DNA of 64,000 nucleotides, from assembly GCA_028823235.1 (NCBI GenBank), contig JAPKBW010000001.1:62001-126000 (forward strand). Direction: 5' to 3'. Position numbers and translations under genes: made by a program. Origin of the DNA: Longimicrobiales bacterium. GTDB taxonomy: Bacteria > Gemmatimonadota > Gemmatimonadetes > Longimicrobiales > Gaopeijiaceae. Below are positions 1 to 64,000 of this stretch, piece by piece. Numbering within the stretch: the first letter of the stretch is position 1; each line of letters begins with the position of its first letter. The notes beneath the pieces were generated by a model. It had not been told where the DNA came from and ran no database searches. It saw only the letters and a list, made by a program, of their open reading frames with translations.

Positions 1-81
1 GACTTCGATGGCGGACAGGCTTTCATGTTTGAAGGCCCTGACCGGCTGTCGGTCGAGCTGGTGTCTGGCACACGTCACTGA
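1..81 (+). CDS. C-terminal end of a truncated gene, possibly VOC family
   Basis: The window opens inside a reading frame of 26 codons that ends with TGA at 79-81. The visible tail contains FMFEGPDRLSVELV, which resembles the last beta strand of vicinal-oxygen-chelate (glyoxalase/bleomycin-resistance) domains, where a hydrophobic strand is followed by a D-x-x-G-turn and a metal-binding Glu in VEL. The rest of the gene lies outside the window, so the family call is tentative. It precedes rsmD by 14 bases on the same strand and may share its transcript. Confidence 0.45.
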   Translation, partial: DFDGGQAFMFEGPDRLSVELVSGTRH

Positions 82-95
82 CCGACGAATTAGTC

Positions 96-626
96 ATGCG
101 AATTTTGAAAGGAAAGTTGGCCGGACGATCGCTGGTGTCGCCTAGCAGAAACGTTCGCCCGACGGCGGAGAGCGTGCGGGATCGGGGGCTTGAAGCGATG
201 GGCGCAGATCTGACCAAGGCCCGGTTCTTGGACCTGTTCGCAGGGGCAGGTGGTGTCGGGCTCGAGGCGATATCGAGAGGAGCTCGGTCCGCCGACTTCG
301 TGGAAAATGGCGGACCGGCTCTCCATTCGCTGAAGGCGAACGTTGCGGCGATGCGTATCGGAAAAAAGGCGCGCGTGTTCAAGAAGGACGTTGTCCCGTG
401 GATCGAACGGCTTGGCCCCGACAGCTACGACATCGCCTGGGTAGACCCTCCGTATGGCTCACGGAAGCTCGATCGCGTGATTCAAAAGTGGAAACGCGAC
501 GCCTTCGCGAGGATTCTGATCCTCGAGCACGATCGAGAGCACGACCTGCCGATCACGGGGGAGCACATCGACTTCGAAGGTCCCACCCGGATCACCATAG
601 TCCGAGCTGAGCCGAGCCCGGAATAG
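96..626 (+). CDS. rsmD: RsmD-like 16S rRNA (guanine-N2) methyltransferase
   Basis: A 176-residue class I SAM-dependent methyltransferase. RsmD methylates G966 of 16S rRNA in the 30S subunit. The N-terminus has the family opening (MRILKGKLAGRSL, then RPTAESVRD). Motif I is DLFAGAGGVGLEAISRGA around residues 46-63, forming the SAM pocket, and the catalytic DPPY motif is at about residues 117-120. Length fits the family (about 180-200). The ATG at 96 directly follows the preceding stop and gives the conserved N-terminus. The C-terminus is somewhat short and acidic, but all core motifs are present. Confidence 0.87.
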   Translation: MRILKGKLAGRSLVSPSRNVRPTAESVRDRGLEAMGADLTKARFLDLFAGAGGVGLEAISRGARSADFVENGGPALHSLKANVAAMRIGKKARVFKKDVVPWIERLGPDSYDIAWVDPPYGSRKLDRVIQKWKRDAFARILILEHDREHDLPITGEHIDFEGPTRITIVRAEPSPE

Positions 627-731
627 ACGTGGAGTCGGAGAACGAGGCCTGCGCCTCATGAACGTCGGAATCGACATTCGGGTGACAACGATGTCGGCGT
701 CCGATACATCGACAACGTGATCGTCCGCTAG

Positions 732-1196
732 CTACTTCGCCGTCCAGGCGATCCAGTAGTCGTCGATCGAGTCATCGTCGGTCGCGAGTTCGTCATCTCC
801 AGCAGGCAGATCATTCAGCCGCAGGATGTAGGTCAGGACATCTGTTACCTGCTGCCGTGACAGACTCCACGGATCGTCGTAGGGCATACGGTCGTTGATG
901 TAGTACCAGAGCTGGAAAACCGACTGCGCCTCCCAACGGCCCTGGAATCCGGTGTCGGTCCAGTCCACCGCGTCGTGGCACTCCGAGCAGGTGGTTCGGA
1001 AGAGGTCCTCCCCACGATCGGCCTGAGCCATCGTGAAGATTCCGTCCGCGGTGGTCGGCTCGGCGGCCTCCTCTAACTCGGGCCCCGGCTGCGCGGGGGC
1101 TGGCGTCGGCCCGGATCCTGTTCCGGACGAACATGCTGCGAGAAGAGCTACCGCAAAGGGCGCACAAAAAGTGCGAACGGTCCTGGCCATCGGCAT
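732..1196 (-). CDS. Lipoprotein c-type cytochrome
   Basis: A 154-residue exported monoheme cytochrome. The N-terminus is a lipoprotein signal ending in LLAACSSG (lipid-modified Cys), followed by a Pro/Glu-rich linker. The heme site is CSECH at about residues 83-87, preceded by RGEDLF, typical of class I cytochrome c. A candidate axial Met occurs in DRMPYDD. A second ATG two codons downstream (1190) could also be the start. It lies downstream of the Bat operon on the same strand but is separated from it by 217 bases with no recognised gene, so it is probably its own unit. The electron partner is unknown. Confidence 0.83.
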   Translation of the reverse strand: MPMARTVRTFCAPFAVALLAACSSGTGSGPTPAPAQPGPELEEAAEPTTADGIFTMAQADRGEDLFRTTCSECHDAVDWTDTGFQGRWEAQSVFQLWYYINDRMPYDDPWSLSRQQVTDVLTYILRLNDLPAGDDELATDDDSIDDYWIAWTAK

Positions 1197-1413
1197 GCGT
1201 GTTTGGGAGGGTCCGCCCGTGAGCGGAGTGGCGGCACCGTTCAGTGCCTCCGTGCTCTTTTCAATCTAGGGGAACCCGGCGGGAGGCCGAAATATTGAAG
1301 TTCCCGACTAAGACCTGAGCCAGTCTAGCGCCTGAGTTCGAATCGTCGGTAGCCACGAGTGCGCGAAGAGCACCACGGCGCAGATCATGATTCCGTTCCA
1401 ACCTCGTGGGCAC

Positions 1414-2196
1414 TCAGATGCCTTCCATCGCGTCGAGCGGCATCCAGCCGACCTTGCCATCGTCGAGCACTACCTCGGCCCATGACCCGGTTCTCTGGTC
1501 GATACGGAGGCGTGTGCCCTCGTGCACTTCAAACAACGTCAGGTCGTCGTCCTCGGCAGGGGCCGAGCGGACCGCGACCACCGCGGCCATTACAATCGCT
1601 CGGTCCGGAGTCCCGATGCCGAGTTCACGCACGACGAGGTTCAAACCCATGACGGCGACGACGATCACTCCGGCCCGTGAGGACCACCGGGCGAAGCCGG
1701 CAACAGCGTCTGTCCTCGCGAGCATGCCGAGCATGAAGCCCGCGGCAAGCGTGAGCCAGCCACTCGCGACGGACGCGATCAGAATTGGGCGAGGCAGCAG
1801 TCGCACCCACCAATCCGCCGCGGAGAAGGCCCAGAAGGTCGGCAGCGGCTCGACGGCATCGACGGTCAACGACCTCGCGAGTTCCAGATTGGCGCGGGTG
1901 TCTGCGTCACCCGGAGAGAGAGACAGTGCACGTTCCCAGTGCAAGATCGACCGGGCGAGGTCGCCCGTCTTGAAGTAGGCGTTCCCAAGGTTGAACTGGA
2001 GCCCCGCGCTGGTAAAGCCCGCCGCATTCACAGCCTCATAGGCCTCAAGCGCTGTACCGTACTCCCCCGCCTCGTAGGCTTGGTTACCCCGTGCAACGAT
2101 CTCTTCCTGACCCGCGGCAGACCCGGCAGCCATCGACAGGACGACCGAGCTAAGCAAGAGGCCGTGCACCCACCGGACCGGCATGAAATCGGTCAT
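1414..2196 (-). CDS. batE: BatE-like TPR/SH3 membrane protein
   Basis: A 260-residue protein with a signal peptide ending SAAGQ, then two TPR-like helices pairs (residues 35-105, including FNLGNAYFKTGDLARSI), two hydrophobic segments (about 138-160 and 170-190) and a C-terminal bacterial SH3 domain (about 205-258, ending KVGWMPLD). This is the BatE architecture from Bacteroides aerotolerance operons. Its start overlaps the batD stop as ATGA (2193-2196), indicating translational coupling. It is the last gene of the operon. The precise role of Bat proteins is not settled; they are thought to help cell-envelope integrity or oxygen tolerance. Confidence 0.8.
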   Translation of the reverse strand: MTDFMPVRWVHGLLLSSVVLSMAAGSAAGQEEIVARGNQAYEAGEYGTALEAYEAVNAAGFTSAGLQFNLGNAYFKTGDLARSILHWERALSLSPGDADTRANLELARSLTVDAVEPLPTFWAFSAADWWVRLLPRPILIASVASGWLTLAAGFMLGMLARTDAVAGFARWSSRAGVIVVAVMGLNLVVRELGIGTPDRAIVMAAVVAVRSAPAEDDDLTLFEVHEGTRLRIDQRTGSWAEVVLDDGKVGWMPLDAMEGI

Positions 2197-3980
2197 CGGA
2201 ATCCCCTGTCGAGCGTGGTCATCAGGGCTCTAGCCCGTTCCACGAATCGCTCCTTCTCGCCCGCACTGCTCGTCGGCGGAGCAAAACGCTGCCGGTCGCA
2301 GTCGTCGAGGCAACTCCGTAGTTCGTCTCGAGTGTCGTCCGAGATACCTGCCCCTGCGAGTGCCCCATCGACATCCATCGTCTGGAGACCAGCTTCGGCA
2401 AGGTTCAGACGGTCAGCCACGAAACCTCTCATAGCGCTCGCGACCTCTGCATAGAACGCCCGGCTGTCATCGCCTATGGCGAGTCGCCGGGCCTCTGCGA
2501 GGCGCTTGTTGGCCACACGCCCCGCAAGCCGCCCGCGAGCATAGGCCACGTCGCCTGCGAGAAGCTCCTGATGGCGCCGTAGGGCGGCGGCTCCGGCCAT
2601 GCCCGCGAGCGGGAGCAGGCCGAAGATCCAGAAGCCAGCGGACAGAAAGAGCGACCGACCGGTCGGCTGCAGGTCGAGCCTCCCCAGGCGAATGAAGCGG
2701 ATATCCTGTCGCAACTCCGAGACACCACCTCTGCTCAAGGCGGCAGGTCCTTCGACGACGGTACCGGCCACGATGATCGGGACAGGGTCGGTCGCAGCCG
2801 ACCGATAGGCTCCGGCTGCCTCATCGAAATAGCCGAACGCCAAAGTCGGCAGTTCACGCCTTCCCGGGGCCCGCGGGATCAGAACCCACTCGAACGTCTT
2901 GCTGCCGGTGAGGCCGTCGTCGGTGGGGGTGATGGTCTCTGACACTTCCGGAGGAAACACCTCGAAGTCCGACGGGAGATCGAGTATGGGGACCGTGAGT
3001 CCCCTGAAGTTCCCTTCACCGTTCACTCGAACCGTCAGCGTTACGGCATCATTGGCATCGACGGAGTCTCGATCCACCGACGCAACCGCACTCAGGCGAC
3101 CCACTACTCCGGAGAACGGGTCAGGTCTGCCACCGGGAAGGGGGCGGACATCGATGGTGAGTGAATTGGAAACCACCGTGGTCGCCACAGAAGTCGTCCC
3201 GAAGGCCGAGTTTCGTCCGAAGACCTCTCGAAACGAGTCACGGGGGTTCCGTACCTGTACCTGCGCCTCAACCTCGATCGGCTCGATCGTGAGCGACCCT
3301 GCGCGAGTGGGCACCAGCGCGACCCGCCTGACGACCGCGGTGGCGTACTGCACGCCGTTTCGAATCAACTGTTCAACCGCAGCCTGCCCCTGCGGAGTAG
3401 CGTCTTCGACCCAGAAACCCTGCGGCTCAGGGACGTTCGACATCCCAAAATTAGTGACGTCGACCCGAGTCCAGATTCGATACTCGACGACGAAAGGCTC
3501 TCCCTCCAACACAGAGGTGCTCGACGACTCAGCCGTAATGAACAGATCGTCTGGACCGAGGCCGGTCGCTGGATCCGGGCCGACGGGTGTGGCCGACACC
3601 GTTACCTCGATCGGGGCGGTGGAATAGATCTGTCCGCCCGCTGCCACATCAAACGACGGAATCTCGAAGCCTCCCTCGGTCGAGGCCTGAAAACGATAGA
3701 GAACCGTAAGGAAGACCTGAGTTCGACCCCCGACCATGTTCACCGAGGATTGGGTGCTGCTCCCAAGGTATTGGGCAAAAGACGAGAGATCGGGCAACGG
3801 AGGGTCACGTCTCACGTCCTGCGTCCCCGTGACCTCGACGTTCAGCGAGAACTGCCGCCCAAGTCCGATCTCCCCCTCCGGTGTCACGTACGCACGCACC
3901 GCGACGGTCTGCCCCACGGCCGCGACAGGGAGGAAGGTCATCAGGGCGATGACCACCGAAGAGAGAAGGCGAAAGCTCAT
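2193..3980 (-). CDS. batD: BatD family exported protein
   Basis: A 595-residue protein from the ATG at 3980, one base after the batC stop; a start at 4010 is possible but would precede the signal peptide. The N-terminus MSFRLLSSVVIALMTFLP is a signal sequence cleaved near AAVGQ. The body is a series of beta-sandwich repeats typical of BatD (oxygen-tolerance protein), with a single transmembrane segment at about residues 455-480 and a helical cytoplasmic C-terminus containing acidic and Arg-rich stretches. It lies between batC and batE. It probably presents its beta domains in the periplasm next to the vWA subunits. Confidence 0.83.
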   Translation of the reverse strand: MSFRLLSSVVIALMTFLPVAAVGQTVAVRAYVTPEGEIGLGRQFSLNVEVTGTQDVRRDPPLPDLSSFAQYLGSSTQSSVNMVGGRTQVFLTVLYRFQASTEGGFEIPSFDVAAGGQIYSTAPIEVTVSATPVGPDPATGLGPDDLFITAESSSTSVLEGEPFVVEYRIWTRVDVTNFGMSNVPEPQGFWVEDATPQGQAAVEQLIRNGVQYATAVVRRVALVPTRAGSLTIEPIEVEAQVQVRNPRDSFREVFGRNSAFGTTSVATTVVSNSLTIDVRPLPGGRPDPFSGVVGRLSAVASVDRDSVDANDAVTLTVRVNGEGNFRGLTVPILDLPSDFEVFPPEVSETITPTDDGLTGSKTFEWVLIPRAPGRRELPTLAFGYFDEAAGAYRSAATDPVPIIVAGTVVEGPAALSRGGVSELRQDIRFIRLGRLDLQPTGRSLFLSAGFWIFGLLPLAGMAGAAALRRHQELLAGDVAYARGRLAGRVANKRLAEARRLAIGDDSRAFYAEVASAMRGFVADRLNLAEAGLQTMDVDGALAGAGISDDTRDELRSCLDDCDRQRFAPPTSSAGEKERFVERARALMTTLDRGFR

Positions 3981-3981
3981 G

Positions 3982-4785
3982 TTACCAGGGCTTCCGTGGC
4001 TTGCGTCCACGAGCGGACGCGGGCTTCCGGTTCACGTCCTCCGGGTCCTCCTCAACTGCGTCGAGAAGGCGTTCGGCCTCCTCTGGAGTCATCTCTCCTT
4101 CCTGCGGTTGCGGTTGCCCTTGCCCCTCAGGCGGAGGCTCATCCCCATCCTGAGGATCCTGTGGTTGGTCCTGAGGATCGTCCCCGGAGTCGTCCACCGA
4201 CTCATCCTGATCCTGCTCGTCGTCCTGCTCTTGGTCCTCGGGCGGCCGATCGCCTGGCTGGGGTTCCTGATTCTGGTCCTGCCCCTCGTCGTCCTGCTCT
4301 TGATCATCCTGCTCGTCGTTCTGTTGCTGATCTTCCTGTTCCTGCATCTCCTCGAGAACACGCTCGAAGTTGTGCTTGGCATCACCGTCGGCGGGATTCA
4401 GTCGCAGTGACTCCTTGTACGCTTCGAGGGCCGGTTCAAGTTGCTGCTGACGATACAGTGCATTCCCCAGGTTGTACCAGGCCGCACTCGCGAGCGCAGG
4501 GTCACCGGTTTCAATCGCATGCTGGTACGCCTCCATAGCTCGCTGGTAGTCGGCGTCCTGGTAGAGCGCGTTTCCATCGTTGAACGGGATCACGGGTGAG
4601 CCCGGTGCCTCTGCCATCGCCTCGAGGTACTTCTGATGCGCTTCGGCGAAGCGGCCGTCCTGGTAAAGACGATTGCCCTCTTCAACACGGACCCGACCGG
4701 CTTGGGCCGCTCCCGCAGTCGGCACTGACAGTCCAGCGAGGACGAGAGCCAGCACCCCGCCCCACCGTATTCCGATCTTGCTCAT
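3982..4785 (-). CDS. batC: BatC-like TPR protein with acidic Gln/Asp tail
   Basis: A 267-residue exported TPR protein. The ATG at 4785 overlaps the batB stop (ATGA), which decides the start over an upstream alternative at 4803. After a signal peptide (ending AGAAQ), TPR units occupy about residues 30-125 (for example YNLGNALYRQQQLEPALEAY). Residues 135-235 are a low-complexity run of Gln, Asp, Glu and Pro, which is probably disordered. The tail ends in basic residues (KPRKPW). The TPR region may bind partner Bat proteins. The acidic tract is unusually long and is encoded by near-repetitive sequence. Confidence 0.8.
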   Translation of the reverse strand: MSKIGIRWGGVLALVLAGLSVPTAGAAQAGRVRVEEGNRLYQDGRFAEAHQKYLEAMAEAPGSPVIPFNDGNALYQDADYQRAMEAYQHAIETGDPALASAAWYNLGNALYRQQQLEPALEAYKESLRLNPADGDAKHNFERVLEEMQEQEDQQQNDEQDDQEQDDEGQDQNQEPQPGDRPPEDQEQDDEQDQDESVDDSGDDPQDQPQDPQDGDEPPPEGQGQPQPQEGEMTPEEAERLLDAVEEDPEDVNRKPASARGRKPRKPW

Positions 4786-5813
4786 TCGAACCTCCCAACC
4801 CATTCGTGTCCGGTCGCGCGACGGTCAGAAATCAACATCGATGCGACAAGTAGGAGCAGCGCGAGTCCGAGGAAAATTTGATACTGCTCCTCGAACCGTG
4901 TCACCTGCCGAGCCTCGATCTCTTCACCTTCGCCGCGGGCGATCTCCTCGATCAGGTCGTCAATCGCGGTCCCACTTGCGCCAGCCTGGACGACGTTGAA
5001 ACCACCAGCCTGTCGAAAGCTGTCGACTACACTGGCGTCAATCCGTGTCGTGACGACACTGCCGTCTTCATCCCGCAGAAACCCCTGCTGTGTTCCCGCG
5101 TCATCAAACACGGGAATCGGAGCACCCTCCGCGGTTCCGATGAGCACCACATGTGCCGTGACACCGAGGTCACGGAGCCGCTCCAGCTCAGGTCCATACT
5201 GGCCCTCGTGGTCCTCGGCATCTGTGATGACAATGAGGACGCGAGCCTCTCGGGCCCCATCTTCCATGGCGTCAGCCGACACCCGCAATGCCTCGCCGAG
5301 GTCCGTGCCCTGCACCGGCATGAGATCCGGGTGCATGGCACTCAAAAACATCGCGGCTGCACGATAATCCACAGTCAACGGACTCTGGACGAAGGCGTCG
5401 GCAGCAAAGGCGACAAGACCAATACGGTCCCCGTTCAACCGTTCCATGAGCTGCAAGACGAACAGTCGTGCACGATCGAGCCGGTTCGGTATGACATCCT
5501 CCGCGAGCATCGACTGTGAGAGGTCAACCGCGATGACGATATCCTGCCCTCGAGCCGTGACCGTCTCCAGTCGGGTCCCGAACTGGGGACGAGCCAGAGC
5601 AACAACAAGCAGCGTGACCGCCAGCAAGCCGGATACTGCCTTCCAGCGACGTGCCGAGTGATGGACGGACGCGGTCAGGCGCTCAACCAGCTCTGCATCA
5701 GCGAACTGTTCGAGCGCCCGCGCCCTCCCTCGGGCTGCACTGAGGAAGAGGCTCGCGAGCGCGGGGGCCACGAGAAGAGCCCACAGCCAGTCGATATCGT
5801 TGAAACGGAACAT
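4782..5813 (-). CDS. batB: BatB von Willebrand factor A membrane protein
   Basis: A 343-residue inner-membrane protein with hydrophobic segments at about residues 8-25, 58-75 and 310-328 enclosing a vWA domain. The MIDAS metal site is visible: DLSQS (DxSxS) near residue 94, a Thr in QSPLTVDY, and a downstream Asp in VITDAEDHEG. Starts within the batA stop (TGATG, one-base overlap). Bat vWA proteins are believed to form a membrane complex regulated by the MoxR ATPase encoded upstream. The divalent-metal site is intact, so it probably binds a ligand or partner protein. Confidence 0.87.
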   Translation of the reverse strand: MFRFNDIDWLWALLVAPALASLFLSAARGRARALEQFADAELVERLTASVHHSARRWKAVSGLLAVTLLVVALARPQFGTRLETVTARGQDIVIAVDLSQSMLAEDVIPNRLDRARLFVLQLMERLNGDRIGLVAFAADAFVQSPLTVDYRAAAMFLSAMHPDLMPVQGTDLGEALRVSADAMEDGAREARVLIVITDAEDHEGQYGPELERLRDLGVTAHVVLIGTAEGAPIPVFDDAGTQQGFLRDEDGSVVTTRIDASVVDSFRQAGGFNVVQAGASGTAIDDLIEEIARGEGEEIEARQVTRFEEQYQIFLGLALLLLVASMLISDRRATGHEWVGRFE

Positions 5814-6796
5814 CAGGGGAGCCTCCTCAGCACGGTCTGCGCGAGACCGAACTCGGCGACGAGCAGGAGAAAACCCAGCCCGAGCGGCAGTGGGAACTCC
5901 TCTCCGAACTGAGTGAAATTCTCGACTTCGATCTCGGTGCGCTCAAGCTCGTCGATCTCGGTATAGATAGAGGCGAGGCTTTCGTTGTCCGTCGCCCGGA
6001 AGTAGCGCCCACCGGTCAGTTCGGCCATTTCCTGCAGCGTCGCCTCATCGATGTCCACACGCATGTTCGCGTAGCGTGTGCCCCCAAGCGGATCGGGCAC
6101 CGGCACCCGGGCCGTGCCCTGCGAGCCTGCACCGATCGTATACACGCGAATGCCCAGCGCCTGAGCCATCTGTGCGGCAGTTACTGGTCCGATCTCACCC
6201 CGATTGCTTCTGCCGTCCGTCAGGAGCACGACGACCTTGGACTCTGCGGGAGACGCTTGCAGCCGCTTTACGGCGGTCGCGAGTCCCATGCCAACCGCGG
6301 TGCCATCCTCGATCATACCGACATCGAGTTCGTCGAACAGAGACTGCACGACAGCGTAGTCAAAGGTGAGTGGCGCCTGTGTAAAGGCCTGGCCAGCAAA
6401 TGCCACGAGGCCGATGCGGTCGTTCCTCCGACCGGCAACGAAGTCGATACCGACTGCCTTGGCTGCTTCCAGGCGGTTCGGTTCCAGATCCTCCGCGAGC
6501 ATCGAGCTCGAGACGTCGAGCACCATGACGATATCGATGCCTTCGGTGAGCACATTCTCCGTAGTGATTCCGGTCTGAGGTCGAGCGAGCGCCACGATGA
6601 ATGCTGCCAGCGCCAAGCCTCGCAACGTCGGCGGCAGAATCGCCATAACGCGGGCCTTGCTCACCCCTGCCGCCTGGATGTCCGACACGGCCGAGTAGCG
6701 GATTGCTGGCCGGCGGCGGCGTGCCCGCACCCAGAACAGAACAGGAAGCGCCACCAGAAGGCCAAGTACGAGTGGGTCCTCGAATCGGAACATCAA
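5813..6796 (-). CDS. batA: BatA von Willebrand factor A membrane protein
   Basis: A 327-residue paralogue of BatB with the same plan: N-terminal transmembrane helices (about 9-23 and 57-72), a vWA domain and a C-terminal helix (about 305-322). MIDAS residues are DVSSS near residue 93, Thr in QAPLTFDY and Asp in LLTDGRSNRGE. The start overlaps the upstream gene by four bases (6793-6796). BatA and BatB side by side, each followed by TPR genes, is the standard Bat order. Both carry the motif SMLAED-x-x-PNRL after the MIDAS Ser, showing their common origin. Confidence 0.88.
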   Translation of the reverse strand: MMFRFEDPLVLGLLVALPVLFWVRARRRRPAIRYSAVSDIQAAGVSKARVMAILPPTLRGLALAAFIVALARPQTGITTENVLTEGIDIVMVLDVSSSMLAEDLEPNRLEAAKAVGIDFVAGRRNDRIGLVAFAGQAFTQAPLTFDYAVVQSLFDELDVGMIEDGTAVGMGLATAVKRLQASPAESKVVVLLTDGRSNRGEIGPVTAAQMAQALGIRVYTIGAGSQGTARVPVPDPLGGTRYANMRVDIDEATLQEMAELTGGRYFRATDNESLASIYTEIDELERTEIEVENFTQFGEEFPLPLGLGFLLLVAEFGLAQTVLRRLP

Positions 6797-7824
6797 CTGG
6801 TGATCTCTGGCTCTGCTTCGGGCACAGCCTCGGGTTCGCCCACGGCCTCGGCCACTGGCTCAGCCACCCGATCCGCCACGGCAGCGAGATCTTCGGGAAT
6901 CCATAAGACGGATGCCTCGACAAGCTCCCTCCCCCTAGTGACCACCTGCTCCGAAGCAGCGTCCGTGGGGCATACCTTTGCAAACTTCACGAGGTCGCAC
7001 TGGTCCAAGAGTCGGCGCAGATCACCACAGAACTCAGCACCCACTCGGACTCCTCCAAGGCCGTCGATAATCTCCCACGTCGTCATCTCGAGAGCCATCA
7101 CTTGATACCGAGCCTCGATGAATCGGCGCAGAATCATGGAGACCTCGATGTGGTATTCCTTGAACTGGCCATGAGCCAGCATCGGCGATGCTTCAAGATC
7201 GGCAAGAGCTTCAAGCGCGAGCTCATGGGCTGGGCGCGGCGGCGGCCCGGCGGCGGCTTCTTCCGTCGACCTCGATGCGCGCCACTTCCGGTAGCCCAGC
7301 GCCAGCGCCAGGACGAGCAGGATCAGCACAAGTAGCCCGAGCGCGATCGTGATGGCGCTCAGGGGAATCATGAACGGTCCCCGGATCTCCCGGATATCGC
7401 CCGACTCGTCCGCGCCGACGGATACGACCTCGACGCCGTATCGATCTGTCCCGAGGGTCTCACGGCCGCCGTCAGGCGAAAGTACATCCAGCGAGAACGA
7501 AGGCACTTCGACTTCACCGAGCTCGAAAATCGTGAGCACGAAGCTCGCCGCTGAGATCGAACGGTCCCCTGCCTGTTGCCTCGGGTGAGCTGTCGCTCCG
7601 ATCACTTCGAACGGCGAAAGGTCGATCGAATCAGGCCACGACACGGTGGCATCGTTCACGTGCTCCACCGAGACCGTCAGGGTGAGGCGATCACCTACGG
7701 TCACCAGCGTCGTGTCCAACTGGGTGTTGATCCGAGACTGGCCGGTCAGGGGCCCTGCCAGCGCGGCCGTAGCGATCAGAACGAGGCCGACGCTCCGGCT
7801 TATCGAGAGAATGGTTCCGCGCAT
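6793..7824 (-). CDS. Exported BatD/DUF4381-like membrane protein in the bat operon
   Basis: A 343-residue protein with a signal peptide (ending LTGQ), an N-terminal beta domain (about 30-145; VGDRLTLTVSVEH resembles BatD repeats), a strong transmembrane helix at about residues 173-198 and a cytoplasmic helical region. The end is a low-complexity Ala/Glu/Val/Pro tail. It sits between the DUF58 gene and batA, a position often taken by DUF4381-type proteins in MoxR-vWA operons. Function is inferred only from position and fold resemblance: probably a membrane partner of the vWA complex. Confidence 0.7.
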   Translation of the reverse strand: MRGTILSISRSVGLVLIATAALAGPLTGQSRINTQLDTTLVTVGDRLTLTVSVEHVNDATVSWPDSIDLSPFEVIGATAHPRQQAGDRSISAASFVLTIFELGEVEVPSFSLDVLSPDGGRETLGTDRYGVEVVSVGADESGDIREIRGPFMIPLSAITIALGLLVLILLVLALALGYRKWRASRSTEEAAAGPPPRPAHELALEALADLEASPMLAHGQFKEYHIEVSMILRRFIEARYQVMALEMTTWEIIDGLGGVRVGAEFCGDLRRLLDQCDLVKFAKVCPTDAASEQVVTRGRELVEASVLWIPEDLAAVADRVAEPVAEAVGEPEAVPEAEPEITS

Positions 7825-7826
7825 GG

Positions 7827-8702
7827 CTACTGACGCCTCGCCCGATCCTGAAAGAAGCGCATGAGCGGCTTCACGTAGGGCTCTCCCGTCTCGATGTCGA
7901 TGACGTCCACCTTGCTCTTCCTCAGTGCCCGGTCGAGCCCCGCCGCCCTTTCAGTCACCTGTCGCTCAAAGTTGGACCGGAAGGTCTCGTCCGATGTGTT
8001 CACGACGACCCGGTCTCCGGTCTCCAGGTCCTCCAACTCGAGATAGCCAAGCGGAGGGAGGGTGCGCTCGCGGCGGTCACCGAGTCTCACGGCGATCAGG
8101 TCATGCCGGCGACCGGCAACAGCCAGCGCCCTGTCGAAGCCTTCGTCCTGAAAATCCGAGACCAGGAAGGTCACGGCCTTCTTCCGCTGCACATGGTTGA
8201 GGTATTCGAGTGCCACCGTGAGGTCTGTGCCGCGCCCCTCGGGTTCGTGAAAGAGAAGCTCGCGCAGTACACGGAGCACGTGCTTCCTCCCTTTTCGGGG
8301 AGGCACGAATTTCTCGATACGGTCGGAAACAATGATGAGCCCAACCTTGTCGTTGTTCTTGATCGCGCTGAAGGCAAGCAACGCACAGATCTCGACCGCG
8401 ACCTCTCCCTTCCACCGACCTCTGCTGCCGAACTCACCGGACGCGCTCACATCCACCACAAGCATGACCGTGAGCTCGCGCTCCTCTTCGAAAATCTTCA
8501 CGAATGGGGCGCCCGCACGCGCGGTGACATTCCAGTCGATGCTGCGAATGTCGTCGCCGTACTGGTACTCCCGGACCTCGGCGAAATTCATTCCGCGGCC
8601 CTTGAAGACCGAGTGGTACTCGCCGGAGAACACCTCATTTACCAAGCCGCGGGTCGAAATCTCGATCCGACGCACCTGCTTGAGGATCTCCCGGGGGATC
8701 AT
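7827..8702 (-). CDS. DUF58 domain protein
   Basis: A 291-residue cytoplasmic protein of the DUF58 family, which nearly always follows moxR. The family signature is at about residues 38-75: FAEVREYQYGDDIRSIDW, then a vWA-like core beginning LVVDVSASGEFGS. It has no membrane segment. It lies two bases from the next gene in the operon, implying coupling. DUF58 proteins are thought to be targets or adaptors of the MoxR chaperone-like ATPase. No unusual feature is seen. Confidence 0.87.
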   Translation of the reverse strand: MIPREILKQVRRIEISTRGLVNEVFSGEYHSVFKGRGMNFAEVREYQYGDDIRSIDWNVTARAGAPFVKIFEEERELTVMLVVDVSASGEFGSRGRWKGEVAVEICALLAFSAIKNNDKVGLIIVSDRIEKFVPPRKGRKHVLRVLRELLFHEPEGRGTDLTVALEYLNHVQRKKAVTFLVSDFQDEGFDRALAVAGRRHDLIAVRLGDRRERTLPPLGYLELEDLETGDRVVVNTSDETFRSNFERQVTERAAGLDRALRKSKVDVIDIETGEPYVKPLMRFFQDRARRQ

Positions 8703-8745
8703 TCGTTCCCCCTCATGGAGCGGTCAGTCATTGCGCAGCAGCCCG

Positions 8746-9747
8746 TCAGGGCACTTCAACCTGATCGAGGATGCGTCGCACGATGTCCTCGGGTGTGACC
8801 TCTTCGGCCTCGGCCTCGTACGTAACGAGAACGCGGTGCCGGAGAACATCCATTCCCATTGCGCGCACATCATCCGGTGTGACGAAGCCCCGGCGCTGCA
8901 GGAAAGCGTGGGCGCGTGCAGTCTTCGCCAGACAGATCGTCGCTCTGGGGGAAGCCCCGTACGAGATCAGCTCGGTCAGGTCTTTGAGGCCGTACGCCGC
9001 AGGGTCGCGTGTGGCCAGGATTAGATCGACGATGTAACGCTCGACCTGAGAATCCATATAGATCATCTCCGTCGCAGCACGAGCGCGAAGAATTTCGTCC
9101 GGCTTAACGACCGGCTTGACCTTGTAAGACCCACCGGCGGACATGCGGCGCATGATCTGAAGCTCTTCATCACCGGTCGGATACTCGACCGAGAGTTTGA
9201 GCATGAAGCGGTCGATCTGAGCCTCGGGGAGAGGATAGGTACCTTCCTGCTCGATCGGATTCTGCGTGGCGAGAACCAGGAACGGATCGTCGAGCGGATA
9301 ACTGTGCTCACCGATGGTCACCTGTCGCTCCTGCATCGCTTCCAGCAACGCCGCCTGCACCTTCGCCGGGGACCGGTTGATCTCATCGGCCAGAATGATG
9401 TTGGCGAAGATGGGCCCCTTCTTCGTCTTGAACTCTTGATCTTTCGGATCGTAGATCAGAGTCCCGATGAGGTCTGCGGGGAGGAGGTCAGGCGTGAACT
9501 GGAGACGTCGGAATTTCGTGTCGATCGCTTCCGCGAGCGTCTTCACGGTTAGCGTCTTCGCGAGTCCAGGCACGCCCTCCATAAGAACGTGTCCGTCGGC
9601 GAGCATGCCGATGAGCAGCCGTTGCACCATGGTCTGCTGTCCAACGATGACTCGGCCGACCTCCGCCAGAAGGCGATCGACGAACGCTGACTCCTGCTCG
9701 ATCTTCTGTTGAATGACCTCGATGTCGAGGCTCTTGGTTTCGCTCAT
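8746..9747 (-). CDS. moxR: MoxR-family AAA+ ATPase
   Basis: A 333-residue AAA_3 ATPase and the first gene of the operon. Walker A is GVPGLAKT at about residues 59-66, Walker B is ILADEIN around 118-124, sensor 1 is LATQNPIEQEGTYPLPEAQ, and the lid region follows to the C-terminus. MoxR ATPases act as chaperones that mature or gate vWA proteins. Here it precedes DUF58, batA and batB. The 111-base gap to the divergent thioredoxin gene should hold promoters for both. There is a 43-base gap to DUF58. Confidence 0.92.
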   Translation of the reverse strand: MSETKSLDIEVIQQKIEQESAFVDRLLAEVGRVIVGQQTMVQRLLIGMLADGHVLMEGVPGLAKTLTVKTLAEAIDTKFRRLQFTPDLLPADLIGTLIYDPKDQEFKTKKGPIFANIILADEINRSPAKVQAALLEAMQERQVTIGEHSYPLDDPFLVLATQNPIEQEGTYPLPEAQIDRFMLKLSVEYPTGDEELQIMRRMSAGGSYKVKPVVKPDEILRARAATEMIYMDSQVERYIVDLILATRDPAAYGLKDLTELISYGASPRATICLAKTARAHAFLQRRGFVTPDDVRAMGMDVLRHRVLVTYEAEAEEVTPEDIVRRILDQVEVP

Positions 9748-9858
9748 TTCGGTTGTCCGGGATCCTTGTGGAATTCCGAGTGATTACAGGCGTGGTTGGC
9801 CGCGATATGGTAATGGATGCACACCACGAGGAAAGGGTTGGCCGACCCTCAACACAGG

Positions 9859-10236
9859 ATGAGCGAGATGTTCTTCAAGAAGCGATCTCAGGGACCTGCC
9901 GCGCCGGTGCTGCACGCATACGACGACGACTTCGAGCAACTGGTGGGACCAGACTCCGGACTCGTAGTCGTAGACTTCTGGGCGGTGTGGTGTGGTCCCT
10001 GTCGGATGATGGAGCCAATCCTCGACGAAGTGGCGACGGAATACGCCGACCGTTCCGTCCGTGTGGTGAAGGTCGACACGGACCAGGCGCCGAAGACGGC
10101 TGAGATGTACGGAATCAGGTCGATCCCCACGATCATCTTTTTCAAAGATGGCGAGCCGCTCTTTGAGATGGTCGGAGCAATTCCAAAGCCGGTCCTGCAG
10201 CGTGAAATCGAAGAGGCGCTCGCCGTCGCGGGTTAA
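9859..10236 (+). CDS. trxA: Thioredoxin
   Basis: A 125-residue thioredoxin from the ATG at 9859 (an ATG at 9868 is also possible; one at 9817 would add residues not conserved in the family). The redox motif is FWAVWCGPCRMM, with the WCGPC active site at about residues 44-48, and the cis-Pro motif RSIPTIIFFKDGE is at about 87-99. It reduces disulfides in the cytoplasm. There is no signal peptide. It is transcribed divergently from moxR, so the two may answer to the same stress signals, although nothing in the sequence proves shared control. Confidence 0.92.
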   Translation: MSEMFFKKRSQGPAAPVLHAYDDDFEQLVGPDSGLVVVDFWAVWCGPCRMMEPILDEVATEYADRSVRVVKVDTDQAPKTAEMYGIRSIPTIIFFKDGEPLFEMVGAIPKPVLQREIEEALAVAG

Positions 10237-10480
10237 GCTTCAGGCCTCGATTACGCACGAAAGTGTGATCCCCGAGGGACACATGGGAATGTGTCACATT
10301 CAGCACAACTCGTTGTACTGCAACCTCTTGTACTACATTTCACAGCTTGGCACGACCACTGCACTTCCCCAGAGCAGGCGGATGGCCGGTGCACGCACCA
10401 GCGGGCATCAGGCGGGAGGGTCCCGCCGCTCACCACCAGAAAAACGGACCAGGGAGTCCGTTCAGGAAAGGGGACGTACC
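10237..10480. other. Non-coding gap with inverted and direct repeats
   Basis: No gene is seen here. A perfect 7-base inverted repeat with a 4-base loop (GACACAT at 10278-10284, ATGTGTC at 10289-10295) lies close to the thioredoxin stop. A direct repeat TTGTACT occurs at 10313 and 10328, fifteen bases apart. These could be an operator or part of a promoter for the following small gene, whose AGGAAAGGGG ribosome site is at about 10464-10473. No classic promoter is evident. Confidence 0.4.
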
Positions 10481-11056
10481 ATGAAACACGAACTCATTAC
10501 GCTTCTGATCGGTGCTTCGTTCTTCGCGTCGGACGTGGAGGCGCAGCGCAACCGAGACCGAGACAATCAAACCGGCAGGGACGACCGCGACGGTCGAGTG
10601 GAACAGCTCAAGCCCGTACATGCCCGGGGCCGAATCGCACCTCGGACCGTCGTCTACAGTGGTGGCCGTCCTTGGGACGGCCTTAGGCGAGTCGTCTACA
10701 GCAACAACCGGCACAGGCGGTCCTAAGCACCTGCCCACGTGTGGGTGCGCGCCGACTGGGGGGCCAGGCAGCCCTTCGCCGTTCGTGCCAACCGGACCGT
10801 CCTGAATCAGCGTGACCTGAGAAACGTGCTGGGCCGTCGGACGGTCGACATGGTGCACGACTCCGGTCGTCGGGCTGGTCTCCGCGGCTCGCTTCGCGGG
10901 CACTGGGTCGAGCAGCGCGGTCAGGGTCGCGTGCTGGTCGTCACAATGGATCGCGCCGACGTCGCGAAGTTCGTGGATTTTGACCGCGATGGCTTCGTTG
11001 ACGACGTCTTCCTAGTCCAGGCGCGTGGGAACCGAAGGGTCGGGTACGGATGGTGA
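10481..11056 (+). pseudogene. Secreted basic protein gene interrupted by an in-frame TAA
   Basis: The ATG at 10481 has a good ribosome site and begins a signal peptide (MKHELITLLIGASFF, cleaved near VEAQ) followed by an Arg/Asp-rich mature region with two VVYS repeats. TAA at 10724-10726 stops it after 81 residues. The same frame stays open beyond the stop to TGA at 11054-11056, encoding about 109 more residues ending in FVDFDRDGFVDDVFLVQARG. That second part has no ribosome site or convincing start. The simplest reading is one about 190-residue exported protein with a nonsense change. Two separate genes remain possible. Family not recognised. Confidence 0.5.
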
Positions 11057-11082
11057 GCCATCCCGATCCCAACAGGAGCTGA

Positions 11083-11111
11083 AGCCCGGCAGACCTGAGG
11101 TCTGGGGGGCT
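11083..11111 (+). terminator. Probable rho-independent terminator
   Basis: A hairpin with AGCCC/GGGCT outer and CAGACC/GGTCTG inner pairing around a TGA loop, with a small internal bulge, followed by CCTTTCGTT. It lies 27 bases after the stop of the interrupted secreted-protein gene and would end that transcript. Confidence 0.5.
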
Positions 11112-11396
11112 CCTTTCGTTCACACGGTTTCGGGGCTTGTCGGCCGCCCTGCCGTCCGAGTCCGACACACACTTTCGTGTCCGCGACCGGAATCACCGAC
11201 AGCGTCGTCAGGACTCTCACCGCTCGCGTCGTCGATCGGGAGCATGGTGGGCATTGGCATGGGCGAAGAGACTGGAAACTTGACAACAGATCAGCGTTGA
11301 AAATCATGCGTCGAAACGATGCCTCGTGTTGCGAGAAACGCTGGCGGGAACGAGAGTCCTCGCTCTTCTGCATCCCCACACGAGAGTCCGACCCAC

Positions 11397-12539
11397 ATGA
11401 CCGGACACGCCTCGGACGTCGTCGTGATCGGCTCCGGCATCAACGGTGCTTCCTGCGGCTGGCACCTCGCACAGCGAGGGCTCTCGGTCACGGTCCTCGA
11501 AAAAGAGGCCGCACCGGCAATGGGTTCGACGGGCAAAAGTGCGGCAGGCGTCCGCGTCCAGTTCACCACAGCAGCCAATATTCGGCTCTCCCTGTATTCC
11601 TTGCCCATCTATCGGGAGTTCGCGGAACGGTACGGTCACGATATCGGATACCAGGACATCGGCTACCTCTTGCTGGTGCCTGAGGAGCGCTGGGAGCGAC
11701 ACTTGGAATCGGTAGCTCTGCAGAAGGAGCTCGGAGCACCGGTCGAGGTTCTGGATCCGCTCGAGGCACAGCGATTCGTCCCGTTCGAGCAGGAAGGACT
11801 CGCGGGCGCCACTTACGGGCCCTGGGACGGGGTCATCGACCCTCACATGGCTTGTCTGGCCTGGGTCGCGATGGGAAAGGAGGGCGGTGTAGACTATCAA
11901 ATGAACACCGCGGTTACCGGAATCCGACGCTCTGGCACGGGATGGGATATCGAAACGACGGCCGGCTCATGGAGCTGTGGCCACATCGTGAATGCGGCCG
12001 GCGCGTGGTCGGGCGACTTGGGCCGGATGGCGGGCATCGACGTGCCGGTAGGTCCGAAACGAATTCAGATCTTCCTGAGCGCCCCCATATCCGACGACCG
12101 GACTTATCCGTTGACGATCGACTTAGCCACCGGGGTCTACGTCCGCGGTGAAGGTAACCGCGTGCTCTTCGGCCTCGACAACCTCGAGCAGCCGTTCGGA
12201 TTCACGGAAGGAGTGGATGAGGCCTGGCTCGAGCACGTGCTCCTAACCGGGGTTGGCCGCTTCCCCTGGTGGGAAGAGATGGGTATCGACGTGAAAAGAA
12301 GCTGGTGGGGTTACTACGGTGTCAGCCCGGACAACAGTCCAATTATCGGTCCACACCCTGATGCCCCCCGCTGGATCGACGCCTGCGGCTTCTCCGGTCA
12401 CGGGATCATGCACGCTCCGGCCACCGGGATCGCAGTCGCCGAATTGATCTGTGATGGACGCACCTCCACCGTGAATGTGGACCACTTTCGCCACACACGA
12501 TTCGGGCAGGACGTCGCAGTCGAGGCGAACATCTTCTAG
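11397..12539 (+). CDS. FAD-dependent oxidoreductase, DAO family
   Basis: A 380-residue flavoenzyme of the D-amino-acid oxidase/sarcosine oxidase group. The dinucleotide-binding motif VVVIGSGINGASCGWHLA is at about residues 9-26, followed by the Glu in VLEKE that binds the ribose. The C-terminal FAD motif GFSGHGIMHAPATG is at about 340-353. These enzymes oxidise amines such as sarcosine, dimethylglycine or D-amino acids; the substrate cannot be read from sequence. The ATG at 11397 was chosen because the motif starts within ten residues. It ends 17 bases before an amidase gene, so the two are probably co-transcribed. Confidence 0.85.
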   Translation: MTGHASDVVVIGSGINGASCGWHLAQRGLSVTVLEKEAAPAMGSTGKSAAGVRVQFTTAANIRLSLYSLPIYREFAERYGHDIGYQDIGYLLLVPEERWERHLESVALQKELGAPVEVLDPLEAQRFVPFEQEGLAGATYGPWDGVIDPHMACLAWVAMGKEGGVDYQMNTAVTGIRRSGTGWDIETTAGSWSCGHIVNAAGAWSGDLGRMAGIDVPVGPKRIQIFLSAPISDDRTYPLTIDLATGVYVRGEGNRVLFGLDNLEQPFGFTEGVDEAWLEHVLLTGVGRFPWWEEMGIDVKRSWWGYYGVSPDNSPIIGPHPDAPRWIDACGFSGHGIMHAPATGIAVAELICDGRTSTVNVDHFRHTRFGQDVAVEANIF

Positions 12540-12556
12540 GAACTCAAGGACACGCC

Positions 12557-14233
12557 ATGCGCTCACTGTATTCCGAATTCAGTCGGATGGGGACGCCCCT
12601 CGCAAGCCTGTTTGTGGCGACGGCCGTCCTAGCGGGGTGCGGACCCGCTTTTGTCATCGAGGAAGCCACGATCGCTGAGCTTCACGATGGGATGGCCAAT
12701 GGACAGATCACGGCGGAGACACTGGTCCAGCACTACCTCGATCGTATCGCCGCCTACGATAAAAACGGCCCGTCGATCAATTCGCTGATTACTGTGAGCG
12801 ACCTGGCCGTTGAGCGTGCGCGCGAACTCGATCGCACGTTTGCGGCGAGCGGCCTGGTCGGCCCGATGCATGGGATCCCGATTGTCGTAAAAGACAACTA
12901 CGACACGTACGATCTGCCGACAACAAATGGGGTGCTCGCGCTCAAGGGAGCCATTCCCCCCGACGATGCGTTTCATGTCGCGCGACTCCGTGAGGCCGGA
13001 GCGATCGTGCTGGCGAAGGCCAACATGGCCGAGTTCGCGACGAGTGGAGCCTTTTCCGTGAGTTCCGTGCTGCCAGGCTTTTCCCGCAATCCCTACGACA
13101 CGCGGAGAGTCACCGCCGGATCGAGTGGGGGGACCGCTGCAGCAGTGGCTGCGAACCTCGGGACCGTTGGGCTGGGCAGCGACACTGGAAGCTCGATTCG
13201 CGGGCCCGCTTCTCATCAGTCGCTCGTAGGACTCCGCACGACGATGGGACTCTCAAGCCGGGACGGGATCGCACCTCTCAATTCTGCGAGGGATGTAGGC
13301 GGCCCAATGGCTCGGACAGTGGAGGACGCGGTGCGCGTGCTGGAGATCATCGCCGGATACGACGAGGCCGACTCCGTGACTGCCCGAGGGAATGGTTTGC
13401 TGCCCGATGGCTACCAGCAATTCCTTCGTGTCGACGGACTCACGGGCAAGCGTATCGGGGTCCTGAGGCGCTTCTTCGAGGTCGCCGACGCGGAGGAGGA
13501 CGGCCCGCAGCCGAGCCCGGTCGAGGACGAAGAGGACGAAGAAGATGAGGACGCAAAAGGAGAGGAGGAAGAGCGGGAGCCGAGCAGGGTCCACCCCGAG
13601 GTACTGGGGCTTCTGGAGCAAGCGCTCGTCGATATGGCGGCGAGCGGGGCGACCATCGTCGGGGACGTCGATATTCCTGGACTCGACTCGCTCCGCCGAG
13701 CGATTCCGAACATCCCCCGCTGGGAGTACGACCTGAATCAATACCTCGCGACCCGGCCTGAACTGGCCCGCGGAACGATGCAGGAGATTCTGGATTCGGG
13801 GGATTATCACCCGTGGGTGGCAGCCGGCTTGAGGAGGGCTGCCGAAGAAGAACTGGAGGGGACGCCCGAGGAGCACGAGGACTGGGCTGCCTATCTCGAA
13901 GCAACAGCGAATCTGCAGGACGCCGTGCTGGCTGCGATGGACGCGGTAAGTCTAGACGTTCTGGTGTACCCGACGTACAACTACCCGGCACGCCTCATTG
14001 GCGACCTCAACACGACCTACGGCGCAAACAGTGGCACCCTCTCGCCACCCACAGGCTTCCCAGCGTTCAGCGTGCCGATGGGGTACGTCGGAGGGACTCT
14101 GCCGTCTGGACTTCAGCTTCTAGGCCGGCCCTTCGACGAAGGCACGATGATCGAGATCGCCTACGCCTACGAGCAGGCGACGATGCACCGAAGACCACCG
14201 GAGTCGACGCCGCCGATTCCGCGAGCACGCTAG
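12557..14233 (+). CDS. Exported amidase lipoprotein with an acidic insertion
   Basis: A 558-residue amidase-signature enzyme. It has a lipoprotein signal ending VLAGCGP. The Ser-cisSer-Lys triad is in place: Lys in VVKDNYD (about residue 112), cis-Ser in TAGSSGGTAAAVAANLG (about 188), and nucleophile Ser in GSDTGSSIRGPAS (about 211). Such enzymes hydrolyse amides in the periplasm or on the surface. At about residues 310-343 a run of Glu and Asp (EDEEDEEDEDAKGEEEE) interrupts the catalytic domain between conserved blocks. Most relatives have a short loop there. The ribosome site AAGGA precedes the ATG at 12557. An ATG at 12587 is also possible. Confidence 0.88.
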   Translation: MRSLYSEFSRMGTPLASLFVATAVLAGCGPAFVIEEATIAELHDGMANGQITAETLVQHYLDRIAAYDKNGPSINSLITVSDLAVERARELDRTFAASGLVGPMHGIPIVVKDNYDTYDLPTTNGVLALKGAIPPDDAFHVARLREAGAIVLAKANMAEFATSGAFSVSSVLPGFSRNPYDTRRVTAGSSGGTAAAVAANLGTVGLGSDTGSSIRGPASHQSLVGLRTTMGLSSRDGIAPLNSARDVGGPMARTVEDAVRVLEIIAGYDEADSVTARGNGLLPDGYQQFLRVDGLTGKRIGVLRRFFEVADAEEDGPQPSPVEDEEDEEDEDAKGEEEEREPSRVHPEVLGLLEQALVDMAASGATIVGDVDIPGLDSLRRAIPNIPRWEYDLNQYLATRPELARGTMQEILDSGDYHPWVAAGLRRAAEEELEGTPEEHEDWAAYLEATANLQDAVLAAMDAVSLDVLVYPTYNYPARLIGDLNTTYGANSGTLSPPTGFPAFSVPMGYVGGTLPSGLQLLGRPFDEGTMIEIAYAYEQATMHRRPPESTPPIPRAR

Positions 14234-14518
14234 GAAGGCCGGTGCCGCGGAGGCAGACACCGAACTGAGCCCGATGATGGATGTTGTGGCGGAAGAAGAA
14301 AATCCTCATTACCGCGCCCTTCGGCATTCCCAGTGCTACCTCTCCATCTGCCAACTCTCTCCACCGTAGCACCAGAAGTACTCTCGATGATGCTGCGGGC
14401 CTCAGCCACGCTCGCATCGAACTGCGTGAAGATATCTTCCTTCGTGGTCAGAATGATCCGCTCAGAGCGGGCGTCAAGATCGAAGGTGTCTACGCACAGG
14501 ACGACGGTCAGAAACCAA
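14234..14518. other. Gap without a clear gene
   Basis: This stretch lies between the ends of the convergent amidase and panE genes. On the minus strand the DNA is open and protein-like for about 70 codons (for example DTFDLDARSERIILTTKED near 14460-14510) in a frame that overlaps the panE end. No start, ribosome site or family was recognised. It may be a gene remnant, but I cannot support a call. No terminator hairpin was found. Confidence 0.3.
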
Positions 14519-15448
14519 TCACCCCGAGCGGTACACGGCCTCAGCCAAATGCACGATGAGCGTACCGGCCTCATGAAGAGGGGCACGGACGCCACCCTCT
14601 CGCCCGAGACGAACCACACATCCCCCGAGGTCGCTCATCTCCGTGCGCCGACGTCCATTCAGATCATGGATGACACTGGGAAAGAAGTCGTCGGGGAATT
14701 GGTCGAGCCGCTCATCGATGCGAGCTTCAGCGCCTTCTGGGATGGGCACACCCTGCGCGCGGCCCGTCGCCAGGACTTCGCCGATGGCCTGCTGTTGAAG
14801 CGACCGTCGGTAAGGGTGCGCCCGGACAGAGCCCATGTTCCGCTCACCCATCGCACAGAGGATCGAGAGCACACAGACGACGGACATTTTCTCCCAAAGC
14901 TCGACCCGGATGTCTTCCGCAGTCTCCACGCCGACCAGCGTATCGGTGAAGGCGTCCTGGACACGCTCCGACGGTGTTCCCTCGCTCTCGGAGGAAGGCG
15001 TAGGGACGACGATCCGCTGATGAGACGCCTTCCGTTCGACCACCCCTGGCTCGACTCGGAACGACGTCATGTACGCGACCCCGTCTATGATCTGTTCTGA
15101 TGCAACGCCATGTGCGATCAAGCGCTCGCGGGCGGTCACTCCATTAAGAAGCGAAACGACAGCCGAACCTCTCTCGGCCAGGTGGCACAACTGCGGTGCG
15201 ACCTCATCGAGCGAGTACGTCTTGGTCACGACGAAGGTCAGGTCGGCCGACTCGATCTCGACACCGGATGCAACGCAGCCGGGCCGGGCCGTGAAGTCGC
15301 CCGCGTGGCTCCGAACAAGTAGCCCGTTGGCCTCTATGGCGGTCCGGTGATCTCCTCGCGCCACCAGGGTGACCTCGTGACCTGCCTGATCAAGCACCGC
15401 GCCGATATAGCTGCCCAGTCCACCGGCCCCCACGACGACCACCTTCAC
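14519..15448 (-). CDS. panE: Ketopantoate reductase family protein
   Basis: A 309-residue ApbA/PanE-type enzyme: NADPH-dependent reduction of 2-dehydropantoate to pantoate in coenzyme A synthesis. The N-terminal Rossmann motif [17 protein letters not shown] is at residues 3-19. The conserved Asn in LLNGVTAR (about 100), the catalytic Lys region in [13 protein letters not shown] (about 186) and the acidic motif RTEMSDLGG (about 263) are present. Its start overlaps the ilvD stop by four bases, coupling it to the enzyme that makes 2-ketoisovalerate, the precursor of ketopantoate. That context supports a true PanE rather than another hydroxyacid reductase, although panB is not nearby. Confidence 0.82.
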
Positions 15449-17133
15449 AGGTCAGTCACACAGCCGAGAGACGCGGACGAGACTGAACGGATGTACTTCA
15501 ACAGCACGCCTTGTTCGGCGCCAAGCTGCGGGGCGGCCCAATCCTGAGCCCGACGGCTCCTTTCGGCCTCACCCACACGCCATTCAATCGTGTTCGCCTC
15601 CGCGTCGATGACGACGATGTCACCGTCCTCGACGAAGGCGAGAGGCCCGCCCAACTGAGCCTCCGGCGTCACGTGGCCGATCACGAAGCCGTGACTCCCT
15701 CCCGAGAAACGTCCGTCCGTGACTAGGGCCACATCAGACCCGAGCCCTGCACCTATGATCGCCGAAGTGATCGTGAGCATCTCCGGCATGCCCGGTCCGC
15801 CCTTGGGGCCCTCATATCGAATCACAACGACATCTCCGGAAGAGACCAGCCCTTCTTCGAGAGCGCGAAGTGCCGCCTCTTCTTGATCGAAAACCCGGGC
15901 TGGGCCCGAAAAGTGGAGCCCCTCCTTGCCCGTGATCTTGGCGACAGCACCCTCGGGCGCAAGCGAGCCACGCAGGATACGCAGATGCCCCGTGGATTTG
16001 ATCGGGTCCGCCGGATCGTGGACCACGTCTTGTCCGGCCGTGAGATCTGCCACGTCCTCCAGATTCTCGGAGACCGTCTTGCCCGTCACCGTCATGCAGG
16101 TGCCGTCGATGAATCCTTCGGCCAGCAGCAGCTTGAGGACTGCGGGCACACCGCCAACGCGGTGGAGGTCTTCCATAAGATACCGGCCACTGGGCTTCAG
16201 GTCTGCCAGATAGGGAGTTCGGTCACTCACCGACTGAAAGTCATCGATAGTGAGTGGCACGCCCGCGGCGTGGGCAATGGCCAGGAGATGAAGGACCGCG
16301 TTCGTCGACCCGCCCAACACGGTCACTAGCACCATCGCGTTCTCGAAAGCCGCGCGCGTCATGATGTCGCGGGGACGGAGGTTCGTCGAAAGCAGATCAT
16401 GAACCGCGGCGCCCACCGCCCGACACTCCTCTTGTTTGCGACCTGTTGCAGCCGGGGTCGAGGAACTGAATGGAAGCGTCATGCCCAGAGCCTCGGCCGC
16501 AGCCGCCATCGTGTTCGCAGTGTACATGCCTCCACATGCTCCGGCCCCGGGACAAGCATTCTGGACGACATCCTCGAAGCGAGCCTCGTCGATCGAGCCC
16601 GTAAGAAGCTCCCCGTAGCTCTCGAACGCGCTGACGATATCGAGGGGCTCTCCGTCGAGTCGACCCGGCGCGATCGTCCCACCGTAGACCATGAGACCCG
16701 GCCGATTCAGACGCGCCATCGCCATGAGTGAACCCGGCATATTCTTGTCACAGCCAGGGACGGTCACGACGGCATCGTACCATTGAGCGGCCGCCACAGT
16801 CTCAATGGAATCGGCGATGAGATCTCGGGACGGCAGTGAATAGCTCATCCCGTCTGTCCCCATCGAGATACCGTCACTCACGCCGATGGTGTTGAAGCGC
16901 ATCGGGACGAGTGCAGCCTCTCGCACGCCCTTAGCAATCGCGCCCGCGAGGTCGAGCAGGTGCATGTTGCACGGATTCCCCTCCCACCACATCGACGCGA
17001 TTCCGACCTGAGCCTTATTGAGGTCGTCGGACGAGAGGCCGGTCGCGTGCAGCATGGCGCGCGCACCCGCCTGTGCTGGCTCCTGGGTAATCCGAGCGCT
17101 GTGACGGTTGAGCGTGGGGAGCTTCTTTGTCAC
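15445..17133 (-). CDS. ilvD: Dihydroxy-acid dehydratase
   Basis: A 562-residue IlvD/Edd family dehydratase that converts 2,3-dihydroxyisovalerate to 2-ketoisovalerate (and the isoleucine equivalent) using an Fe-S cluster. Cluster Cys residues are in [10 protein letters not shown] (about 53), [11 protein letters not shown] (about 127) and [12 protein letters not shown] (about 200). The late [10 protein letters not shown]-type motif is seen as [15 protein letters not shown] (about 475). Length matches IlvD. It overlaps panE downstream and the exported-protein gene upstream (each by four bases), so all three are likely one transcript. The products feed both valine/leucine and pantothenate synthesis. 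Confidence 0.93.
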
Positions 17134-17762
17134 GACCCCGGAATACCGCCGTTCGACGGTGGCGGGAGCACCCGAACCACTTCAAGTGTCGTCCCCTGCA
17201 TGCACATGCTGGTCTCGACATATCGCGCCTCGACGACGACCGCTTCACCCGCTTCGAGTTCACCCACCTCACCGATCAAAGTGTAAAGGAACCCGTCGGT
17301 GTCTCGCATCGCGGGACACTCCACTCCCTCATCGGTCATCTGACCGGTTCGTTGCAGAAGGCCATCCGCGCTCGTGACGTGGAACGGTTCAGACAGACCG
17401 ATGGGCGCAAAGATCGCGTCGAACGCAACAAGCAGAACCGCCCGGTTCGAAGGCGCAGTCTCCGGGATCGTGATCGTCCCCGACACCTCACCCCACATCC
17501 CCTGCTTGGCCTCGTGAAGTGCTTCGAAGCCGGTCCGAGTCGCCCCGACTCCCAGGTGGACCTTCGCCTGCAGAGGGAGGTTCTCAGTGAAAACGGTGAC
17601 TTCGGTGCCCGGCGGTCCGAAGAGCGGGGAGACCTCCTGGATCATGCGCAGGGAGTCGGGCGCTACTCGGCGCTGAGCGGCGGCGTCTGCCGCGAACAGA
17701 CATGACGCGGCGCAGACGCACGTCAGCAGGCAAAATCGGTTCCACTGCATTCGGCTCATCAT
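17130..17762 (-). CDS. Exported protein of unknown function upstream of ilvD
   Basis: A 210-residue protein with a signal peptide (cleaved near ADAAAQ). The mature part contains [20 protein letters not shown], which looks like the start of an IPT/TIG-type immunoglobulin-like domain, followed by beta-rich sequence and two widely spaced Cys residues ([15 protein letters not shown]) that could form a disulfide. It ends inside the ilvD start (four-base overlap), an odd partner for a biosynthetic operon. No enzymatic motif is seen. It is probably a periplasmic or surface protein. Confidence 0.68.
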
Positions 17763-18022
17763 AGCATCAGGCCCCTTGGATCAGCACGTGATTCCGCACG
17801 GCGAGGTGCCCCGGCGGTGATCATGAGCGTGTCGACGGTGGTGATGTAGCCCGCACGAGTGGCAACGACAATATGGTCGTCCCGCGGGAGCTCCCGGTCG
17901 AGCGAAGAGCATCGCCGTTCATGGTCTCGAAGAACGAACCGATCCAACACTCTGAATCCCGGCCGCCCGGGACCCAATCCTTCGGAGTTGACGACGAACC
18001 GCGCACTGTCGACGTTGGCGCG

Positions 18023-19279
18023 ATGACCACACCGCCCGTAGCCCGACGCCTCCGCGAGGGCCAGCTCAAGAAGTCGCCGATCCGCGAGATCATGAAGCTT
18101 GCCGATCGTCGAAATATCATCGCGATGGGACTCGACCCCGACGACGTGATCTCCTTTGCCGGGGGATGGGTCAACCATGAGGCGCCCGACGGCCTAAGAG
18201 CCGAATACGCCCATGTAGCAAATGACCCACAGCTCTTCCACGAGCTGGGTGCCTACTCCCCGACCCGCGGCCTTCCGCGCTTCCGCGACATGATTCTCGC
18301 GGTCGATCAGGCGTTCTACGGGACGGAGGGCCTTGCCGACGAGCACCTCATTGTTGGCTCAAGCTCGACTCAGCTCACACATACACTGTTTTCCACACTT
18401 CTTGATCCAGGCGACCGAGTCGTTCTGTTCGACCCGTCGTATGCGAACTACGGTCCTCAGCTGAATCTCGGGCCGGACGGCGTCGAAATTATCTGGCTGC
18501 CGGTCTTCGATTCAGACGACTGGGCGTTCATGCCTGATCCCGAACAGGTCGTGGAGAATTTCTCGCACGTTCTGGCAGAGCACGCGCCGCGGCTGGTCCT
18601 CTTCTCGTCTCCTGACAACCCGACGAGCCAGCTCATCGGAGACGACGTCTTCTTCGAGATCGTGAACCGTGCGGCAGCCGCGAGTTGCTTCGTCGCGGTC
18701 GATTTCGCGTATCGGGCGCAGTGCTTCCAGCAACCCGAGCCAAAGTATTTCTCCGCGAGCCCTGCGGAGTTCCCGAACCTGATTCGGCTCCACTCGAACT
18801 CGAAGTGGTGTCGTGGACTCGGTCGCCGGCTCGGGTGGATCGAGGCGGCGCCTGAGGTGGTGAACGCCCTTGAAGTGGTGCAGCAGAGTACCGCGCTGTG
18901 TCCGGACTCGGTACACCAGTACGCGCTGGCCGCCTATCTAGAGAAGGCGCTCCCTGACGGCTCCCTCGCGACCTACATGGACGAAAGTCGGGATCTCTAC
19001 CGCGCGGCAGCCGTGCACACGGTCGAATGTGTGCGGCGCCACATGAAGATGCCGTGCCTCGACGCGCACGGTGGCCTGTATACGGTCGCCGACGTGGGGC
19101 GAAACGGTGACGAGTTCGTCCGCGAAGTCCTGGCCAGCACTGGGGTCATTTTCGTACCCGGAAGCGGCTTCGGGCCGGCACTCGACAACGGCATCCGAAT
19201 CTCGTTCGGCCCACTGGTGAACGACCTCGCCCGCATCGAGGAAGGGTTCGAGCGCGTAGGCGCTTTCCTCGGGAGCTAG
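18023..19279 (+). CDS. PLP-dependent aminotransferase, class I/II (MocR-like fold)
   Basis: A 418-residue fold-type I PLP enzyme. The start at 18023 was chosen because earlier codons in the frame do not look conserved. Features: FAGGWVNHEAPDG (substrate-side N-terminus), NPTSQ for the PLP pocket at about residue 198, VDFAYRAQ with the Asp that contacts the PLP nitrogen (about 223), and the Schiff-base Lys in HSNSKWCRGLGRRLGW (about 256). The C-terminal Arg for the substrate carboxylate is in NGIRISF. The layout resembles 2-aminoadipate/aromatic aminotransferases. Substrate is not determinable. Divergent from the exported-protein gene, with a 260-base gap showing no recognised gene. Confidence 0.84.
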   Translation: MTTPPVARRLREGQLKKSPIREIMKLADRRNIIAMGLDPDDVISFAGGWVNHEAPDGLRAEYAHVANDPQLFHELGAYSPTRGLPRFRDMILAVDQAFYGTEGLADEHLIVGSSSTQLTHTLFSTLLDPGDRVVLFDPSYANYGPQLNLGPDGVEIIWLPVFDSDDWAFMPDPEQVVENFSHVLAEHAPRLVLFSSPDNPTSQLIGDDVFFEIVNRAAAASCFVAVDFAYRAQCFQQPEPKYFSASPAEFPNLIRLHSNSKWCRGLGRRLGWIEAAPEVVNALEVVQQSTALCPDSVHQYALAAYLEKALPDGSLATYMDESRDLYRAAAVHTVECVRRHMKMPCLDAHGGLYTVADVGRNGDEFVREVLASTGVIFVPGSGFGPALDNGIRISFGPLVNDLARIEEGFERVGAFLGS

Positions 19280-19306
19280 CGATTCACCAGGCGGACCGAG
19301 TGAGAT

Positions 19307-22300
19307 CTACGAGATCGGCCTCCTCGGTCTCGGCGGCGCAATGATCACCGAGAACCCAGCCTGACGCACCATTTCGTTGAAGTCGTCGAGGCGTGGGCCC
19401 ATCAACTCCTCATTCGTGCCCTGATGCACCGTCCAGCGCGCACGCAGATCACCCAAAACATCGCGTGAGCCCATGCTCACTCCAGCTTCGGCACCATCCG
19501 CGTTCCCGTGTAGGAACACATACTGGAATTTGAGACGCGTCGGGAAGTTGATGACGGTCTGTCCGTCGACCGTGCGGCGCTGGTAGAGCGAGTCCGCGAC
19601 GGTCTCCATTTCACCTGCCAGCTCACCACCGGCGGCGACGACCTCGGTCCCCGCTTCGTCATCCCCAATCTTTTCGACAAGCGACTCGATCTGGTCGCGC
19701 ACATCGTTGTTGCGGGCCACACCACGGTGGATCGCAGTGAGTTCAGCAGCCACCTCGGCTACGAAAGCGTCCTGTGCGATGTAGTCAGACAACGTCGCCT
19801 CCACACGCGGGTCTATCCGGACCTCGAGTGGCTGGGTCATCGACCACTCGCCGACCGTCATCCGAACCAGGTAGTCACCCGGCACGACCCTCCGTCCAGC
19901 GAGGGATCCGAACACGTAGGCACCCGGAATATTCGGAATCGACTCATGCCGAAGATTCCACTGGATGCGGTTCGCTCGGCCCGACACACTCAGGGGGCTC
20001 GCACCCGGACTTAGCTCTTCGTCCGGCGTCGTACTCAGAGTCCGCACGACATCGCCCACTGCACTGAGGATCTCGATCGATACGGACTCACCCTCGGCAG
20101 GTTCAGCCCCCAGCATGAAGTCGATCATCGCGCCGCTCGGGCCATTCTGTCCCTCACCGCCGCCACCGAAGCCACCACCGCCGGCCAGTCGATAGGTGTG
20201 GCGAGGTGCAAAGAGGTGGCTCTCCCCGTCCACTACGTCAGCCGTCTGCTGAAGCGGTGACAGGTCGTCGAGAATCCAGAAACCGCGGCCTGAGGTCGCG
20301 ACCACGAGATCGTTCTCGCGCTCGTGCACAATCAGGTCGTTGATCGGAGTGTTCGGGAGATTCAGCTGTAGCGACTGCCAGTCCCCGCCATCGAACGAGA
20401 CATACATACCAAGTTCGGTGCCGGCGTACAGGAGCCCCGGGCGGCGCGGGTCCTCGCGGACCACGTGGACCCATGCGTCTTCAGCGAAGCCCTCCGAGAT
20501 CTCATCCCACGATGCACCGTAGTCCCGCGTCACGTATGCCGTCGGCGTGAAGTCGTTGAACTTATAGTTATTCACCGCCGCATACGCCGTCGCCGGGTCG
20601 TGAGGGGAAACCGCGATCTCGTTGATCATGACCTCACCCCAGTCGTCCGGAGTGACATCGGTCCAGGAAGCACCCGCGTCGCGGGTTACGTGCACGAGGC
20701 CGTCGTCGCTGCCGGTCCAGATGGTTCCTTCCTCGTGCGGCGACTCGGTGAAGGCGTAGATGGTCCCGTAGATCTCACCGCCAGCTCCCTCGTTCGTGAT
20801 CGGCCCACCACCGTAACCCTGCTTTTCGTCGTCATCGCGGGTCAGGTCAGGGCTGATTTCGTCCCATGTCATCCCCCGGTCGCGCGAGCGGACGACGTGA
20901 TTCGAAGCGTGGTAGATCGTGCTCGGATCGTGCTGCGACACGAAGATGGGCGCGCTCCAGTTGTACCGGTATTTCATCTCCCGGCCCTGAAGCGCTGCAG
21001 GCATCACCGGATACGCCGCGATATCCCTCGACGCTGATGTGCGATGGTCGAACTCCGAGATGATCCCCATGTAGCATCCGGCGTACACGAGACGAGGATC
21101 GTCGCGGTCGAACGCGGGGCGGGCGCTTTCACAGCCACCAACCTGGTACCAGTCCTTCCACGAGATGCCTCCCGCCCCACGGCTCGCGATCGCAACAGAG
21201 CTGTTGTCCTGCTGACCACCGTAGATGTAGTAGGGGAAGCGATTGTCCACGTTGACGCGGTAGAACTGTGCAGTCGGCTGATTCTGCTGAGTGGACCAGG
21301 AGCGCCCACCGTTGAACGACACGTTCGCGCCACCGTCATTGGCACCCACCATCACACGGTTGTCGTTGGGGCTGATCCACAGGTCGTGTGTATCGCCGTG
21401 AGGAACCGAGACGTTGGTGAAGGTCCGCCCTCCGTCGATCGACTTCATCATGGGGGCGTTCAGGACGTAGACCGTCTCCTCGTCGAGCGGGTCAGCGAAC
21501 ACCTCGATGTAGTACCACGCTCGTGCGCGGATCGTCCAGTTGTCCGTCATGAGCGACCAGGATTCTCCGGCATCGTCAGAGCGAAACAGCCCACCGCCCG
21601 GATCGGCTTCGACCATTGCGAAGAGCCGGTCTGGATTTGCGCGCGAGACATCGATGGACGTCTTGCCCATGAGATCCGGGAAGCCGGAGTTGATTTCCTG
21701 CCAGGTATCTCCGCCGTCGAGTGATTTGTAGAAGCCACTCCCTTCCCCGCCACTAACCACCTGCCAGGGAAGCCGGCGGTGGTCCCAGAAGGATGCGTAG
21801 AGAATGCGCGGATTGGTCATGTCCATGGCCAGATCTGACGCCCCGGAATTCTGATCGACGTAGAGAATGAGTTCCCAGTTCTCACCGCCGTCTTCAGAGC
21901 GGTAGATCCCTCTTTCCGGGTTGGGGCCATACGGCGCGCCCTGCGCGGCGACGTAGACCACGTCTGGATCGTTCGGGTGGACACGAATGCGAGAGATCGA
22001 TCGAGTCATGTCGAGACCGAGATGGTGCCACGTTCGCCCGGCATCTGTCGACCGATAGACCCCATCACCGTGGGAGGTCATCACTCCCCGAATCGCGTGC
22101 TCCCCCATCCCGACATACACGACGTTCGGATCGGACTCGGAGACGGAGATCGCGCCCACCGACGATGTCTCCAGTTGGCCATCCGAGACGTTTGCCCAGG
22201 TGGTGCCGGCATCAGTGGTCTTCCACACGCCTCCCCCGACCGTGCCCATGTAGTACGTGAGCGGGTCACCCACGACGCCGGTCGAGGCGACAGACCGCCC

Positions 22301-22456
22301 ACCCCTGAAGGGCCCGATGCTCCGCCACTGCATACCTGAGTAGAGCCCGGGGTCCACGGCTGCTTCCTGTGCGACCAGAGGTTGTACGACAGCACTCGCG
22401 GCGACGAGGACCAGAAATGCGCGAATTGCACCAGAGACACCGAATCGGCCAGACAT
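19307..22456 (-). CDS. Sortilin-like BNR-repeat exported protein (first copy)
   Basis: A 1049-residue secreted protein from the ATG at 22456. The signal peptide is cleaved near LVAQEA. Most of the length is BNR/Asp-box repeats in a ten-bladed propeller of the VPS10/sortilin type: SxDxGxTW motifs recur (for example [32 protein letters not shown]). The tail (about 800-1049) contains beta-sandwich segments and a helical section, as in glycosyl-hydrolase-like proteins common in Gemmatimonadota and Acidobacteria. No catalytic residues are recognised. A role in surface peptide or glycan binding is inference. It has a second copy at 24414-27485. Confidence 0.82.
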
Positions 22457-22603
22457 CAGAACTCCATAAAAGAAGGGGCTGAGAAGATCCCTGTGCCCCT
22501 TGCTCGCGGGCAAGGGGGTGGGCTGCTAGAGGTCGATGAGGGGCGCCGGTCGCGTATTCACACCTCCAATGGCGAGACCGTTCCGGAAACCCTCCGGACC
22601 GCC

Positions 22604-22906
22604 ATGAATGAGTACGCTGTGCACCGAACACTTCGGGCCCTGGCCCTCACCGCCCTGATCGCGGCCTCCGCCTGCTCCGAAGGCGGCCGGAGAACGTCCA
22701 GGAACTACCTCCCCCGCGAGGCGTACGTGACCTGCCCGCCCCTGCCTCGGGAGTCCGTATGCTTCGCACTCGACTCACTGCGCTCGCCGTCATCACCTTC
22801 GCCACCTCCCCGGCCGAGGTTCACGCGCAGTCCATCGATGACCCCGCACGCCTCGCAGGCATTGAGCGCGTTCAGCTACGCGCTGATGCCGCCTGGGACG
22901 AGATGA
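22604..22906 (+). CDS. Doubtful small lipoprotein overlapping the next gene
   Basis: A 100-codon frame beginning MNEYAVHRTLRALALTAL with a lipobox-like IAASACSEGG. Its second half overlaps the 22759 gene in another frame and becomes Ser/Pro-rich without family character. It could be a genuine short lipoprotein whose end overlaps the next gene, or the 5' part of a gene cut by a frameshift. Only the signal-like N-terminus supports it. Confidence 0.25.
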   Translation: MNEYAVHRTLRALALTALIAASACSEGGRRTSRNYLPREAYVTCPPLPRESVCFALDSLRSPSSPSPPPRPRFTRSPSMTPHASQALSAFSYALMPPGTR

Positions 22907-23241
22907 TCACGCAGTCCGCGGGTGGTGCGACAGGATCTCAGTTCAAAGAAGCGCTTCGGATGACATTCAGCGACGCGATCACATCTGCGGACGCAGCCCC
23001 CAGCGTGGTCGCGGGAGCGCCCCTGACCGTGGTCTGCCACGTGGACACATTCTACGAAACTGGGCAGATCGTGTATTCCCTGCGCACCCAGCTCGAGCGC
23101 TCCGGCGACGACGGCCAGCCGGTCATTGTCTGGATCAAGAGTTGGGTCGGAAACTTCAGTGTGCAGCAGATGCACGTGATGTTCACGCTCGGGGACCAGT
23201 GCGCTGAGAGTTTCCTGGACGACTGGAAGAGCGTGAACTAA
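22759..23241 (+). CDS. Exported protein of unknown function
   Basis: A 160-residue protein with a signal peptide (MLRTRLTALAVITF, cleaved near EVHAQ). The mature part is mixed alpha/beta, with two Cys residues (VVCHVDTF and GDQCAES) that could pair. The final segment NFSVQQMHVMFTLGDQCAES is well-formed and the ORF ends cleanly. No family is recognised. It lies between the two BNR giants on the opposite strand. Confidence 0.55.
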   Translation: MLRTRLTALAVITFATSPAEVHAQSIDDPARLAGIERVQLRADAAWDEMITQSAGGATGSQFKEALRMTFSDAITSADAAPSVVAGAPLTVVCHVDTFYETGQIVYSLRTQLERSGDDGQPVIVWIKSWVGNFSVQQMHVMFTLGDQCAESFLDDWKSVN

Positions 23242-23435
23242 TTGCGCGATGACGTCGTGGAGTAGGGTTTCGGCTACCTCCGTCGGGCGGAAATCACGCC
23301 CGGCGTAGTTGCAGGTCAGCTTCCCGGGCCGCCCTGGGTCACCCCGTCCTCTTCGGTCTCTCGCTGCGGCAGACCTACTCGCGGCCTTTGCCGTCCGGAT
23401 CTCGGACAGGGACAGCTTCATTCCGTGAGGCCGCG

Positions 23436-23849
23436 CTAATCCGCCGGCGTCGCCGGAGTAAGCCCAATCTCGATGTTCTCGAACGTGCCGGCACCCTGAC
23501 CACAAAAACTCGCGAGCCTCATCTGCTCAGTCTCGAAGCCTACGCGCACGACTGCGATGATGAGCGGATCGCAGTTCGGATCGCGCTGCCCCGGTGGTGG
23601 CCCTGACTCAAGCTCCCAAGAACCGGCAGCATCTGTAATGTCCGTATCCCGAACGGCCGTCGTCAAATCAAGCGGAGCCGTGTACCTCAGCGTCATCTGA
23701 GCGTCCTCCACAACTTGACCCGCTGTGTAACCGGCACCATCTACCGCAGCGATGACCGTTCCGCGGAAGAGAAGAATGTTCTCGGGCTCGGTCGAACCAC
23801 ACGCCGAGAGGGCGAGAGTCAAGACGAGGAGCCGGGCGTATCTGTTCAC
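23436..23849 (-). CDS. Lipoprotein of unknown function
   Basis: A 137-residue lipoprotein if started at the GTG at 23849, which places a clean signal (LVLTLALSACGS) at the N-terminus; longer ATG versions up to 24074 would bury it. The mature part (RGTVIAAVDGAGYTAG and ITDAAGSWELES) resembles the first strands of a carboxypeptidase-regulatory-like (transthyretin-type) beta sandwich, with two Cys residues (PNCDP and ASFCGQG). Function unknown; a surface-exposed beta domain is likely. Confidence 0.5.
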   Translation of the reverse strand: MNRYARLLVLTLALSACGSTEPENILLFRGTVIAAVDGAGYTAGQVVEDAQMTLRYTAPLDLTTAVRDTDITDAAGSWELESGPPPGQRDPNCDPLIIAVVRVGFETEQMRLASFCGQGAGTFENIEIGLTPATPAD

Positions 23850-24413
23850 AAGGCTGACTTGATTTGGGATTGCGTGTGGAATTTCACTTCGTGGAACGAT
23901 GATGATCCGACTTTGGATCGTCCAGATGTCCACATCTGTTAGGTCCTGCATCCGGATACGGGTCCTAGTACCCTGAGCGACCAGCGAGTTCACCGCCCGT
24001 GCCACCCAAGGGCTTTCTCGTGTCCCGGATTCCCTTGATTTCGAGGCCCGGGAACAGACAAACAATCCTCCCATGGCCCTTAAGGCGGCGGCAGAGTTTC
24101 TGTTCGAATCTCAATGCGCGGAGTGCCACACTACCGCCGAGAGTCGCCGTACCCCGACGCAGTCTCTCTCGGATCGAGGACAAGGCGACCTTTTGTCGCC
24201 GCGCTCCGAACCGAGGTCTTGAGATCAAAAGGCGGAGGCGCATATCACGAAGCCAGGCTTCTTAAATCGAACCCAGACTGCGCCTGCGTCGACATATGCG
24301 ACGCAGTCTTAAAAGAACTCACGTCGCGGCGATGGGCTCTCGAGCCTGTACACGGCCGAGCCGCAACGCTTAGTGGTCACGAGCCGCCATTCTTCACGCG
24401 CTGTCACACTCTG
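23850..24413. other. About 560 bases without a supported gene
   Basis: Six-frame reading shows only short frames with unnatural composition. No tRNA, repeat or strong hairpin was found. The part nearest 23850 should hold the promoter of the lipoprotein gene and the rest lies downstream of the second BNR gene. Confidence 0.35.
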
Positions 24414-27400
24414 TCACGCGGGCAACCTCGCGGCGAGTGCCGTCCAATCGGCCGACAGCTGAGTAAGTGCATCGGTGAGGAAGCCCCGCTGGGACGCCTG
24501 GTCCGCAGCCAGTGGTCCGACCCAGCCGTCCATAGATCTGTAGAGGCCGCCGATCCGGCTGCTCAGTTCTTGCATCTGCCGTGCCATGTCTCGCAGTTCT
24601 GTCTCGAGCCCGGCGTCGACGTTCAGAGCGTCGGTGTCAGCATCCAGCATGGCAGCCCATCTCCCCACCGCACGGGAGAGTGCCTGCGCTTCACCCATAC
24701 GCTCCCACACGTCGAGTTGTGCGGCGGTCCACTCCGCTCGTTCCGAGGGGTCAAACTCAAGGCGAGGATCTTCGCGTACCTCAAAGGTCTGCTCCGAGGT
24801 CAATCCACCAGACGTGAGTCGCGCGGTATAACGACCGGGCACCACCCACGGGCCAGCGCCCCCACCTCGACCGACCCGACCGCCGCCGCCAGCGACGGCG
24901 TCGCCTCCGATGCGGGCATATCGCAGATCCCAGACGACACGGTTCATTCCGCGGGTCGCGCCGTGCTCCAACCCCGCGACCTGCTGCCCCGTCGAGTTCA
25001 GGATCAAAATGTCAGCCGACCCGTCGCCAGCAGTCCAGAAGTCGAGGATCGCCCCGTTCGGGGGGTTCTCACCTTCAAAGATCATATTCCCGGTGTGTGC
25101 CTTCTCAGCGCGATAGCGAATCTGCTCGGCCGGCTCGACACTGAAGAGGTGTGAGGCAGACACGGCCACCGAGGCATCCATTTCCTGAAGCGCGTTCACG
25201 TGATCGAGGATGTAGATCCCTCGCCCGTGCGTCGCGAGCACCAGGTCGTTGTCACGCGGATGAACGACGAGGTCGTTCACCGCGACGGTAGGAAAGCCAC
25301 CTTTGATCTCGACCCAGTTCTGTCCGCGGTTCCACGACCAGAAAACACCCATCTCGGTGCCGAGATAGAGGACTTCAGGGTTACGCGCGTCTTCCCGCAC
25401 GACGCGAACAACGCGCTCGGCCGGCAGATCTCCGATGATCGAGCGCCACGAATTTCCATCATCCTCAGAAACCCACAGGTAGTTCTCGTAATCGTCGTTC
25501 CGGTAGTTGTTCGCGGCCACGTACACCCGACCGGATACGGTCTTAGACGCGTGAACCTGATTGACCCACATGAGTTCAGGCACGCCCGGCATGGCATCAG
25601 TCGCGATACGCCAGGTCGTCCCGTCGTCGCGCGAAATCTGCACCATGCCGTCATCCGTGCCGGCATAGAGAGTCCCCGGAGAGAACTCGGACTCTGCGAT
25701 GGCGGTCAGAGTCGGCCAGTACGGAATCCCATCATCTAGTGACAAGACGAAGGAGTCCGCCGCCTGGTCCATGATGACGAGCCCTCGTCGATCCGTGCCC
25801 GAGGTCAGGTCCCCGAGTGACGCCCAAGTGTCGCCGCGGTCAGTGCTCTTGAACAACTCATTGAGGCCCGCATAGAGCGTCTCGTTGTCGTGCGGACTGA
25901 TGATGAACGGACCGTCCCAGTTGCCCGGAGGCATCGCGTTCCCGAACGCCTGATACGGGTCGTCGAGGTCGGGCCACGTCGTCCAGTTCCGTCGGGCTCC
26001 GATGAAGCCCTCGGGCTGATTAGGTCGAATATTACGACTCGCCCCGGTCTCCATGTCCCAGCGCGTGAGGCCGAGGTACTGGCTCTCAGAATAGAGGACT
26101 CGGTTGTCGGTGGTGTCGACGAGACTCAGGAAGCCGTCTCCCCCGCCCCAGCGGACCCAGTCTTCGTTGAGGATGCCCTCAGACCGATACGTCGCGTTCG
26201 GCCCACGCCAAGAACCGTTGTCTTGCAAGCCCCCGTAGACGTTGTAGGGGTGGGCCAGATCGACCGACACGCGGTAATACTGACTGAGCGGCAGCGCCGT
26301 GTGGTAGAGAAAGTGATCGCCGCGGTCATAGCTGATGCCGAGGCCGCCGTCGTCGAGCTTGATGACATGTCGCGAATCGTGCGGATTCACCCAGACGAGT
26401 CGGTCATCGCCATGGGTACGGTGTTCCCGCGGAACGGTGAACGTGACGCCGGCGTCGTCGGAGTAGCTATACGAGTTGAGCATGTAGATGCGCTGATCAT
26501 CGTTCGGATCAACCATCGGCTGGCTGGCATACATAGGCCGTGGGTTCCAGTCACTCTGGAAGGTCCAGTTCTCGCCACGATCATCGGTGCGGTAGATACC
26601 AGCGAGACGCTGCTCGTAGGCGGTCGACGCGTTGAAGCGCTCGCCTTGCTCCAGACTGATGTAGACGATGCGCGGATCGGATCGGTAGATCGTGATACCG
26701 ATCCTTCCGATGTCCCCGGTCGCAAGCCCATTATCGAGTCCCGAGTTGGTGAGCTTCGTCCAGTTCTCACCACCGTCCGTGCTCTTGTACAAACCACTTC
26801 CCGGCCCGCCGCCGTGGAAACCCCAGGGCCGCCTCTGACGCTGGTACATCGCCGCGTAGAGGATGTCGGGATTCGATGGATCCATCGCGACATCCACCGC
26901 TCCCGTCTGCGGATCAACGAAGAGCACCCGTTTCCACGTCTCGCCGCCGTCCGTGGTCTTGTAGAGACCGCGATCAGGGTTCGGACCCCACAGATGGCCC
27001 ATGGAAGCGACATAGACGATATCGGAGTCATCTGGATGCATGACGATCCGGCCGACATGATGGCTCTCTTCAAGGCCCATGTTGGTCCAAGAGTCGCCAC
27101 CATCGGTCGACTTGTAGACACCGTCGCCCCATGAGGACGACTGCCTGTTAGCCCGCTCCCCGGTTCCGACCCAGACGACGCTTGTGTCCGTCTGATGAAC
27201 CGCGATGTCGCCAACGGAGTGAACCGCTTCGGTCTCAAACACCGGCGCGAAACGCACACCGTTGTCCGTTGTCTTCCAAACTCCGCCCGTCGCAGCCGCG
27301 ATGTAGTAGACCTTCGTATCCATTTCTACGACAGCCATGTCGACCAGGCGGCCGCTCATATTCGCAGGTCCGATGGATCGAGGCTGAAGCGCATCGAGGT

Positions 27401-27485
27401 CGGCGCGCGACACCTGTCCGTGAACAGGTGTCGCCACGGCAAATGCGAGCGTCGAAAGGGCGAGGGTCTGAGTCAGAAAGCGCAT
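24414..27485 (-). CDS. Sortilin-like BNR-repeat exported protein (second copy)
   Basis: A 1023-residue secreted protein, homologous in plan to the 19307-22456 gene. The signal peptide MRFLTQTLALSTLAFAV is cleaved near VHGQ. BNR/Asp-box repeats dominate: KTTDNGVRF, KSTDGGDSWTNM, KTTDGGETWKRV, SEDDGNSWRSI. A Gly-rich segment (AVAGGGGRVGRGGGAGP, about residue 870) separates the propeller from the helical C-terminus. The two copies share the opening RSIGP and the order of blocks but differ through most of their length, so the duplication is old. No enzyme site recognised; probably a surface binding protein. Confidence 0.82.
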   Translation of the reverse strand: MRFLTQTLALSTLAFAVATPVHGQVSRADLDALQPRSIGPANMSGRLVDMAVVEMDTKVYYIAAATGGVWKTTDNGVRFAPVFETEAVHSVGDIAVHQTDTSVVWVGTGERANRQSSSWGDGVYKSTDGGDSWTNMGLEESHHVGRIVMHPDDSDIVYVASMGHLWGPNPDRGLYKTTDGGETWKRVLFVDPQTGAVDVAMDPSNPDILYAAMYQRQRRPWGFHGGGPGSGLYKSTDGGENWTKLTNSGLDNGLATGDIGRIGITIYRSDPRIVYISLEQGERFNASTAYEQRLAGIYRTDDRGENWTFQSDWNPRPMYASQPMVDPNDDQRIYMLNSYSYSDDAGVTFTVPREHRTHGDDRLVWVNPHDSRHVIKLDDGGLGISYDRGDHFLYHTALPLSQYYRVSVDLAHPYNVYGGLQDNGSWRGPNATYRSEGILNEDWVRWGGGDGFLSLVDTTDNRVLYSESQYLGLTRWDMETGASRNIRPNQPEGFIGARRNWTTWPDLDDPYQAFGNAMPPGNWDGPFIISPHDNETLYAGLNELFKSTDRGDTWASLGDLTSGTDRRGLVIMDQAADSFVLSLDDGIPYWPTLTAIAESEFSPGTLYAGTDDGMVQISRDDGTTWRIATDAMPGVPELMWVNQVHASKTVSGRVYVAANNYRNDDYENYLWVSEDDGNSWRSIIGDLPAERVVRVVREDARNPEVLYLGTEMGVFWSWNRGQNWVEIKGGFPTVAVNDLVVHPRDNDLVLATHGRGIYILDHVNALQEMDASVAVSASHLFSVEPAEQIRYRAEKAHTGNMIFEGENPPNGAILDFWTAGDGSADILILNSTGQQVAGLEHGATRGMNRVVWDLRYARIGGDAVAGGGGRVGRGGGAGPWVVPGRYTARLTSGGLTSEQTFEVREDPRLEFDPSERAEWTAAQLDVWERMGEAQALSRAVGRWAAMLDADTDALNVDAGLETELRDMARQMQELSSRIGGLYRSMDGWVGPLAADQASQRGFLTDALTQLSADWTALAARLPA

Positions 27486-27730
27486 GTACGGCTCCGGGGA
27501 AGATCAGGACGAGCACGAACGCTCACCCCCGACAATCGAACCAACTGGCCCCAACGGGTATCCAACCCGTTAAAACCGGGTCGAAAAGATGTCGCGAGGA
27601 CCCGGGGGCGTCCAATGCCCCCGCTTCTTGCGGGAACCGCGCTCGACTGAAGCTTGTACAGATGGACCGCGCCTTCCTGCCCGAGCGGACGGCACCAGCC
27701 ACTACACGAACCGAGATCACTTCGCTCCAC

Positions 27731-28417
27731 ATGAAGACGCTCAACCTCCGCGATACGGCCCTGATCGCCTCGATCGCCCTTGCTGGTGCCTGTGGTGGGT
27801 CAGCAACGACCGAGAGATCAACTACACCCCCGCCGAGCTCATCCTCAGGCGGTGGCCAAGGCCTGATCGTTCAGCCCGGAGCACCTGGACAGGCGGGGCG
27901 GTCGTTTTCGACCGACGAGCTCGCCGCCGTCGAGGGCGTGTCGTACGTCCAGGCAGATGTCGACTTCATGCAAGGCATGATTCCGCACCACGCTCAGGCC
28001 TTGGAAATGACTGCGCTGGTCCGCCAACACGCCTCGACCGGTGCCGTACGTACCATGGCGCTGCGGATGGAGATCTCGCAGCGAGATGAGATCGGCTTGA
28101 TAGAGGGGTGGCTCCGCGAGCATGGCGAGGCCATCGAGATGCCGGGGATGGGCATGAGTGGCATGCACGTGATGCCAGGGATGCTCACGCCGGAGCAGAT
28201 GACGGAGTTGGCGAATGCCAGAGGAGTCGAGTTCGATCGCCGCTTCCTGGAAGGGATGATTCAGCATCACTACGGGGCCATCGACATGGTCTTCAACCTG
28301 TTCAATACGTCGGGCGCCGCCCAGGAATCGACCATCTTCAAATTCGCTGAGGACATCGACGCGGATCAGCTCATGGAAATCGAGCGCATGCGGGGCGTTC
28401 TCGCGACGCTGCGCTAG
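27731..28417 (+). CDS. DUF305 lipoprotein
   Basis: A 228-residue lipoprotein (signal MKTLNLRDTALIASIAL ending LAGACGG) with a Ser/Pro/Gly linker and a DUF305 ferritin-like helical domain. The two family motifs are FMQGMIPHHAQALEM (about residues 81-95) and FLEGMIQHHYGAIDM (about 176-190), plus a Met/Gly-rich stretch (GMGMSGMHVMPGM) between them. These His and Met residues suggest metal binding, copper in some relatives. It is followed 59 bases later by the LVIVD-repeat protein. The ATG at 27731 fits the signal peptide best. Confidence 0.86.
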   Translation: MKTLNLRDTALIASIALAGACGGSATTERSTTPPPSSSSGGGQGLIVQPGAPGQAGRSFSTDELAAVEGVSYVQADVDFMQGMIPHHAQALEMTALVRQHASTGAVRTMALRMEISQRDEIGLIEGWLREHGEAIEMPGMGMSGMHVMPGMLTPEQMTELANARGVEFDRRFLEGMIQHHYGAIDMVFNLFNTSGAAQESTIFKFAEDIDADQLMEIERMRGVLATLR

Positions 28418-28476
28418 TCATTGATAGAACCGAACACATCGTACGCCAAACCAATCCGTTCACGAGAGGTGAAGGA

Positions 28477-30285
28477 ATGAAGTCCATCTGTCAGAGATTC
28501 ACGGGGCCCTTCGGGCTCCTCGCCGCCACGGCCCTCGTGGCGAATGCTTTTGCGGTGCAGGACGTTGCCGCACAGCAGCAGGCGACGGTCGTGCCGAACG
28601 CCCCTGCCCTTGAGTGGGATCCGAACGATCCGCGGATCGGCCTAGGTGCCGGCTGGCTGGACGCTGAATCAGCGATCAGCGGCTTGGAGTTGCTCGCTGC
28701 GATTCCGCGGCCAGACGGCTTCTTCAACCCCACGACGCCCGCGGATGGTCGCTTCAACAACACGGACCTCGCCTTCAGTGGTGACCTGCTGGTTCAGGGC
28801 AACTACAACGGCTTCCAGCTCTTCAACATTTCGGAGCCGGCCAACCCGACGCTCGACCTGTCGGTCGTGTGCCCCGGTGGACAGGGTGATGTCTCGGCCT
28901 ATGGCGACTTGATCGTCATGTCCGCTCAGGAGACCCGCGGTCGGCTGGACTGTGGTATCGAAGGGGTCACCGATTCGATCAGCGCCGAGCGCATGCGCGG
29001 CGTCCGGATCTTCGACGTTTCGGACATGAGCAACCCGACACAGGTCGCGGCGATTCAGTCGTGCCGTGGTTCGCACACGCACACCATCGTCACGGACCCG
29101 ACGGACTCTGAGAACATCTACATCTACATCCAGGGCACGTCACGTGTGCGGCCCGGTGATGAGCTAGCCGGCTGTTCCGGTGGCGAGCCCGAAGAAGACG
29201 CGAACACCGCGCTCTTCCGCATCGAGGTCGTGAAAGTCCCACTCGCGAACCCGGCAGCCGCCGAGATCGTGAACATGCCACGCATCTTCGCGGACGATGA
29301 CGGCAACATCGGTGGTCTCTGGCAGGGTGGAGATCACGGCGAAGGCACGCAGAGCAGCCGTCGCACGAACCAGTGCCATGACATCACGGCATTCCCGGAT
29401 ATCGGTCTCGCCGGTGGTGCGTGCTCGGGTAACGGGATCCTCCTCGACATCTCCGATCCGGAGAACCCGATGCGAATCGGTGAGGTCGCGGACCCGAACT
29501 TTGCGTACTGGCACTCCGCCACGTTCAATAATGACGGCAGCGTCGTCATATTTACAGATGAGTGGGGTGGTGGTTCCGCTCCGCGCTGCCGTGCGACGGA
29601 CCCGGCCACATGGGGCGCCAACGCGATCTTCCGGATCAGTGAAGGCGGAGACATGGAGCTGGCCGGCTACTACAAGCTGCCAGTTCCGCAGACCGACACC
29701 GAGAACTGTGTCGCCCACAACGGGTCAATCATTCCGGTGCCTGGCCGAGACATCATGGCACAGGCGTGGTACCAGGGTGGCGTCTCACTCATGGACTTCA
29801 CGGATCCCGAGAACGCCTTCGAGATCGCGTTCTTCGATCGCGGCCCACTCTCGATTGAGTCGCTCTTCACCGGCGGATACTGGTCCACGTACTGGTACAA
29901 CGGTCGCCTCTACGGCGCCGAGATTTCCCGTGGTATCGACGTCTTCCGGCTGACCCCGAGTGAGCACCTTTCAGCAGCAGAGATCGCCGCCGCTGAGTCG
30001 ATCATGATGGGTCAATTCAACGCGCAGTTGCAGCCGCAGGTCGAGTGGGCGCCTACCAAGGACGTCGCGCAGGCCTACCTGGATCAGATGGTCCGGGGCA
30101 ATCGCATTCTCAACGATCGCGCACAGGAAATTCAGCGGACGGTGAACAGTGGATCGGCGGCGCAGCTCAACGCACTGGCTGCGAATCTCGAAGCCGATGC
30201 AGTTCAGATCGAATCAGGCACGCTTGGTGGAGACGCCGTGCGCATGTCGAAGCTCGCCGCCGTCCTTCGCGGGATGGCCATGTAG
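28477..30285 (+). CDS. LVIVD-repeat exported protein
   Basis: A 602-residue secreted beta-propeller protein. Signal peptide (cleaved near DVAAQQ) follows a strong ribosome site (GAGAGGTGAAGGA). LVIVD-type repeats read as x-D-I/V-S-D/E-P-x-N-P: FNISEPANPTLD, FDVSDMSNPTQV, LDISDPENPMRI, MDFTDPENAFEI. Several Cys residues and His-rich positions (SHTHTIVTDPTD, YWHSATFNND) may bind metal. The last 110 residues form a separate helical domain. Function is unknown; relatives occur with DUF305 and other surface proteins. It ends before a clear terminator. Confidence 0.82.
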   Translation: MKSICQRFTGPFGLLAATALVANAFAVQDVAAQQQATVVPNAPALEWDPNDPRIGLGAGWLDAESAISGLELLAAIPRPDGFFNPTTPADGRFNNTDLAFSGDLLVQGNYNGFQLFNISEPANPTLDLSVVCPGGQGDVSAYGDLIVMSAQETRGRLDCGIEGVTDSISAERMRGVRIFDVSDMSNPTQVAAIQSCRGSHTHTIVTDPTDSENIYIYIQGTSRVRPGDELAGCSGGEPEEDANTALFRIEVVKVPLANPAAAEIVNMPRIFADDDGNIGGLWQGGDHGEGTQSSRRTNQCHDITAFPDIGLAGGACSGNGILLDISDPENPMRIGEVADPNFAYWHSATFNNDGSVVIFTDEWGGGSAPRCRATDPATWGANAIFRISEGGDMELAGYYKLPVPQTDTENCVAHNGSIIPVPGRDIMAQAWYQGGVSLMDFTDPENAFEIAFFDRGPLSIESLFTGGYWSTYWYNGRLYGAEISRGIDVFRLTPSEHLSAAEIAAAESIMMGQFNAQLQPQVEWAPTKDVAQAYLDQMVRGNRILNDRAQEIQRTVNSGSAAQLNALAANLEADAVQIESGTLGGDAVRMSKLAAVLRGMAM

Positions 30286-30334
30286 GACTCGTTCTTTCTT
30301 GGCCGACCCGTCTGAGAATCGCAGGTTAACAGAA

Positions 30335-30366
30335 GGGCCCGGCACCGTGAGGTGTCGGGCCCTTTC
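30335..30366 (+). terminator. Strong rho-independent terminator
   Basis: Twelve-base stem (GGGCCCGGCACC and GGTGTCGGGCCC, one G-T pair) with a GTGA loop and a TTTCTT tail. It ends the LVIVD-protein transcript 49 bases after its stop and, being nearly symmetric, may also protect against the convergent amidohydrolase transcript. Confidence 0.85.
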
Positions 30367-30477
30367 TTGATGAATCATCCTGAAGCCAGACTCAGGTGGC
30401 TTCGTCAACCTCCTGGAGGAGCCGCATGAGCATCTCGAATAGGATCGCGCTGAGCTTGATCCCCTTCAGCGCCCTGA

Positions 30478-31815
30478 TCACCTGCGATTCACGGGCAGGT
30501 CGAGGGCTCCTCGGTCGACCACAACGCCGGCCTTGATGACGATCGCGATATCCTGCGCGTTGCTGATGTCAGCAAGCGGATCGCTGTTCAGTAGGACCAG
30601 GTCCGCGAGCTTCCCTTCTTCAATTGATCCGAGCTCCCGCTCCTTACCCAGAAACGCCGCCGCGTTGAGCGTTCCGATCCGGATCGCTTCGACAGCCGGG
30701 ATCCCACCCTCGACCATCAGCTCCAGCTCACGGTGAGATGCCGGACCCGTGGACTGATCCGAACCGAGGACGAGCGAGCCGCCCGCATCCACGATCAATC
30801 TCAGGTTCTCCTGAGCGACGGGGGTCATGACCTTCATCCAGGTCGTCCACGTACGCGCCGCGTACTCGTCACGAACGGTCGTACGCAGCCGCTCGATCGT
30901 CTCGGGCTCATAGACATCCTGATAGATGGGCCTGTCCAGAAATTCAGAGTGCTCCACAAGACGACTGTATCCCTCACCGATCGTGAGTGTCGAAACCATC
31001 GGGGTACCAGTGGATGCCATCAGGGCGACGAACTCCTCACTGACCGGTCCCTGGATTATCGGGTGGGCCAGGGTGTTGATGCCCGCCTCGATCGCCTGGC
31101 GCGCGCGGAATTCGTGTGAAATGTGTACCGTCGTGCGGACACCGCGGGCGTTCAGATACGTTCCGATACGCTCCATGAGCTCCGGATCGAGCAGCGGAAT
31201 GAGCGGCCGGGTCCCCCAACCGTGCTCATCAAACGTCAGCTTCACCATGTCGGGATCGCGCGCCAGATGAGCGTCGAGCGCCGGAATTGCCTCAGGCCAG
31301 CTATCGACTAGCGTCGCACCGCGGCCACCCCCATGCCCTCCCGGCGCCGTGACCACACCACCGCCCGCAAAAATGCGTGGAGCTTCGATGTCGCCTGACC
31401 GCTCACGCTCCCTCAGTCCGAAGATGTAGTCGGGAAGGTTCCCGGCGTCGTACACACTCGTAATCCCACTGTACAGGAATCCGTGAAGCGCCCGGATACC
31501 GGCCTGCTCGTTCATGCCGCCCTGGCCCCGAGCCCCGGTGAGATGGATGTGCATGTCCATCAGACCTGGAATCAGATACTTGCCCCGACCGTCGATCCGC
31601 TGCGTACCCGACGGCGCGTCGATCTCCGTCCTAGACACACGGACGATCCGACCTGCCTGCACCAGCACGTGCCGATTCTCCATGGCAGGCCGACCCGTGC
31701 CGTCGATGACGGTCACGTTCTCAACGAGTAGATCGTTCGACTGGGCCGTCGCATTCGGCGGGAAGGCGATGACGATGACGAAAACCGCAACGACCAGGGT
31801 GTTGATGTTCTTCAT
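30478..31815 (-). CDS. Exported amidohydrolase
   Basis: A 445-residue metal-dependent hydrolase of the amidohydrolase superfamily (imidazolonepropionase/prolidase-like branch) with a signal peptide cleaved near NATAQ. The HxH metal motif is in LMDMHIHLTGARG (about residues 94-98). Later conserved His residues are in TTVHISHEFRA (about 228-232) and the family ending LGSDQSTG holds the metal Asp (about 363). The C-terminal beta strand (GKLADLVLLNSDPL) is the usual second half of the flanking beta sandwich. It probably cleaves amide or peptide-like substrates in the periplasm. Divergent from the S9 peptidase gene. Confidence 0.87.
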   Translation of the reverse strand: MKNINTLVVAVFVIVIAFPPNATAQSNDLLVENVTVIDGTGRPAMENRHVLVQAGRIVRVSRTEIDAPSGTQRIDGRGKYLIPGLMDMHIHLTGARGQGGMNEQAGIRALHGFLYSGITSVYDAGNLPDYIFGLRERERSGDIEAPRIFAGGGVVTAPGGHGGGRGATLVDSWPEAIPALDAHLARDPDMVKLTFDEHGWGTRPLIPLLDPELMERIGTYLNARGVRTTVHISHEFRARQAIEAGINTLAHPIIQGPVSEEFVALMASTGTPMVSTLTIGEGYSRLVEHSEFLDRPIYQDVYEPETIERLRTTVRDEYAARTWTTWMKVMTPVAQENLRLIVDAGGSLVLGSDQSTGPASHRELELMVEGGIPAVEAIRIGTLNAAAFLGKERELGSIEEGKLADLVLLNSDPLADISNAQDIAIVIKAGVVVDRGALDLPVNRR

Positions 31816-31973
31816 AGCTGCGCCCTCCGGCGGCGCGAGCCTGCGATGTACCGAACAGTCTTCACCCCCGGGCGCGGTTTGTCATGCAGTTGGCACTCTC
31901 GACGGGGTGGCGTAGTCTGAGCCGGCGCCCGAACCGGGCTGCGGTCGACGGCTCTCAGGTCAGGCACACGAAC

Positions 31974-34091
31974 ATGAAGAAACTTCTACGACCAGCCCTC
32001 ACCCACGTGGCGATGCTCGTCGCAGCTTCCGGGGTCGTGACCCCGGCCTGCGCCCAGGCCCGGCCGTTCACTGCGGAAGACATGCTGGATGTGGTTCAGA
32101 TCAGTGGCCTTGTCGCCCTGGGGCTCAATGGAGATCGACTCGCCTTCATCCTCCCGGACCTCTCGGACGACTGGAACGTCGCAGAGCGGGTGCAGGTCGG
32201 TGCGGTCCACATCATGGACGTGTCCGGCTCGGGAGAACGCCCCCAGCCAGTGGCTGGAGCAGGTAGTCGGAATTCGTATCCGGTGTTCTCTCCAGACGGT
32301 AGCCAACTCGCATTCTTCATAGACTCCGCCGAAGGTGGGCGCCTCGCGATCCTCGAGATCGCCTCAGGCCAGGTCAAGGAGGCCGGCACACCTTTCTCTG
32401 GCAAAGCCACACGCGCCCCTCAGTGGGCGACGGGCGACAGAGTGGTCTACGCCCGACCCGACATCCCTGCCCCCACGCCGGAACAGCAGCGGATCGAGGT
32501 GCTTACAATTTCCGACCCACTTCCCGGCGATGCGTACTTCCAGCGGGACTCGCGAGCGGGTCTTCGCATGGCGGACCTCAGGACCGGCACCGAGCGCGCA
32601 CTCGTGCCCGATGGCAGTCGGCTAGGTTCGTTTGGCGTGTCGCCGAGTGGCCAGTACCTGCTCGGCAACGTCGGTGGGCAACAACGAGCCCAACTCTGGG
32701 ACCTGTCTACTGAAACCGACCCTCGGGGCGTGGGAGCCGGCGCGGATCGACCGGCGTGGCTGGTGGACGGCCGACTGCTCGTACGTGCCCCCGGACGCTT
32801 GGTGGCGATCGATCCGGGTCGAGCGAGCGGACCACCCACGCATGTCGTGGACCTCAGTCTCCCGATCGCAGGCCTCACCGAATCCCCCGACGGCCAGCAC
32901 TTCGCAGGCCTTGTTGCCGATCCCTCGCTGACCGACCCGGAAGTCGAAGCGCCCCGGCCGAACATGTACACGGTCGCTCGACCCTTCCTCGACGCGGTGC
33001 TGTTGTCCGTGCCGAGCGGGGCGATCACGAACCTGACCGAGGACATTTCGGACCAGATCAGGTCGCTCACCTGGGCTCCGGAGGGTGATGCGATCTACTT
33101 CATCGGTACGGACAACGCGACGTACGACGAGACGTTGTACCGGTACGATGTTCAATCGGGCGAACGTACCGTGCTCAGCACCGGGAAGGAGGCGATCGAT
33201 CGGATCATCCCCACGGTTGATGGCCTCCTCGCGTCGATCCAGTCAGCCACGACGCCACCCGACCTCTGGTCGATCGACGGAACCGACGGGGCGCGCACGC
33301 GGGTGACTGATCTCAACCCACAGCTGTCCGACATCGATTTCAGCGAGCCTTCGCTCTTCCATTTCGAGAGCGAGGAGGGTGACCGCCTCGGCGCACTCCT
33401 CTACCGGGCCACCGGCGACGTCCCACCGGACGGCGAGCCGGTAATTACGTACGTCTACGAAAAGCTGACGCCCGGCATCCACCGATTCCAGCCGCGCCAA
33501 CAAATCTTTGCGACGCATGGATATGCCGTACTTATGCCGAACGTCATGATCCGTGTGGGGCAGCCCGGCACATCGTATGTGAGCTCCGTCGTGCCCGCGA
33601 TTGCAGCCGTCCGTGACATGGGTTTCACGAACGGAAAGTCGTGCATGTGGGGAGGCAGCTTCGGTGCCTACGCCACGTCCTTTGTCATCACCCAGACACA
33701 TACCTTCGATTGTGCCGTCTCCCGTGCTACCCCACCTGAGCTCTTCCGGAACTGGGCAAGCGGGCGAGATCGGGACTCGCGAAACATCGAAAACGGTCAG
33801 GCCCGCCTCGGTGGCAGTCCGTTCGAGGTGCAAGATCGCTACATCTCTCAGTCAGCGTTCTTCCATCTCGACAAGGTCGAGACACCGGTCCTCATCACAC
33901 ATGGCGTGAAGGACTTCACAATCCTTTATGAAGAGGGCGCGATGATGTTCTATGCGCTACGCCAGCTCGGGAAGGAAGCCACGCTCGTCACATACCGTGA
34001 GGGTGATCACAGCCTCTACCGACACTCGCGCGCCGACGCGCTCGACGTGCACCAACGCATGCTCGACTGGTTCGCGTTGTATATGCGATAG
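31974..34091 (+). CDS. S9 family peptidase (prolyl oligopeptidase-like), exported
   Basis: A 705-residue serine peptidase: signal peptide (near CAQARP), a seven-bladed propeller with WD40-like PD40 segments (SYPVFSPDGSQLAFFID, LTWAPEGDAIYFIG), and a C-terminal alpha/beta hydrolase. Catalytic Ser is in MWGGSFGAYATSF (about residue 562), Asp in THGVKDFTILYEEG (about 645) and His in REGDHSLYRH (about 679). These enzymes trim short peptides. Start ATG at 31974 gives the signal peptide. Its 3' end is duplicated as a broken copy at 35937-36103. Confidence 0.92.
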   Translation: MKKLLRPALTHVAMLVAASGVVTPACAQARPFTAEDMLDVVQISGLVALGLNGDRLAFILPDLSDDWNVAERVQVGAVHIMDVSGSGERPQPVAGAGSRNSYPVFSPDGSQLAFFIDSAEGGRLAILEIASGQVKEAGTPFSGKATRAPQWATGDRVVYARPDIPAPTPEQQRIEVLTISDPLPGDAYFQRDSRAGLRMADLRTGTERALVPDGSRLGSFGVSPSGQYLLGNVGGQQRAQLWDLSTETDPRGVGAGADRPAWLVDGRLLVRAPGRLVAIDPGRASGPPTHVVDLSLPIAGLTESPDGQHFAGLVADPSLTDPEVEAPRPNMYTVARPFLDAVLLSVPSGAITNLTEDISDQIRSLTWAPEGDAIYFIGTDNATYDETLYRYDVQSGERTVLSTGKEAIDRIIPTVDGLLASIQSATTPPDLWSIDGTDGARTRVTDLNPQLSDIDFSEPSLFHFESEEGDRLGALLYRATGDVPPDGEPVITYVYEKLTPGIHRFQPRQQIFATHGYAVLMPNVMIRVGQPGTSYVSSVVPAIAAVRDMGFTNGKSCMWGGSFGAYATSFVITQTHTFDCAVSRATPPELFRNWASGRDRDSRNIENGQARLGGSPFEVQDRYISQSAFFHLDKVETPVLITHGVKDFTILYEEGAMMFYALRQLGKEATLVTYREGDHSLYRHSRADALDVHQRMLDWFALYMR

Positions 34092-34410
34092 TTCTGGTGT
34101 AGACCTGTAAGTTATCTGTTTACAATCACTTATGGCTTTATTTTTCTGATACGTAGATCGATTCTAATCAGAATACCATTCTAACGACCGTAAAGTTCTG
34201 CTTTATGCCGACGCGAACACGGAGGCGACAACACGTCTCATGTGGGCCACAGCATCGAACCGCCTCGACGCCACCTGAGTGCTCTTGGAGGCGGGTGCAA
34301 CCCGAACTTAGATTCTCATGTTCCCCTAAACACAGTTCGCCTCATGGGCCCCCACAAGTACTGCGAGCAGATCGCTAGGGCTCTTTTTCATAAATAACCC
34401 AAACCAAAAG
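34092..34410. other. AT-rich spacer after the S9 peptidase gene
   Basis: A stretch visibly richer in A and T than its surroundings, especially 34110-34210 and 34380-34405. No gene is seen. Its first part resembles 35762-35850: both have TGCGATAGTTC (34084-34094 and 35762-35772) and then similar AT-rich sequence ending in TTATG-x-C-x-TTATTT. This looks like a second copy of the DNA that follows the peptidase stop. The 3' part should hold the promoter of the 34423 gene. Confidence 0.45.
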
Positions 34411-34422
34411 ATGTACCGCCCT

Positions 34423-35562
34423 ATGATCTCTCGAAACCGTATCCTGACTCTTGCGGCCCTATCTGCCGCATTCGGGCCAGCAACCCTTACAGCACAGGAT
34501 CAATGGCTTAGCGAAACCAGCTGCTCGGAGGTAGCCCACGCCATAGTGAACGAAGGGATCACGGCCTGGGGCAGCGTTGAGCATGGCCGAGCGAAAGGCA
34601 TGTATCAGGCAGCACTCGTCGTAGACCCTGACTGCACAGCCGCAAAGATCGCGCTAGCTGACATGGCGAACGGCGCAGAATGGGGAACGCGATCCGCCCA
34701 GATGGAAGCACTGGCCAATGTCACCGGTACCCCGGCAGAAATGGCTTGGCTTGATGTGATGAAGTCCTCGGACGGGCCGAGCACGTCATACGAAAAGGCC
34801 CAGGAATCTCCCGATGATGCCCTATTTCATTACTGGGGATCATGGAGTGAAGAATCAGGACCAGTCATAAATGCCCTCGCAGCCTTTGCGGAGCGCTTTC
34901 CCTCTCTTGCAGGGGGAGCGTTCAACACACTGGCATATGCCTACGCTCAGGGCGACGGCGTGGACGTTGATGAGGTCAAATCCAGAGAATTCCTCCGTTC
35001 TTATTTGAGGCTATACAACGAAGCGAATGCACACGACTCCTTCGCTGAAATCTCAGCCATCTTCGGCGATTACGAAGGCGCTCTCCGACACCAACGCCAC
35101 GCCGTAGACCGCGGCGGCGTAACCGTATTCGGTGAGCGCACAGGGATGTACTCGCGTCTCGGTAATAAAGAGGAATACAGGCAAGCAGTGGTAGCCGCCG
35201 TCGAGGTTCTCGCCAATCCCGACGCACCCGAAGAAGAAACCGCTGCAGTCCTGTCGGATCAGTCCGTCATGTGCTTATCGAGCATGGTACCTTGCTCGGT
35301 CATGACCGCTGCGGAATACATGGCCACCGCAAACGGCACAGAGTGGCTGTCGATGTCCGCAAATGACGTCGACATCATTTTCAACGACATGATGACCCTC
35401 GCAGTCGCGACCCATCACAACACAGCCCAGTACATGCTAGATGGCCAGACTGTGGATTATTCGGGTCGCGTATCTTCCGTCTGGGAGGTTACGAATCAGG
35501 AGGTCAGCTTGATAACTGCAAACTGGGCACCCATGGGTGGTGCGGGCCTCCCAGGCAGCTGA
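34423..35562 (+). CDS. Exported repeat-helix protein of unknown function
   Basis: A 379-residue secreted protein if started at ATG 34423 (34411 is the other candidate, four residues longer). The signal peptide is cleaved near ATLTAQ. The mature part is helical with TPR-like pairs: CTAAKIALADMANG, FNTLAYAYAQGDGV, FGDYEGALRHQRHAV. Four Cys residues are present (SETSCSE, DPDCTA, VMCLSS, VPCSV). Codons use more A and T in third positions than neighbouring genes, and it sits between the intact S9 gene and its broken copy, so it may have been acquired. No family name can be given. Confidence 0.68.
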   Translation: MISRNRILTLAALSAAFGPATLTAQDQWLSETSCSEVAHAIVNEGITAWGSVEHGRAKGMYQAALVVDPDCTAAKIALADMANGAEWGTRSAQMEALANVTGTPAEMAWLDVMKSSDGPSTSYEKAQESPDDALFHYWGSWSEESGPVINALAAFAERFPSLAGGAFNTLAYAYAQGDGVDVDEVKSREFLRSYLRLYNEANAHDSFAEISAIFGDYEGALRHQRHAVDRGGVTVFGERTGMYSRLGNKEEYRQAVVAAVEVLANPDAPEEETAAVLSDQSVMCLSSMVPCSVMTAAEYMATANGTEWLSMSANDVDIIFNDMMTLAVATHHNTAQYMLDGQTVDYSGRVSSVWEVTNQEVSLITANWAPMGGAGLPGS

Positions 35563-35615
35563 CAGAGGATCAACACCCAGCCTGCTGCTCTGGCTGATTC
35601 CGGCGGAAATCACAC

Positions 35616-35644
35616 GGGCCCACCTCCATGACGAAGGTGGGCCC
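35616..35644 (+). terminator. Probable terminator
   Basis: A perfect 10-base inverted repeat (GGGCCCACCT and AGGTGGGCCC) with a 9-base loop, 53 bases after the stop of the repeat-helix protein gene. The tail after it is only weakly T-rich (ACTTCGTG), so efficiency is uncertain. Confidence 0.6.
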
Positions 35645-35936
35645 ACTTCGTGTCGTCGCCTCCGTTCGTATTCGACCGGAAGCCAAACTAGGGTTCATAC
35701 CACATTGAGTTTACAGGCAGGAGAACGCTAGGGAACTAAAGGACTTTAGGCGGTGGGGTCTTGCGATAGTTCGAGCGTGAACTCGTAAACCATTTTTTCA
35801 CAAACGATTATGACGTTATTTGCTTGGTCATCATATCGATATGATGCACTCTGACTAGAAAACCAGCTTAATTTCAGGGTTAATCGTCTTTGCCCCCCCT
35901 CCCACCAGCAGAGGGGGTGGGACTAGTCCCACTCAA

Positions 35937-36103
35937 TTATGAAGAGGGCCCGATGATGTTCTATGCGCTACGCCAACTCGGGAAGGAAGCCACACTCGTC
36001 ACATACCGTGAGGGTGGTCACAGCCTTTACCGGCACCTCGCGCGCCGATGCGCTCGACGTGCACCAACGCATGCTCGACTGGTTCGCGTTGTACATGAGA
36101 TAG
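35937..36103 (+). pseudogene. Truncated copy of the S9 peptidase 3' end
   Basis: These 167 bases match the last 166 bases of the S9 gene (33926-34091) with nine substitutions and one inserted C near 36036. Seven of the nine changes are silent in the parent frame. The other two give Ala to Pro and Asp to Gly, the latter just before the catalytic His. The insertion shifts the frame after LYRHL. The parental stop context is kept (ATGAGATAG). The match starts abruptly at 35937. This is the tail of a once-functional second peptidase gene whose rest has been lost. Not expressed as a useful protein. Confidence 0.88.
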
Positions 36104-36150
36104 CAGATTCCACCACGTTCCCGTTCACGTGACTACCCTGGTACTACGCC

Positions 36151-37116
36151 ATGCCAAGACTGACTCGCCACACCTCGATAGGTGTACTCCTCCTAGTTGC
36201 TCTTTCCGGATGTTCTACCTCCGAGCAGGACGACCCTGACATGAGCGGAGCCGCACCAACGAGCCTCCCGGACGCTCCTGCGATCGAGGCGACGAACGCG
36301 TTCTACTACTACGACGACATTGAGGCCGCGTGGGCGTTCTATCGCGACGTGCTCGGCTTCGAGACCGTGGCGGACTATGGCTTCGCCAAGATCATGCAGG
36401 TCGCACCGCAGTCCCTTCTGACCCTGGTGAACGCCGCCGATGGCATGCACACCGCCGACGAGCCGAAAAGCGTCACACTCGCCATAATGACAGAAGACGT
36501 GGAGGCTTGGTACGCCCACCTCAAGGCGAACGACGTGCCGATGCGCGGTGAGCTCACGATACAGGAGGGAAGCGCCCACGACGGTTTCGTCGCGATCGAC
36601 CCGGAGGGGTACTTCCTCGAGTTCGAGTGGTTCAACGAGCATGAAGAGAATGTTCAACTCTCTCCACAGCTCGCCACGATTGAGCCGCTCCAGACGGACG
36701 CGCGCCCAGACGGACTCGGCATCACGGGAACGGTGCTCTGGCTCTACTTCGACGAGATGGCACCCGCTGAAGTGTTCTATGAGGAACTGCTCGACGTCGA
36801 CATGATCGTCGACCAGGGATGGGCGAAGGTCTACCCGGTCTCGCGGACCGGTTACATCGGCCTTGTCGATGCGAGCCGCGGCCTGCACCAGGCCACACAG
36901 GACAAGGGCGTCACGATGTCGTTCCTGACCCAGGACGTCCGTACTTGGCTGGACCGTGTGCGTGCGTTGGGAATCGAGCTGCGCACGCCCGAAATCATGA
37001 TGGAGTCTGATCTGGTCGAGACCTTCGTAGCGTACGACCCAACTCACTACTTCATGGAGTGGGATACTTTCCTCGACAAACCTGGAAATGAACGACTGAT
37101 TGAGGCGATCCGCTGA
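36151..37116 (+). CDS. Lipoprotein with two VOC domains
   Basis: A 321-residue lipoprotein (signal LLLVALSGCSTSE) with two consecutive vicinal-oxygen-chelate domains, residues about 50-175 and 190-315. Each has the domain pattern: FYYYDDIEAAWAFYRDVLGF then DPEGYFLEFEWF; and LWLYFDEMAPAEVFYEELL then DPTHYFMEWDTF. The Glu after the final aromatic stretch is a likely metal ligand in each. VOC proteins include glyoxalases and dioxygenases; export as a lipoprotein is unusual for those. The stop overlaps the ATG of the next gene (TGATG), which is broken. Confidence 0.82.
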   Translation: MPRLTRHTSIGVLLLVALSGCSTSEQDDPDMSGAAPTSLPDAPAIEATNAFYYYDDIEAAWAFYRDVLGFETVADYGFAKIMQVAPQSLLTLVNAADGMHTADEPKSVTLAIMTEDVEAWYAHLKANDVPMRGELTIQEGSAHDGFVAIDPEGYFLEFEWFNEHEENVQLSPQLATIEPLQTDARPDGLGITGTVLWLYFDEMAPAEVFYEELLDVDMIVDQGWAKVYPVSRTGYIGLVDASRGLHQATQDKGVTMSFLTQDVRTWLDRVRALGIELRTPEIMMESDLVETFVAYDPTHYFMEWDTFLDKPGNERLIEAIR

Positions 37117-37724
37117 TGGACCAAGAACGCATGCACTTCGTGGGAATCGTCGGGACGGTGCGTCCGGGGAACTAAACGTCAAAAGCGCTGGCGTTGGTCG
37201 CGGACTAGGTCAACGCGACAGAGCATTGCTCCTTCGAGACGATCGACGCCGCAGACCTGAATCTCCCCTCCCCCGGGCAGCCCGCGACCGATGGTGCGGA
37301 GCGCCTGAAGGCCGCGGTCGCCGGTGCCACAGGTGTCGTTTTCGCGACGCCGGAATACCACGGCTGCTTCGCCAGTGTCACCAAGCTGGTCATCGAGAAC
37401 CTGGACTTCCCTTCGGCTCTAGCTGGCAAGCCAGTGGGCTTGCTCGGTGTTGCGGCAGGCCGGATCGGAGCGATCAAGTCGCTTGAGAGTCTGCGCGGGG
37501 TGTTCCCCCATACCGGGGCGATCGTTCTACCGGGCCCCATCTCCGTAGCGGGTGTACACACGGTCTTCGACGCTGATGGGAAGTGCCTGGACGCCGGTGC
37601 CGAGAAGGCGATTCGTTCCCTCGGGACCGCGATGACACACTGTGCGCAGCAGAATGTGTGTCCAAGGATGGCGCTTGAGGCGATGGTGCAGGCAGGCGCC
37701 CGCGTTTGCCGCGCCCCCGCTTAA
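37116..37724 (+). pseudogene. NADPH-dependent FMN reductase gene with two in-frame stops
   Basis: Starting at the ATG that overlaps the VOC-gene stop, one uninterrupted frame of 203 codons encodes a full-length FMN_red-family flavodoxin-fold protein, broken by TAA at 37173-37175 and TAG at 37206-37208. Visible family features are the FMN phosphate loop GTVRPGN (normally GS-x-R-x-x-S) just before the TAA, ATPEYHGCFASVTKLVIENL (FMN ring and dimer contacts), and AAGRIGAIKSLESLRGVF. The sequence around both stops continues in the same frame (TSKALALVAD), so these are point changes and not frameshifts. A fragment from about 37434 could start internally but lacks the FMN site. Confidence 0.85.
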
Positions 37725-38920
37725 CGGGGCACGAGTTCAGATACACGGGTGACACCGCTGCATGCGGTCGCCTCCAGCGAGGATCGCAGGTCCTCCCAAA
37801 GGTCCTCCAGATGCTCTGCGCCGACGGAGATTCGAATGAGGTCCTCGGGGATTCCGAGGCGACCTCTCTCCTCTTCTCCCATTGCCTGATGGGTCAGCGA
37901 CGCTGGCCGCTGAACGAGGGTGTCTACGGCACCAAGGCTGACTGCCGGCACCGCGATCCGAAGGTGGGTGATGAATTGGTCCGCCCGCTGGGCGCCTCCA
38001 TCGAGGCGGATCGTGATCATGGTCCCAGGTCCCGCCATCTGCCGGTCCACTACCGCATGATCCCGGCCCGACAGGCCTGGATACCCGACCATGTTCACCT
38101 CAGCGTGAGCCTGCAGGCGGACGGCGAGCTGCCGGGCGGTCTCCTGCTGCGCACGAACACGAAGACCAAGCGTCTGGATGCCGCGGCAGAACAGGTGCGC
38201 AGCGATCGGATGAAGAATCGCTCCGGTGGCGATTCGAACCTGACGCAGTCTCATCGCAGTATCGGGGTTTCGCGTGGTGACCACTCCCCCCATCGCGTCT
38301 CCATGTCCGCCGATGAACTTGGTGGCGCTATGGATGGCGTACTCGGCCCCGTGCCGAAGCGGCTGTTGGAGAATCGGTGTGGCGAACGTCGAGTCCACGG
38401 CGACCGGCACACCCTGAGCATCATGCACGAGGCGTTCGATATCCGTGACCGTGAGCAATGGATTGGACGGCGTCTCCAAGAGAACCAGAGCGGTATCAGG
38501 CTTGAGCGCTTCGCGAACCTCTGCCGCCGCGGCCCACGTCACACGGGACCCCAGGAGACCGGAGGCCAGGAGGTGATATGTGCCGCCGTAGAGGGGGGGC
38601 AAAGCTACGATGTGAGAACCGCGGGACTGCGACTCCAGCACGAGCGCAGCAACCGCGGCCATGCCCGAAGCGAAACACACCGAGTCTGCCCCCCCTTCGA
38701 GGCCAGTCATGCGCTCCTCGAACTCGCGGCAGTTCGGATTGGCGAGCCTCCCGTAGATCGGATTCGCCGCTTCGGCAGCTCCCGCGGCGAATTCCTGCAT
38801 GCTCGACATCGCCGCCACGGGGTCGGGCGTGCGGTAGGTAGTCGACAAGTCGATCGGGCGAACATGTGACAATCCATGTGCCCCGCCCTCTCCTACGATC
38901 AAACGCGTATCCGTGTGCAT
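37721..38920 (-). CDS. Cys/Met metabolism PLP enzyme (cystathionine gamma-lyase/synthase-like)
   Basis: A 399-residue fold-type I PLP enzyme of the trans-sulfuration family. Motifs: YGRLANPNCREFEERM (about 55-70), the phosphate-binding ASGMAAVAAL (about 88), PSNPLL (about 154), the PLP Asp in VAVDSTFATP (about 174) and the Schiff-base Lys in HSATKFIGGHGDAMGG (about 200). The late SLGAVDTLVQRPASLTH motif is complete. It could be methionine gamma-lyase, cystathionine gamma-synthase or lyase. Divergent from an Lrp-type regulator, so amino-acid-responsive control is likely. Its stop overlaps the end of the broken FMN reductase gene. Confidence 0.87.
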   Translation of the reverse strand: MHTDTRLIVGEGGAHGLSHVRPIDLSTTYRTPDPVAAMSSMQEFAAGAAEAANPIYGRLANPNCREFEERMTGLEGGADSVCFASGMAAVAALVLESQSRGSHIVALPPLYGGTYHLLASGLLGSRVTWAAAAEVREALKPDTALVLLETPSNPLLTVTDIERLVHDAQGVPVAVDSTFATPILQQPLRHGAEYAIHSATKFIGGHGDAMGGVVTTRNPDTAMRLRQVRIATGAILHPIAAHLFCRGIQTLGLRVRAQQETARQLAVRLQAHAEVNMVGYPGLSGRDHAVVDRQMAGPGTMITIRLDGGAQRADQFITHLRIAVPAVSLGAVDTLVQRPASLTHQAMGEEERGRLGIPEDLIRISVGAEHLEDLWEDLRSSLEATACSGVTRVSELVPR

Positions 38921-39014
38921 CTCGATCCCCCCTGGATGTGGTAGTCATAGACTATGGCAACCATGCACACGATGTTCACACTTCACGCATTTATTTCACC
39001 AATAACGGGCCACA
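38921..39014. promoter_or_regulatory. Divergent promoter between the PLP-enzyme gene and the Lrp regulator
   Basis: This 94-base gap must hold both promoters. It contains an AT-rich patch (CATTTATTTCACCAATAA, about 38989-39006) close to the regulator start and a partly repeated CATGCACAC/TGTTCACAC pair (about 38963-38980). Lrp family regulators commonly bind such divergent regions. The exact site cannot be defined by reading. Confidence 0.4.
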
Positions 39015-39485
39015 ATGGATCTACCTGACAAGGATCTTCAGATATTACGTGAATTGTCGCATAATGCGCGTATTACGAATAAGAATCTGGCCGAAAAGGT
39101 GGGACTATCGCAGTCCGGGTGCCTCGAGCGGGTACGACGGCTTGAGGAGAGAGGCGTACTCCTGGGCGCATACGCCGCGATCGCCCCGGAAGCGGTGGAC
39201 GTGGGGGTCCAAGCCCTGATTGCGGTCCGCCTGAAGCGGCACACGCGAAGAGCGGTCGCCACGTTCCGCTCCTACACCCTGACTCTGCCAGAGGTGAGTG
39301 CAGTCTTCCACGTGACCGGAGACTACGATTTCTACGTTCATGTAGCAGCCCGTGACATGAACCACCTGCGCGACTTTGGTCTGGATTCGCTAACCACCCG
39401 GGCCGAGGTGGCGAGGATCCAAACCTCTTTGATGTTCGAAGCCGTGAGCCGACCGGGGTGGCCCGTTCTCCGAGCCCCTGCCTGA
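39015..39485 (+). CDS. Lrp/AsnC family transcription regulator
   Basis: A 156-residue regulator: winged HTH at residues 1-60 (DLPDKDLQILRELSHNARIT, then LAEKVGLSQSGCLERVRRLE as the recognition helix-turn-helix) and a C-terminal RAM/AsnC ligand domain (about 70-145, with VFHVTGDYDFYVHVAARDM forming the effector-binding turn). It probably binds amino acids and controls the divergent Cys/Met PLP enzyme gene, by the usual local pattern of such regulators. It is 42 bases upstream of hldD, which may be read through from the same promoter. Confidence 0.92.
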   Translation: MDLPDKDLQILRELSHNARITNKNLAEKVGLSQSGCLERVRRLEERGVLLGAYAAIAPEAVDVGVQALIAVRLKRHTRRAVATFRSYTLTLPEVSAVFHVTGDYDFYVHVAARDMNHLRDFGLDSLTTRAEVARIQTSLMFEAVSRPGWPVLRAPA

Positions 39486-39527
39486 CCTCCAGTGGGCCAG
39501 TAGCAAGCGTCTGTTATCTTTGCCGCC

Positions 39528-40511
39528 ATGATTCTGGTTACTGGAGGCACCGGCTTCATCGGTTCGAACCTTGTCGGCGCACTCGCCGAGCGGGGAGCGC
39601 GCGTGTCCATCTGTGACACACTCGGAACGGGTGACAAGTGGCGGAACATCGCCCGACACGAGATCGATGAGATCGTGGATCCCTCGGCACTTGAGGAATT
39701 CCTCACTCGGCGCCGCGCGGACATCGACTTCATCTACCATATGGGCGCCATCTCGGCGACGACCGAGACCGATGTCGACCTCATCGCAGACAGCAACCTG
39801 CGCCTGTCGCAGACACTCTGGCGGTGGTGCTCCGAGCGACGTGTTCCCTTCATTTACGCGTCATCGGCGGCCACTTATGGGGACGGAGCACACGGATTCG
39901 CGGATGAGGACAGCGTCGAGGCCCTGGCCTCGCTCCGACCCCTCAACGCCTACGGCTGGAGCAAGCACGCGTTCGACCGGTGGGTCGCGCGCCAGATCGC
40001 GGCGGAAAAAGGAGTCCCACCGCACTGGGCCGGCCTCAAGTTCTTCAACGTCTACGGCCCGAACGAGCATCACAAAGGCGACATGATGAGCGTCGTCACC
40101 AAGTCGTACCCGGGCGCCGTCGCCGGGGACAACGTGACGCTCTTCCGCTCGCATCACCCCGACTACGAGAATGGCGGGCAGATGCGCGACTTCGTCTACG
40201 TCCGGGACTGCGTAGACCTGATGCTCTGGATGAGGGATTCGCCTCCCGCCACCGGCCTGTACAACGTCGGGAGTGGCCGGGCCCAGACGTGGCTCGCACT
40301 GATGAGCGCACTATACAACGCGGTCGATCAGCCGCTAGAGATCAAATGGGTCGACACGCCGATCGAGATCCGGGACCGCTACCAGTACTTCACCCAGGCG
40401 GACATGTCGAAACTCCGCGCCGCTGGCTACGACAAGGCCTTCATGAGCGTGGAGGAAGGAGTCGCCGATTACGTAGAGCGGTATCTCTCAGCAGAAAACA
40501 GATACGCCTAG
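39528..40511 (+). CDS. hldD: ADP-L-glycero-D-manno-heptose 6-epimerase
   Basis: A 327-residue extended SDR. It makes ADP-L-glycero-D-manno-heptose for LPS inner core, implying an outer membrane. NADP motif is VTGGTGFIGSNLVGAL (residues 4-19). The Ser-Tyr-x-x-x-Lys active site is seen as YASSAATYGDG (about 111-121) and NAYGWSKHAFDRWV (Tyr about 142, Lys 146). The epimerase-specific block FFNVYGPNEHHKGDMMSVV (about 173-191) is the clearest hallmark. Length fits HldD. Its stop codon overlaps the end of a minus-strand permease remnant. Confidence 0.9.
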   Translation: MILVTGGTGFIGSNLVGALAERGARVSICDTLGTGDKWRNIARHEIDEIVDPSALEEFLTRRRADIDFIYHMGAISATTETDVDLIADSNLRLSQTLWRWCSERRVPFIYASSAATYGDGAHGFADEDSVEALASLRPLNAYGWSKHAFDRWVARQIAAEKGVPPHWAGLKFFNVYGPNEHHKGDMMSVVTKSYPGAVAGDNVTLFRSHHPDYENGGQMRDFVYVRDCVDLMLWMRDSPPATGLYNVGSGRAQTWLALMSALYNAVDQPLEIKWVDTPIEIRDRYQYFTQADMSKLRAAGYDKAFMSVEEGVADYVERYLSAENRYA

Positions 40512-40634
40512 GGCCGCATCGCCTCCACTGGGATCCGCGCGGAGGTCACGTCGCGCGCCAGCGCGATCGACGCAAGAACGCCAGCGATCGCAAGCGTGAT
40601 GACGATAGAGCCGTACACGAACGAAGCCGCCGCC
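40508..40634 (-). pseudogene. C-terminal remnant of an FtsX/MacB-type ABC permease (copy 1)
   Basis: Directly after the stop of the DUF5916 gene, in another frame, the minus strand is open for about 41 codons ending in TAG. It encodes one hydrophobic helix (VYGSIVITLAIAGVLASIAL) then ARDVTSARIPVEAMRP and stop. This is the typical ending of FtsX-domain permeases: last helix, ARRA-like basic stretch, then P-V-E-A-x-R. Nothing upstream of it remains, so it is a leftover tail. A second such tail is at 43819-44130. Confidence 0.7.
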
Positions 40635-42875
40635 CTAGTTCACGAAGAGGTTGAACTGGCGTGTGTACTTGATGAACACCGACCGCCCCTGCGGCCCCAT
40701 GAGCGAGTCGAATCCCTGAACGTCGTTGTAGACGATGAAGAGGCCCGTCCCCGCCGTGTTCAGCCAGCCGAAGCGAAGGTTGCTCGACCACTGGTCGACC
40801 TGATCGGAGTACTGAACGAGTCCCTGCATATAGATCCGCGGCGTGAAGAACCACCCGAGCTTAAAGCTCGTCAGGGTCGCTGCGAACTTGCCCTCGGGCA
40901 GCTCAACGTCGTTGTAGGAGAGCGCCCATGTCGCGCTCGACCTGTCGCCCAGGCGATACGTGAGGTCACCGCTGCTGGTCCGCTTATTACCGGAAAGGAA
41001 TGACCCCCAGTTGAAGCGGGTGTTCAGTGAGAATGCTCGGCTCTGGTCTGTCATGTAGACGAGCGCACCTTCCCATCCTTGGTACATACCCTGCGGAACG
41101 GTGACACCCACTCCCGGGATGTCGAAGTCTTCATAGAGCCCCTCCGTGACGTAGTTCGCCCCGGTGTGCATCTCCATTCCCGACGGCCACGCCCAGTGAC
41201 TGTCGACGTGCAAGCGCGAGGAGATCTCGAATCCAGGTGCCGCCACGGAGCTCGTATTTCGATAAGTGAAATACGACACGTGCGGCCGAAGCTCGCGCCA
41301 GATCTTCGACGGACGGTAGATGTATTGGGCAAAGGTCTGGTAGTACCGGTGCCCGCGACGGGGCACGAATCCGATCTCCGGGTTGAAGCTCTCCCCGATC
41401 TCCTGGACCGTGACATTCGCCCGCACGCTCCTCATGGCGAGCGTACCCGTGAGATCCCATGCGATGTCCGATTCGGTCAGGTCAGGCGTCTTGGTCTTGG
41501 CGAGATACGACGTGAGCGTCACTTGGTCACCGAGGCCGACCTGAGCGTCGATGGCGTATGTCTGATTCTCGTCACGATCGGTGTCACTGCGACGGTCCGT
41601 GAACAGCGCGCCGATTCTGGACCGGCTGGGCAGTTCCTTGGCGACCCGGGCAACAGAATAGGAATTCCGGCCACTGTTTTCGAGCACTCCGTCGGTCTGG
41701 ATGTGCAGAAGGCCAACGTTCAGCCCCTGAGTGCGACCAGAGAGCCGTCCACCCGCCTTCATCGGGACAGGGGAGCCGTCATCGATACCGATCCTCCGGC
41801 TGAAGAACATGTCCGCGCCACCGCCGCCTACCGTGAAGAATCCGGCATTCTCTAAGAAGAATGGACGCTTCTCAGGAAAGAGCAGCGGGAATCGCGTCAG
41901 GTTTACCTGTGCGTCATCGACCTCGACCTGGGCGAAGTCCGTGTTCACAGTCAGGTCCAGTGTGAGGCCTTGGGTCACCTGGACCTTCGCCTCACCACCG
42001 ATCTCGGCGTTCTCATCGAACTCGGTCTGGCCCGCCGCATAGTCCCGCTCTGTCGAGCCGAGCACGTAAGGAGTCACGGTTACTGCCCGCTTGAACGGCG
42101 GCACGAGCCCAGCGAGGTCCCCGGCGAAGTCGAGGCGGTAGAGGTTGAACTCCCGCGGTACGGCCGACCAGAAGACCTCTTCGTTCAGTCGACGAATTCG
42201 ACGGGAAATGTTGAGGCCCCACTCTTCGACGTCGGAACCATAGCGAAGGGTGCTGAACGGGATCCTGAACTCAGCGTACCACCCGTCGCCGTCCACACCC
42301 GAGGCGACCTCCCAGCTACCATCCCAATTTTTATTGAATCCGCCGCCCGCACCGGCCTGAAAGCGCCGGCTGCTGTTCCCCCCACCCCCGAGAAAGAATC
42401 CGCCTCCAGCCCCCGCTGACGCGACTTGCCCGTCGTACTCGATTCCGGCAGGCGTCGTCCCGAAGACGAACCCATTCTGGTCGTCGTTATAGGTGTCCAG
42501 CACCATGATGACCGCGTCCGCATCGGTCACCTCGTAGTCGCGAATCGCCTCGCCCGGCACGATCTCGCCGGCCCGAGAGTCCCAAGCCCAGATGCCGATA
42601 TAGATCGCGTCCTCGTCATAGAGCACACGGACTTCCGTGCGCTCCGATGCCGGCTGACCATCCATGGGCTCCCTCTGGATGAAGTCGGTCAGGACAGGTG
42701 CCGACTGCCAGGCTGCGTCGAGGAGAACGCCATCGATGACAGGCACTGAAGTCGCCCTGACCGCCGTCGCTGTCTGCGGGCTCTGCTGCCCCATGACCAC
42801 GGTCGGAACGAGTGCCAGCAACGGCATGAGCAGCACAACGTGGAACTGACACTTTGCAAGCGAGCGTGACGGCAT
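40635..42875 (-). CDS. DUF5916 carbohydrate-binding-like outer-membrane protein
   Basis: A 746-residue exported protein. The ATG at 42875 gives a signal peptide cleaved near VVMGQQ; a longer start at 43001 is not supported. Residues about 45-200 form a CBM9-like domain (VPVIDGVLLDAAWQSAPVLTDF is its standard start). The rest is DUF5916: PEKRPFFLENAGFF (about 330), FFSRRIG and a long stretch of alternating beta strands ending in an aromatic residue pattern (KYTRQFNLFVN), suggesting a C-terminal beta barrel. A Gly-rich loop (SAGAGGGFFLGGGG) lies at about 155-168. Probably an outer-membrane protein; its ligand is unknown. Divergent from the DUF481-like gene. Confidence 0.85.
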   Translation of the reverse strand: MPSRSLAKCQFHVVLLMPLLALVPTVVMGQQSPQTATAVRATSVPVIDGVLLDAAWQSAPVLTDFIQREPMDGQPASERTEVRVLYDEDAIYIGIWAWDSRAGEIVPGEAIRDYEVTDADAVIMVLDTYNDDQNGFVFGTTPAGIEYDGQVASAGAGGGFFLGGGGNSSRRFQAGAGGGFNKNWDGSWEVASGVDGDGWYAEFRIPFSTLRYGSDVEEWGLNISRRIRRLNEEVFWSAVPREFNLYRLDFAGDLAGLVPPFKRAVTVTPYVLGSTERDYAAGQTEFDENAEIGGEAKVQVTQGLTLDLTVNTDFAQVEVDDAQVNLTRFPLLFPEKRPFFLENAGFFTVGGGGADMFFSRRIGIDDGSPVPMKAGGRLSGRTQGLNVGLLHIQTDGVLENSGRNSYSVARVAKELPSRSRIGALFTDRRSDTDRDENQTYAIDAQVGLGDQVTLTSYLAKTKTPDLTESDIAWDLTGTLAMRSVRANVTVQEIGESFNPEIGFVPRRGHRYYQTFAQYIYRPSKIWRELRPHVSYFTYRNTSSVAAPGFEISSRLHVDSHWAWPSGMEMHTGANYVTEGLYEDFDIPGVGVTVPQGMYQGWEGALVYMTDQSRAFSLNTRFNWGSFLSGNKRTSSGDLTYRLGDRSSATWALSYNDVELPEGKFAATLTSFKLGWFFTPRIYMQGLVQYSDQVDQWSSNLRFGWLNTAGTGLFIVYNDVQGFDSLMGPQGRSVFIKYTRQFNLFVN

Positions 42876-43007
42876 ACTGAGTCGGGTCTGGAGAGAACGG
42901 CGGGTGCGCGGAGGTAACAAAAACCTGACCCTCACCGTGGGAACAGCGTTGAGGTTACCATTCCGTCGGCCCCCTCGCATACCGATTCGTTGGAGACCCA
43001 TCGCCCA

Positions 43008-43796
43008 GTGAACTTCTTACGCGGAATGCTTACCTCAGCGGCTCTATCGGTCTCGCTACTCTGCTCGTCTCACCTGCCCGTCATCGCTCAGGTCAACGTG
43101 GAGGCACTCCGTCGGGACGACTCGCCACTTGGCCGGTCGGGCTCCGTCGGCGGGGACCTGTCCATTCGGACAGGCAACGTGGACTTCGTGGCGGTCGACC
43201 TGCGAGCGCGGCTATACGACGTTCGCGAAACCGAGACCAGACTTCTGATCGCAAACGGGGGCGTCGGCTTCCTCGGTCAAAGTCGTTTCGCCTCCTCCGG
43301 ATTGCTCCACTATCGGCATGCCTACACGGCGATACATGAGCGTTTCACTCCCGAGTGGTATGGGCAGCTCAACTATGATCGTCATCAGCGGCTCTCCTTC
43401 CGCGCAGTCAGTGGCTTGGGAGCCCGTACCGGCTTCGCCCAGGGCGAGTGGGGTCAGTTCGGCGCTGGGTCCACCGTTATGCTCGAATACGAAAAGCTCG
43501 ACTTGCCCGACACTACGACGCACCCGGAACACACCCTCCGTGCCCGGTGGAGCAACTTTCTCACGCTCCGCGTGGTGCCAACCGAGACGCTGGTCATCAC
43601 TTCCACGACGTATATTCAGCCGGCCCTCCGAGCCTTTGACGACTACCGTGCCCTTGAAAATCTCCGCATCACGGCATCGATCACTGAGACGCTCGCACTG
43701 ACCGTCAGCTTTGACCTCCGCTACGACAGCAGGCCCCCCGACGACGTCTCCCCTCTCGATTCGAGGCTTCGGACCGGTGTGACCTACACCTACTAA
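43008..43796 (+). CDS. DUF481-like outer-membrane protein
   Basis: A 262-residue exported protein from the GTG at 43008 (a TTG at 42990 and an ATG at 43026 are alternatives). Signal peptide cleaved near LPVIAQ. The mature part alternates strands typical of DUF481 small beta barrels: GDLSIRTGNVDFVAVDLRA at the start, LLHYRHAYTAIHERFTPEWY in the middle, and a final RLRTGVTYTY ending in an aromatic residue as in barrel proteins. Divergent from the DUF5916 gene, whose promoter lies in the 132 bases between. Both may form part of the same outer-membrane unit. Function unknown. Confidence 0.75.
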   Translation: MNFLRGMLTSAALSVSLLCSSHLPVIAQVNVEALRRDDSPLGRSGSVGGDLSIRTGNVDFVAVDLRARLYDVRETETRLLIANGGVGFLGQSRFASSGLLHYRHAYTAIHERFTPEWYGQLNYDRHQRLSFRAVSGLGARTGFAQGEWGQFGAGSTVMLEYEKLDLPDTTTHPEHTLRARWSNFLTLRVVPTETLVITSTTYIQPALRAFDDYRALENLRITASITETLALTVSFDLRYDSRPPDDVSPLDSRLRTGVTYTY

Positions 43797-43818
43797 CGGC
43801 CACCCCGGACCGGAGTCG

Positions 43819-44130
43819 CTACACGCGCCTAATGGCCTCGACTGATGGCAGATTCCGGGCACGAACGGCTTGGATCCATGCTGCGAGTGCAGTCGCGAGA
43901 GACAGAGCGCTCACTGGTGTCAGGAAAGTGCTCGGACTGAGCGCAGACACCTCGAAGGGCAACGTCTCGAGGAAGCTCGTCGAAAGCGCAGCCGCCACAC
44001 TCCCAAAGACGATTCCAACGCCATACGCACGCCCATCTCACGTCGACTCTGGGCAACGTGCTATGCCAGGACGGAGTCAGATGCAGACCGCACCGAGTCC
44101 GAGTCCCAGTCCGAGGACTCGGAGCACCGG
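43819..44130 (-). pseudogene. C-terminal remnant of an FtsX/MacB-type ABC permease (copy 2)
   Basis: Reading the minus strand, the pieces of an FtsX-family permease tail appear in order but in different frames: a Gly/Leu helix (VLRVLGLGLGLGAV near 44083-44130), VAQSRREMGVRMALE (44014-44058, the conserved cytoplasmic motif of ADOP/MacB permeases), then in another frame GIVFGSVAAALSTSFLE and a last helix ending ARNLPSVEAIRRV and stop (43819). At least one frameshift and a stop separate the pieces. The rest of the gene is gone. It starts 22 bases from the DUF481-like gene end. Confidence 0.75.
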
Positions 44131-44163
44131 TCGATGGAAAGCTCTCTCCGTTCGTAGGGTGCG

Positions 44164-45045
44164 CTACGCCGGAGAGAGGCCCAGAGAAGAGACGAGCTGC
44201 GGCACCACCTCGCCGAGCCGGCCCTCGACCTTCACCGCGGCTACTTCGTCGGCTCGAGTCGGTCCAAGGTTGAGCACGCCGATGGGCATCTCTCGCTCAA
44301 CCGCTCGGTACACAAATCGTCGCCCAGAGTAGACTGTCAACGACGATCCAACGACCAGAAGGACGTCGGCGTGATCGAGCATCCGCCAGGCCTGTTCAAC
44401 GCGTGGCTTCGGGACATTCTCGCCAAAGAACACCACATCAGGCTTCAAGTTACCCCGGCAAGCGTCACAGGACGGCAGGACGAAACCCTCATAAGAGGTC
44501 CCCTCGAGGTCCGCGTCTCCATCGGGCCCCGGTGACGCGCGGAAGGGTGTTCCACTCCCGCCCAACCACGATGGATTCGCATCCAAGAGCCGCGCCTGCA
44601 TCACCTCTCGCGCCAGCCGCTCGCCACAGTCGAGGCAGATCACGTAGGCCAGTGACCCGTGGAGCTCGATGACCTCCTGGCTTCCCGCTGCATGATGCAG
44701 GCCGTCGACGTTCTGAGTGATCAGCCCCGAGACCAGTCCGGCTTGTTCCAGGCGGGCGAGCCCTTTGTGTGCCACGTTCGGAACAGCCGTCGTCATTCGA
44801 CTCCATCCAATGGCACTTCGGGCCCAGTACCGCCGCCGGGCTTCGGCCGAGCGGACGAAGTCCCCGTACTGAACAGGACTTCGCGTCTTCAGTCGCCCTT
44901 CTGTGCCCCGATAGTCGGGGATCCCGGACTCAGTGCTGCACCCAGCGCCGGCCAGAACTACGCAACGGCGGTCACGAAGCAGTCTCGTAGCCGCTTCGAG
45001 CGCGTTCGCGTCTGGAGGCGTCAGACTCCCGTTATCTCCGACCAT
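44164..45045 (-). CDS. Sir2 family NAD-dependent protein deacylase
   Basis: A 293-residue sirtuin from the ATG at 45045; it overlaps the NHL gene end by 14 bases. NAD motif GAGCSTESGIPDYRG (about residues 32-46), TQNVDGLHHAAG with the Asn-Asp pair (about 110-121) and catalytic His in ELHGSL (about 130). Two zinc pairs are CLDCGE and CDACRG (about 138-143 and 192-197). GSSLTVYSG and NLGPTRAD close the Rossmann fold. It removes acyl groups from protein lysines using NAD. Canonical length. A longer N-terminus is possible but unlike the family. Confidence 0.9.
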   Translation of the reverse strand: MVGDNGSLTPPDANALEAATRLLRDRRCVVLAGAGCSTESGIPDYRGTEGRLKTRSPVQYGDFVRSAEARRRYWARSAIGWSRMTTAVPNVAHKGLARLEQAGLVSGLITQNVDGLHHAAGSQEVIELHGSLAYVICLDCGERLAREVMQARLLDANPSWLGGSGTPFRASPGPDGDADLEGTSYEGFVLPSCDACRGNLKPDVVFFGENVPKPRVEQAWRMLDHADVLLVVGSSLTVYSGRRFVYRAVEREMPIGVLNLGPTRADEVAAVKVEGRLGEVVPQLVSSLGLSPA

Positions 45046-46174
45046 CCCGCGGCACGAACTTCGTGACACCCTGCACCGGCCCGACTTCGCCCGCGTACAC
45101 GTTGCCCTCAGCGTCCGCGGTGACACCCTCTCCCATCGATCCGACGCCGCCCATTCCGGACGGCCGTGCGGATTCATGGGCCGGCACGAACGACCATACC
45201 TCACCCGTGCGCGCACTTCCAACCCGCAGGCCCTTCATCCATCCACCCGGGTTGTAGTTCTCGTCGGACTCGGAGTCGATCGCGTAGAGAACGTCATCGG
45301 CATCAATGAAGATCCCGCTGTTACGGCTGAACTGATACCAGGTGTCGAGGTGATTCCCGTCCTGGTCAAAAATCTGAATCCGACGATTCCCACGGTCGGC
45401 GACAAAAAGGCGACCCTGTGAGTCGAACGCGAGGGAATGCGGCGAACGGAACTGGCCGTCGGCGTAGCCCCACTCACCAAAACTCATGATCATCGTCCCG
45501 TCCGGGGCGAACTTGGTGATCCGACTCTTCGAGTCAGGTCCCGGCTCATCCTGAAACTGAGCGGTGTGAGTCTCGGCGACGTAGATGCTTCCGTCCGGCC
45601 CGACGATGACGGCATTCGGATCAGTAAAATGCGTAGGTGGATCTCCCCTTACACCGGGAGTGCCCAGGGTCATCAGCAGCTCACCCGTCGGGCTGAACTT
45701 GAGCACAGTATGCCCATTCATCGGCGCATTGGGTGTACGCTCGAGCTCGCGTGCGTTAGGCGAGCGGGCGTCAGCGATCCATACGTTCCCCTCGGCGTCC
45801 ACATCCATGCCGTGCGGCCATGTGATGAGTCCTGCTCCAAGGCTGCTCACCACGTTCCCATCCGGGTCGAGCTTGACGATCGGATCGGCGTCGGACTCCG
45901 CACACGAATTCGACCCGCACCGGTCCCCTGCCCAGATGTGAACACCGTCGACATCGACGTGGATTGCGCTAACCGAGCCCCAGGTGCGGCCGTTCGGAAG
46001 GACTCCGAAGTCACGCATCGTTTCATAGGGGTTGGGCAGGTCGTTGACCGGCTCGACGGCTGCATGTTCCGGCGGACCCGATGCCCCCCGCTGGGCAGAG
46101 ACTGTCTGAGGTGCGAGGGCAGCCAGCACGCAGGCAGACAGGGTGATGGAACGAAAGCTAGGGAAACGACTCAT
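45032..46174 (-). CDS. Exported NHL-repeat protein (peptidyl-amidoglycolate-lyase-like)
   Basis: A 380-residue secreted six-bladed propeller. Signal peptide cleaved near TVSAQR. NHL blades contain H-x-L/M-D-D/x-G-N-V-W-V/I-A-D patterns: PHGMDVDAEGNVWIADAR (about 130-147), SPHSLAFDSQGRLFVADRGN (about 240-260) and GEGVTADAEGNVYAGEVG near the end. Blade His and Arg residues resemble those of peptidyl-alpha-hydroxyglycine amidating lyase-like proteins. Two Cys residues (DRCGSNSCAE) may form a disulfide. Starts at 46174; a longer frame up to 46360 lacks a signal peptide. Exported binding or lyase protein; activity is not proven. Confidence 0.8.
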   Translation of the reverse strand: MSRFPSFRSITLSACVLAALAPQTVSAQRGASGPPEHAAVEPVNDLPNPYETMRDFGVLPNGRTWGSVSAIHVDVDGVHIWAGDRCGSNSCAESDADPIVKLDPDGNVVSSLGAGLITWPHGMDVDAEGNVWIADARSPNARELERTPNAPMNGHTVLKFSPTGELLMTLGTPGVRGDPPTHFTDPNAVIVGPDGSIYVAETHTAQFQDEPGPDSKSRITKFAPDGTMIMSFGEWGYADGQFRSPHSLAFDSQGRLFVADRGNRRIQIFDQDGNHLDTWYQFSRNSGIFIDADDVLYAIDSESDENYNPGGWMKGLRVGSARTGEVWSFVPAHESARPSGMGGVGSMGEGVTADAEGNVYAGEVGPVQGVTKFVPRDGRR

Positions 46175-46411
46175 GGGGCACCTCAGACACTGGGCGGGAT
46201 CGTTCGTATGTTGGTCCGCCGAATGTGTGGACACGACCCAGGGTGTGCCAGTTCCAGCCAAGATGAGAGCTCGGTGACGGGATGGTCGGAAGAACGCCCG
46301 TCGGATCGCGCCCCGGCTCGCACTGCGCCCTAAGCCTGCGCTGTCACATTTCTCCATCATCGCCCCACTGCCCGGTGGCGAACCCCAGACGCCTCGGCCG
46401 GAGGCATCGCA

Positions 46412-47635
46412 CTAGCCGCCGCCGGCCCGCTCCGTCAGCTGACGGGTACAGAATCCCCCGGATACCAGCCGCGCGATAATTTCTTTGGCATGTGCGACAT
46501 CTCGCATTTCGACTACGGCGTCGAGTTCTGCCCGTTTCACCGAGACGTCGGCGAACATCCGCTGATGATAGGTCTCGACGATGTTTCCGCCGGCGTCGCC
46601 GATGATCTGCGCGACCTTCGCGAGGGTCCCTGTCTGATCCGTGATAGAGATCCGCAGCCGGGCGAGATGCCCCTCTCGGGACATGCCACGCAACAGGACG
46701 GACGAAAGCAGGCGTGGATCGATGTTGCTGCCGCAGGCGACGAGAGCAACGCTCTTTCCGGCGAAGCGCTCGTGATGCTCCTGTAGCGCAGCGAGAGGCG
46801 TCGCACCCGCCCCTTCCACGAGGAGCTTGGCCTCGATCAGCATCGACTGGACCGCAACTTCGATCGACGCCTCGCTGACAACGAAGATCTCATCCACGAG
46901 CCGGCGCACGATCTCACGAGTGATGGTCCCGGGCGACTTAACGGCGATGCCGTCCGCGATCGTATCTCCGCCAAGCACTTCATCGAGGCCGTTCAGCACA
47001 TTGTACATCGACGGATAGACCTCGGTCTCGACTCCGAAAATCTCGATATCGGGCCGAATCGCCTTTGCCGCAATCGCGATGCCGGAGATGATGCCACCTC
47101 CTCCGATCGGGACGATAATCGCGTCGAGGTCCGGCACGTCCTCGAGCATCTCGAGGGCCACCGACCCCTGTCCTGCAATAATTTCTTCGTCGTCGTAGGG
47201 GTGAACGAAGGTCAGTCCGTGTTCCTTTGCTATCCCGTAAGCAAAGGGCTCCGCAGCGTTCAGCGTGTCTCCACGCAAAATGACGCGAGCTCCAAACGCC
47301 TCGGTGCGCCGGACCTTGTTGAACGGCGTGCCTTCCGGCATGACGATCGTGGCCGGGATGCCGAGGCGCTGCGCGTGAGCGGCGACTCCCTGAGCGTGGT
47401 TCCCCGCAGAAACAGCGATCACGCCGCGCACCCGCGCAGCCGAGTCCATCCCAAGGAGCTTTACCAGGGCACCACGGTCCTTGAAAGACCCCGTGCGCTG
47501 GAGCGTCTCGAGTTTCAGGTAGACATTCGCTCCGAGCGCCGTAGACAGAGCCCCGGACAGCACGATCGGTGTGCGCACGACTTTACCCGAAATCCGCTCT
47601 GCGGCCTCGCGGATGTCCTCGAGGGTGATCGGCAT
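46412..47635 (-). CDS. ilvA: Threonine ammonia-lyase with ACT domain
   Basis: A 407-residue PLP enzyme that deaminates threonine to 2-oxobutyrate, entering isoleucine synthesis or catabolism. Schiff-base Lys in RTGSFKDRGA (about residue 54), phosphate loop GGGGIISG (about 178-185), SAGNHAQGVAAHAQ (about 75). A C-terminal ACT domain (about 330-405; ISITDQTGTLAKVAQIIGDA) marks the allosteric form with a single ACT unit, as in TdcB/IlvA-like enzymes with feedback control. It complements ilvD elsewhere in the window. Single gene, divergent from the hydrolase-PDZ gene. Confidence 0.92.
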   Translation of the reverse strand: MPITLEDIREAAERISGKVVRTPIVLSGALSTALGANVYLKLETLQRTGSFKDRGALVKLLGMDSAARVRGVIAVSAGNHAQGVAAHAQRLGIPATIVMPEGTPFNKVRRTEAFGARVILRGDTLNAAEPFAYGIAKEHGLTFVHPYDDEEIIAGQGSVALEMLEDVPDLDAIIVPIGGGGIISGIAIAAKAIRPDIEIFGVETEVYPSMYNVLNGLDEVLGGDTIADGIAVKSPGTITREIVRRLVDEIFVVSEASIEVAVQSMLIEAKLLVEGAGATPLAALQEHHERFAGKSVALVACGSNIDPRLLSSVLLRGMSREGHLARLRISITDQTGTLAKVAQIIGDAGGNIVETYHQRMFADVSVKRAELDAVVEMRDVAHAKEIIARLVSGGFCTRQLTERAGGG

Positions 47636-47749
47636 TGCATACTCTGGGTAAATAGCCGGTTGAGCGGCCGCGGGAGAGGGTCCTTTTCGACGAAGAAGCT
47701 ATCGCCAAATCGGGGTGCGTGGAGGCTTGATGCGCCTCAGGTTAACCGA

Positions 47750-49498
47750 ATGAAACACTCAATTGTCTCGGCACTCACAGTCCTGACCCTGGCACCTGCT
47801 ACTGCGCTGGTTGCCCAAGTGCCCCCGAGCGGACTCGATGCGGCGGTCATTCGCAGCTACGTGTGGCCAGGCGCCGCCTCGGAGTTCACGGCAGCAGCCG
47901 CCACGCTGTCCACGGCGTCCTGGGCTCGTGAAGTCGATCAGGCCGCGATGGACGACCTGGCCGAGATCCTCCGAGAAGGACCTCCAGCTCTGGACCGGAC
48001 GGTGCCTGAGCGAGGCGATAGCGTGAACGAAATGGTTGTCGAGCTCGCGTCAGGGCGACGCGTGCCCCTCTGGGTTCGTCTGCCGTCTGACTGGACCCCC
48101 GACCGCCATTGGCCCCTGATGTTCGCGATGCACGGTGGGCCCCCTGGGAGCATCGAAGCTGCGGTGAACAGTGGCCGGCGCATGATCTCGGTCTGGGCGG
48201 AGGCCGCAGAGGCGGCAGGGTGGATCGTGGCGTCTCCGGCGATGGTCGACGTCGTCTCGCGAGACGGACGAACCGATGACCGTCTCCCCTATGAGATCTT
48301 TCAGCCCGAGGAGGCTCGGGAGGTCGTTGAGACGGTACGCCGGATGTATCGGGTGAACCCAGATCGGATCGTTTCGACCGGCATCTCCCTGGGGTCAAAC
48401 TTCTCGATCGCCTACGCGGCGGCTTACCCGGACTGGCTATCCGGAATCGTGCCTGTCTCTACCGAGGGAGAGTCGCGGGAGCACCTTCTGAGGAACGTTG
48501 CGAACACCCCCGTCTACGTCCTCGAAGGGTCTCAGGATCAGAACATCCGCGGGGTGAATGGCCCTCGTTCGATGCGGGATATCCTCAACAAGTTCGGCAA
48601 TGATCTCGTGTATCGAGAGTTCGGGGACCGCGCTCACGAAGGATTTCCAGAGCACTATCCCGACGTGTTGAGTTGGCTCGATGCGCGCCCGAGACAGAAA
48701 AATCCGACCGAGATCCTGCGCGTTCCGCACGCAGGGATCTCGGGGACGAGCCGAACCCTTCACTGGATCGAATCACGCGACCGCCAAGGAGTGATCCGGG
48801 CAGGAGCGGAAAGACATGAAGCGGCGGTCGGACCGAACGAGGTCGGGACCACGATTCACATAGAGGCTCGATGGACCAGTGGCGTCCGTATCTACTTGAA
48901 CGATCAGATCGCGAATCTGGACCGGCCCGTGCGCGTGATCGCGAACGGAGCGTCCTCGGTGCACTACCCGACCCGCTCCATTGAGATGGCCCTCGAAATT
49001 GTCCGCACCCGGGGCGACGAACGACTGGTATTCCCGGTCAGCCTGGACGTGGAACTGCCAACGGGCAGAGCCTCGGTGGCCGCCGGGGAGACGCTCTGGA
49101 GTGAACTCGCCCCAACGTACTCAGAAGGAGTTCTCTCATTTTGGGAGATGTACGCGGTCCGAGCGCTCCAAGAGCGATTTCCGAATGTGGGATTTTCCGG
49201 TACCGAGGTCGGGATGCCTGTGGACACCCGCACGACCGCACCCGAACAGGTCGCCCTTCGTGTCGACTCCGTATCCGATGACAGCCCAGCGGCTGCGGCC
49301 GGCCTTCGCCGCGGCGATGTGCTGCTCAACTTCGGCGGCGAGCCATTCTTTCGAGGCCGCGGGGGCGTCACGGGGCTCCATCACTGGCTCGTCAGAGAGC
49401 TCAGGACTCACCCGCAATCGTATGAGCTAATCGTGTGGCGAGACGGCGAGCGTATGGTTCTCACCGGCTCGTTCAGCCTGGGCCCCTACTCGGGATAG
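47750..49498 (+). CDS. Exported alpha/beta hydrolase fused to a PDZ domain
   Basis: A 582-residue protein, signal peptide cleaved near ALVAQ. The hydrolase domain covers about residues 100-310: oxyanion region FAMHGGPPGSIE, nucleophile motif GISLGSNFSIAYAA (Ser about 206), and a His in REFGDRAHEGFPEHYPD (about 292). The middle resembles the beta extension of esterase/PHB-depolymerase relatives. Residues about 500-580 are a PDZ domain (VDSVSDDSPAAAAGLRRGDV). The combination suggests a periplasmic peptide- or ester-hydrolase whose PDZ guides substrates. It ends three bases before the convergent M14 gene, leaving no room for a terminator. Confidence 0.82.
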   Translation: MKHSIVSALTVLTLAPATALVAQVPPSGLDAAVIRSYVWPGAASEFTAAAATLSTASWAREVDQAAMDDLAEILREGPPALDRTVPERGDSVNEMVVELASGRRVPLWVRLPSDWTPDRHWPLMFAMHGGPPGSIEAAVNSGRRMISVWAEAAEAAGWIVASPAMVDVVSRDGRTDDRLPYEIFQPEEAREVVETVRRMYRVNPDRIVSTGISLGSNFSIAYAAAYPDWLSGIVPVSTEGESREHLLRNVANTPVYVLEGSQDQNIRGVNGPRSMRDILNKFGNDLVYREFGDRAHEGFPEHYPDVLSWLDARPRQKNPTEILRVPHAGISGTSRTLHWIESRDRQGVIRAGAERHEAAVGPNEVGTTIHIEARWTSGVRIYLNDQIANLDRPVRVIANGASSVHYPTRSIEMALEIVRTRGDERLVFPVSLDVELPTGRASVAAGETLWSELAPTYSEGVLSFWEMYAVRALQERFPNVGFSGTEVGMPVDTRTTAPEQVALRVDSVSDDSPAAAAGLRRGDVLLNFGGEPFFRGRGGVTGLHHWLVRELRTHPQSYELIVWRDGERMVLTGSFSLGPYSG

Positions 49499-49501
49499 CC
49501 A

Positions 49502-51178
49502 CTACTCCGGCTCGCGGGCCCCGCGCACAGAAACCGTGGACCGCACTGTGCCCGCCTTCTCCGACCAGACCACAACCGTGGCCGTCGCCGGGGCGGAGAC
49601 GTCGATCACCCGGAGGCTCCACGCCACAGTGCGCTCCGTCGCGGGGCCGGTGCGGGTGCCGGGGAGCACCCCTATCGCCACCTCGGCATCTCCTGTGACC
49701 ACCTCAGCGTTCTCCAGCTCGACGCGGACCTTTACCGGCTGCGCGATCTCCAATTCGTGCAGCGCGTGGTCCGTCGCGGTGGCCATCCAGCCGGTGTTGC
49801 TCACTGTCGCCGAAAGGACGGTTGAGTCGCCTGTCCGAGTGAACTCCAGCCGCGCGATTGCAACCTGAGGGGTCTTATCCGCAAACGTCAGAACCCACTC
49901 GACATTGCGTTCCACCTCCTCTGCGATAAGCCGGTCGGGAGGGCTCGACGTCGACCAGCGATCCCATCCCCCGAGCTCGACCGAGCCGAGGTCTGGGTGC
50001 TCATAATCGTACCAGCCGATGAAGCCCGTTCCATCCAGGACATCATCGTTCCATGCGAAGAGTGCGTCTTGTCCCTGCCCGATCGCATGAGCCCACATCT
50101 CTGTGGTGATCGCGAGAACTCCGAACTCCTTCGACGCCCAGTCATTGAACACGCCGTGCCCGGGGCTCATCAGATCGACGATGACCTGCTTCTGGTACGC
50201 ATAGTTCTCATACCCGGTAATCGCGACCCCATCTGCGGCGATCTCCCGATACGCAGCGAGATCACTCTCGGGAAAATCCCAGTCTTGATCTGCGAGCGTC
50301 GGGAAGCGGAGAATCAGGCCGCCGGACGTATGAAAGGTGTGCACCGCCGCAATGTTCGGACGGTCCGTGATGTAGGTGACGAGCGCGTGCGTCTCGGGCT
50401 CGGAGAGCGGGAACGGTCCGGAAGCGAACTGCGCCGCGCTCCAGTTGGCCGGAAAATTCCGGTTCAGATCGACGCCCCCTACACGGTCCTCGTTGAAGGC
50501 ACCGTCCCCATCATTGTCGATTCCTTCCCCTACTACGCGATAGCGGGGGCGGTCAGTGGACACCCCGCGGAGTCGAGCCATGCGGCGGACGTCCGTCGCG
50601 TGGACGACCCAACCACCGTCCGGGTCGGGAATTCGCATCTGAAGAATACGGCCGTCGCCATCGAGGTCCTCCGGCGGATCCTCGTCGACTCGCCCATCGC
50701 CGTCCTCATCGACGGGGCGAACGTTCCAGCGATGGTTCTCAGGCGTATCGACGGAGATCGCCCGTCCATCCGGATTCACGATCGGAACTATATAGAAGGC
50801 CCGTGTGTCAACCAGTTCGCGAAGGTCCACGCCGGCCGAGTGCCCCGCAAGTAGTCGGTCCAGGAAGGCCAACGCGCCCTCGCCGCCCAGCACCTCACCC
50901 CCATGGATATTCCCGTCGACGTAGAAGCCAGGCTTCTCGGAGGCGAGCCCGGTCATCGGGTTGTTCACGTCGACTGCCCAGATCGGCCGACCTTCGCGGC
51001 TCTGGCCGATGACGCCGAGGGTTACCAGTTCGGGATACCTAGAAGCGATTCCCTCCAGATATGTCTCGATCTCGTCGAGCGTGTGGTAGTGATCGAAGGT
51101 GATCAGTCCGGTGCTCTGCCCAGCCAGAGGCACGGCTAGGATGAGTCCGACGAGAAGTGGCGCGGCAGAACGGAACAT
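49502..51178 (-). CDS. M14 family zinc carboxypeptidase, exported
   Basis: A 558-residue carboxypeptidase. Signal peptide cleaved near LAGQST. Zinc ligands are in GNIHGGEVLGGE (His92, Glu95) and a later His in VHTFHTSGG (280/283); the catalytic Glu is in AITTEMW (about 358). Between them are Asp-rich calcium-loop-like segments: VDEDGDGRVDEDPPED with DLDGDGR (about 156-177) and DNDGDGAFNED (about 221-231), extra to the basic fold. The C-terminal about 150 residues form a beta domain (WMATATDHALHELEI). It removes C-terminal residues from peptides outside the cell or in the periplasm. Confidence 0.9.
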   Translation of the reverse strand: MFRSAAPLLVGLILAVPLAGQSTGLITFDHYHTLDEIETYLEGIASRYPELVTLGVIGQSREGRPIWAVDVNNPMTGLASEKPGFYVDGNIHGGEVLGGEGALAFLDRLLAGHSAGVDLRELVDTRAFYIVPIVNPDGRAISVDTPENHRWNVRPVDEDGDGRVDEDPPEDLDGDGRILQMRIPDPDGGWVVHATDVRRMARLRGVSTDRPRYRVVGEGIDNDGDGAFNEDRVGGVDLNRNFPANWSAAQFASGPFPLSEPETHALVTYITDRPNIAAVHTFHTSGGLILRFPTLADQDWDFPESDLAAYREIAADGVAITGYENYAYQKQVIVDLMSPGHGVFNDWASKEFGVLAITTEMWAHAIGQGQDALFAWNDDVLDGTGFIGWYDYEHPDLGSVELGGWDRWSTSSPPDRLIAEEVERNVEWVLTFADKTPQVAIARLEFTRTGDSTVLSATVSNTGWMATATDHALHELEIAQPVKVRVELENAEVVTGDAEVAIGVLPGTRTGPATERTVAWSLRVIDVSAPATATVVVWSEKAGTVRSTVSVRGAREPE

Positions 51179-51427
51179 GACGACCTCGCTGAAGGTGGCC
51201 TCGTATGGTTTCGCTCAACCGGCGTGAGCGCAATCGCCAGGCACAGGAAGATTCCGACACCGTAAGTCCAACCCGGAGAACGAATTCCTCACCCACACTT
51301 CGTTCTGACGCAGACGTTGGTAGCTTGTTAAGTGCGAATCTCCGGGTGGGCGGCTTCGAAAAAAGCCGGATCTGGTCGAATTGCGCCTCATTCTGAAATC
51401 AGAACTCCCGATGGTGTGAAGTCGTAC

Positions 51428-52042
51428 ATGTCTCGTTCGCTTGAAATCAAACGCGTTTCCCGTGAGATCGCTGAACTTTCTCTCGCGGAACAGGAGCAGG
51501 ACGGCCTGCTCAACGTGCGGCAAAAGGAGCAACTCCGACGGGCGATCGCTACAGCCGGTGAAGAACTGGGTTGGGGCGATATCGAAACGAAGAGCGGTGA
51601 TCCGCTCCCCGTGATCCACAAGGCGATGCTGCGCATGGCAAAGAACGGTGCCAAGGCGATGGCGAGGGATCTCGACGAACACCTCACTGCCAAGAAAAAA
51701 GAGACAAGGACGCTCGAGAAGATGAAGGAGTCTCTCCGCAAGCGAGGAGAGGACCCCAAGACCGCATTTCCGATTATCGAAACGTACAATTTCTCGGCGC
51801 GAGACGCGTCGCAACTCTACGTGACGAAGACCGAGAACCTTGAGCTGAATGAGGCTTCCGAGGCTATCAGCGCGGCGGACGGCATGGAGCGCAGCACGAA
51901 CTCACGCGCCAAGCTGACCGACCTGATGATCCTTGATCTCAAGCACAAGCAGGTGCGCGAGGCCCTGATGACAAAGAACCTGCCCGAGTTCGTCGAAGCG
52001 GCGCACCCCGTGATTCGCGCCGTGCTTCATATCCTAGTTTAG
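51428..52042 (+). CDS. Helical protein of unknown function
   Basis: A 204-residue cytoplasmic-looking protein with no signal peptide. The start at ATG 51428 follows an open but untypical upstream frame from 51332. It is rich in Lys and Glu with long helices (SLEIKRVSREIAELSLAEQE, LDEHLTAKKKETRTLEKMKE), suggesting a coiled-coil or DNA/RNA-binding helical fold. A conserved-looking segment ends RAVLHILV. No family was recognised. Neighbours do not help. Confidence 0.55.
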   Translation: MSRSLEIKRVSREIAELSLAEQEQDGLLNVRQKEQLRRAIATAGEELGWGDIETKSGDPLPVIHKAMLRMAKNGAKAMARDLDEHLTAKKKETRTLEKMKESLRKRGEDPKTAFPIIETYNFSARDASQLYVTKTENLELNEASEAISAADGMERSTNSRAKLTDLMILDLKHKQVREALMTKNLPEFVEAAHPVIRAVLHILV

Positions 52043-52129
52043 GCTGGCTACCGCTGGTCTAGGCTAACCACACTCCGGCTCACGATTCTGGGTTCGCCTC
52101 AATAGCCGACGGATCCGTCGGCTGGCTGC

Positions 52130-52512
52130 AGCTTCGAAAGCCGGGCGCACATCGTCCAACAGCTTGTGGACGATGACACGAACTGGCGCTCGATCCTCAG
52201 GGGCCTCAACGCGGACCTCCCACGCCAGATCGTATCTGGTGCCGAGGTCGAGGCCTACATCCAGGACGCATCTGGGGTGAAGTTCGACAACGTGTTCGAT
52301 CAGTACCTTCGGACGACCATGGTTCCGGTGCTTGAGTGGTCCAACGTAGCGGACGGCTTCGACATGCCGATCCGGGTCGCGCTGACCGCGGGATCAAAGG
52401 TGATGCTCGAGACCCGCCAGAAGTAGGCCACAATCGAGATCGCGACCGATGTCATCGAGATCGTCTTCGACGCGGACTTCTACGGGAAAGGTCGCAGGGT
52501 CCAGGCCGGCCC
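52130..52512 (+). pseudogene. C-terminal remnant of an M1 family aminopeptidase
   Basis: One frame reads RAHIVQQLVDDDTNWRSILR, then VEAYIQDASGVKFDNVFDQY, then LRTTMVPVLEW and FDMPIRVALT up to TAG at 52424, and continues in the same frame with VIEIVFDADFYGKGRRV. This is the usual end of bacterial M1 peptidases: helix ending in L-V-D-D-D, Y-I-x-x-x-S-G-x-D-L/x-x-x-F-D-Q-Y-L-R, then a beta domain. The HEXXH part and the start are missing, and TAG falls inside the conserved frame. A leftover tail, with no promoter or start of its own. Confidence 0.75.
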
Positions 52513-52605
52513 TCCACTGCAGTTCACCGCTCCAGTTCGCCCCGGCGGGCCCTTCTCACTTCACCGCCGTGTTGACTTCGCCGCCGAATCACAGATGGTT
52601 CGGCC

Positions 52606-54408
52606 ATGGCCCTTCTCAGTTGCCAGTCTCTGCGAATCGCGTTCGGTGGTCCCCCACTTCTGGAGGACGCGAGCCTCCAGATAGAACGTGGCGAACGTGT
52701 CGGACTCCTTGGCCGAAATGGTGAAGGCAAATCGACCCTTTTCAAGATCATCATGGGAGAGATCACCCCGGACGCCGGGGAGGTCGTTCGGGACTCGGGC
52801 ACCCGCATTTCTCTCGTCAGCCAGGCGCCACCCTCCGGCTTGTCGGGGTCGACTCTCGAAGTGATCGCGTCGGGCTCCGAACACATGCCCGCAGAAGAAC
52901 ATCACGCGGCGCGCCTCTGCTCGATTCTTCACTTGGACCCCGATCAGGACTTCGCATCGCTGTCGGGCGGCCAGCAGCGACGAGCACTGCTTGGCAGAGC
53001 ACTCGTCACGGATCCGGATGTCCTTCTGCTGGACGAGCCGACCAACCACCTCGACCTCGACCACATCGACCAGTTGGAGGCCATGCTTCTGCGCTTCAAG
53101 GGCAGCGTGTTCTTCATCACGCACGATCGTGCGTTCCTTCAGAAGGTCGCGACCCGAATCACAGAACTGGATCGCGGCCGACTCACATCATGGGCATGCG
53201 ACTACCCGACCTTCCTCGAACGGAAGGAGGAGTTGCTCTCAAGCGAGGAGAAGGCCTGGGCACTCGAGGACCAGAAGCTGGCGAAAGAAGAAGTCTGGAT
53301 CCGACAGGGCATTAAGGCACGTCGCACACGAAACGAGGGGCGAGTGCGCGCCCTGGCAGAACTGCGACAGCAGCGTTCCTCTCGCCGGGATCGGGTCGGC
53401 CAAGTCCGACTCAAGGTCGCCGAAGGAGCCCGCGCGACAGCGAAAATTATGGAGGCGAAGTCGGTATCGTTTCAATACGAGTCCGCCCCCGAAGGAGAGA
53501 CCGACCCGACCATCATCCGGGACCTTTCGGTCGAGATTCATCGCGGCGACAAAATAGGGATCATCGGCCCCAACGGGTGCGGAAAGACCACGTTGCTCAA
53601 CCTTCTCCTGGGTAGCCTCAAGCCAACGAACGGACAGATCAAGCACGGGTCGCGACTCGAGATCGCCTATTTCGATCAGCACCGCGACCAGCTCGTCCCG
53701 AACGCGACCGTCTCGGACTCCGTCTCGGAAGGAAACGAATACGTGACCGTCGGAGACGAGCGAAAACACATCTACGGCTACCTCCAGGACTTCCTCTTTT
53801 CCGCCGAGGTCGCTCGGCAGCCTGTGTCGAGTCTGTCTGGTGGAGAGCGCAATCGCTTGCTCCTCGCTCGCCTCTTCACACGCCCTGCGAATGTTCTCGT
53901 CCTCGATGAGCCGACCAATGACCTGGACACCGATACGCTCGAGCTACTCGAGGAGCGCCTCAGGACTTTCAATGGAACAGTTCTGACGGTCAGTCACGAT
54001 CGAGCCTTCCTCGACAACCTGTGCACGAGCACGCTCGTCTTCGAGGGTGGAGGCGAGTTCAAGGAGTACGTGGGTGGCTACTCGGACTGGAAGCGGACGA
54101 TTGCGCGTCGCGGACCAACGGAGGCCACAGCCGAAGTAGGAGACACGAAGGCGCCCTTGAAGCAAAAGCCGGCTGCCCCGGGTACACGAAAGCTGTCCAA
54201 CAAAGAGCGGAAGCTCTGGACCGAACTCCCTGGCCGCATCGAGGCACTCGAGCACGAGCTCCATCAGCTCCAAGTGCAGCTCTCGGACGTGTCGTTCTTC
54301 CAGGGACCACCTGAAGAGATCCGCGTAGTTACAGAGCGTGCTAAGAAGATCCCAGAAGAGATCGACGAATCGTTCGAGCTCTGGGGTGAGCTGGACGAGC
54401 GAGTCTGA
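52606..54408 (+). CDS. ABC-F family ATPase (Uup-like)
   Basis: A 600-residue cytoplasmic protein with two ABC domains and no membrane part. Walker A motifs GRNGEGKST (about residue 36) and GPNGCGKTT (about 321), signature motifs LSGGQQRRAL (about 119) and LSGGERNRLL (about 407), Walker B VLLLDEPTNHLDL and VLVLDEPTNDLDT. A coiled-coil linker (about 200-260) and a C-terminal basic coiled-coil domain (about 520-598) match Uup. ABC-F proteins work on ribosomes or in DNA repair, not transport. Well preserved, with a strong ATG. Confidence 0.9.
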   Translation: MALLSCQSLRIAFGGPPLLEDASLQIERGERVGLLGRNGEGKSTLFKIIMGEITPDAGEVVRDSGTRISLVSQAPPSGLSGSTLEVIASGSEHMPAEEHHAARLCSILHLDPDQDFASLSGGQQRRALLGRALVTDPDVLLLDEPTNHLDLDHIDQLEAMLLRFKGSVFFITHDRAFLQKVATRITELDRGRLTSWACDYPTFLERKEELLSSEEKAWALEDQKLAKEEVWIRQGIKARRTRNEGRVRALAELRQQRSSRRDRVGQVRLKVAEGARATAKIMEAKSVSFQYESAPEGETDPTIIRDLSVEIHRGDKIGIIGPNGCGKTTLLNLLLGSLKPTNGQIKHGSRLEIAYFDQHRDQLVPNATVSDSVSEGNEYVTVGDERKHIYGYLQDFLFSAEVARQPVSSLSGGERNRLLLARLFTRPANVLVLDEPTNDLDTDTLELLEERLRTFNGTVLTVSHDRAFLDNLCTSTLVFEGGGEFKEYVGGYSDWKRTIARRGPTEATAEVGDTKAPLKQKPAAPGTRKLSNKERKLWTELPGRIEALEHELHQLQVQLSDVSFFQGPPEEIRVVTERAKKIPEEIDESFELWGELDERV

Positions 54409-54477
54409 TTAGGCCCTTCCACGCAGTGCCCCTCCACGGTAGATCTCGTGTCCCACATGGACCTGCCAATTCCAGAG

Positions 54478-54909
54478 ATGAACTCGATGAGCAATCCCCA
54501 CGAAAGTGCCACAACCCTCATGCGGCTCTATGAGCTGCGGCGTGAGGACAAAATGCGTGACGCGCGAACGTATGTCGTTCGCGGCTTCAATCCGAAGTCC
54601 GTAGAGGAAGTCGGTGCACTCATGGGCACAGAGGAATACACCTACGTACGAATGGTCGTCGGCTACTGGGACATGGCGGCGTCATTCGTGGTGCACGGTG
54701 CCATTGATCCGTCGATGTTCCGTGAACTCAGCGGCGAGATGCTCGCCACGTACTGCAAGTTCGAACACATGATCGATGAGATCCGCGAGACCTTCGGCCA
54801 GCCGGGGTTGCTGGCCAATGTGCAGAAAGTGGCCGAGGAGTGGCCTGGTGCGCAGGAGCGCATGGAAGGTATGCGTGTGTACTTCCACGAGCTGGCGGCG
54901 AACTCCTAA
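54478..54909 (+). CDS. Small helical protein of unknown function
   Basis: A 143-residue soluble protein from ATG 54478; GTG 54448, ATG 54457 and ATG 54487 are alternatives. No signal peptide. It is helical and acidic (MRLYELRREDKMRDARTYVV, FEHMIDEIRETFGQPGLL), somewhat like DUF4760-type proteins, but I cannot confirm a family. It follows the ABC-F gene by about 70 bases on the same strand and may share its transcript. Confidence 0.62.
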   Translation: MNSMSNPHESATTLMRLYELRREDKMRDARTYVVRGFNPKSVEEVGALMGTEEYTYVRMVVGYWDMAASFVVHGAIDPSMFRELSGEMLATYCKFEHMIDEIRETFGQPGLLANVQKVAEEWPGAQERMEGMRVYFHELAANS

Positions 54910-54948
54910 GCGAGATCGCGACAGAGATCGACTGGTAGAGTCGACTCC

Positions 54949-56058
54949 CTAGGAACCGCCCTCTCCAAGGGCGCGAAGATACTCCCGGTCCCACGCGGCG
55001 ATCATGCTTTCGAGTTCCGCGTAGGGGCCGGGGGTGTACGCGCGAGATGAAATCCCCTGCTGGGACAACTCGCTCACATGCCAGTCCTGCTTATTGGTCA
55101 TGTTCCAGAATTCGACCGCGCCACTCGGGTCAAAGTCCGGAGCCGAGATGGCGTCCGGGTGGAACAGCCAGTCACAGACGATCCGGGTCCGGTCCGTCGC
55201 GAGGCGGTCGATCCGGTGGATCAGCACATAGTCCGGATGCAGACTGAGCAGGAAATTGGGAAACACCGTGTAGTACTGCGCGCAGTTGAGCGCATCTCCC
55301 TCCAGTTCACCGAGCGGCGGCGCGCAACGCTGGCCGCTCATGGTCATGCTGCCGCCTTCGATTTCCATTCGCATCGGCCCCCCCAGGAAGGGGCCCTCTT
55401 CCAAATCGTTCGACGAGTTCCGGAAAGGCGTGAGCCGGTTCAGCACAGGATGGAGCCCCGGACAGTGATAGCACTCCGAGTAATTCTGGAAGACTAGCTT
55501 CCAGTTCGCCGGGATGTCGTACACGATCCGGTGGGCCCTCTCGAGTTCGTCGAGTCCCCAAGACGCGAACTTGTCGATCAGAGGTGCAAAGGCCTCTTCG
55601 AATGGTTCCGGCTCATTCGCAAGATTGACGAAAATGCAGCCTTCCCAGAGCGCGAGAGACGCCGACTTCAACGGATAATTCTCTTTGCAGAAGCCTTCGA
55701 CCTCGTCCATGAACGGCGCACCACTCAGCGTACCGTCGAGTGCGTATGTCCATGCGTGGTACATGCACTGGATCGACTTGGCTAACGTCCCCTCCGGCTC
55801 CGACACGAGACGCGTCCCACGGTGTCGGCAGACGTTGTGGTGCGCCCGGATCTCGCCTTCGTAGTCCCTCAGGACGATGACGCTCTCAGTCTCGACCTCG
55901 AACAGGAAGTACGACCCCGGTTCGGTTAGATCAGAAACACGACCGGCGAAGAGCCAATGCTCAAGAAAGATGCGCTCGGTCTCGGCCTCATAGACGTCCT
56001 CGCCGGCGTAATACCTCCGGGCGAGGGTCTTGGCATTGAACGCTGTGCGGCTCGACAT
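54949..56058 (-). CDS. Rieske aromatic-ring-hydroxylating oxygenase, alpha subunit
   Basis: A 369-residue iron-sulfur oxygenase from the ATG at 56058. The Rieske motif is C-R-H-R-G (about 89-93) and C-M-Y-H-A-W-T (about 109-115), 16 residues between the pairs as usual. The mononuclear iron site is in NYSECYHCPGLHPVL (His about 197 and 202) with a later Asp in the DxxxD region. Family members include carnitine, choline-related and stachydrine-type oxygenases as well as aromatic ring dioxygenases; substrate cannot be set. A separate reductase is not in the window. Divergent from the TPP decarboxylase genes. Confidence 0.87.
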   Translation of the reverse strand: MSSRTAFNAKTLARRYYAGEDVYEAETERIFLEHWLFAGRVSDLTEPGSYFLFEVETESVIVLRDYEGEIRAHHNVCRHRGTRLVSEPEGTLAKSIQCMYHAWTYALDGTLSGAPFMDEVEGFCKENYPLKSASLALWEGCIFVNLANEPEPFEEAFAPLIDKFASWGLDELERAHRIVYDIPANWKLVFQNYSECYHCPGLHPVLNRLTPFRNSSNDLEEGPFLGGPMRMEIEGGSMTMSGQRCAPPLGELEGDALNCAQYYTVFPNFLLSLHPDYVLIHRIDRLATDRTRIVCDWLFHPDAISAPDFDPSGAVEFWNMTNKQDWHVSELSQQGISSRAYTPGPYAELESMIAAWDREYLRALGEGGS

Positions 56059-56373
56059 GGGCGAACTAAGAGAGGGAGAGAGAGGACTCGTATAGGTACG
56101 ACGGATGCGGGCGAAGCTACACATCGCGCCCAAGGATAGGGAAGAGAGGGCTATGGTCGAGCTCGATTGTCCATGATTTAAGTGATTACTAAAACACAGA
56201 AATGGCCGCTCCTGCCTCAGATCCCTCGGCATCGCTCCTCACCGCCATGGAGCCGCGCCGGGTTCCAGTTCAGATCCCGTCAACTATGGACGCGTCCGGG
56301 CACGCGAGCGGCTGGGGCTTCCACTTGAGGCAGGTAGAGTTCTATGCCAATCGGCACGACGATAGAGGACTGA
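56059..56373. other. Control region upstream of the Rieske gene
   Basis: No supported gene. It contains a purine-rich run (AACTAAGAGAGGGAGAGAGAG, 20-base core 56065-56084) just before the oxygenase start and an AT-rich patch (56170-56200) that may carry promoters for the divergent genes. Confidence 0.35.
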
Positions 56374-56592
56374 CGGAGGCGAACACTCACCGGATGGTTC
56401 TCAGCCTGGAACGATCAGGACAACGACACGCGGCGCGAGATACTGCGCTCGGCCCGCGTGGCCGAAGCCGAGAAGCACTGGTCAGATGGCGAAGCACTGG
56501 GCCCGCCGGCGCCCAGGAAGGCTTACCACCACGTGCGCGCACGTCCGGACGGCACGATACTGCGGGTGACCGCCCTTCCCCCTCCATCCTGA
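56374..56592 (+). pseudogene. Possible gene remnant upstream of the small-protein gene
   Basis: A frame of about 72 codons with natural protein composition (GWFSAWNDQDNDTRREILR, VAEAEKHWSDGEALGPPAPR, YHHVRARPDGTILRVTALPP) ends at TGA 56590. It opens straight after a TGA at 56371 and has no start codon before the middle, so its N-terminus is missing or in another frame. The upstream frame 56286-56370 (MDASGHASGWGFHLRQVEFY) may be its other half, separated by a frameshift. Family not recognised. Confidence 0.35.
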
Positions 56593-56599
56593 CGACCGC

Positions 56600-56734
56600 A
56601 TGAAGAACCCGCTCGTCCGAAGCACCCTGGCCGCCATCGCCGGATACATACGGTGGCGCTATTACGCGAACCCCATCTTCGGTGCTGTCGCAGTCTGGCT
56701 GGGTGCCCGTCTCGATAAGAGAGCGACAACGTGA
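56600..56734 (+). CDS. 44-residue protein upstream of and overlapping the TPP decarboxylase gene
   Basis: An ATG at 56600 starts 44 codons: MKNPLVRSTLAAIAGYIRWR, then YYANPIFGAVAVWLGARLDK and RATT. The stop TGA overlaps the GTG start of the decarboxylase alpha gene, so translation is coupled. Residues 25-38 are hydrophobic with basic flanks, consistent with a small membrane-associated peptide. It is too short to show in long-ORF searches and has no recognised family. The tight coupling is the main support. Confidence 0.5.
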   Translation: MKNPLVRSTLAAIAGYIRWRYYANPIFGAVAVWLGARLDKRATT

Positions 56735-57246
56735 CGGTTTCGTACGACAACTCGAAGGCGGTCTTCGAAGGGATCAAGGCCGCCGGTATCACGAGCATCT
56801 CGGCGCTCCCGGAGACCTGGCTCGGCCTTCTGTTACAGCGCGCGGAAGACGATCCGGACATCTCTTTGATTCAGGTCGCGAAAGAGGAAGAGGCGGTAGG
56901 CATCGCCGCCGGCGCCTACTTCGCGGGAGAGCCTCACATCCTGCTCATGCAGAACCACGGTTTCTTCGGAGCCATTAACGGGATCGTTTCTCTCGCGCAG
57001 CTCTACGGGATTCCGTTGTGCATGCTCATCGCCCTTCGCGGCCACTGGGGCGAACCGTACCCCTGGCATACGCGCGGCGGCATCGTCACTGAAGACGTGC
57101 TTCGGGCCCTGACGATCCCGTTCGAATACGCGCGCGACCCCGACCGCGTCGGAAAGCAGATTCAGGAAGCGTGGACGTTTTCCCAGAGTTCACTCTCTCC
57201 GGTCGCGCTGCTCCTCACTAGAGACCTGATGGAGGAGGACGACTGA
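56731..57246 (+). CDS. TPP decarboxylase alpha subunit (sulfopyruvate decarboxylase-like)
   Basis: A 171-residue protein equal to the N-terminal (pyrimidine-binding) half of a thiamine-pyrophosphate enzyme, matching ComD, alpha subunit of sulfopyruvate decarboxylase, in size and plan. The key Glu is in VAKEEEAVGIAAGAY (about 50-64), followed by LLMQNHGFFGAINGIVSL (about 71-88) and RGHWGEPYPWH (about 103-113). GTG start inside the stop of the small gene; stop overlaps the beta ATG (TGATG). Sulfopyruvate or phosphonopyruvate (giving sulfo- or phosphonoacetaldehyde) are plausible substrates, not proven. Confidence 0.78.
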   Translation: MTVSYDNSKAVFEGIKAAGITSISALPETWLGLLLQRAEDDPDISLIQVAKEEEAVGIAAGAYFAGEPHILLMQNHGFFGAINGIVSLAQLYGIPLCMLIALRGHWGEPYPWHTRGGIVTEDVLRALTIPFEYARDPDRVGKQIQEAWTFSQSSLSPVALLLTRDLMEEDD

Positions 57247-57827
57247 TGGAACGCGCCTCCTGCATCGAGATGCTCTACCCGGAGCTGGAAGACAGACTTG
57301 TAGTAACGATCATGGGCGCTTGTGCTCAAGAGCTCTACGACCTGGGCCATCGTGAAAACTTCTTCTACCTGCAACACGCGATGGGCCTGGCATCCTCAAT
57401 CGGGCTGGGCCTGGCGCTGCATCGCCCCGAGGAGAAAGTCGTGGTTCTCGACGGCGACGGATCGGTCCTCATGAACATGGGAGGCCTCGCGACCCTTGCC
57501 CGGTACCGTCCGAAAAACTTACTGCACGTGATCTTTGACAACGGCAGCCTGCTTTCGACAGGCGGCTTCGATTCGCACACGACGCAGGGAATTACCGACC
57601 TCGCCGCGATCGCCCGCGGGGCAGGCATCGAGCACGTCGATTCCGTGGATTCGGAGATGGCGTTCGGAGAAGCCGCGGTTAAAGCGCTTGAGCGCGACGA
57701 CCTCAGCGTCATTGTCGCCAAGGTGAAGGCGGTCGGCCCAGACAACTACGGCATGGACCTCGCGCTTCCGGAAAACGCGTTCCGTTTCAAGCGGTTTGTT
57801 CGCGACAGAAAGGTCGCGAACGGATAG
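57246..57827 (+). CDS. TPP decarboxylase beta subunit (sulfopyruvate decarboxylase-like)
   Basis: A 193-residue C-terminal (diphosphate-binding) half of a TPP enzyme, matching ComE. The metal-pyrophosphate motif begins DGDGSVLMNMGGLATLARYR (about 74-93) and ends with VIFDNGS (about 98-104). LQHAMGLASSIGLGLALHRP precedes it. Its start overlaps the alpha stop by one base. Alpha and beta together make a full decarboxylase of about 364 residues, comparable with single-chain phosphonopyruvate decarboxylases. No sulfoacetaldehyde acetyltransferase gene lies nearby. Confidence 0.78.
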   Translation: MERASCIEMLYPELEDRLVVTIMGACAQELYDLGHRENFFYLQHAMGLASSIGLGLALHRPEEKVVVLDGDGSVLMNMGGLATLARYRPKNLLHVIFDNGSLLSTGGFDSHTTQGITDLAAIARGAGIEHVDSVDSEMAFGEAAVKALERDDLSVIVAKVKAVGPDNYGMDLALPENAFRFKRFVRDRKVANG

Positions 57828-57839
57828 CTCACTCGGTGG

Positions 57840-58048
57840 TATGCCAGGCACACCACGCTGAGCTCTACATCGCCTGCTCGGAAGCTTCCAGGTTCTGCGA
57901 ACACCGGGACGCCCTCACCCGTGTAGTAGCTCGCGTCATGGTCATAGTGCGGATGGGCTACGAGAACCGCATCAACGTCCGGGTCATCGGGGCAAGTGCA
58001 GCCCTTCCAGCGGTTGCCATTGTCCGGGTCGATGAGGATCCGGGTCGG
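57840..58048 (-). pseudogene. Metallo-beta-lactamase-fold hydrolase remnant
   Basis: On the minus strand one frame opens after TGA (58049-58051) and reads TRILIDPDNGNRWKGCTCPD, then DPDVDAVLVAHPHYDHDASY with the intact HxHxDH metal motif (57935-57955), then YTGEGVPVFAEPGSFRAGD and VELSVVCLAYH. It then runs into the 3' end of the decarboxylase beta gene. A signal-like start (MALVSLGFLPGESGAQG near 58060-58110) is in another frame, so the 5' part is shifted too. The remaining His and Asp ligands are lost. A broken copy of an exported hydrolase. Confidence 0.75.
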
Positions 58049-58215
58049 TCAGCGACCCCTGTGCCCCACTCTCCCCAGGAAGGAATCCGAGAGAAACCAA
58101 TGCCATGAGGATGCGAACCGTGGGCCAAACCACGACCTCACCGCTGATCTCTCCTCCACGAACACCCCCGCTCCCCGGGGAACCCAGTAACCCAGTCTTG
58201 GCACCCCGAGACCCG

Positions 58216-59865
58216 TCAGTCCCGTAGCCCGAAGGTCACCAGAGCGTGCCCGGAGATCACCGAGACATACTGTTTTCCATCGACCATGAACGTGATCGGT
58301 GCCATGACGATCTGCCCCCCGAGACTCGTCTTCCAGAGCAGCTCCCCAGTGCGTGCATCAAGCGCATGGAAGTGTCCCTCTCGACCACCGGTGAAGAGCA
58401 GATTCGATTCGGTCGTCAGCATCCCGCTGTCACTCACATCGAACTGGTCATACTTCCACACGGGCTCTCCCGTGTGCGGATCCATCGCCATCACGGTCCC
58501 ATGCCCAACAGCGTCGGTCCAGGTGTTGATGGGGGTATCGCGACCGATACCGATCGCTGGAGCACCGGGAGCCGGCGTATTCACGCTGAAGCCACCGCCG
58601 AGGTACATGCGCCCCGGTATGTACTCCGATTCTTCTGGTGCGTAGATGGTTGAGTAATCCTCCCACGCCGCGAAGTAGAACAGGCCCGTGCGGGGGCTGT
58701 ACGCCGGTGGATACCAGTTCGTCCCACCCTGGTTGCCTGGCCACGTCGGCATGCCCTCAGGCTGGGGAGTCGGAATCGGTCGTCCGTTATCATCGAGACC
58801 GCTCGACCAGTTGACCTTCACGAACGGTGTCCCGGACAGGAACTCTCCGGTGATCCGATCGAGCACGTAGAAGTAGCCGTTGCGGTTGGCCCACAGCATG
58901 AGCTTCCTCGCCTCGCCGTTCCAATCGGTATCGACGAGAAGCGGCACCTGCACCGCGTCATAGTCGTACCCGTCATTCGGCGTGAACTGGAAGTGCCACT
59001 TGAGCTCGCCTGTATCTGCGTCGAGCGCGACGACCGCATCGGAGTAGAGGTTGTCGCCAGGCCGCTGGCCCGGATTCCAGTCGGGCCCCGGGTTCCCCAC
59101 CCCCCAGTACGTCAGATTCAGATCGGGATCGAAGGAGCCCGTGATCCAGACCGGTGCGCCCCCGTGCTCCCAGTCGTCTCCCTCCCACGAATCGTGCCCC
59201 GGTTCGCCCGGTCCGGGAATCGTGTAGAACCGATACACTTCTTCTCCCGTCGCTGCGTCGAAGGCCGCAACGAATCCGCGGATGCCGAACTCACCGCCAC
59301 CCACGCCGACGAGGACTTTGTCCTTCACGACGAGCGGGGCCATGGTGATCGAGTAGCCCAGCGCCGGATCTGCGAGGGACGTCTCCCAAAGCAACTTCCC
59401 ATTCGTCCGATCAACCGCCAGCAAAGTCGCGTCGAGCGCGCCCATGAATACCCGATCGTCGAGGATTGCCACGCCACGGTTGTTCGCGCCACAGCATACG
59501 CGTGCCTCGTCGTCGTTCGTGTGGCGATACTGCCAGAACACACTCCCGGTCACGGCATCGACAGCCATGATGTCATTGGGCCTCTGCGTGATGTACATAA
59601 TTCCGTCTGCGACGATCGGATTCGATTGCCACGCACCGAAGACATGATCCTGGAGCATCCATTTCGATTCGAGTTCTGCCACGTTGGCCGGCATGACCTG
59701 CGTGAGGCTGCTATAACGCTGGCTTGAATAGCCACCGTTGTACGTGAGCCAGTTCTCAGGCGTGTCGGCCGCGTTCAGGATCTGTTCGTACGACACCTGC
59801 GCAGTTAGGGGTGCGGCACAAATCAGGAGGGTCACAGCGACCCCCGTCCACGCCGGCGCTTTCAT
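58216..59865 (-). CDS. PQQ-dependent dehydrogenase, exported
   Basis: A 549-residue quinoprotein with a signal peptide (cleaved near PLTAQV) and an eight-bladed propeller. Visible features: YNGGYSSQRYSSLTQV at the start, the adjacent-Cys pair in EARVCCGANNRG (about 119-126), a vicinal disulfide typical of methanol/ethanol dehydrogenases, WGVGNPGPDWNPGQRPGDN (about 256-274), the catalytic Asp region NDGYDYDAVQVP (about 301) and tryptophan-docking turns. It oxidises alcohols or sugars in the periplasm and passes electrons to the cytochrome c encoded next, with which it overlaps by four bases. Confidence 0.9.
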   Translation of the reverse strand: MKAPAWTGVAVTLLICAAPLTAQVSYEQILNAADTPENWLTYNGGYSSQRYSSLTQVMPANVAELESKWMLQDHVFGAWQSNPIVADGIMYITQRPNDIMAVDAVTGSVFWQYRHTNDDEARVCCGANNRGVAILDDRVFMGALDATLLAVDRTNGKLLWETSLADPALGYSITMAPLVVKDKVLVGVGGGEFGIRGFVAAFDAATGEEVYRFYTIPGPGEPGHDSWEGDDWEHGGAPVWITGSFDPDLNLTYWGVGNPGPDWNPGQRPGDNLYSDAVVALDADTGELKWHFQFTPNDGYDYDAVQVPLLVDTDWNGEARKLMLWANRNGYFYVLDRITGEFLSGTPFVKVNWSSGLDDNGRPIPTPQPEGMPTWPGNQGGTNWYPPAYSPRTGLFYFAAWEDYSTIYAPEESEYIPGRMYLGGGFSVNTPAPGAPAIGIGRDTPINTWTDAVGHGTVMAMDPHTGEPVWKYDQFDVSDSGMLTTESNLLFTGGREGHFHALDARTGELLWKTSLGGQIVMAPITFMVDGKQYVSVISGHALVTFGLRD

Positions 59866-60659
59866 CGGACCCCCTGGAGTGTCATCAAGTAACCGATCAC
59901 CTCGGCAACCTGCTCAGAAGACAGTGTTGTCGGTCGCATTGTGGCCTGTTGGCTCACTTCGTATTCGACGAGATCAGCTTTGATGAGGGACCGAAGACGG
60001 CCGTGGGAGTCGATCAATTGCACGGAGTAGGTGTCCTCGTTCAATCGACGACCTTCGACCGTTTCGCCGCTTCGCGTCACTGCCCGAATCGGTCGGTTGA
60101 TAGGAATCAGAGAGCCGTCCGGATCCAGAAGCACCCGTTGAAGCGCGGCCGGAGTGCGAATCGCACCGATGTCGCTGAGGTCCGGTGCGGTCAGAGGCCC
60201 CGCCCCGTTTACTCGATGGCAAGAGGCACAGTCTCCTCCACCGGCGAATAGCGCCCGTCCTGCTTCCGCGTCACCGATTCTCACTGCCACGCCACCGGGA
60301 TCGAACCCAGCACGAATGAACGCGACCAGTCCGTTGAGCTCTTCCTCACTCAGGTCGAAAGCAGGCATCCGGCCGCCTCCCACCCCCGAAGCCACGACAG
60401 CGCGGATGGCATCATCCGAAGACCCCCGGCGGAACTGACCGGTTCTGAGGTTCACGCCGTCGACCTCATCTCCGTTCGAGCCATGACAGAGAGCGCACTC
60501 CGCAGTGTACAAACGCGAACCATTCTCAATGTCCGTGGTCGTGTACCGATGGTCGTCGAACCCCTGGGCAGAGAGCGCACCGCCAGAGTGTGAGGGCACC
60601 GCCACGCCGGTGATCCACATCGCTAGACAACAGGCACTCACAGGCAAGATATATCTCAT
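59862..60659 (-). CDS. Di-heme cytochrome c partner of the PQQ dehydrogenase
   Basis: A 265-residue exported cytochrome. Signal peptide in the first 30 residues (MRYILPVSACCLAMWITGVA). Two heme sites: CALCHGSNG (about 56-64) and CASCHRVNG (about 139-147), with axial Met candidates in GGRMPAFDLSEEELNGLVAF (about 97) and TMRPTTLSSEQVAEVIGYL. The ends match cytochrome c class I domains used with quinoprotein dehydrogenases. It precedes the PQQ gene on the same strand, so transcript order is cytochrome then dehydrogenase. No PQQ synthesis genes are in the window. Confidence 0.88.
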   Translation of the reverse strand: MRYILPVSACCLAMWITGVAVPSHSGGALSAQGFDDHRYTTTDIENGSRLYTAECALCHGSNGDEVDGVNLRTGQFRRGSSDDAIRAVVASGVGGGRMPAFDLSEEELNGLVAFIRAGFDPGGVAVRIGDAEAGRALFAGGGDCASCHRVNGAGPLTAPDLSDIGAIRTPAALQRVLLDPDGSLIPINRPIRAVTRSGETVEGRRLNEDTYSVQLIDSHGRLRSLIKADLVEYEVSQQATMRPTTLSSEQVAEVIGYLMTLQGVR

Positions 60660-60799
60660 CTTCTACGTCGTGACGAGGGGGACAGGGTTAGAGCCTCGCC
60701 AACATACAGAGTCAGCCCTGTGCTCGCGCAAACATCAAGGGAGACTGGTCAGGCTTCGGATGACCTCAGCTCCTGTCGATTTTGAATTCGTCGTAACCA

Positions 60800-61129
60800 A
60801 TGTCACTGCACGCAGAGCAAGGTCTTCGTGCAGGGGGGCGGGAGTTCGGCCAGTTGACGTCGGCTGAGCCGGTGGTCGAGGGGCAGCCAGGTCAGGCCTG
60901 GGCCTTCCATGCCAATGTGGGTCAAGCCGTCACCATCGACCTGATCTCCGACAGCTTCGACAGCTACCTGCGCGTCCTCGGCCCGGGGCTCGGGACGCTT
61001 GAGAACGATGACGGCGGTGACGGTATCCATTCCCGCCTCGAAGTCACGTTCCCGGAAAATGGTGCGTGCCTAATCCACGCCTCATCACTTGGCGGGGACA
61101 CCGGAATATTCCCGTTGCGAATACGCTGA
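60800..61129 (+). CDS. Orphan PPC (pre-peptidase C-terminal) domain, probably a fragment
   Basis: A 109-residue frame. From about residue 17 on it matches a bacterial pre-peptidase C-terminal domain: FGQLTSAEPVVEGQPGQAWA, VGQAVTIDLISDSFDSYLRV, then LENDDGGDGIHSRLEVTFP and SSLGGDTGIFPLRI. Such domains normally sit behind secreted proteases and have a signal peptide in front. Here there is none, and the first 16 residues (MSLHAEQGLRAGGRE) look random. It is either a tail of a lost gene or a displaced domain; an independently translated protein is possible. Confidence 0.5.
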   Translation: MSLHAEQGLRAGGREFGQLTSAEPVVEGQPGQAWAFHANVGQAVTIDLISDSFDSYLRVLGPGLGTLENDDGGDGIHSRLEVTFPENGACLIHASSLGGDTGIFPLRIR

Positions 61130-61454
61130 GTTGCTCGCATTCCCGCGCCGGGATTCTCTGGCGGGGCCGGCCCGGAGGGTCCTGGACGGCATTCTCTGAA
61201 GTATGAACGAGTTTCGCACAGACACTTTTGTGTGTTTTCAGGTTGACACCTCCATCGGTTCGGGCGAGCATCTCCATACTGCATTCGCATAAGGCAACAG
61301 CATCATGGAGGTAGCGACCTGAATTTGAGGTCGTTTTCTCTTGGGAATGGTGACCAAGTGGGTCACAACCGGTGCGGAGGATCCGCGCCACAACAAAGCA
61401 GTCGGGAAGTACGTTCATCGTGGCTCCGACTCGAACAACCAAGGAGCGCATACG
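61130..61454 (+). promoter_or_regulatory. Leader region of the cold-shock gene with hairpins
   Basis: No gene. The stretch contains a perfect 6-base stem (CGACCT and AGGTCG, 61315-61333) followed by TTTTCTCTT, and a second hairpin GTGACC/GGTCAC (61350-61366). Cold-shock genes often have a long structured 5' leader that controls translation by temperature. The first hairpin may be the terminator of the upstream PPC fragment instead. Confidence 0.4.
61315..61341 (+). terminator. Candidate terminator or attenuator before csp
   Basis: Hairpin of 6 base pairs (7 with a G-T pair) with an 7-base loop (GAATTTG) and a T-rich tail. It lies between the PPC fragment and the cold-shock gene, and could end the first or attenuate the second. 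Confidence 0.45.
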
Positions 61455-61661
61455 ATGCGTACCCAGGGCACAGTAAAGTGGTTTAACGACCAGAAAGGCT
61501 TCGGCTTCATCACTCCGGCGGACGGCAGCAAGGATTGCTTCGTTCACCACAGCGCCATTCAGGCCGAGGGCTTCAAGACCCTCGCTGAGGGCGCTTCGGT
61601 AGAGTTTGATATCGTCGAAGGAGCCAAGGGTCCGGCAGCGGAGAACGTTGTCGCCCTCTAG
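61455..61661 (+). CDS. Cold-shock protein, CspA family
   Basis: A 68-residue single OB-fold nucleic-acid-binding protein. RNP1 is KGFGFITP (about residues 13-20) and RNP2 is DCFVHHSAI (about 27-35); the start [13 protein letters not shown] is canonical. CspA-like proteins melt RNA secondary structure at low temperature. The ATG at 61455 is decided by the conserved N-terminus [10 protein letters not shown]; upstream codons belong to its leader. It ends before a strong terminator. Confidence 0.95.
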
Positions 61662-61686
61662 GCACTGGTCAGTTTGATCGATGCCT

Positions 61687-61725
61687 AAAAATGGGCCGTC
61701 CCGAGCAATCGGGGCGGCCCATTTT
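61687..61725 (+). terminator. Strong terminator of the cold-shock gene
   Basis: An A-rich side, then a long near-perfect stem (TGGGCCG-TCCCGA and TCGGGG-CGGCCCA) around a GCAA loop, then ATTTTCTTG. The A/T flanks make it a likely two-way terminator. It begins 25 bases after the csp stop. Confidence 0.88.
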
Positions 61726-62199
61726 CTTGTATGTACGTGTCCGTAACTCAGTGCACGAGGTTCCGCCCACGAGGAACCGGCGGATGCGGTAGCCAAGGCC
61801 ACTCAGGACCGAGAAGTCAGGACGAGTGGATAAGAGGAACGCCTGTTCGATGTCGTCAAGAACCACGAGACGACTCGGACAAGGACTGGAGCGTGAAAAG
61901 CTTCTGCTAGACCGCGGGAAGGATTGAGGTCAGCGCAGTGGCGTCTGCGCGGAGGCGAACTCCTCACCGGGCGAGCCAGCGACGGTTCGATTGGCGGACC
62001 CGTACACCCAAGCTGCCAAACGCGTCAGCAGCAGACTTCTGTACGGGGCGACGCGTGCAAGCCGGGCCGCGTCCGGGGCCCACCTACTTGGTGCACACGG
62101 GTCGATCTCGGTCAGCGGCTGCGATTCGGCAATGCCCTTCCCCCTCAGGAGTCGGGCTCATGGTGGCGGTCTGATTGAGACCGACCTGGAAAGCCGAAC
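61726..62199. other. About 470 bases without a supported gene
   Basis: Only frames of doubtful composition are present, for example a plus-strand frame 61991-62203 (ADPYTQAAKRVSSRLLYGAT) that runs into the ychF end. No start signal, family or RNA structure was recognised; a decayed gene is possible. Confidence 0.35.
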
Positions 62200-63312
62200 C
62201 TAAACGTTGAAGCGGAACAGCATGATGTCGCCGTCAACGACAGTATAGGCCTTCCCTTCGGACCTGAGCACTCCCTGATCACGAGCCACCTTCCACGATC
62301 CGACCTTCTCGAATTCGTCGTAATGGATCGTTTCTGCGCGAATGAAGCCTCGCTCGAAGTCCGAGTGGATGGTCCCAGCGGCCTGAGGCGCAGAACTCCC
62401 GACTCCGGTGGTCCAGGCCCGACTTTCGTTCTCACCCGTGGTGAAAAAAGTCACGAGCCCCAGCAGGTCGTAGCCAGCTCGGATCAGTCGATTCAAACCG
62501 GTCTCCGCGAGCCCTAGGTCCTCCAGGAATAATTGCCGGTCCTCCGCCTCCATCTCTGACAGTTCAGACTCAAGCGCACTGCAGATCGCTACAACGGCTT
62601 CTTCCTTGTCCGATGCCGCCGCGTCTCCAGCAACCGCCTCTCGGAGGGCTCGGACCCAGGCGTTGTCGGCCGCCGGCAGGTCATCCTCGGACACATTGGC
62701 CACGTAGAGTACCGGCTTCGTGGTGAGCAGCTGGAAGCCTTTCAAAATCGGGAGATCGTCGTCCGACAGGTCCGCAGAGCGAACGGGCTTTCCCTCGGAT
62801 AGTGCTTCGTAGGCTTTGTCGAGAACCGCCTTCTCACGGATGGCGTCCTTCTCACCAGACTTCGCCTTCTTTTCGACCTTCTCGAGTCTCCGCTGCACAG
62901 TCTCGAGATCCGCGAGAGCCAGCTCTGTCTCGACGATCTCGCGATCGCGGACCGGGTCGACCTCCCCGAGCACGTGGGTGATGTCCGGATCATCGAAGCA
63001 ACGGAGGACGTGAGCGATCGCGTCGACCTCTCGGATGTTTCCGAGAAACTTGTTTCCGAGACCCTCACCCTCAGACGCGCCCTCGACGAGCCCCGCTATG
63101 TCCACGAACTGGATCACGGTAGGGATTCGGCTCTTCGTCGCACCCAATTCGTGGATCCGGTCCAGACGAACGTCAGGAACCTCGACGATTCCGACGTTCG
63201 GCTCGACGGTGCAGAACGGGTAATTCTCAGACGGCGCACCTGCTGCGGTGAGCGCGTTGAACAGGGACGACTTCCCCACATTGGGGAGTCCGACGATTCC
63301 GACCTTAAGCAT
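62200..63312 (-). CDS. ychF: YchF/OLA1-type P-loop NTPase
   Basis: A 370-residue ribosome-associated ATPase of the OBG-like family. The start at ATG 63312 gives MLKVGIVGLPNVGKSSLFNAL (Walker A, G1 loop GLPNVGKSS). FCTVEPNVGIVEVPD (switch region), DIAGLVEGASEGEGLGNKFL (G3 and switch II, with Gly-Glu pattern of YchF), and a C-terminal TGS domain ending TVVDGDIMLFRFNV. It binds ATP in preference to GTP in studied members and affects translation and redox stress response. Typical length and motif order. Confidence 0.95.
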   Translation of the reverse strand: MLKVGIVGLPNVGKSSLFNALTAAGAPSENYPFCTVEPNVGIVEVPDVRLDRIHELGATKSRIPTVIQFVDIAGLVEGASEGEGLGNKFLGNIREVDAIAHVLRCFDDPDITHVLGEVDPVRDREIVETELALADLETVQRRLEKVEKKAKSGEKDAIREKAVLDKAYEALSEGKPVRSADLSDDDLPILKGFQLLTTKPVLYVANVSEDDLPAADNAWVRALREAVAGDAAASDKEEAVVAICSALESELSEMEAEDRQLFLEDLGLAETGLNRLIRAGYDLLGLVTFFTTGENESRAWTTGVGSSAPQAAGTIHSDFERGFIRAETIHYDEFEKVGSWKVARDQGVLRSEGKAYTVVDGDIMLFRFNV

Positions 63313-63502
63313 CAGTAGAGGGGGTGGTGATACCTGGAGCGGCACTGAAGGAACGGTGCCCGAGAACCTGAGAGGCTAGTGGCAACCGAGGGCGGGTTCA
63401 ACGTCCATCCATCCACTCACTTGCTCGGGCGGCGTGCCCATCGAATACTCCGCGGTCCACCGCCAGGTGGAGTGCTGCCCGACCAGCCGGAACACCAACC
63501 AA

Positions 63503-64000
63503 ATGATCGTCCGCTTTAGCCTGTACTCAATCTTCAAGAACCTGCGCTTTGCGGACCCATTTCTTCTGCTGTATCTGCTGCATCTCGGTTCGTCCTTCAC
63601 CTCGATCGGACTTCTGCTCGGCTTCGGAGCGATCACCACCGCGGTGCTTGAGGTCCCCTCCGGGCTCCTTGCCGATCAGTGGGGCCGAATCAAGTCCGTG
63701 GCAACCTGTTTCCTCGCATATGCGTCGTCGTTCTCGCTGTTTCCATTTGCAACTACAGCCGATGACGGAGAGCGCCTGATCTGGCTGTACGCTGCCATAG
63801 CCTGCTTCAGTCTTGGCGAAGCACTTCGAACCGGGGGCCACAAGGCGATCATGCTCGACTGGCTCGACTCGGAGGGTCGGACGGGTGAGGCCACACGCAT
63901 GATCGGGACGACGCGCGCCTGGTCCAAGGGGACGACGGGAGTCTCCGCCCTGGGGGGTGGACTGATTCTCTTCCTGACCGGTGGCTACGCCTGGCTCTTC
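63503..64000 (+). CDS. MFS transporter, N-terminal part (runs off the window)
   Basis: An open frame of 166 codons from ATG 63503 reaches the window end without a stop. It encodes hydrophobic helices: DPFLLLYLLHLGSSFTSIGL (helix 1), LLLGFGAITTAVLEVPSGLL with the MFS loop motif LADQWGRIKS right after (the conserved D-R/x-x-G-R-K/R between helices 2 and 3), FLAYASSFSLFPFA (helix 3), and LYAAIACFSLGEALRTGG (helix 4). Substrate cannot be told. Opposite to ychF, with 190 bases between them. Confidence 0.8.
   Translation, partial: MIVRFSLYSIFKNLRFADPFLLLYLLHLGSSFTSIGLLLGFGAITTAVLEVPSGLLADQWGRIKSVATCFLAYASSFSLFPFATTADDGERLIWLYAAIACFSLGEALRTGGHKAIMLDWLDSEGRTGEATRMIGTTRAWSKGTTGVSALGGGLILFLTGGYAWLF

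Follow-up and report, generated by a model that had tools for sequence, protein, structure and literature searches.

A duplicated S9 peptidase gene end on either side of a foreign-looking interval, a probable insertion scar in a Longimicrobiales genome

Short duplications of a gene end beside inserted DNA have been described in several settings. In the e14/icd case, two sources give a 165-bp duplication with 12 nucleotide changes and two replacements, the upstream reading frame being intact (PMC11148124, PMC6379469). Among clones from E. coli conjugations, single crossovers involving a trimmed circle usually left a partial gene duplication by the insert; the duplication PCR product was obtained from 56 of 60 clones, and the 14 that were sequenced had duplications of 109-950 bp (PMC3240628). 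Gene ends pushed back by a one-sided route have also been proposed for Vibrio T6SS clusters and Rhs loci (PMC5361080).

The locus described here lies in a 64,000-nucleotide stretch (the window) of contig JAPKBW010000001.1 from a Longimicrobiales bacterium; coordinates are those of the window, and the genes, gene tails, X repeats, interval and cassette given with coordinates lie on its plus strand. An intact gene for an S9 family peptidase (prolyl oligopeptidase family) occupies 31974-34091, encoding 705 aa from the ATG at 31974 and matching Pfam PF00326 at 5e-21. As the first-pass annotation had reported, the final 166 bases of this gene (33926-34091; copy 1, the in-frame 3' end) are found again at 35937-36103 (copy 2, a fragment of the 3' end that differs by two replacements and carries one inserted base). 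We detected the repeat independently and then aligned its two members, which reproduced both the coordinates and the counts: 166 versus 167 nt, nine substitutions, and one extra C at 36036/36037. The local alignment scored 292, whereas the best of 500 dinucleotide shuffles scored 56. The homology ends on the right exactly at the stop codon and on the left abruptly at 33926/35937, and the 67 nt lying 5' of copy 2 match the S9 gene before its tail at chance level (68 of 300 shuffles score equally). Between the two tails, again as annotated, is the gene for a helical-repeat protein of 383 aa (34411-35562).

Seven of the nine substitutions are silent, including the CGA/AGA difference that had been pointed out before, and the other two are the replacements A656P and D678G. 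For these codons, the silent share expected under neutrality is 0.21-0.29, and the observed share has P = 0.0005-0.003 with ts/tv weights of 1-8, on what is a small sample; dS is ~0.23 on 35 silent sites and dN ~0.016. These values bear out the proposal that the sequence was under selection for protein function before it was cut. The replacement D678G does lie just before a His, as claimed: it precedes H679, which aligns with the His that follows an Asn in the solved S9 peptidase 8wt1_A and which we take to be the catalytic His of the enzyme. Since the residue preceding the aligned His is Asn in 8wt1_A, position 678 varies within the family.

The closest relatives of the S9 gene (58% protein identity), from G032 and G148, both of one other genus, served as outgroups for polarising the changes. 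The one close S9 locus found in named genomes, DQPL01000135.1, has the same tail protein as G148 and probably duplicates that record; the independent outgroup sequences were therefore counted as two and not three. By this comparison, five sites plus the first base of A656P appear derived in copy 2 and two sites in copy 1, with CTC/CTT assigned to neither copy; both replacements fall on copy 2, and the extra base was assigned there as well because copy 1 reads in frame. In copy 2 alone, 4 of the roughly 6 derived changes are silent, a weak excess (P 0.02-0.06). With derived changes present in both copies, neither tail is simply a recent copy of the other. Judged from their sequences, the tails appear to have diverged mostly as working gene ends, and the function of copy 2 would have been lost late.

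Such a pattern could be produced by a tandem duplication of the S9 gene, with long coexistence of both copies under selection, after which the second gene was deleted down to its last 166 bp and the 383-aa gene came to lie between the two. The mostly silent evolution of both tails and the changes on both branches agree with this history, which we nevertheless consider fairly unlikely: it requires a duplication, a large deletion ending at 35937 and a separate gene insertion, and no second full or longer S9 copy was found at the locus or in relatives. Neither spacer between the tails and the 383-aa gene holds further S9 sequence beyond chance (the score of the left spacer was equalled in 9 of 100 shuffles), and no tandem S9 genes occur among 121 family genomes, the three that have the gene giving a single match each at E<=1e-120. 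"Truncated, frameshifted copy" is an apt description of the fragment, but its being the remainder of a second, tandem S9 gene is only one reading, none of the relatives examined having two S9 genes at this locus.

Copy 2 ends 47 bp upstream of a native glyoxalase-family gene (36151-37116; Pfam PF00903), whose order with a 602-aa gene and an epimerase gene is conserved in relatives. The 602-aa gene (28477-30285) is also native, having 83-84% identical counterparts next to the glyoxalase gene in G007 and G013, and it bounds the entire accessory region on the left. Both of these genomes are complete across the locus, and the 602-aa, glyoxalase and epimerase genes are adjacent with none of the 30286-36150 stretch between them, which identifies this stretch, containing an amidohydrolase gene, the S9 gene, the 383-aa gene and the S9 tail, as extra DNA of this lineage. 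The same order is present in G010, where the 602-aa gene is interrupted by a contig end; the G011 contig begins inside the glyoxalase gene and runs on into the epimerase gene; in G004 the glyoxalase gene is present without the 602-aa and epimerase neighbours in the stretch read; and the remaining eight of the 13 other genomes of the genus have no glyoxalase match at 1e-40. The amidohydrolase is absent from these 13 genomes at 1e-80, and none of them has the S9 gene at E<=1e-50. G007 and G013 are therefore without the S9 gene too, and an S9 site free of the insert was not seen. A second extra stretch (37117-39500) lies between the glyoxalase and epimerase genes and is missing in G007 and G013; with two accessory stretches between conserved neighbours, the locus counts as a gene-gain hot spot. 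This variable region also holds a second decaying gene, presumably reductase-like: its reading frame (37116-37727) has two in-frame stops close to the start, and its last 96 aa have no Pfam match.

The inserted interval (34092-35936, 1845 bp), missing at the same locus in G007 and G013, is set off by a break in G+C, with 0.48-0.49 in its spacers and 0.57 in the 383-aa gene, against 0.63 in the S9 gene and 0.60 in the glyoxalase gene. The 383-aa protein, which we take to be exported from its appearance, gave weak Sel1/TPR-like matches. Its gene and the GC hairpin after it (z = -2.6) make up an accessory cassette (34360-35653), with homologous DNA at other loci in G001, G003 and G013. These three of the 13 other genus genomes carry the gene at 80-83% identity (the 383-aa genes of genus members are ~79% identical at the DNA level), and in 98 genomes searched, its own included, it was also found at 45% identity in G025 and G057, with weak partial matches in three more. 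In G001 and G003 the gene is located just before tRNA-Ser(tga), a site that G011 has without the gene; in G013 it occupies another, unrelated setting that is not syntenic with the G001/G003 site. Since the DNA homology of the relatives is confined to 34360-35653 at most, both spacers are private to this genome, including the repeats X1 and X2 that they contain (see below). An S9 gene beside the 383-aa gene was not seen in the surroundings read in G001, G003, G013, G025 and G057.

The idea that the 383-aa gene always duplicates its upstream neighbour was rejected after a search for repeats around the gene in G003, G013, G025 and G057; the sole match bridging the gene in G003 was 32 nt long and 75% identical, at chance level, in a stretch that is partly native in the gene-free G011. 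A 42-nt repeat in four copies (positions 6089, 8141, 10736 and 12080 of locus L046) surrounds the distant relative of the 383-aa gene in G057, in an unrelated setting. In the window itself, directly before copy 2 (35894-35933), there are two adjoining GC-rich hairpins, one with the palindrome TGGGACTAGTCCCA.

On balance, the two tails are probably a scar left when DNA was inserted by recombination into the 3' end of S9. Behind this reading stand the repeat, its silent bias, the changes on two branches, the compositional break, the lack of the interval at this locus in relatives and the fact that the 383-aa gene is accessory; a direct repeat of a gene end is present on both sides of foreign-looking DNA. 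The amidohydrolase-S9 pair would have entered first, between the 602-aa and glyoxalase genes of the lineage. The resident S9 gene would then have recombined with DNA of a close relative in which the 383-aa gene came after a diverged S9 end. This would have happened through either a single crossover with a circle whose S9 sequence was limited to the final ~166 bp, or an event in which one end paired by homology while the other was joined illegitimately. The S9 gene would have been completed by one of the tails; the other would have been shifted 1.85 kb downstream, losing its frame and drifting. Copy 2 is most likely the resident tail, because it still abuts the glyoxalase leader; this assignment, like the recombination route, is one that we infer.

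The position of copy 2 before the native glyoxalase gene, taken with the foreign-looking interval, fits a displaced gene end better than the remainder of a tandem S9 gene, and the distribution of changes, about six on copy 2 and two on copy 1, is the pattern of two diverged alleles. The order of S9 body, first tail, insert, second tail and native flank is what a crossover with a circle would yield, or a one-sided event with an illegitimate join. The 5% divergence of the tails would fit a donor closer than the genus members examined, with their ~79% identical 383-aa genes. None of the genomes examined has either the donor arrangement, in which the 383-aa gene comes after S9, or the pre-insertion state (S9 next to glyoxalase), and there is no clear microhomology at the junction 35936/35937.

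A second repeat, overlooked in the first-pass annotation, is located just inside the tails. The first 8 nt of the AT-rich X1 (34084-34179) are at the same time the final 8 nt of the S9 gene (TGCGATAG); X2 (35762-35865) is the second copy of the repeat. Both open with TGCGATAGTTC and give a gapped match of ~100 bp, with a score of 61 against a maximum of 54 (0 of 2000 dinucleotide shuffles as good); without the shared first 11 bases, the score was reached by 16 of 2000 such shuffles. The G+C content of 34092-34190 is 0.35. X1/X2 is an older direct repeat than the S9 tails, nested within them, and is not accounted for by one simple event. One possibility is an earlier scar of this type, with a third S9 end cut to 8 bases; another is that the copies are the paired arms of an attachment site. 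That the repeat begins at the S9 stop region also hints that the 3' end of S9 had been duplicated once before, a point in favour of the tandem duplication considered above. Two other identities for X were rejected: a dispersed repeat, with two copies in this genome and none in 58 other related genomes under strict filters, and a known RNA, with no Rfam match and ordinary single-strand folds (z -0.5, -0.7). X2 has a weak match in L046 of G057 (score 40; best of 10 shuffles, 33).

Alternatively, the interval may be what is left of a small integrative element that attached in the 3' end of S9 and restored the gene by supplying a copy of its own, the way e14 behaves in icd. The anatomy is close to that of e14/icd, the gene end being duplicated and the upstream reading frame intact, and AT-rich repeats lie just inside both tails. 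Against this, the 383-aa gene is the only gene of at least 150 aa in the interval and matches no recombinase family, and no recombinase was found there; no integrase family appeared among the 20 protein stretches scanned with Pfam between 19310 and 49495 of the window; searches of viral contigs, plasmids and phages did not find the 383-aa gene; and X was found nowhere else in 59 genomes. We regard an origin from such an element as quite unlikely, and find it just as doubtful that X1 and X2 were its attachment-site arms, with the recombination genes lost or acting in trans. With no integrase found, the locus is not classed as an e14-type element. A long shot is a minimal recombinase-free cassette, using a protein gene's 3' end for attachment, that brings its own replacement end and has X1/X2 as AT-rich arms; that the 383-aa gene is moved in trans between such sites in the family (relatives labelled Gemmatimonadetes) is an equally slim prospect.

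An assembly artefact, in which two metagenome strains were joined through the repeat, seems very improbable. The genome is in 90 contigs (97.16% complete, 1.91% contamination), and the tails share 44 identical bases through which strains might be joined; however, the junction of X2 and the second tail shares no word with the S9 body for such a joining, and every piece lies within one 232-kb contig.

Overall, the locus is an ordinary recombination scar in our reading, and insertion scars of this sort are an ordinary kind of genome scar. The locus offers a legible record of an accessory gene entering a bacterial chromosome via the end of a neighbouring gene, and it cautions against taking every short gene fragment beside an insert for a decayed duplicate, since such a fragment may be a displaced gene end. 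Its import beyond genome evolution is small unless the X arms turn up elsewhere.

Compared with the known systems, the locus is most like e14 in E. coli icd (with its icdC fragment) in having a short 3'-end duplication beyond the insertion, 165 bp in e14 and 166 bp here, mostly silent differences with two replacements, and an intact upstream gene. Unlike e14, a prophage with an integrase, the insert is 1.85 kb long, carries a single gene and lacks a recombinase, and the fragment that was displaced has a frameshift. As in single-crossover insertion and homology-facilitated illegitimate recombination, the gene used for pairing is partly duplicated beside the inserted DNA; those events were seen with plasmids in the laboratory, whereas here such an event is deduced from one genome without the donor. 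The locus also resembles the orphan 3' ends at T6SS effector and Rhs loci, where an old gene end is displaced downstream by an incoming module, but here no toxin-immunity module was seen, and a single event would have displaced the end of an unrelated peptidase gene.
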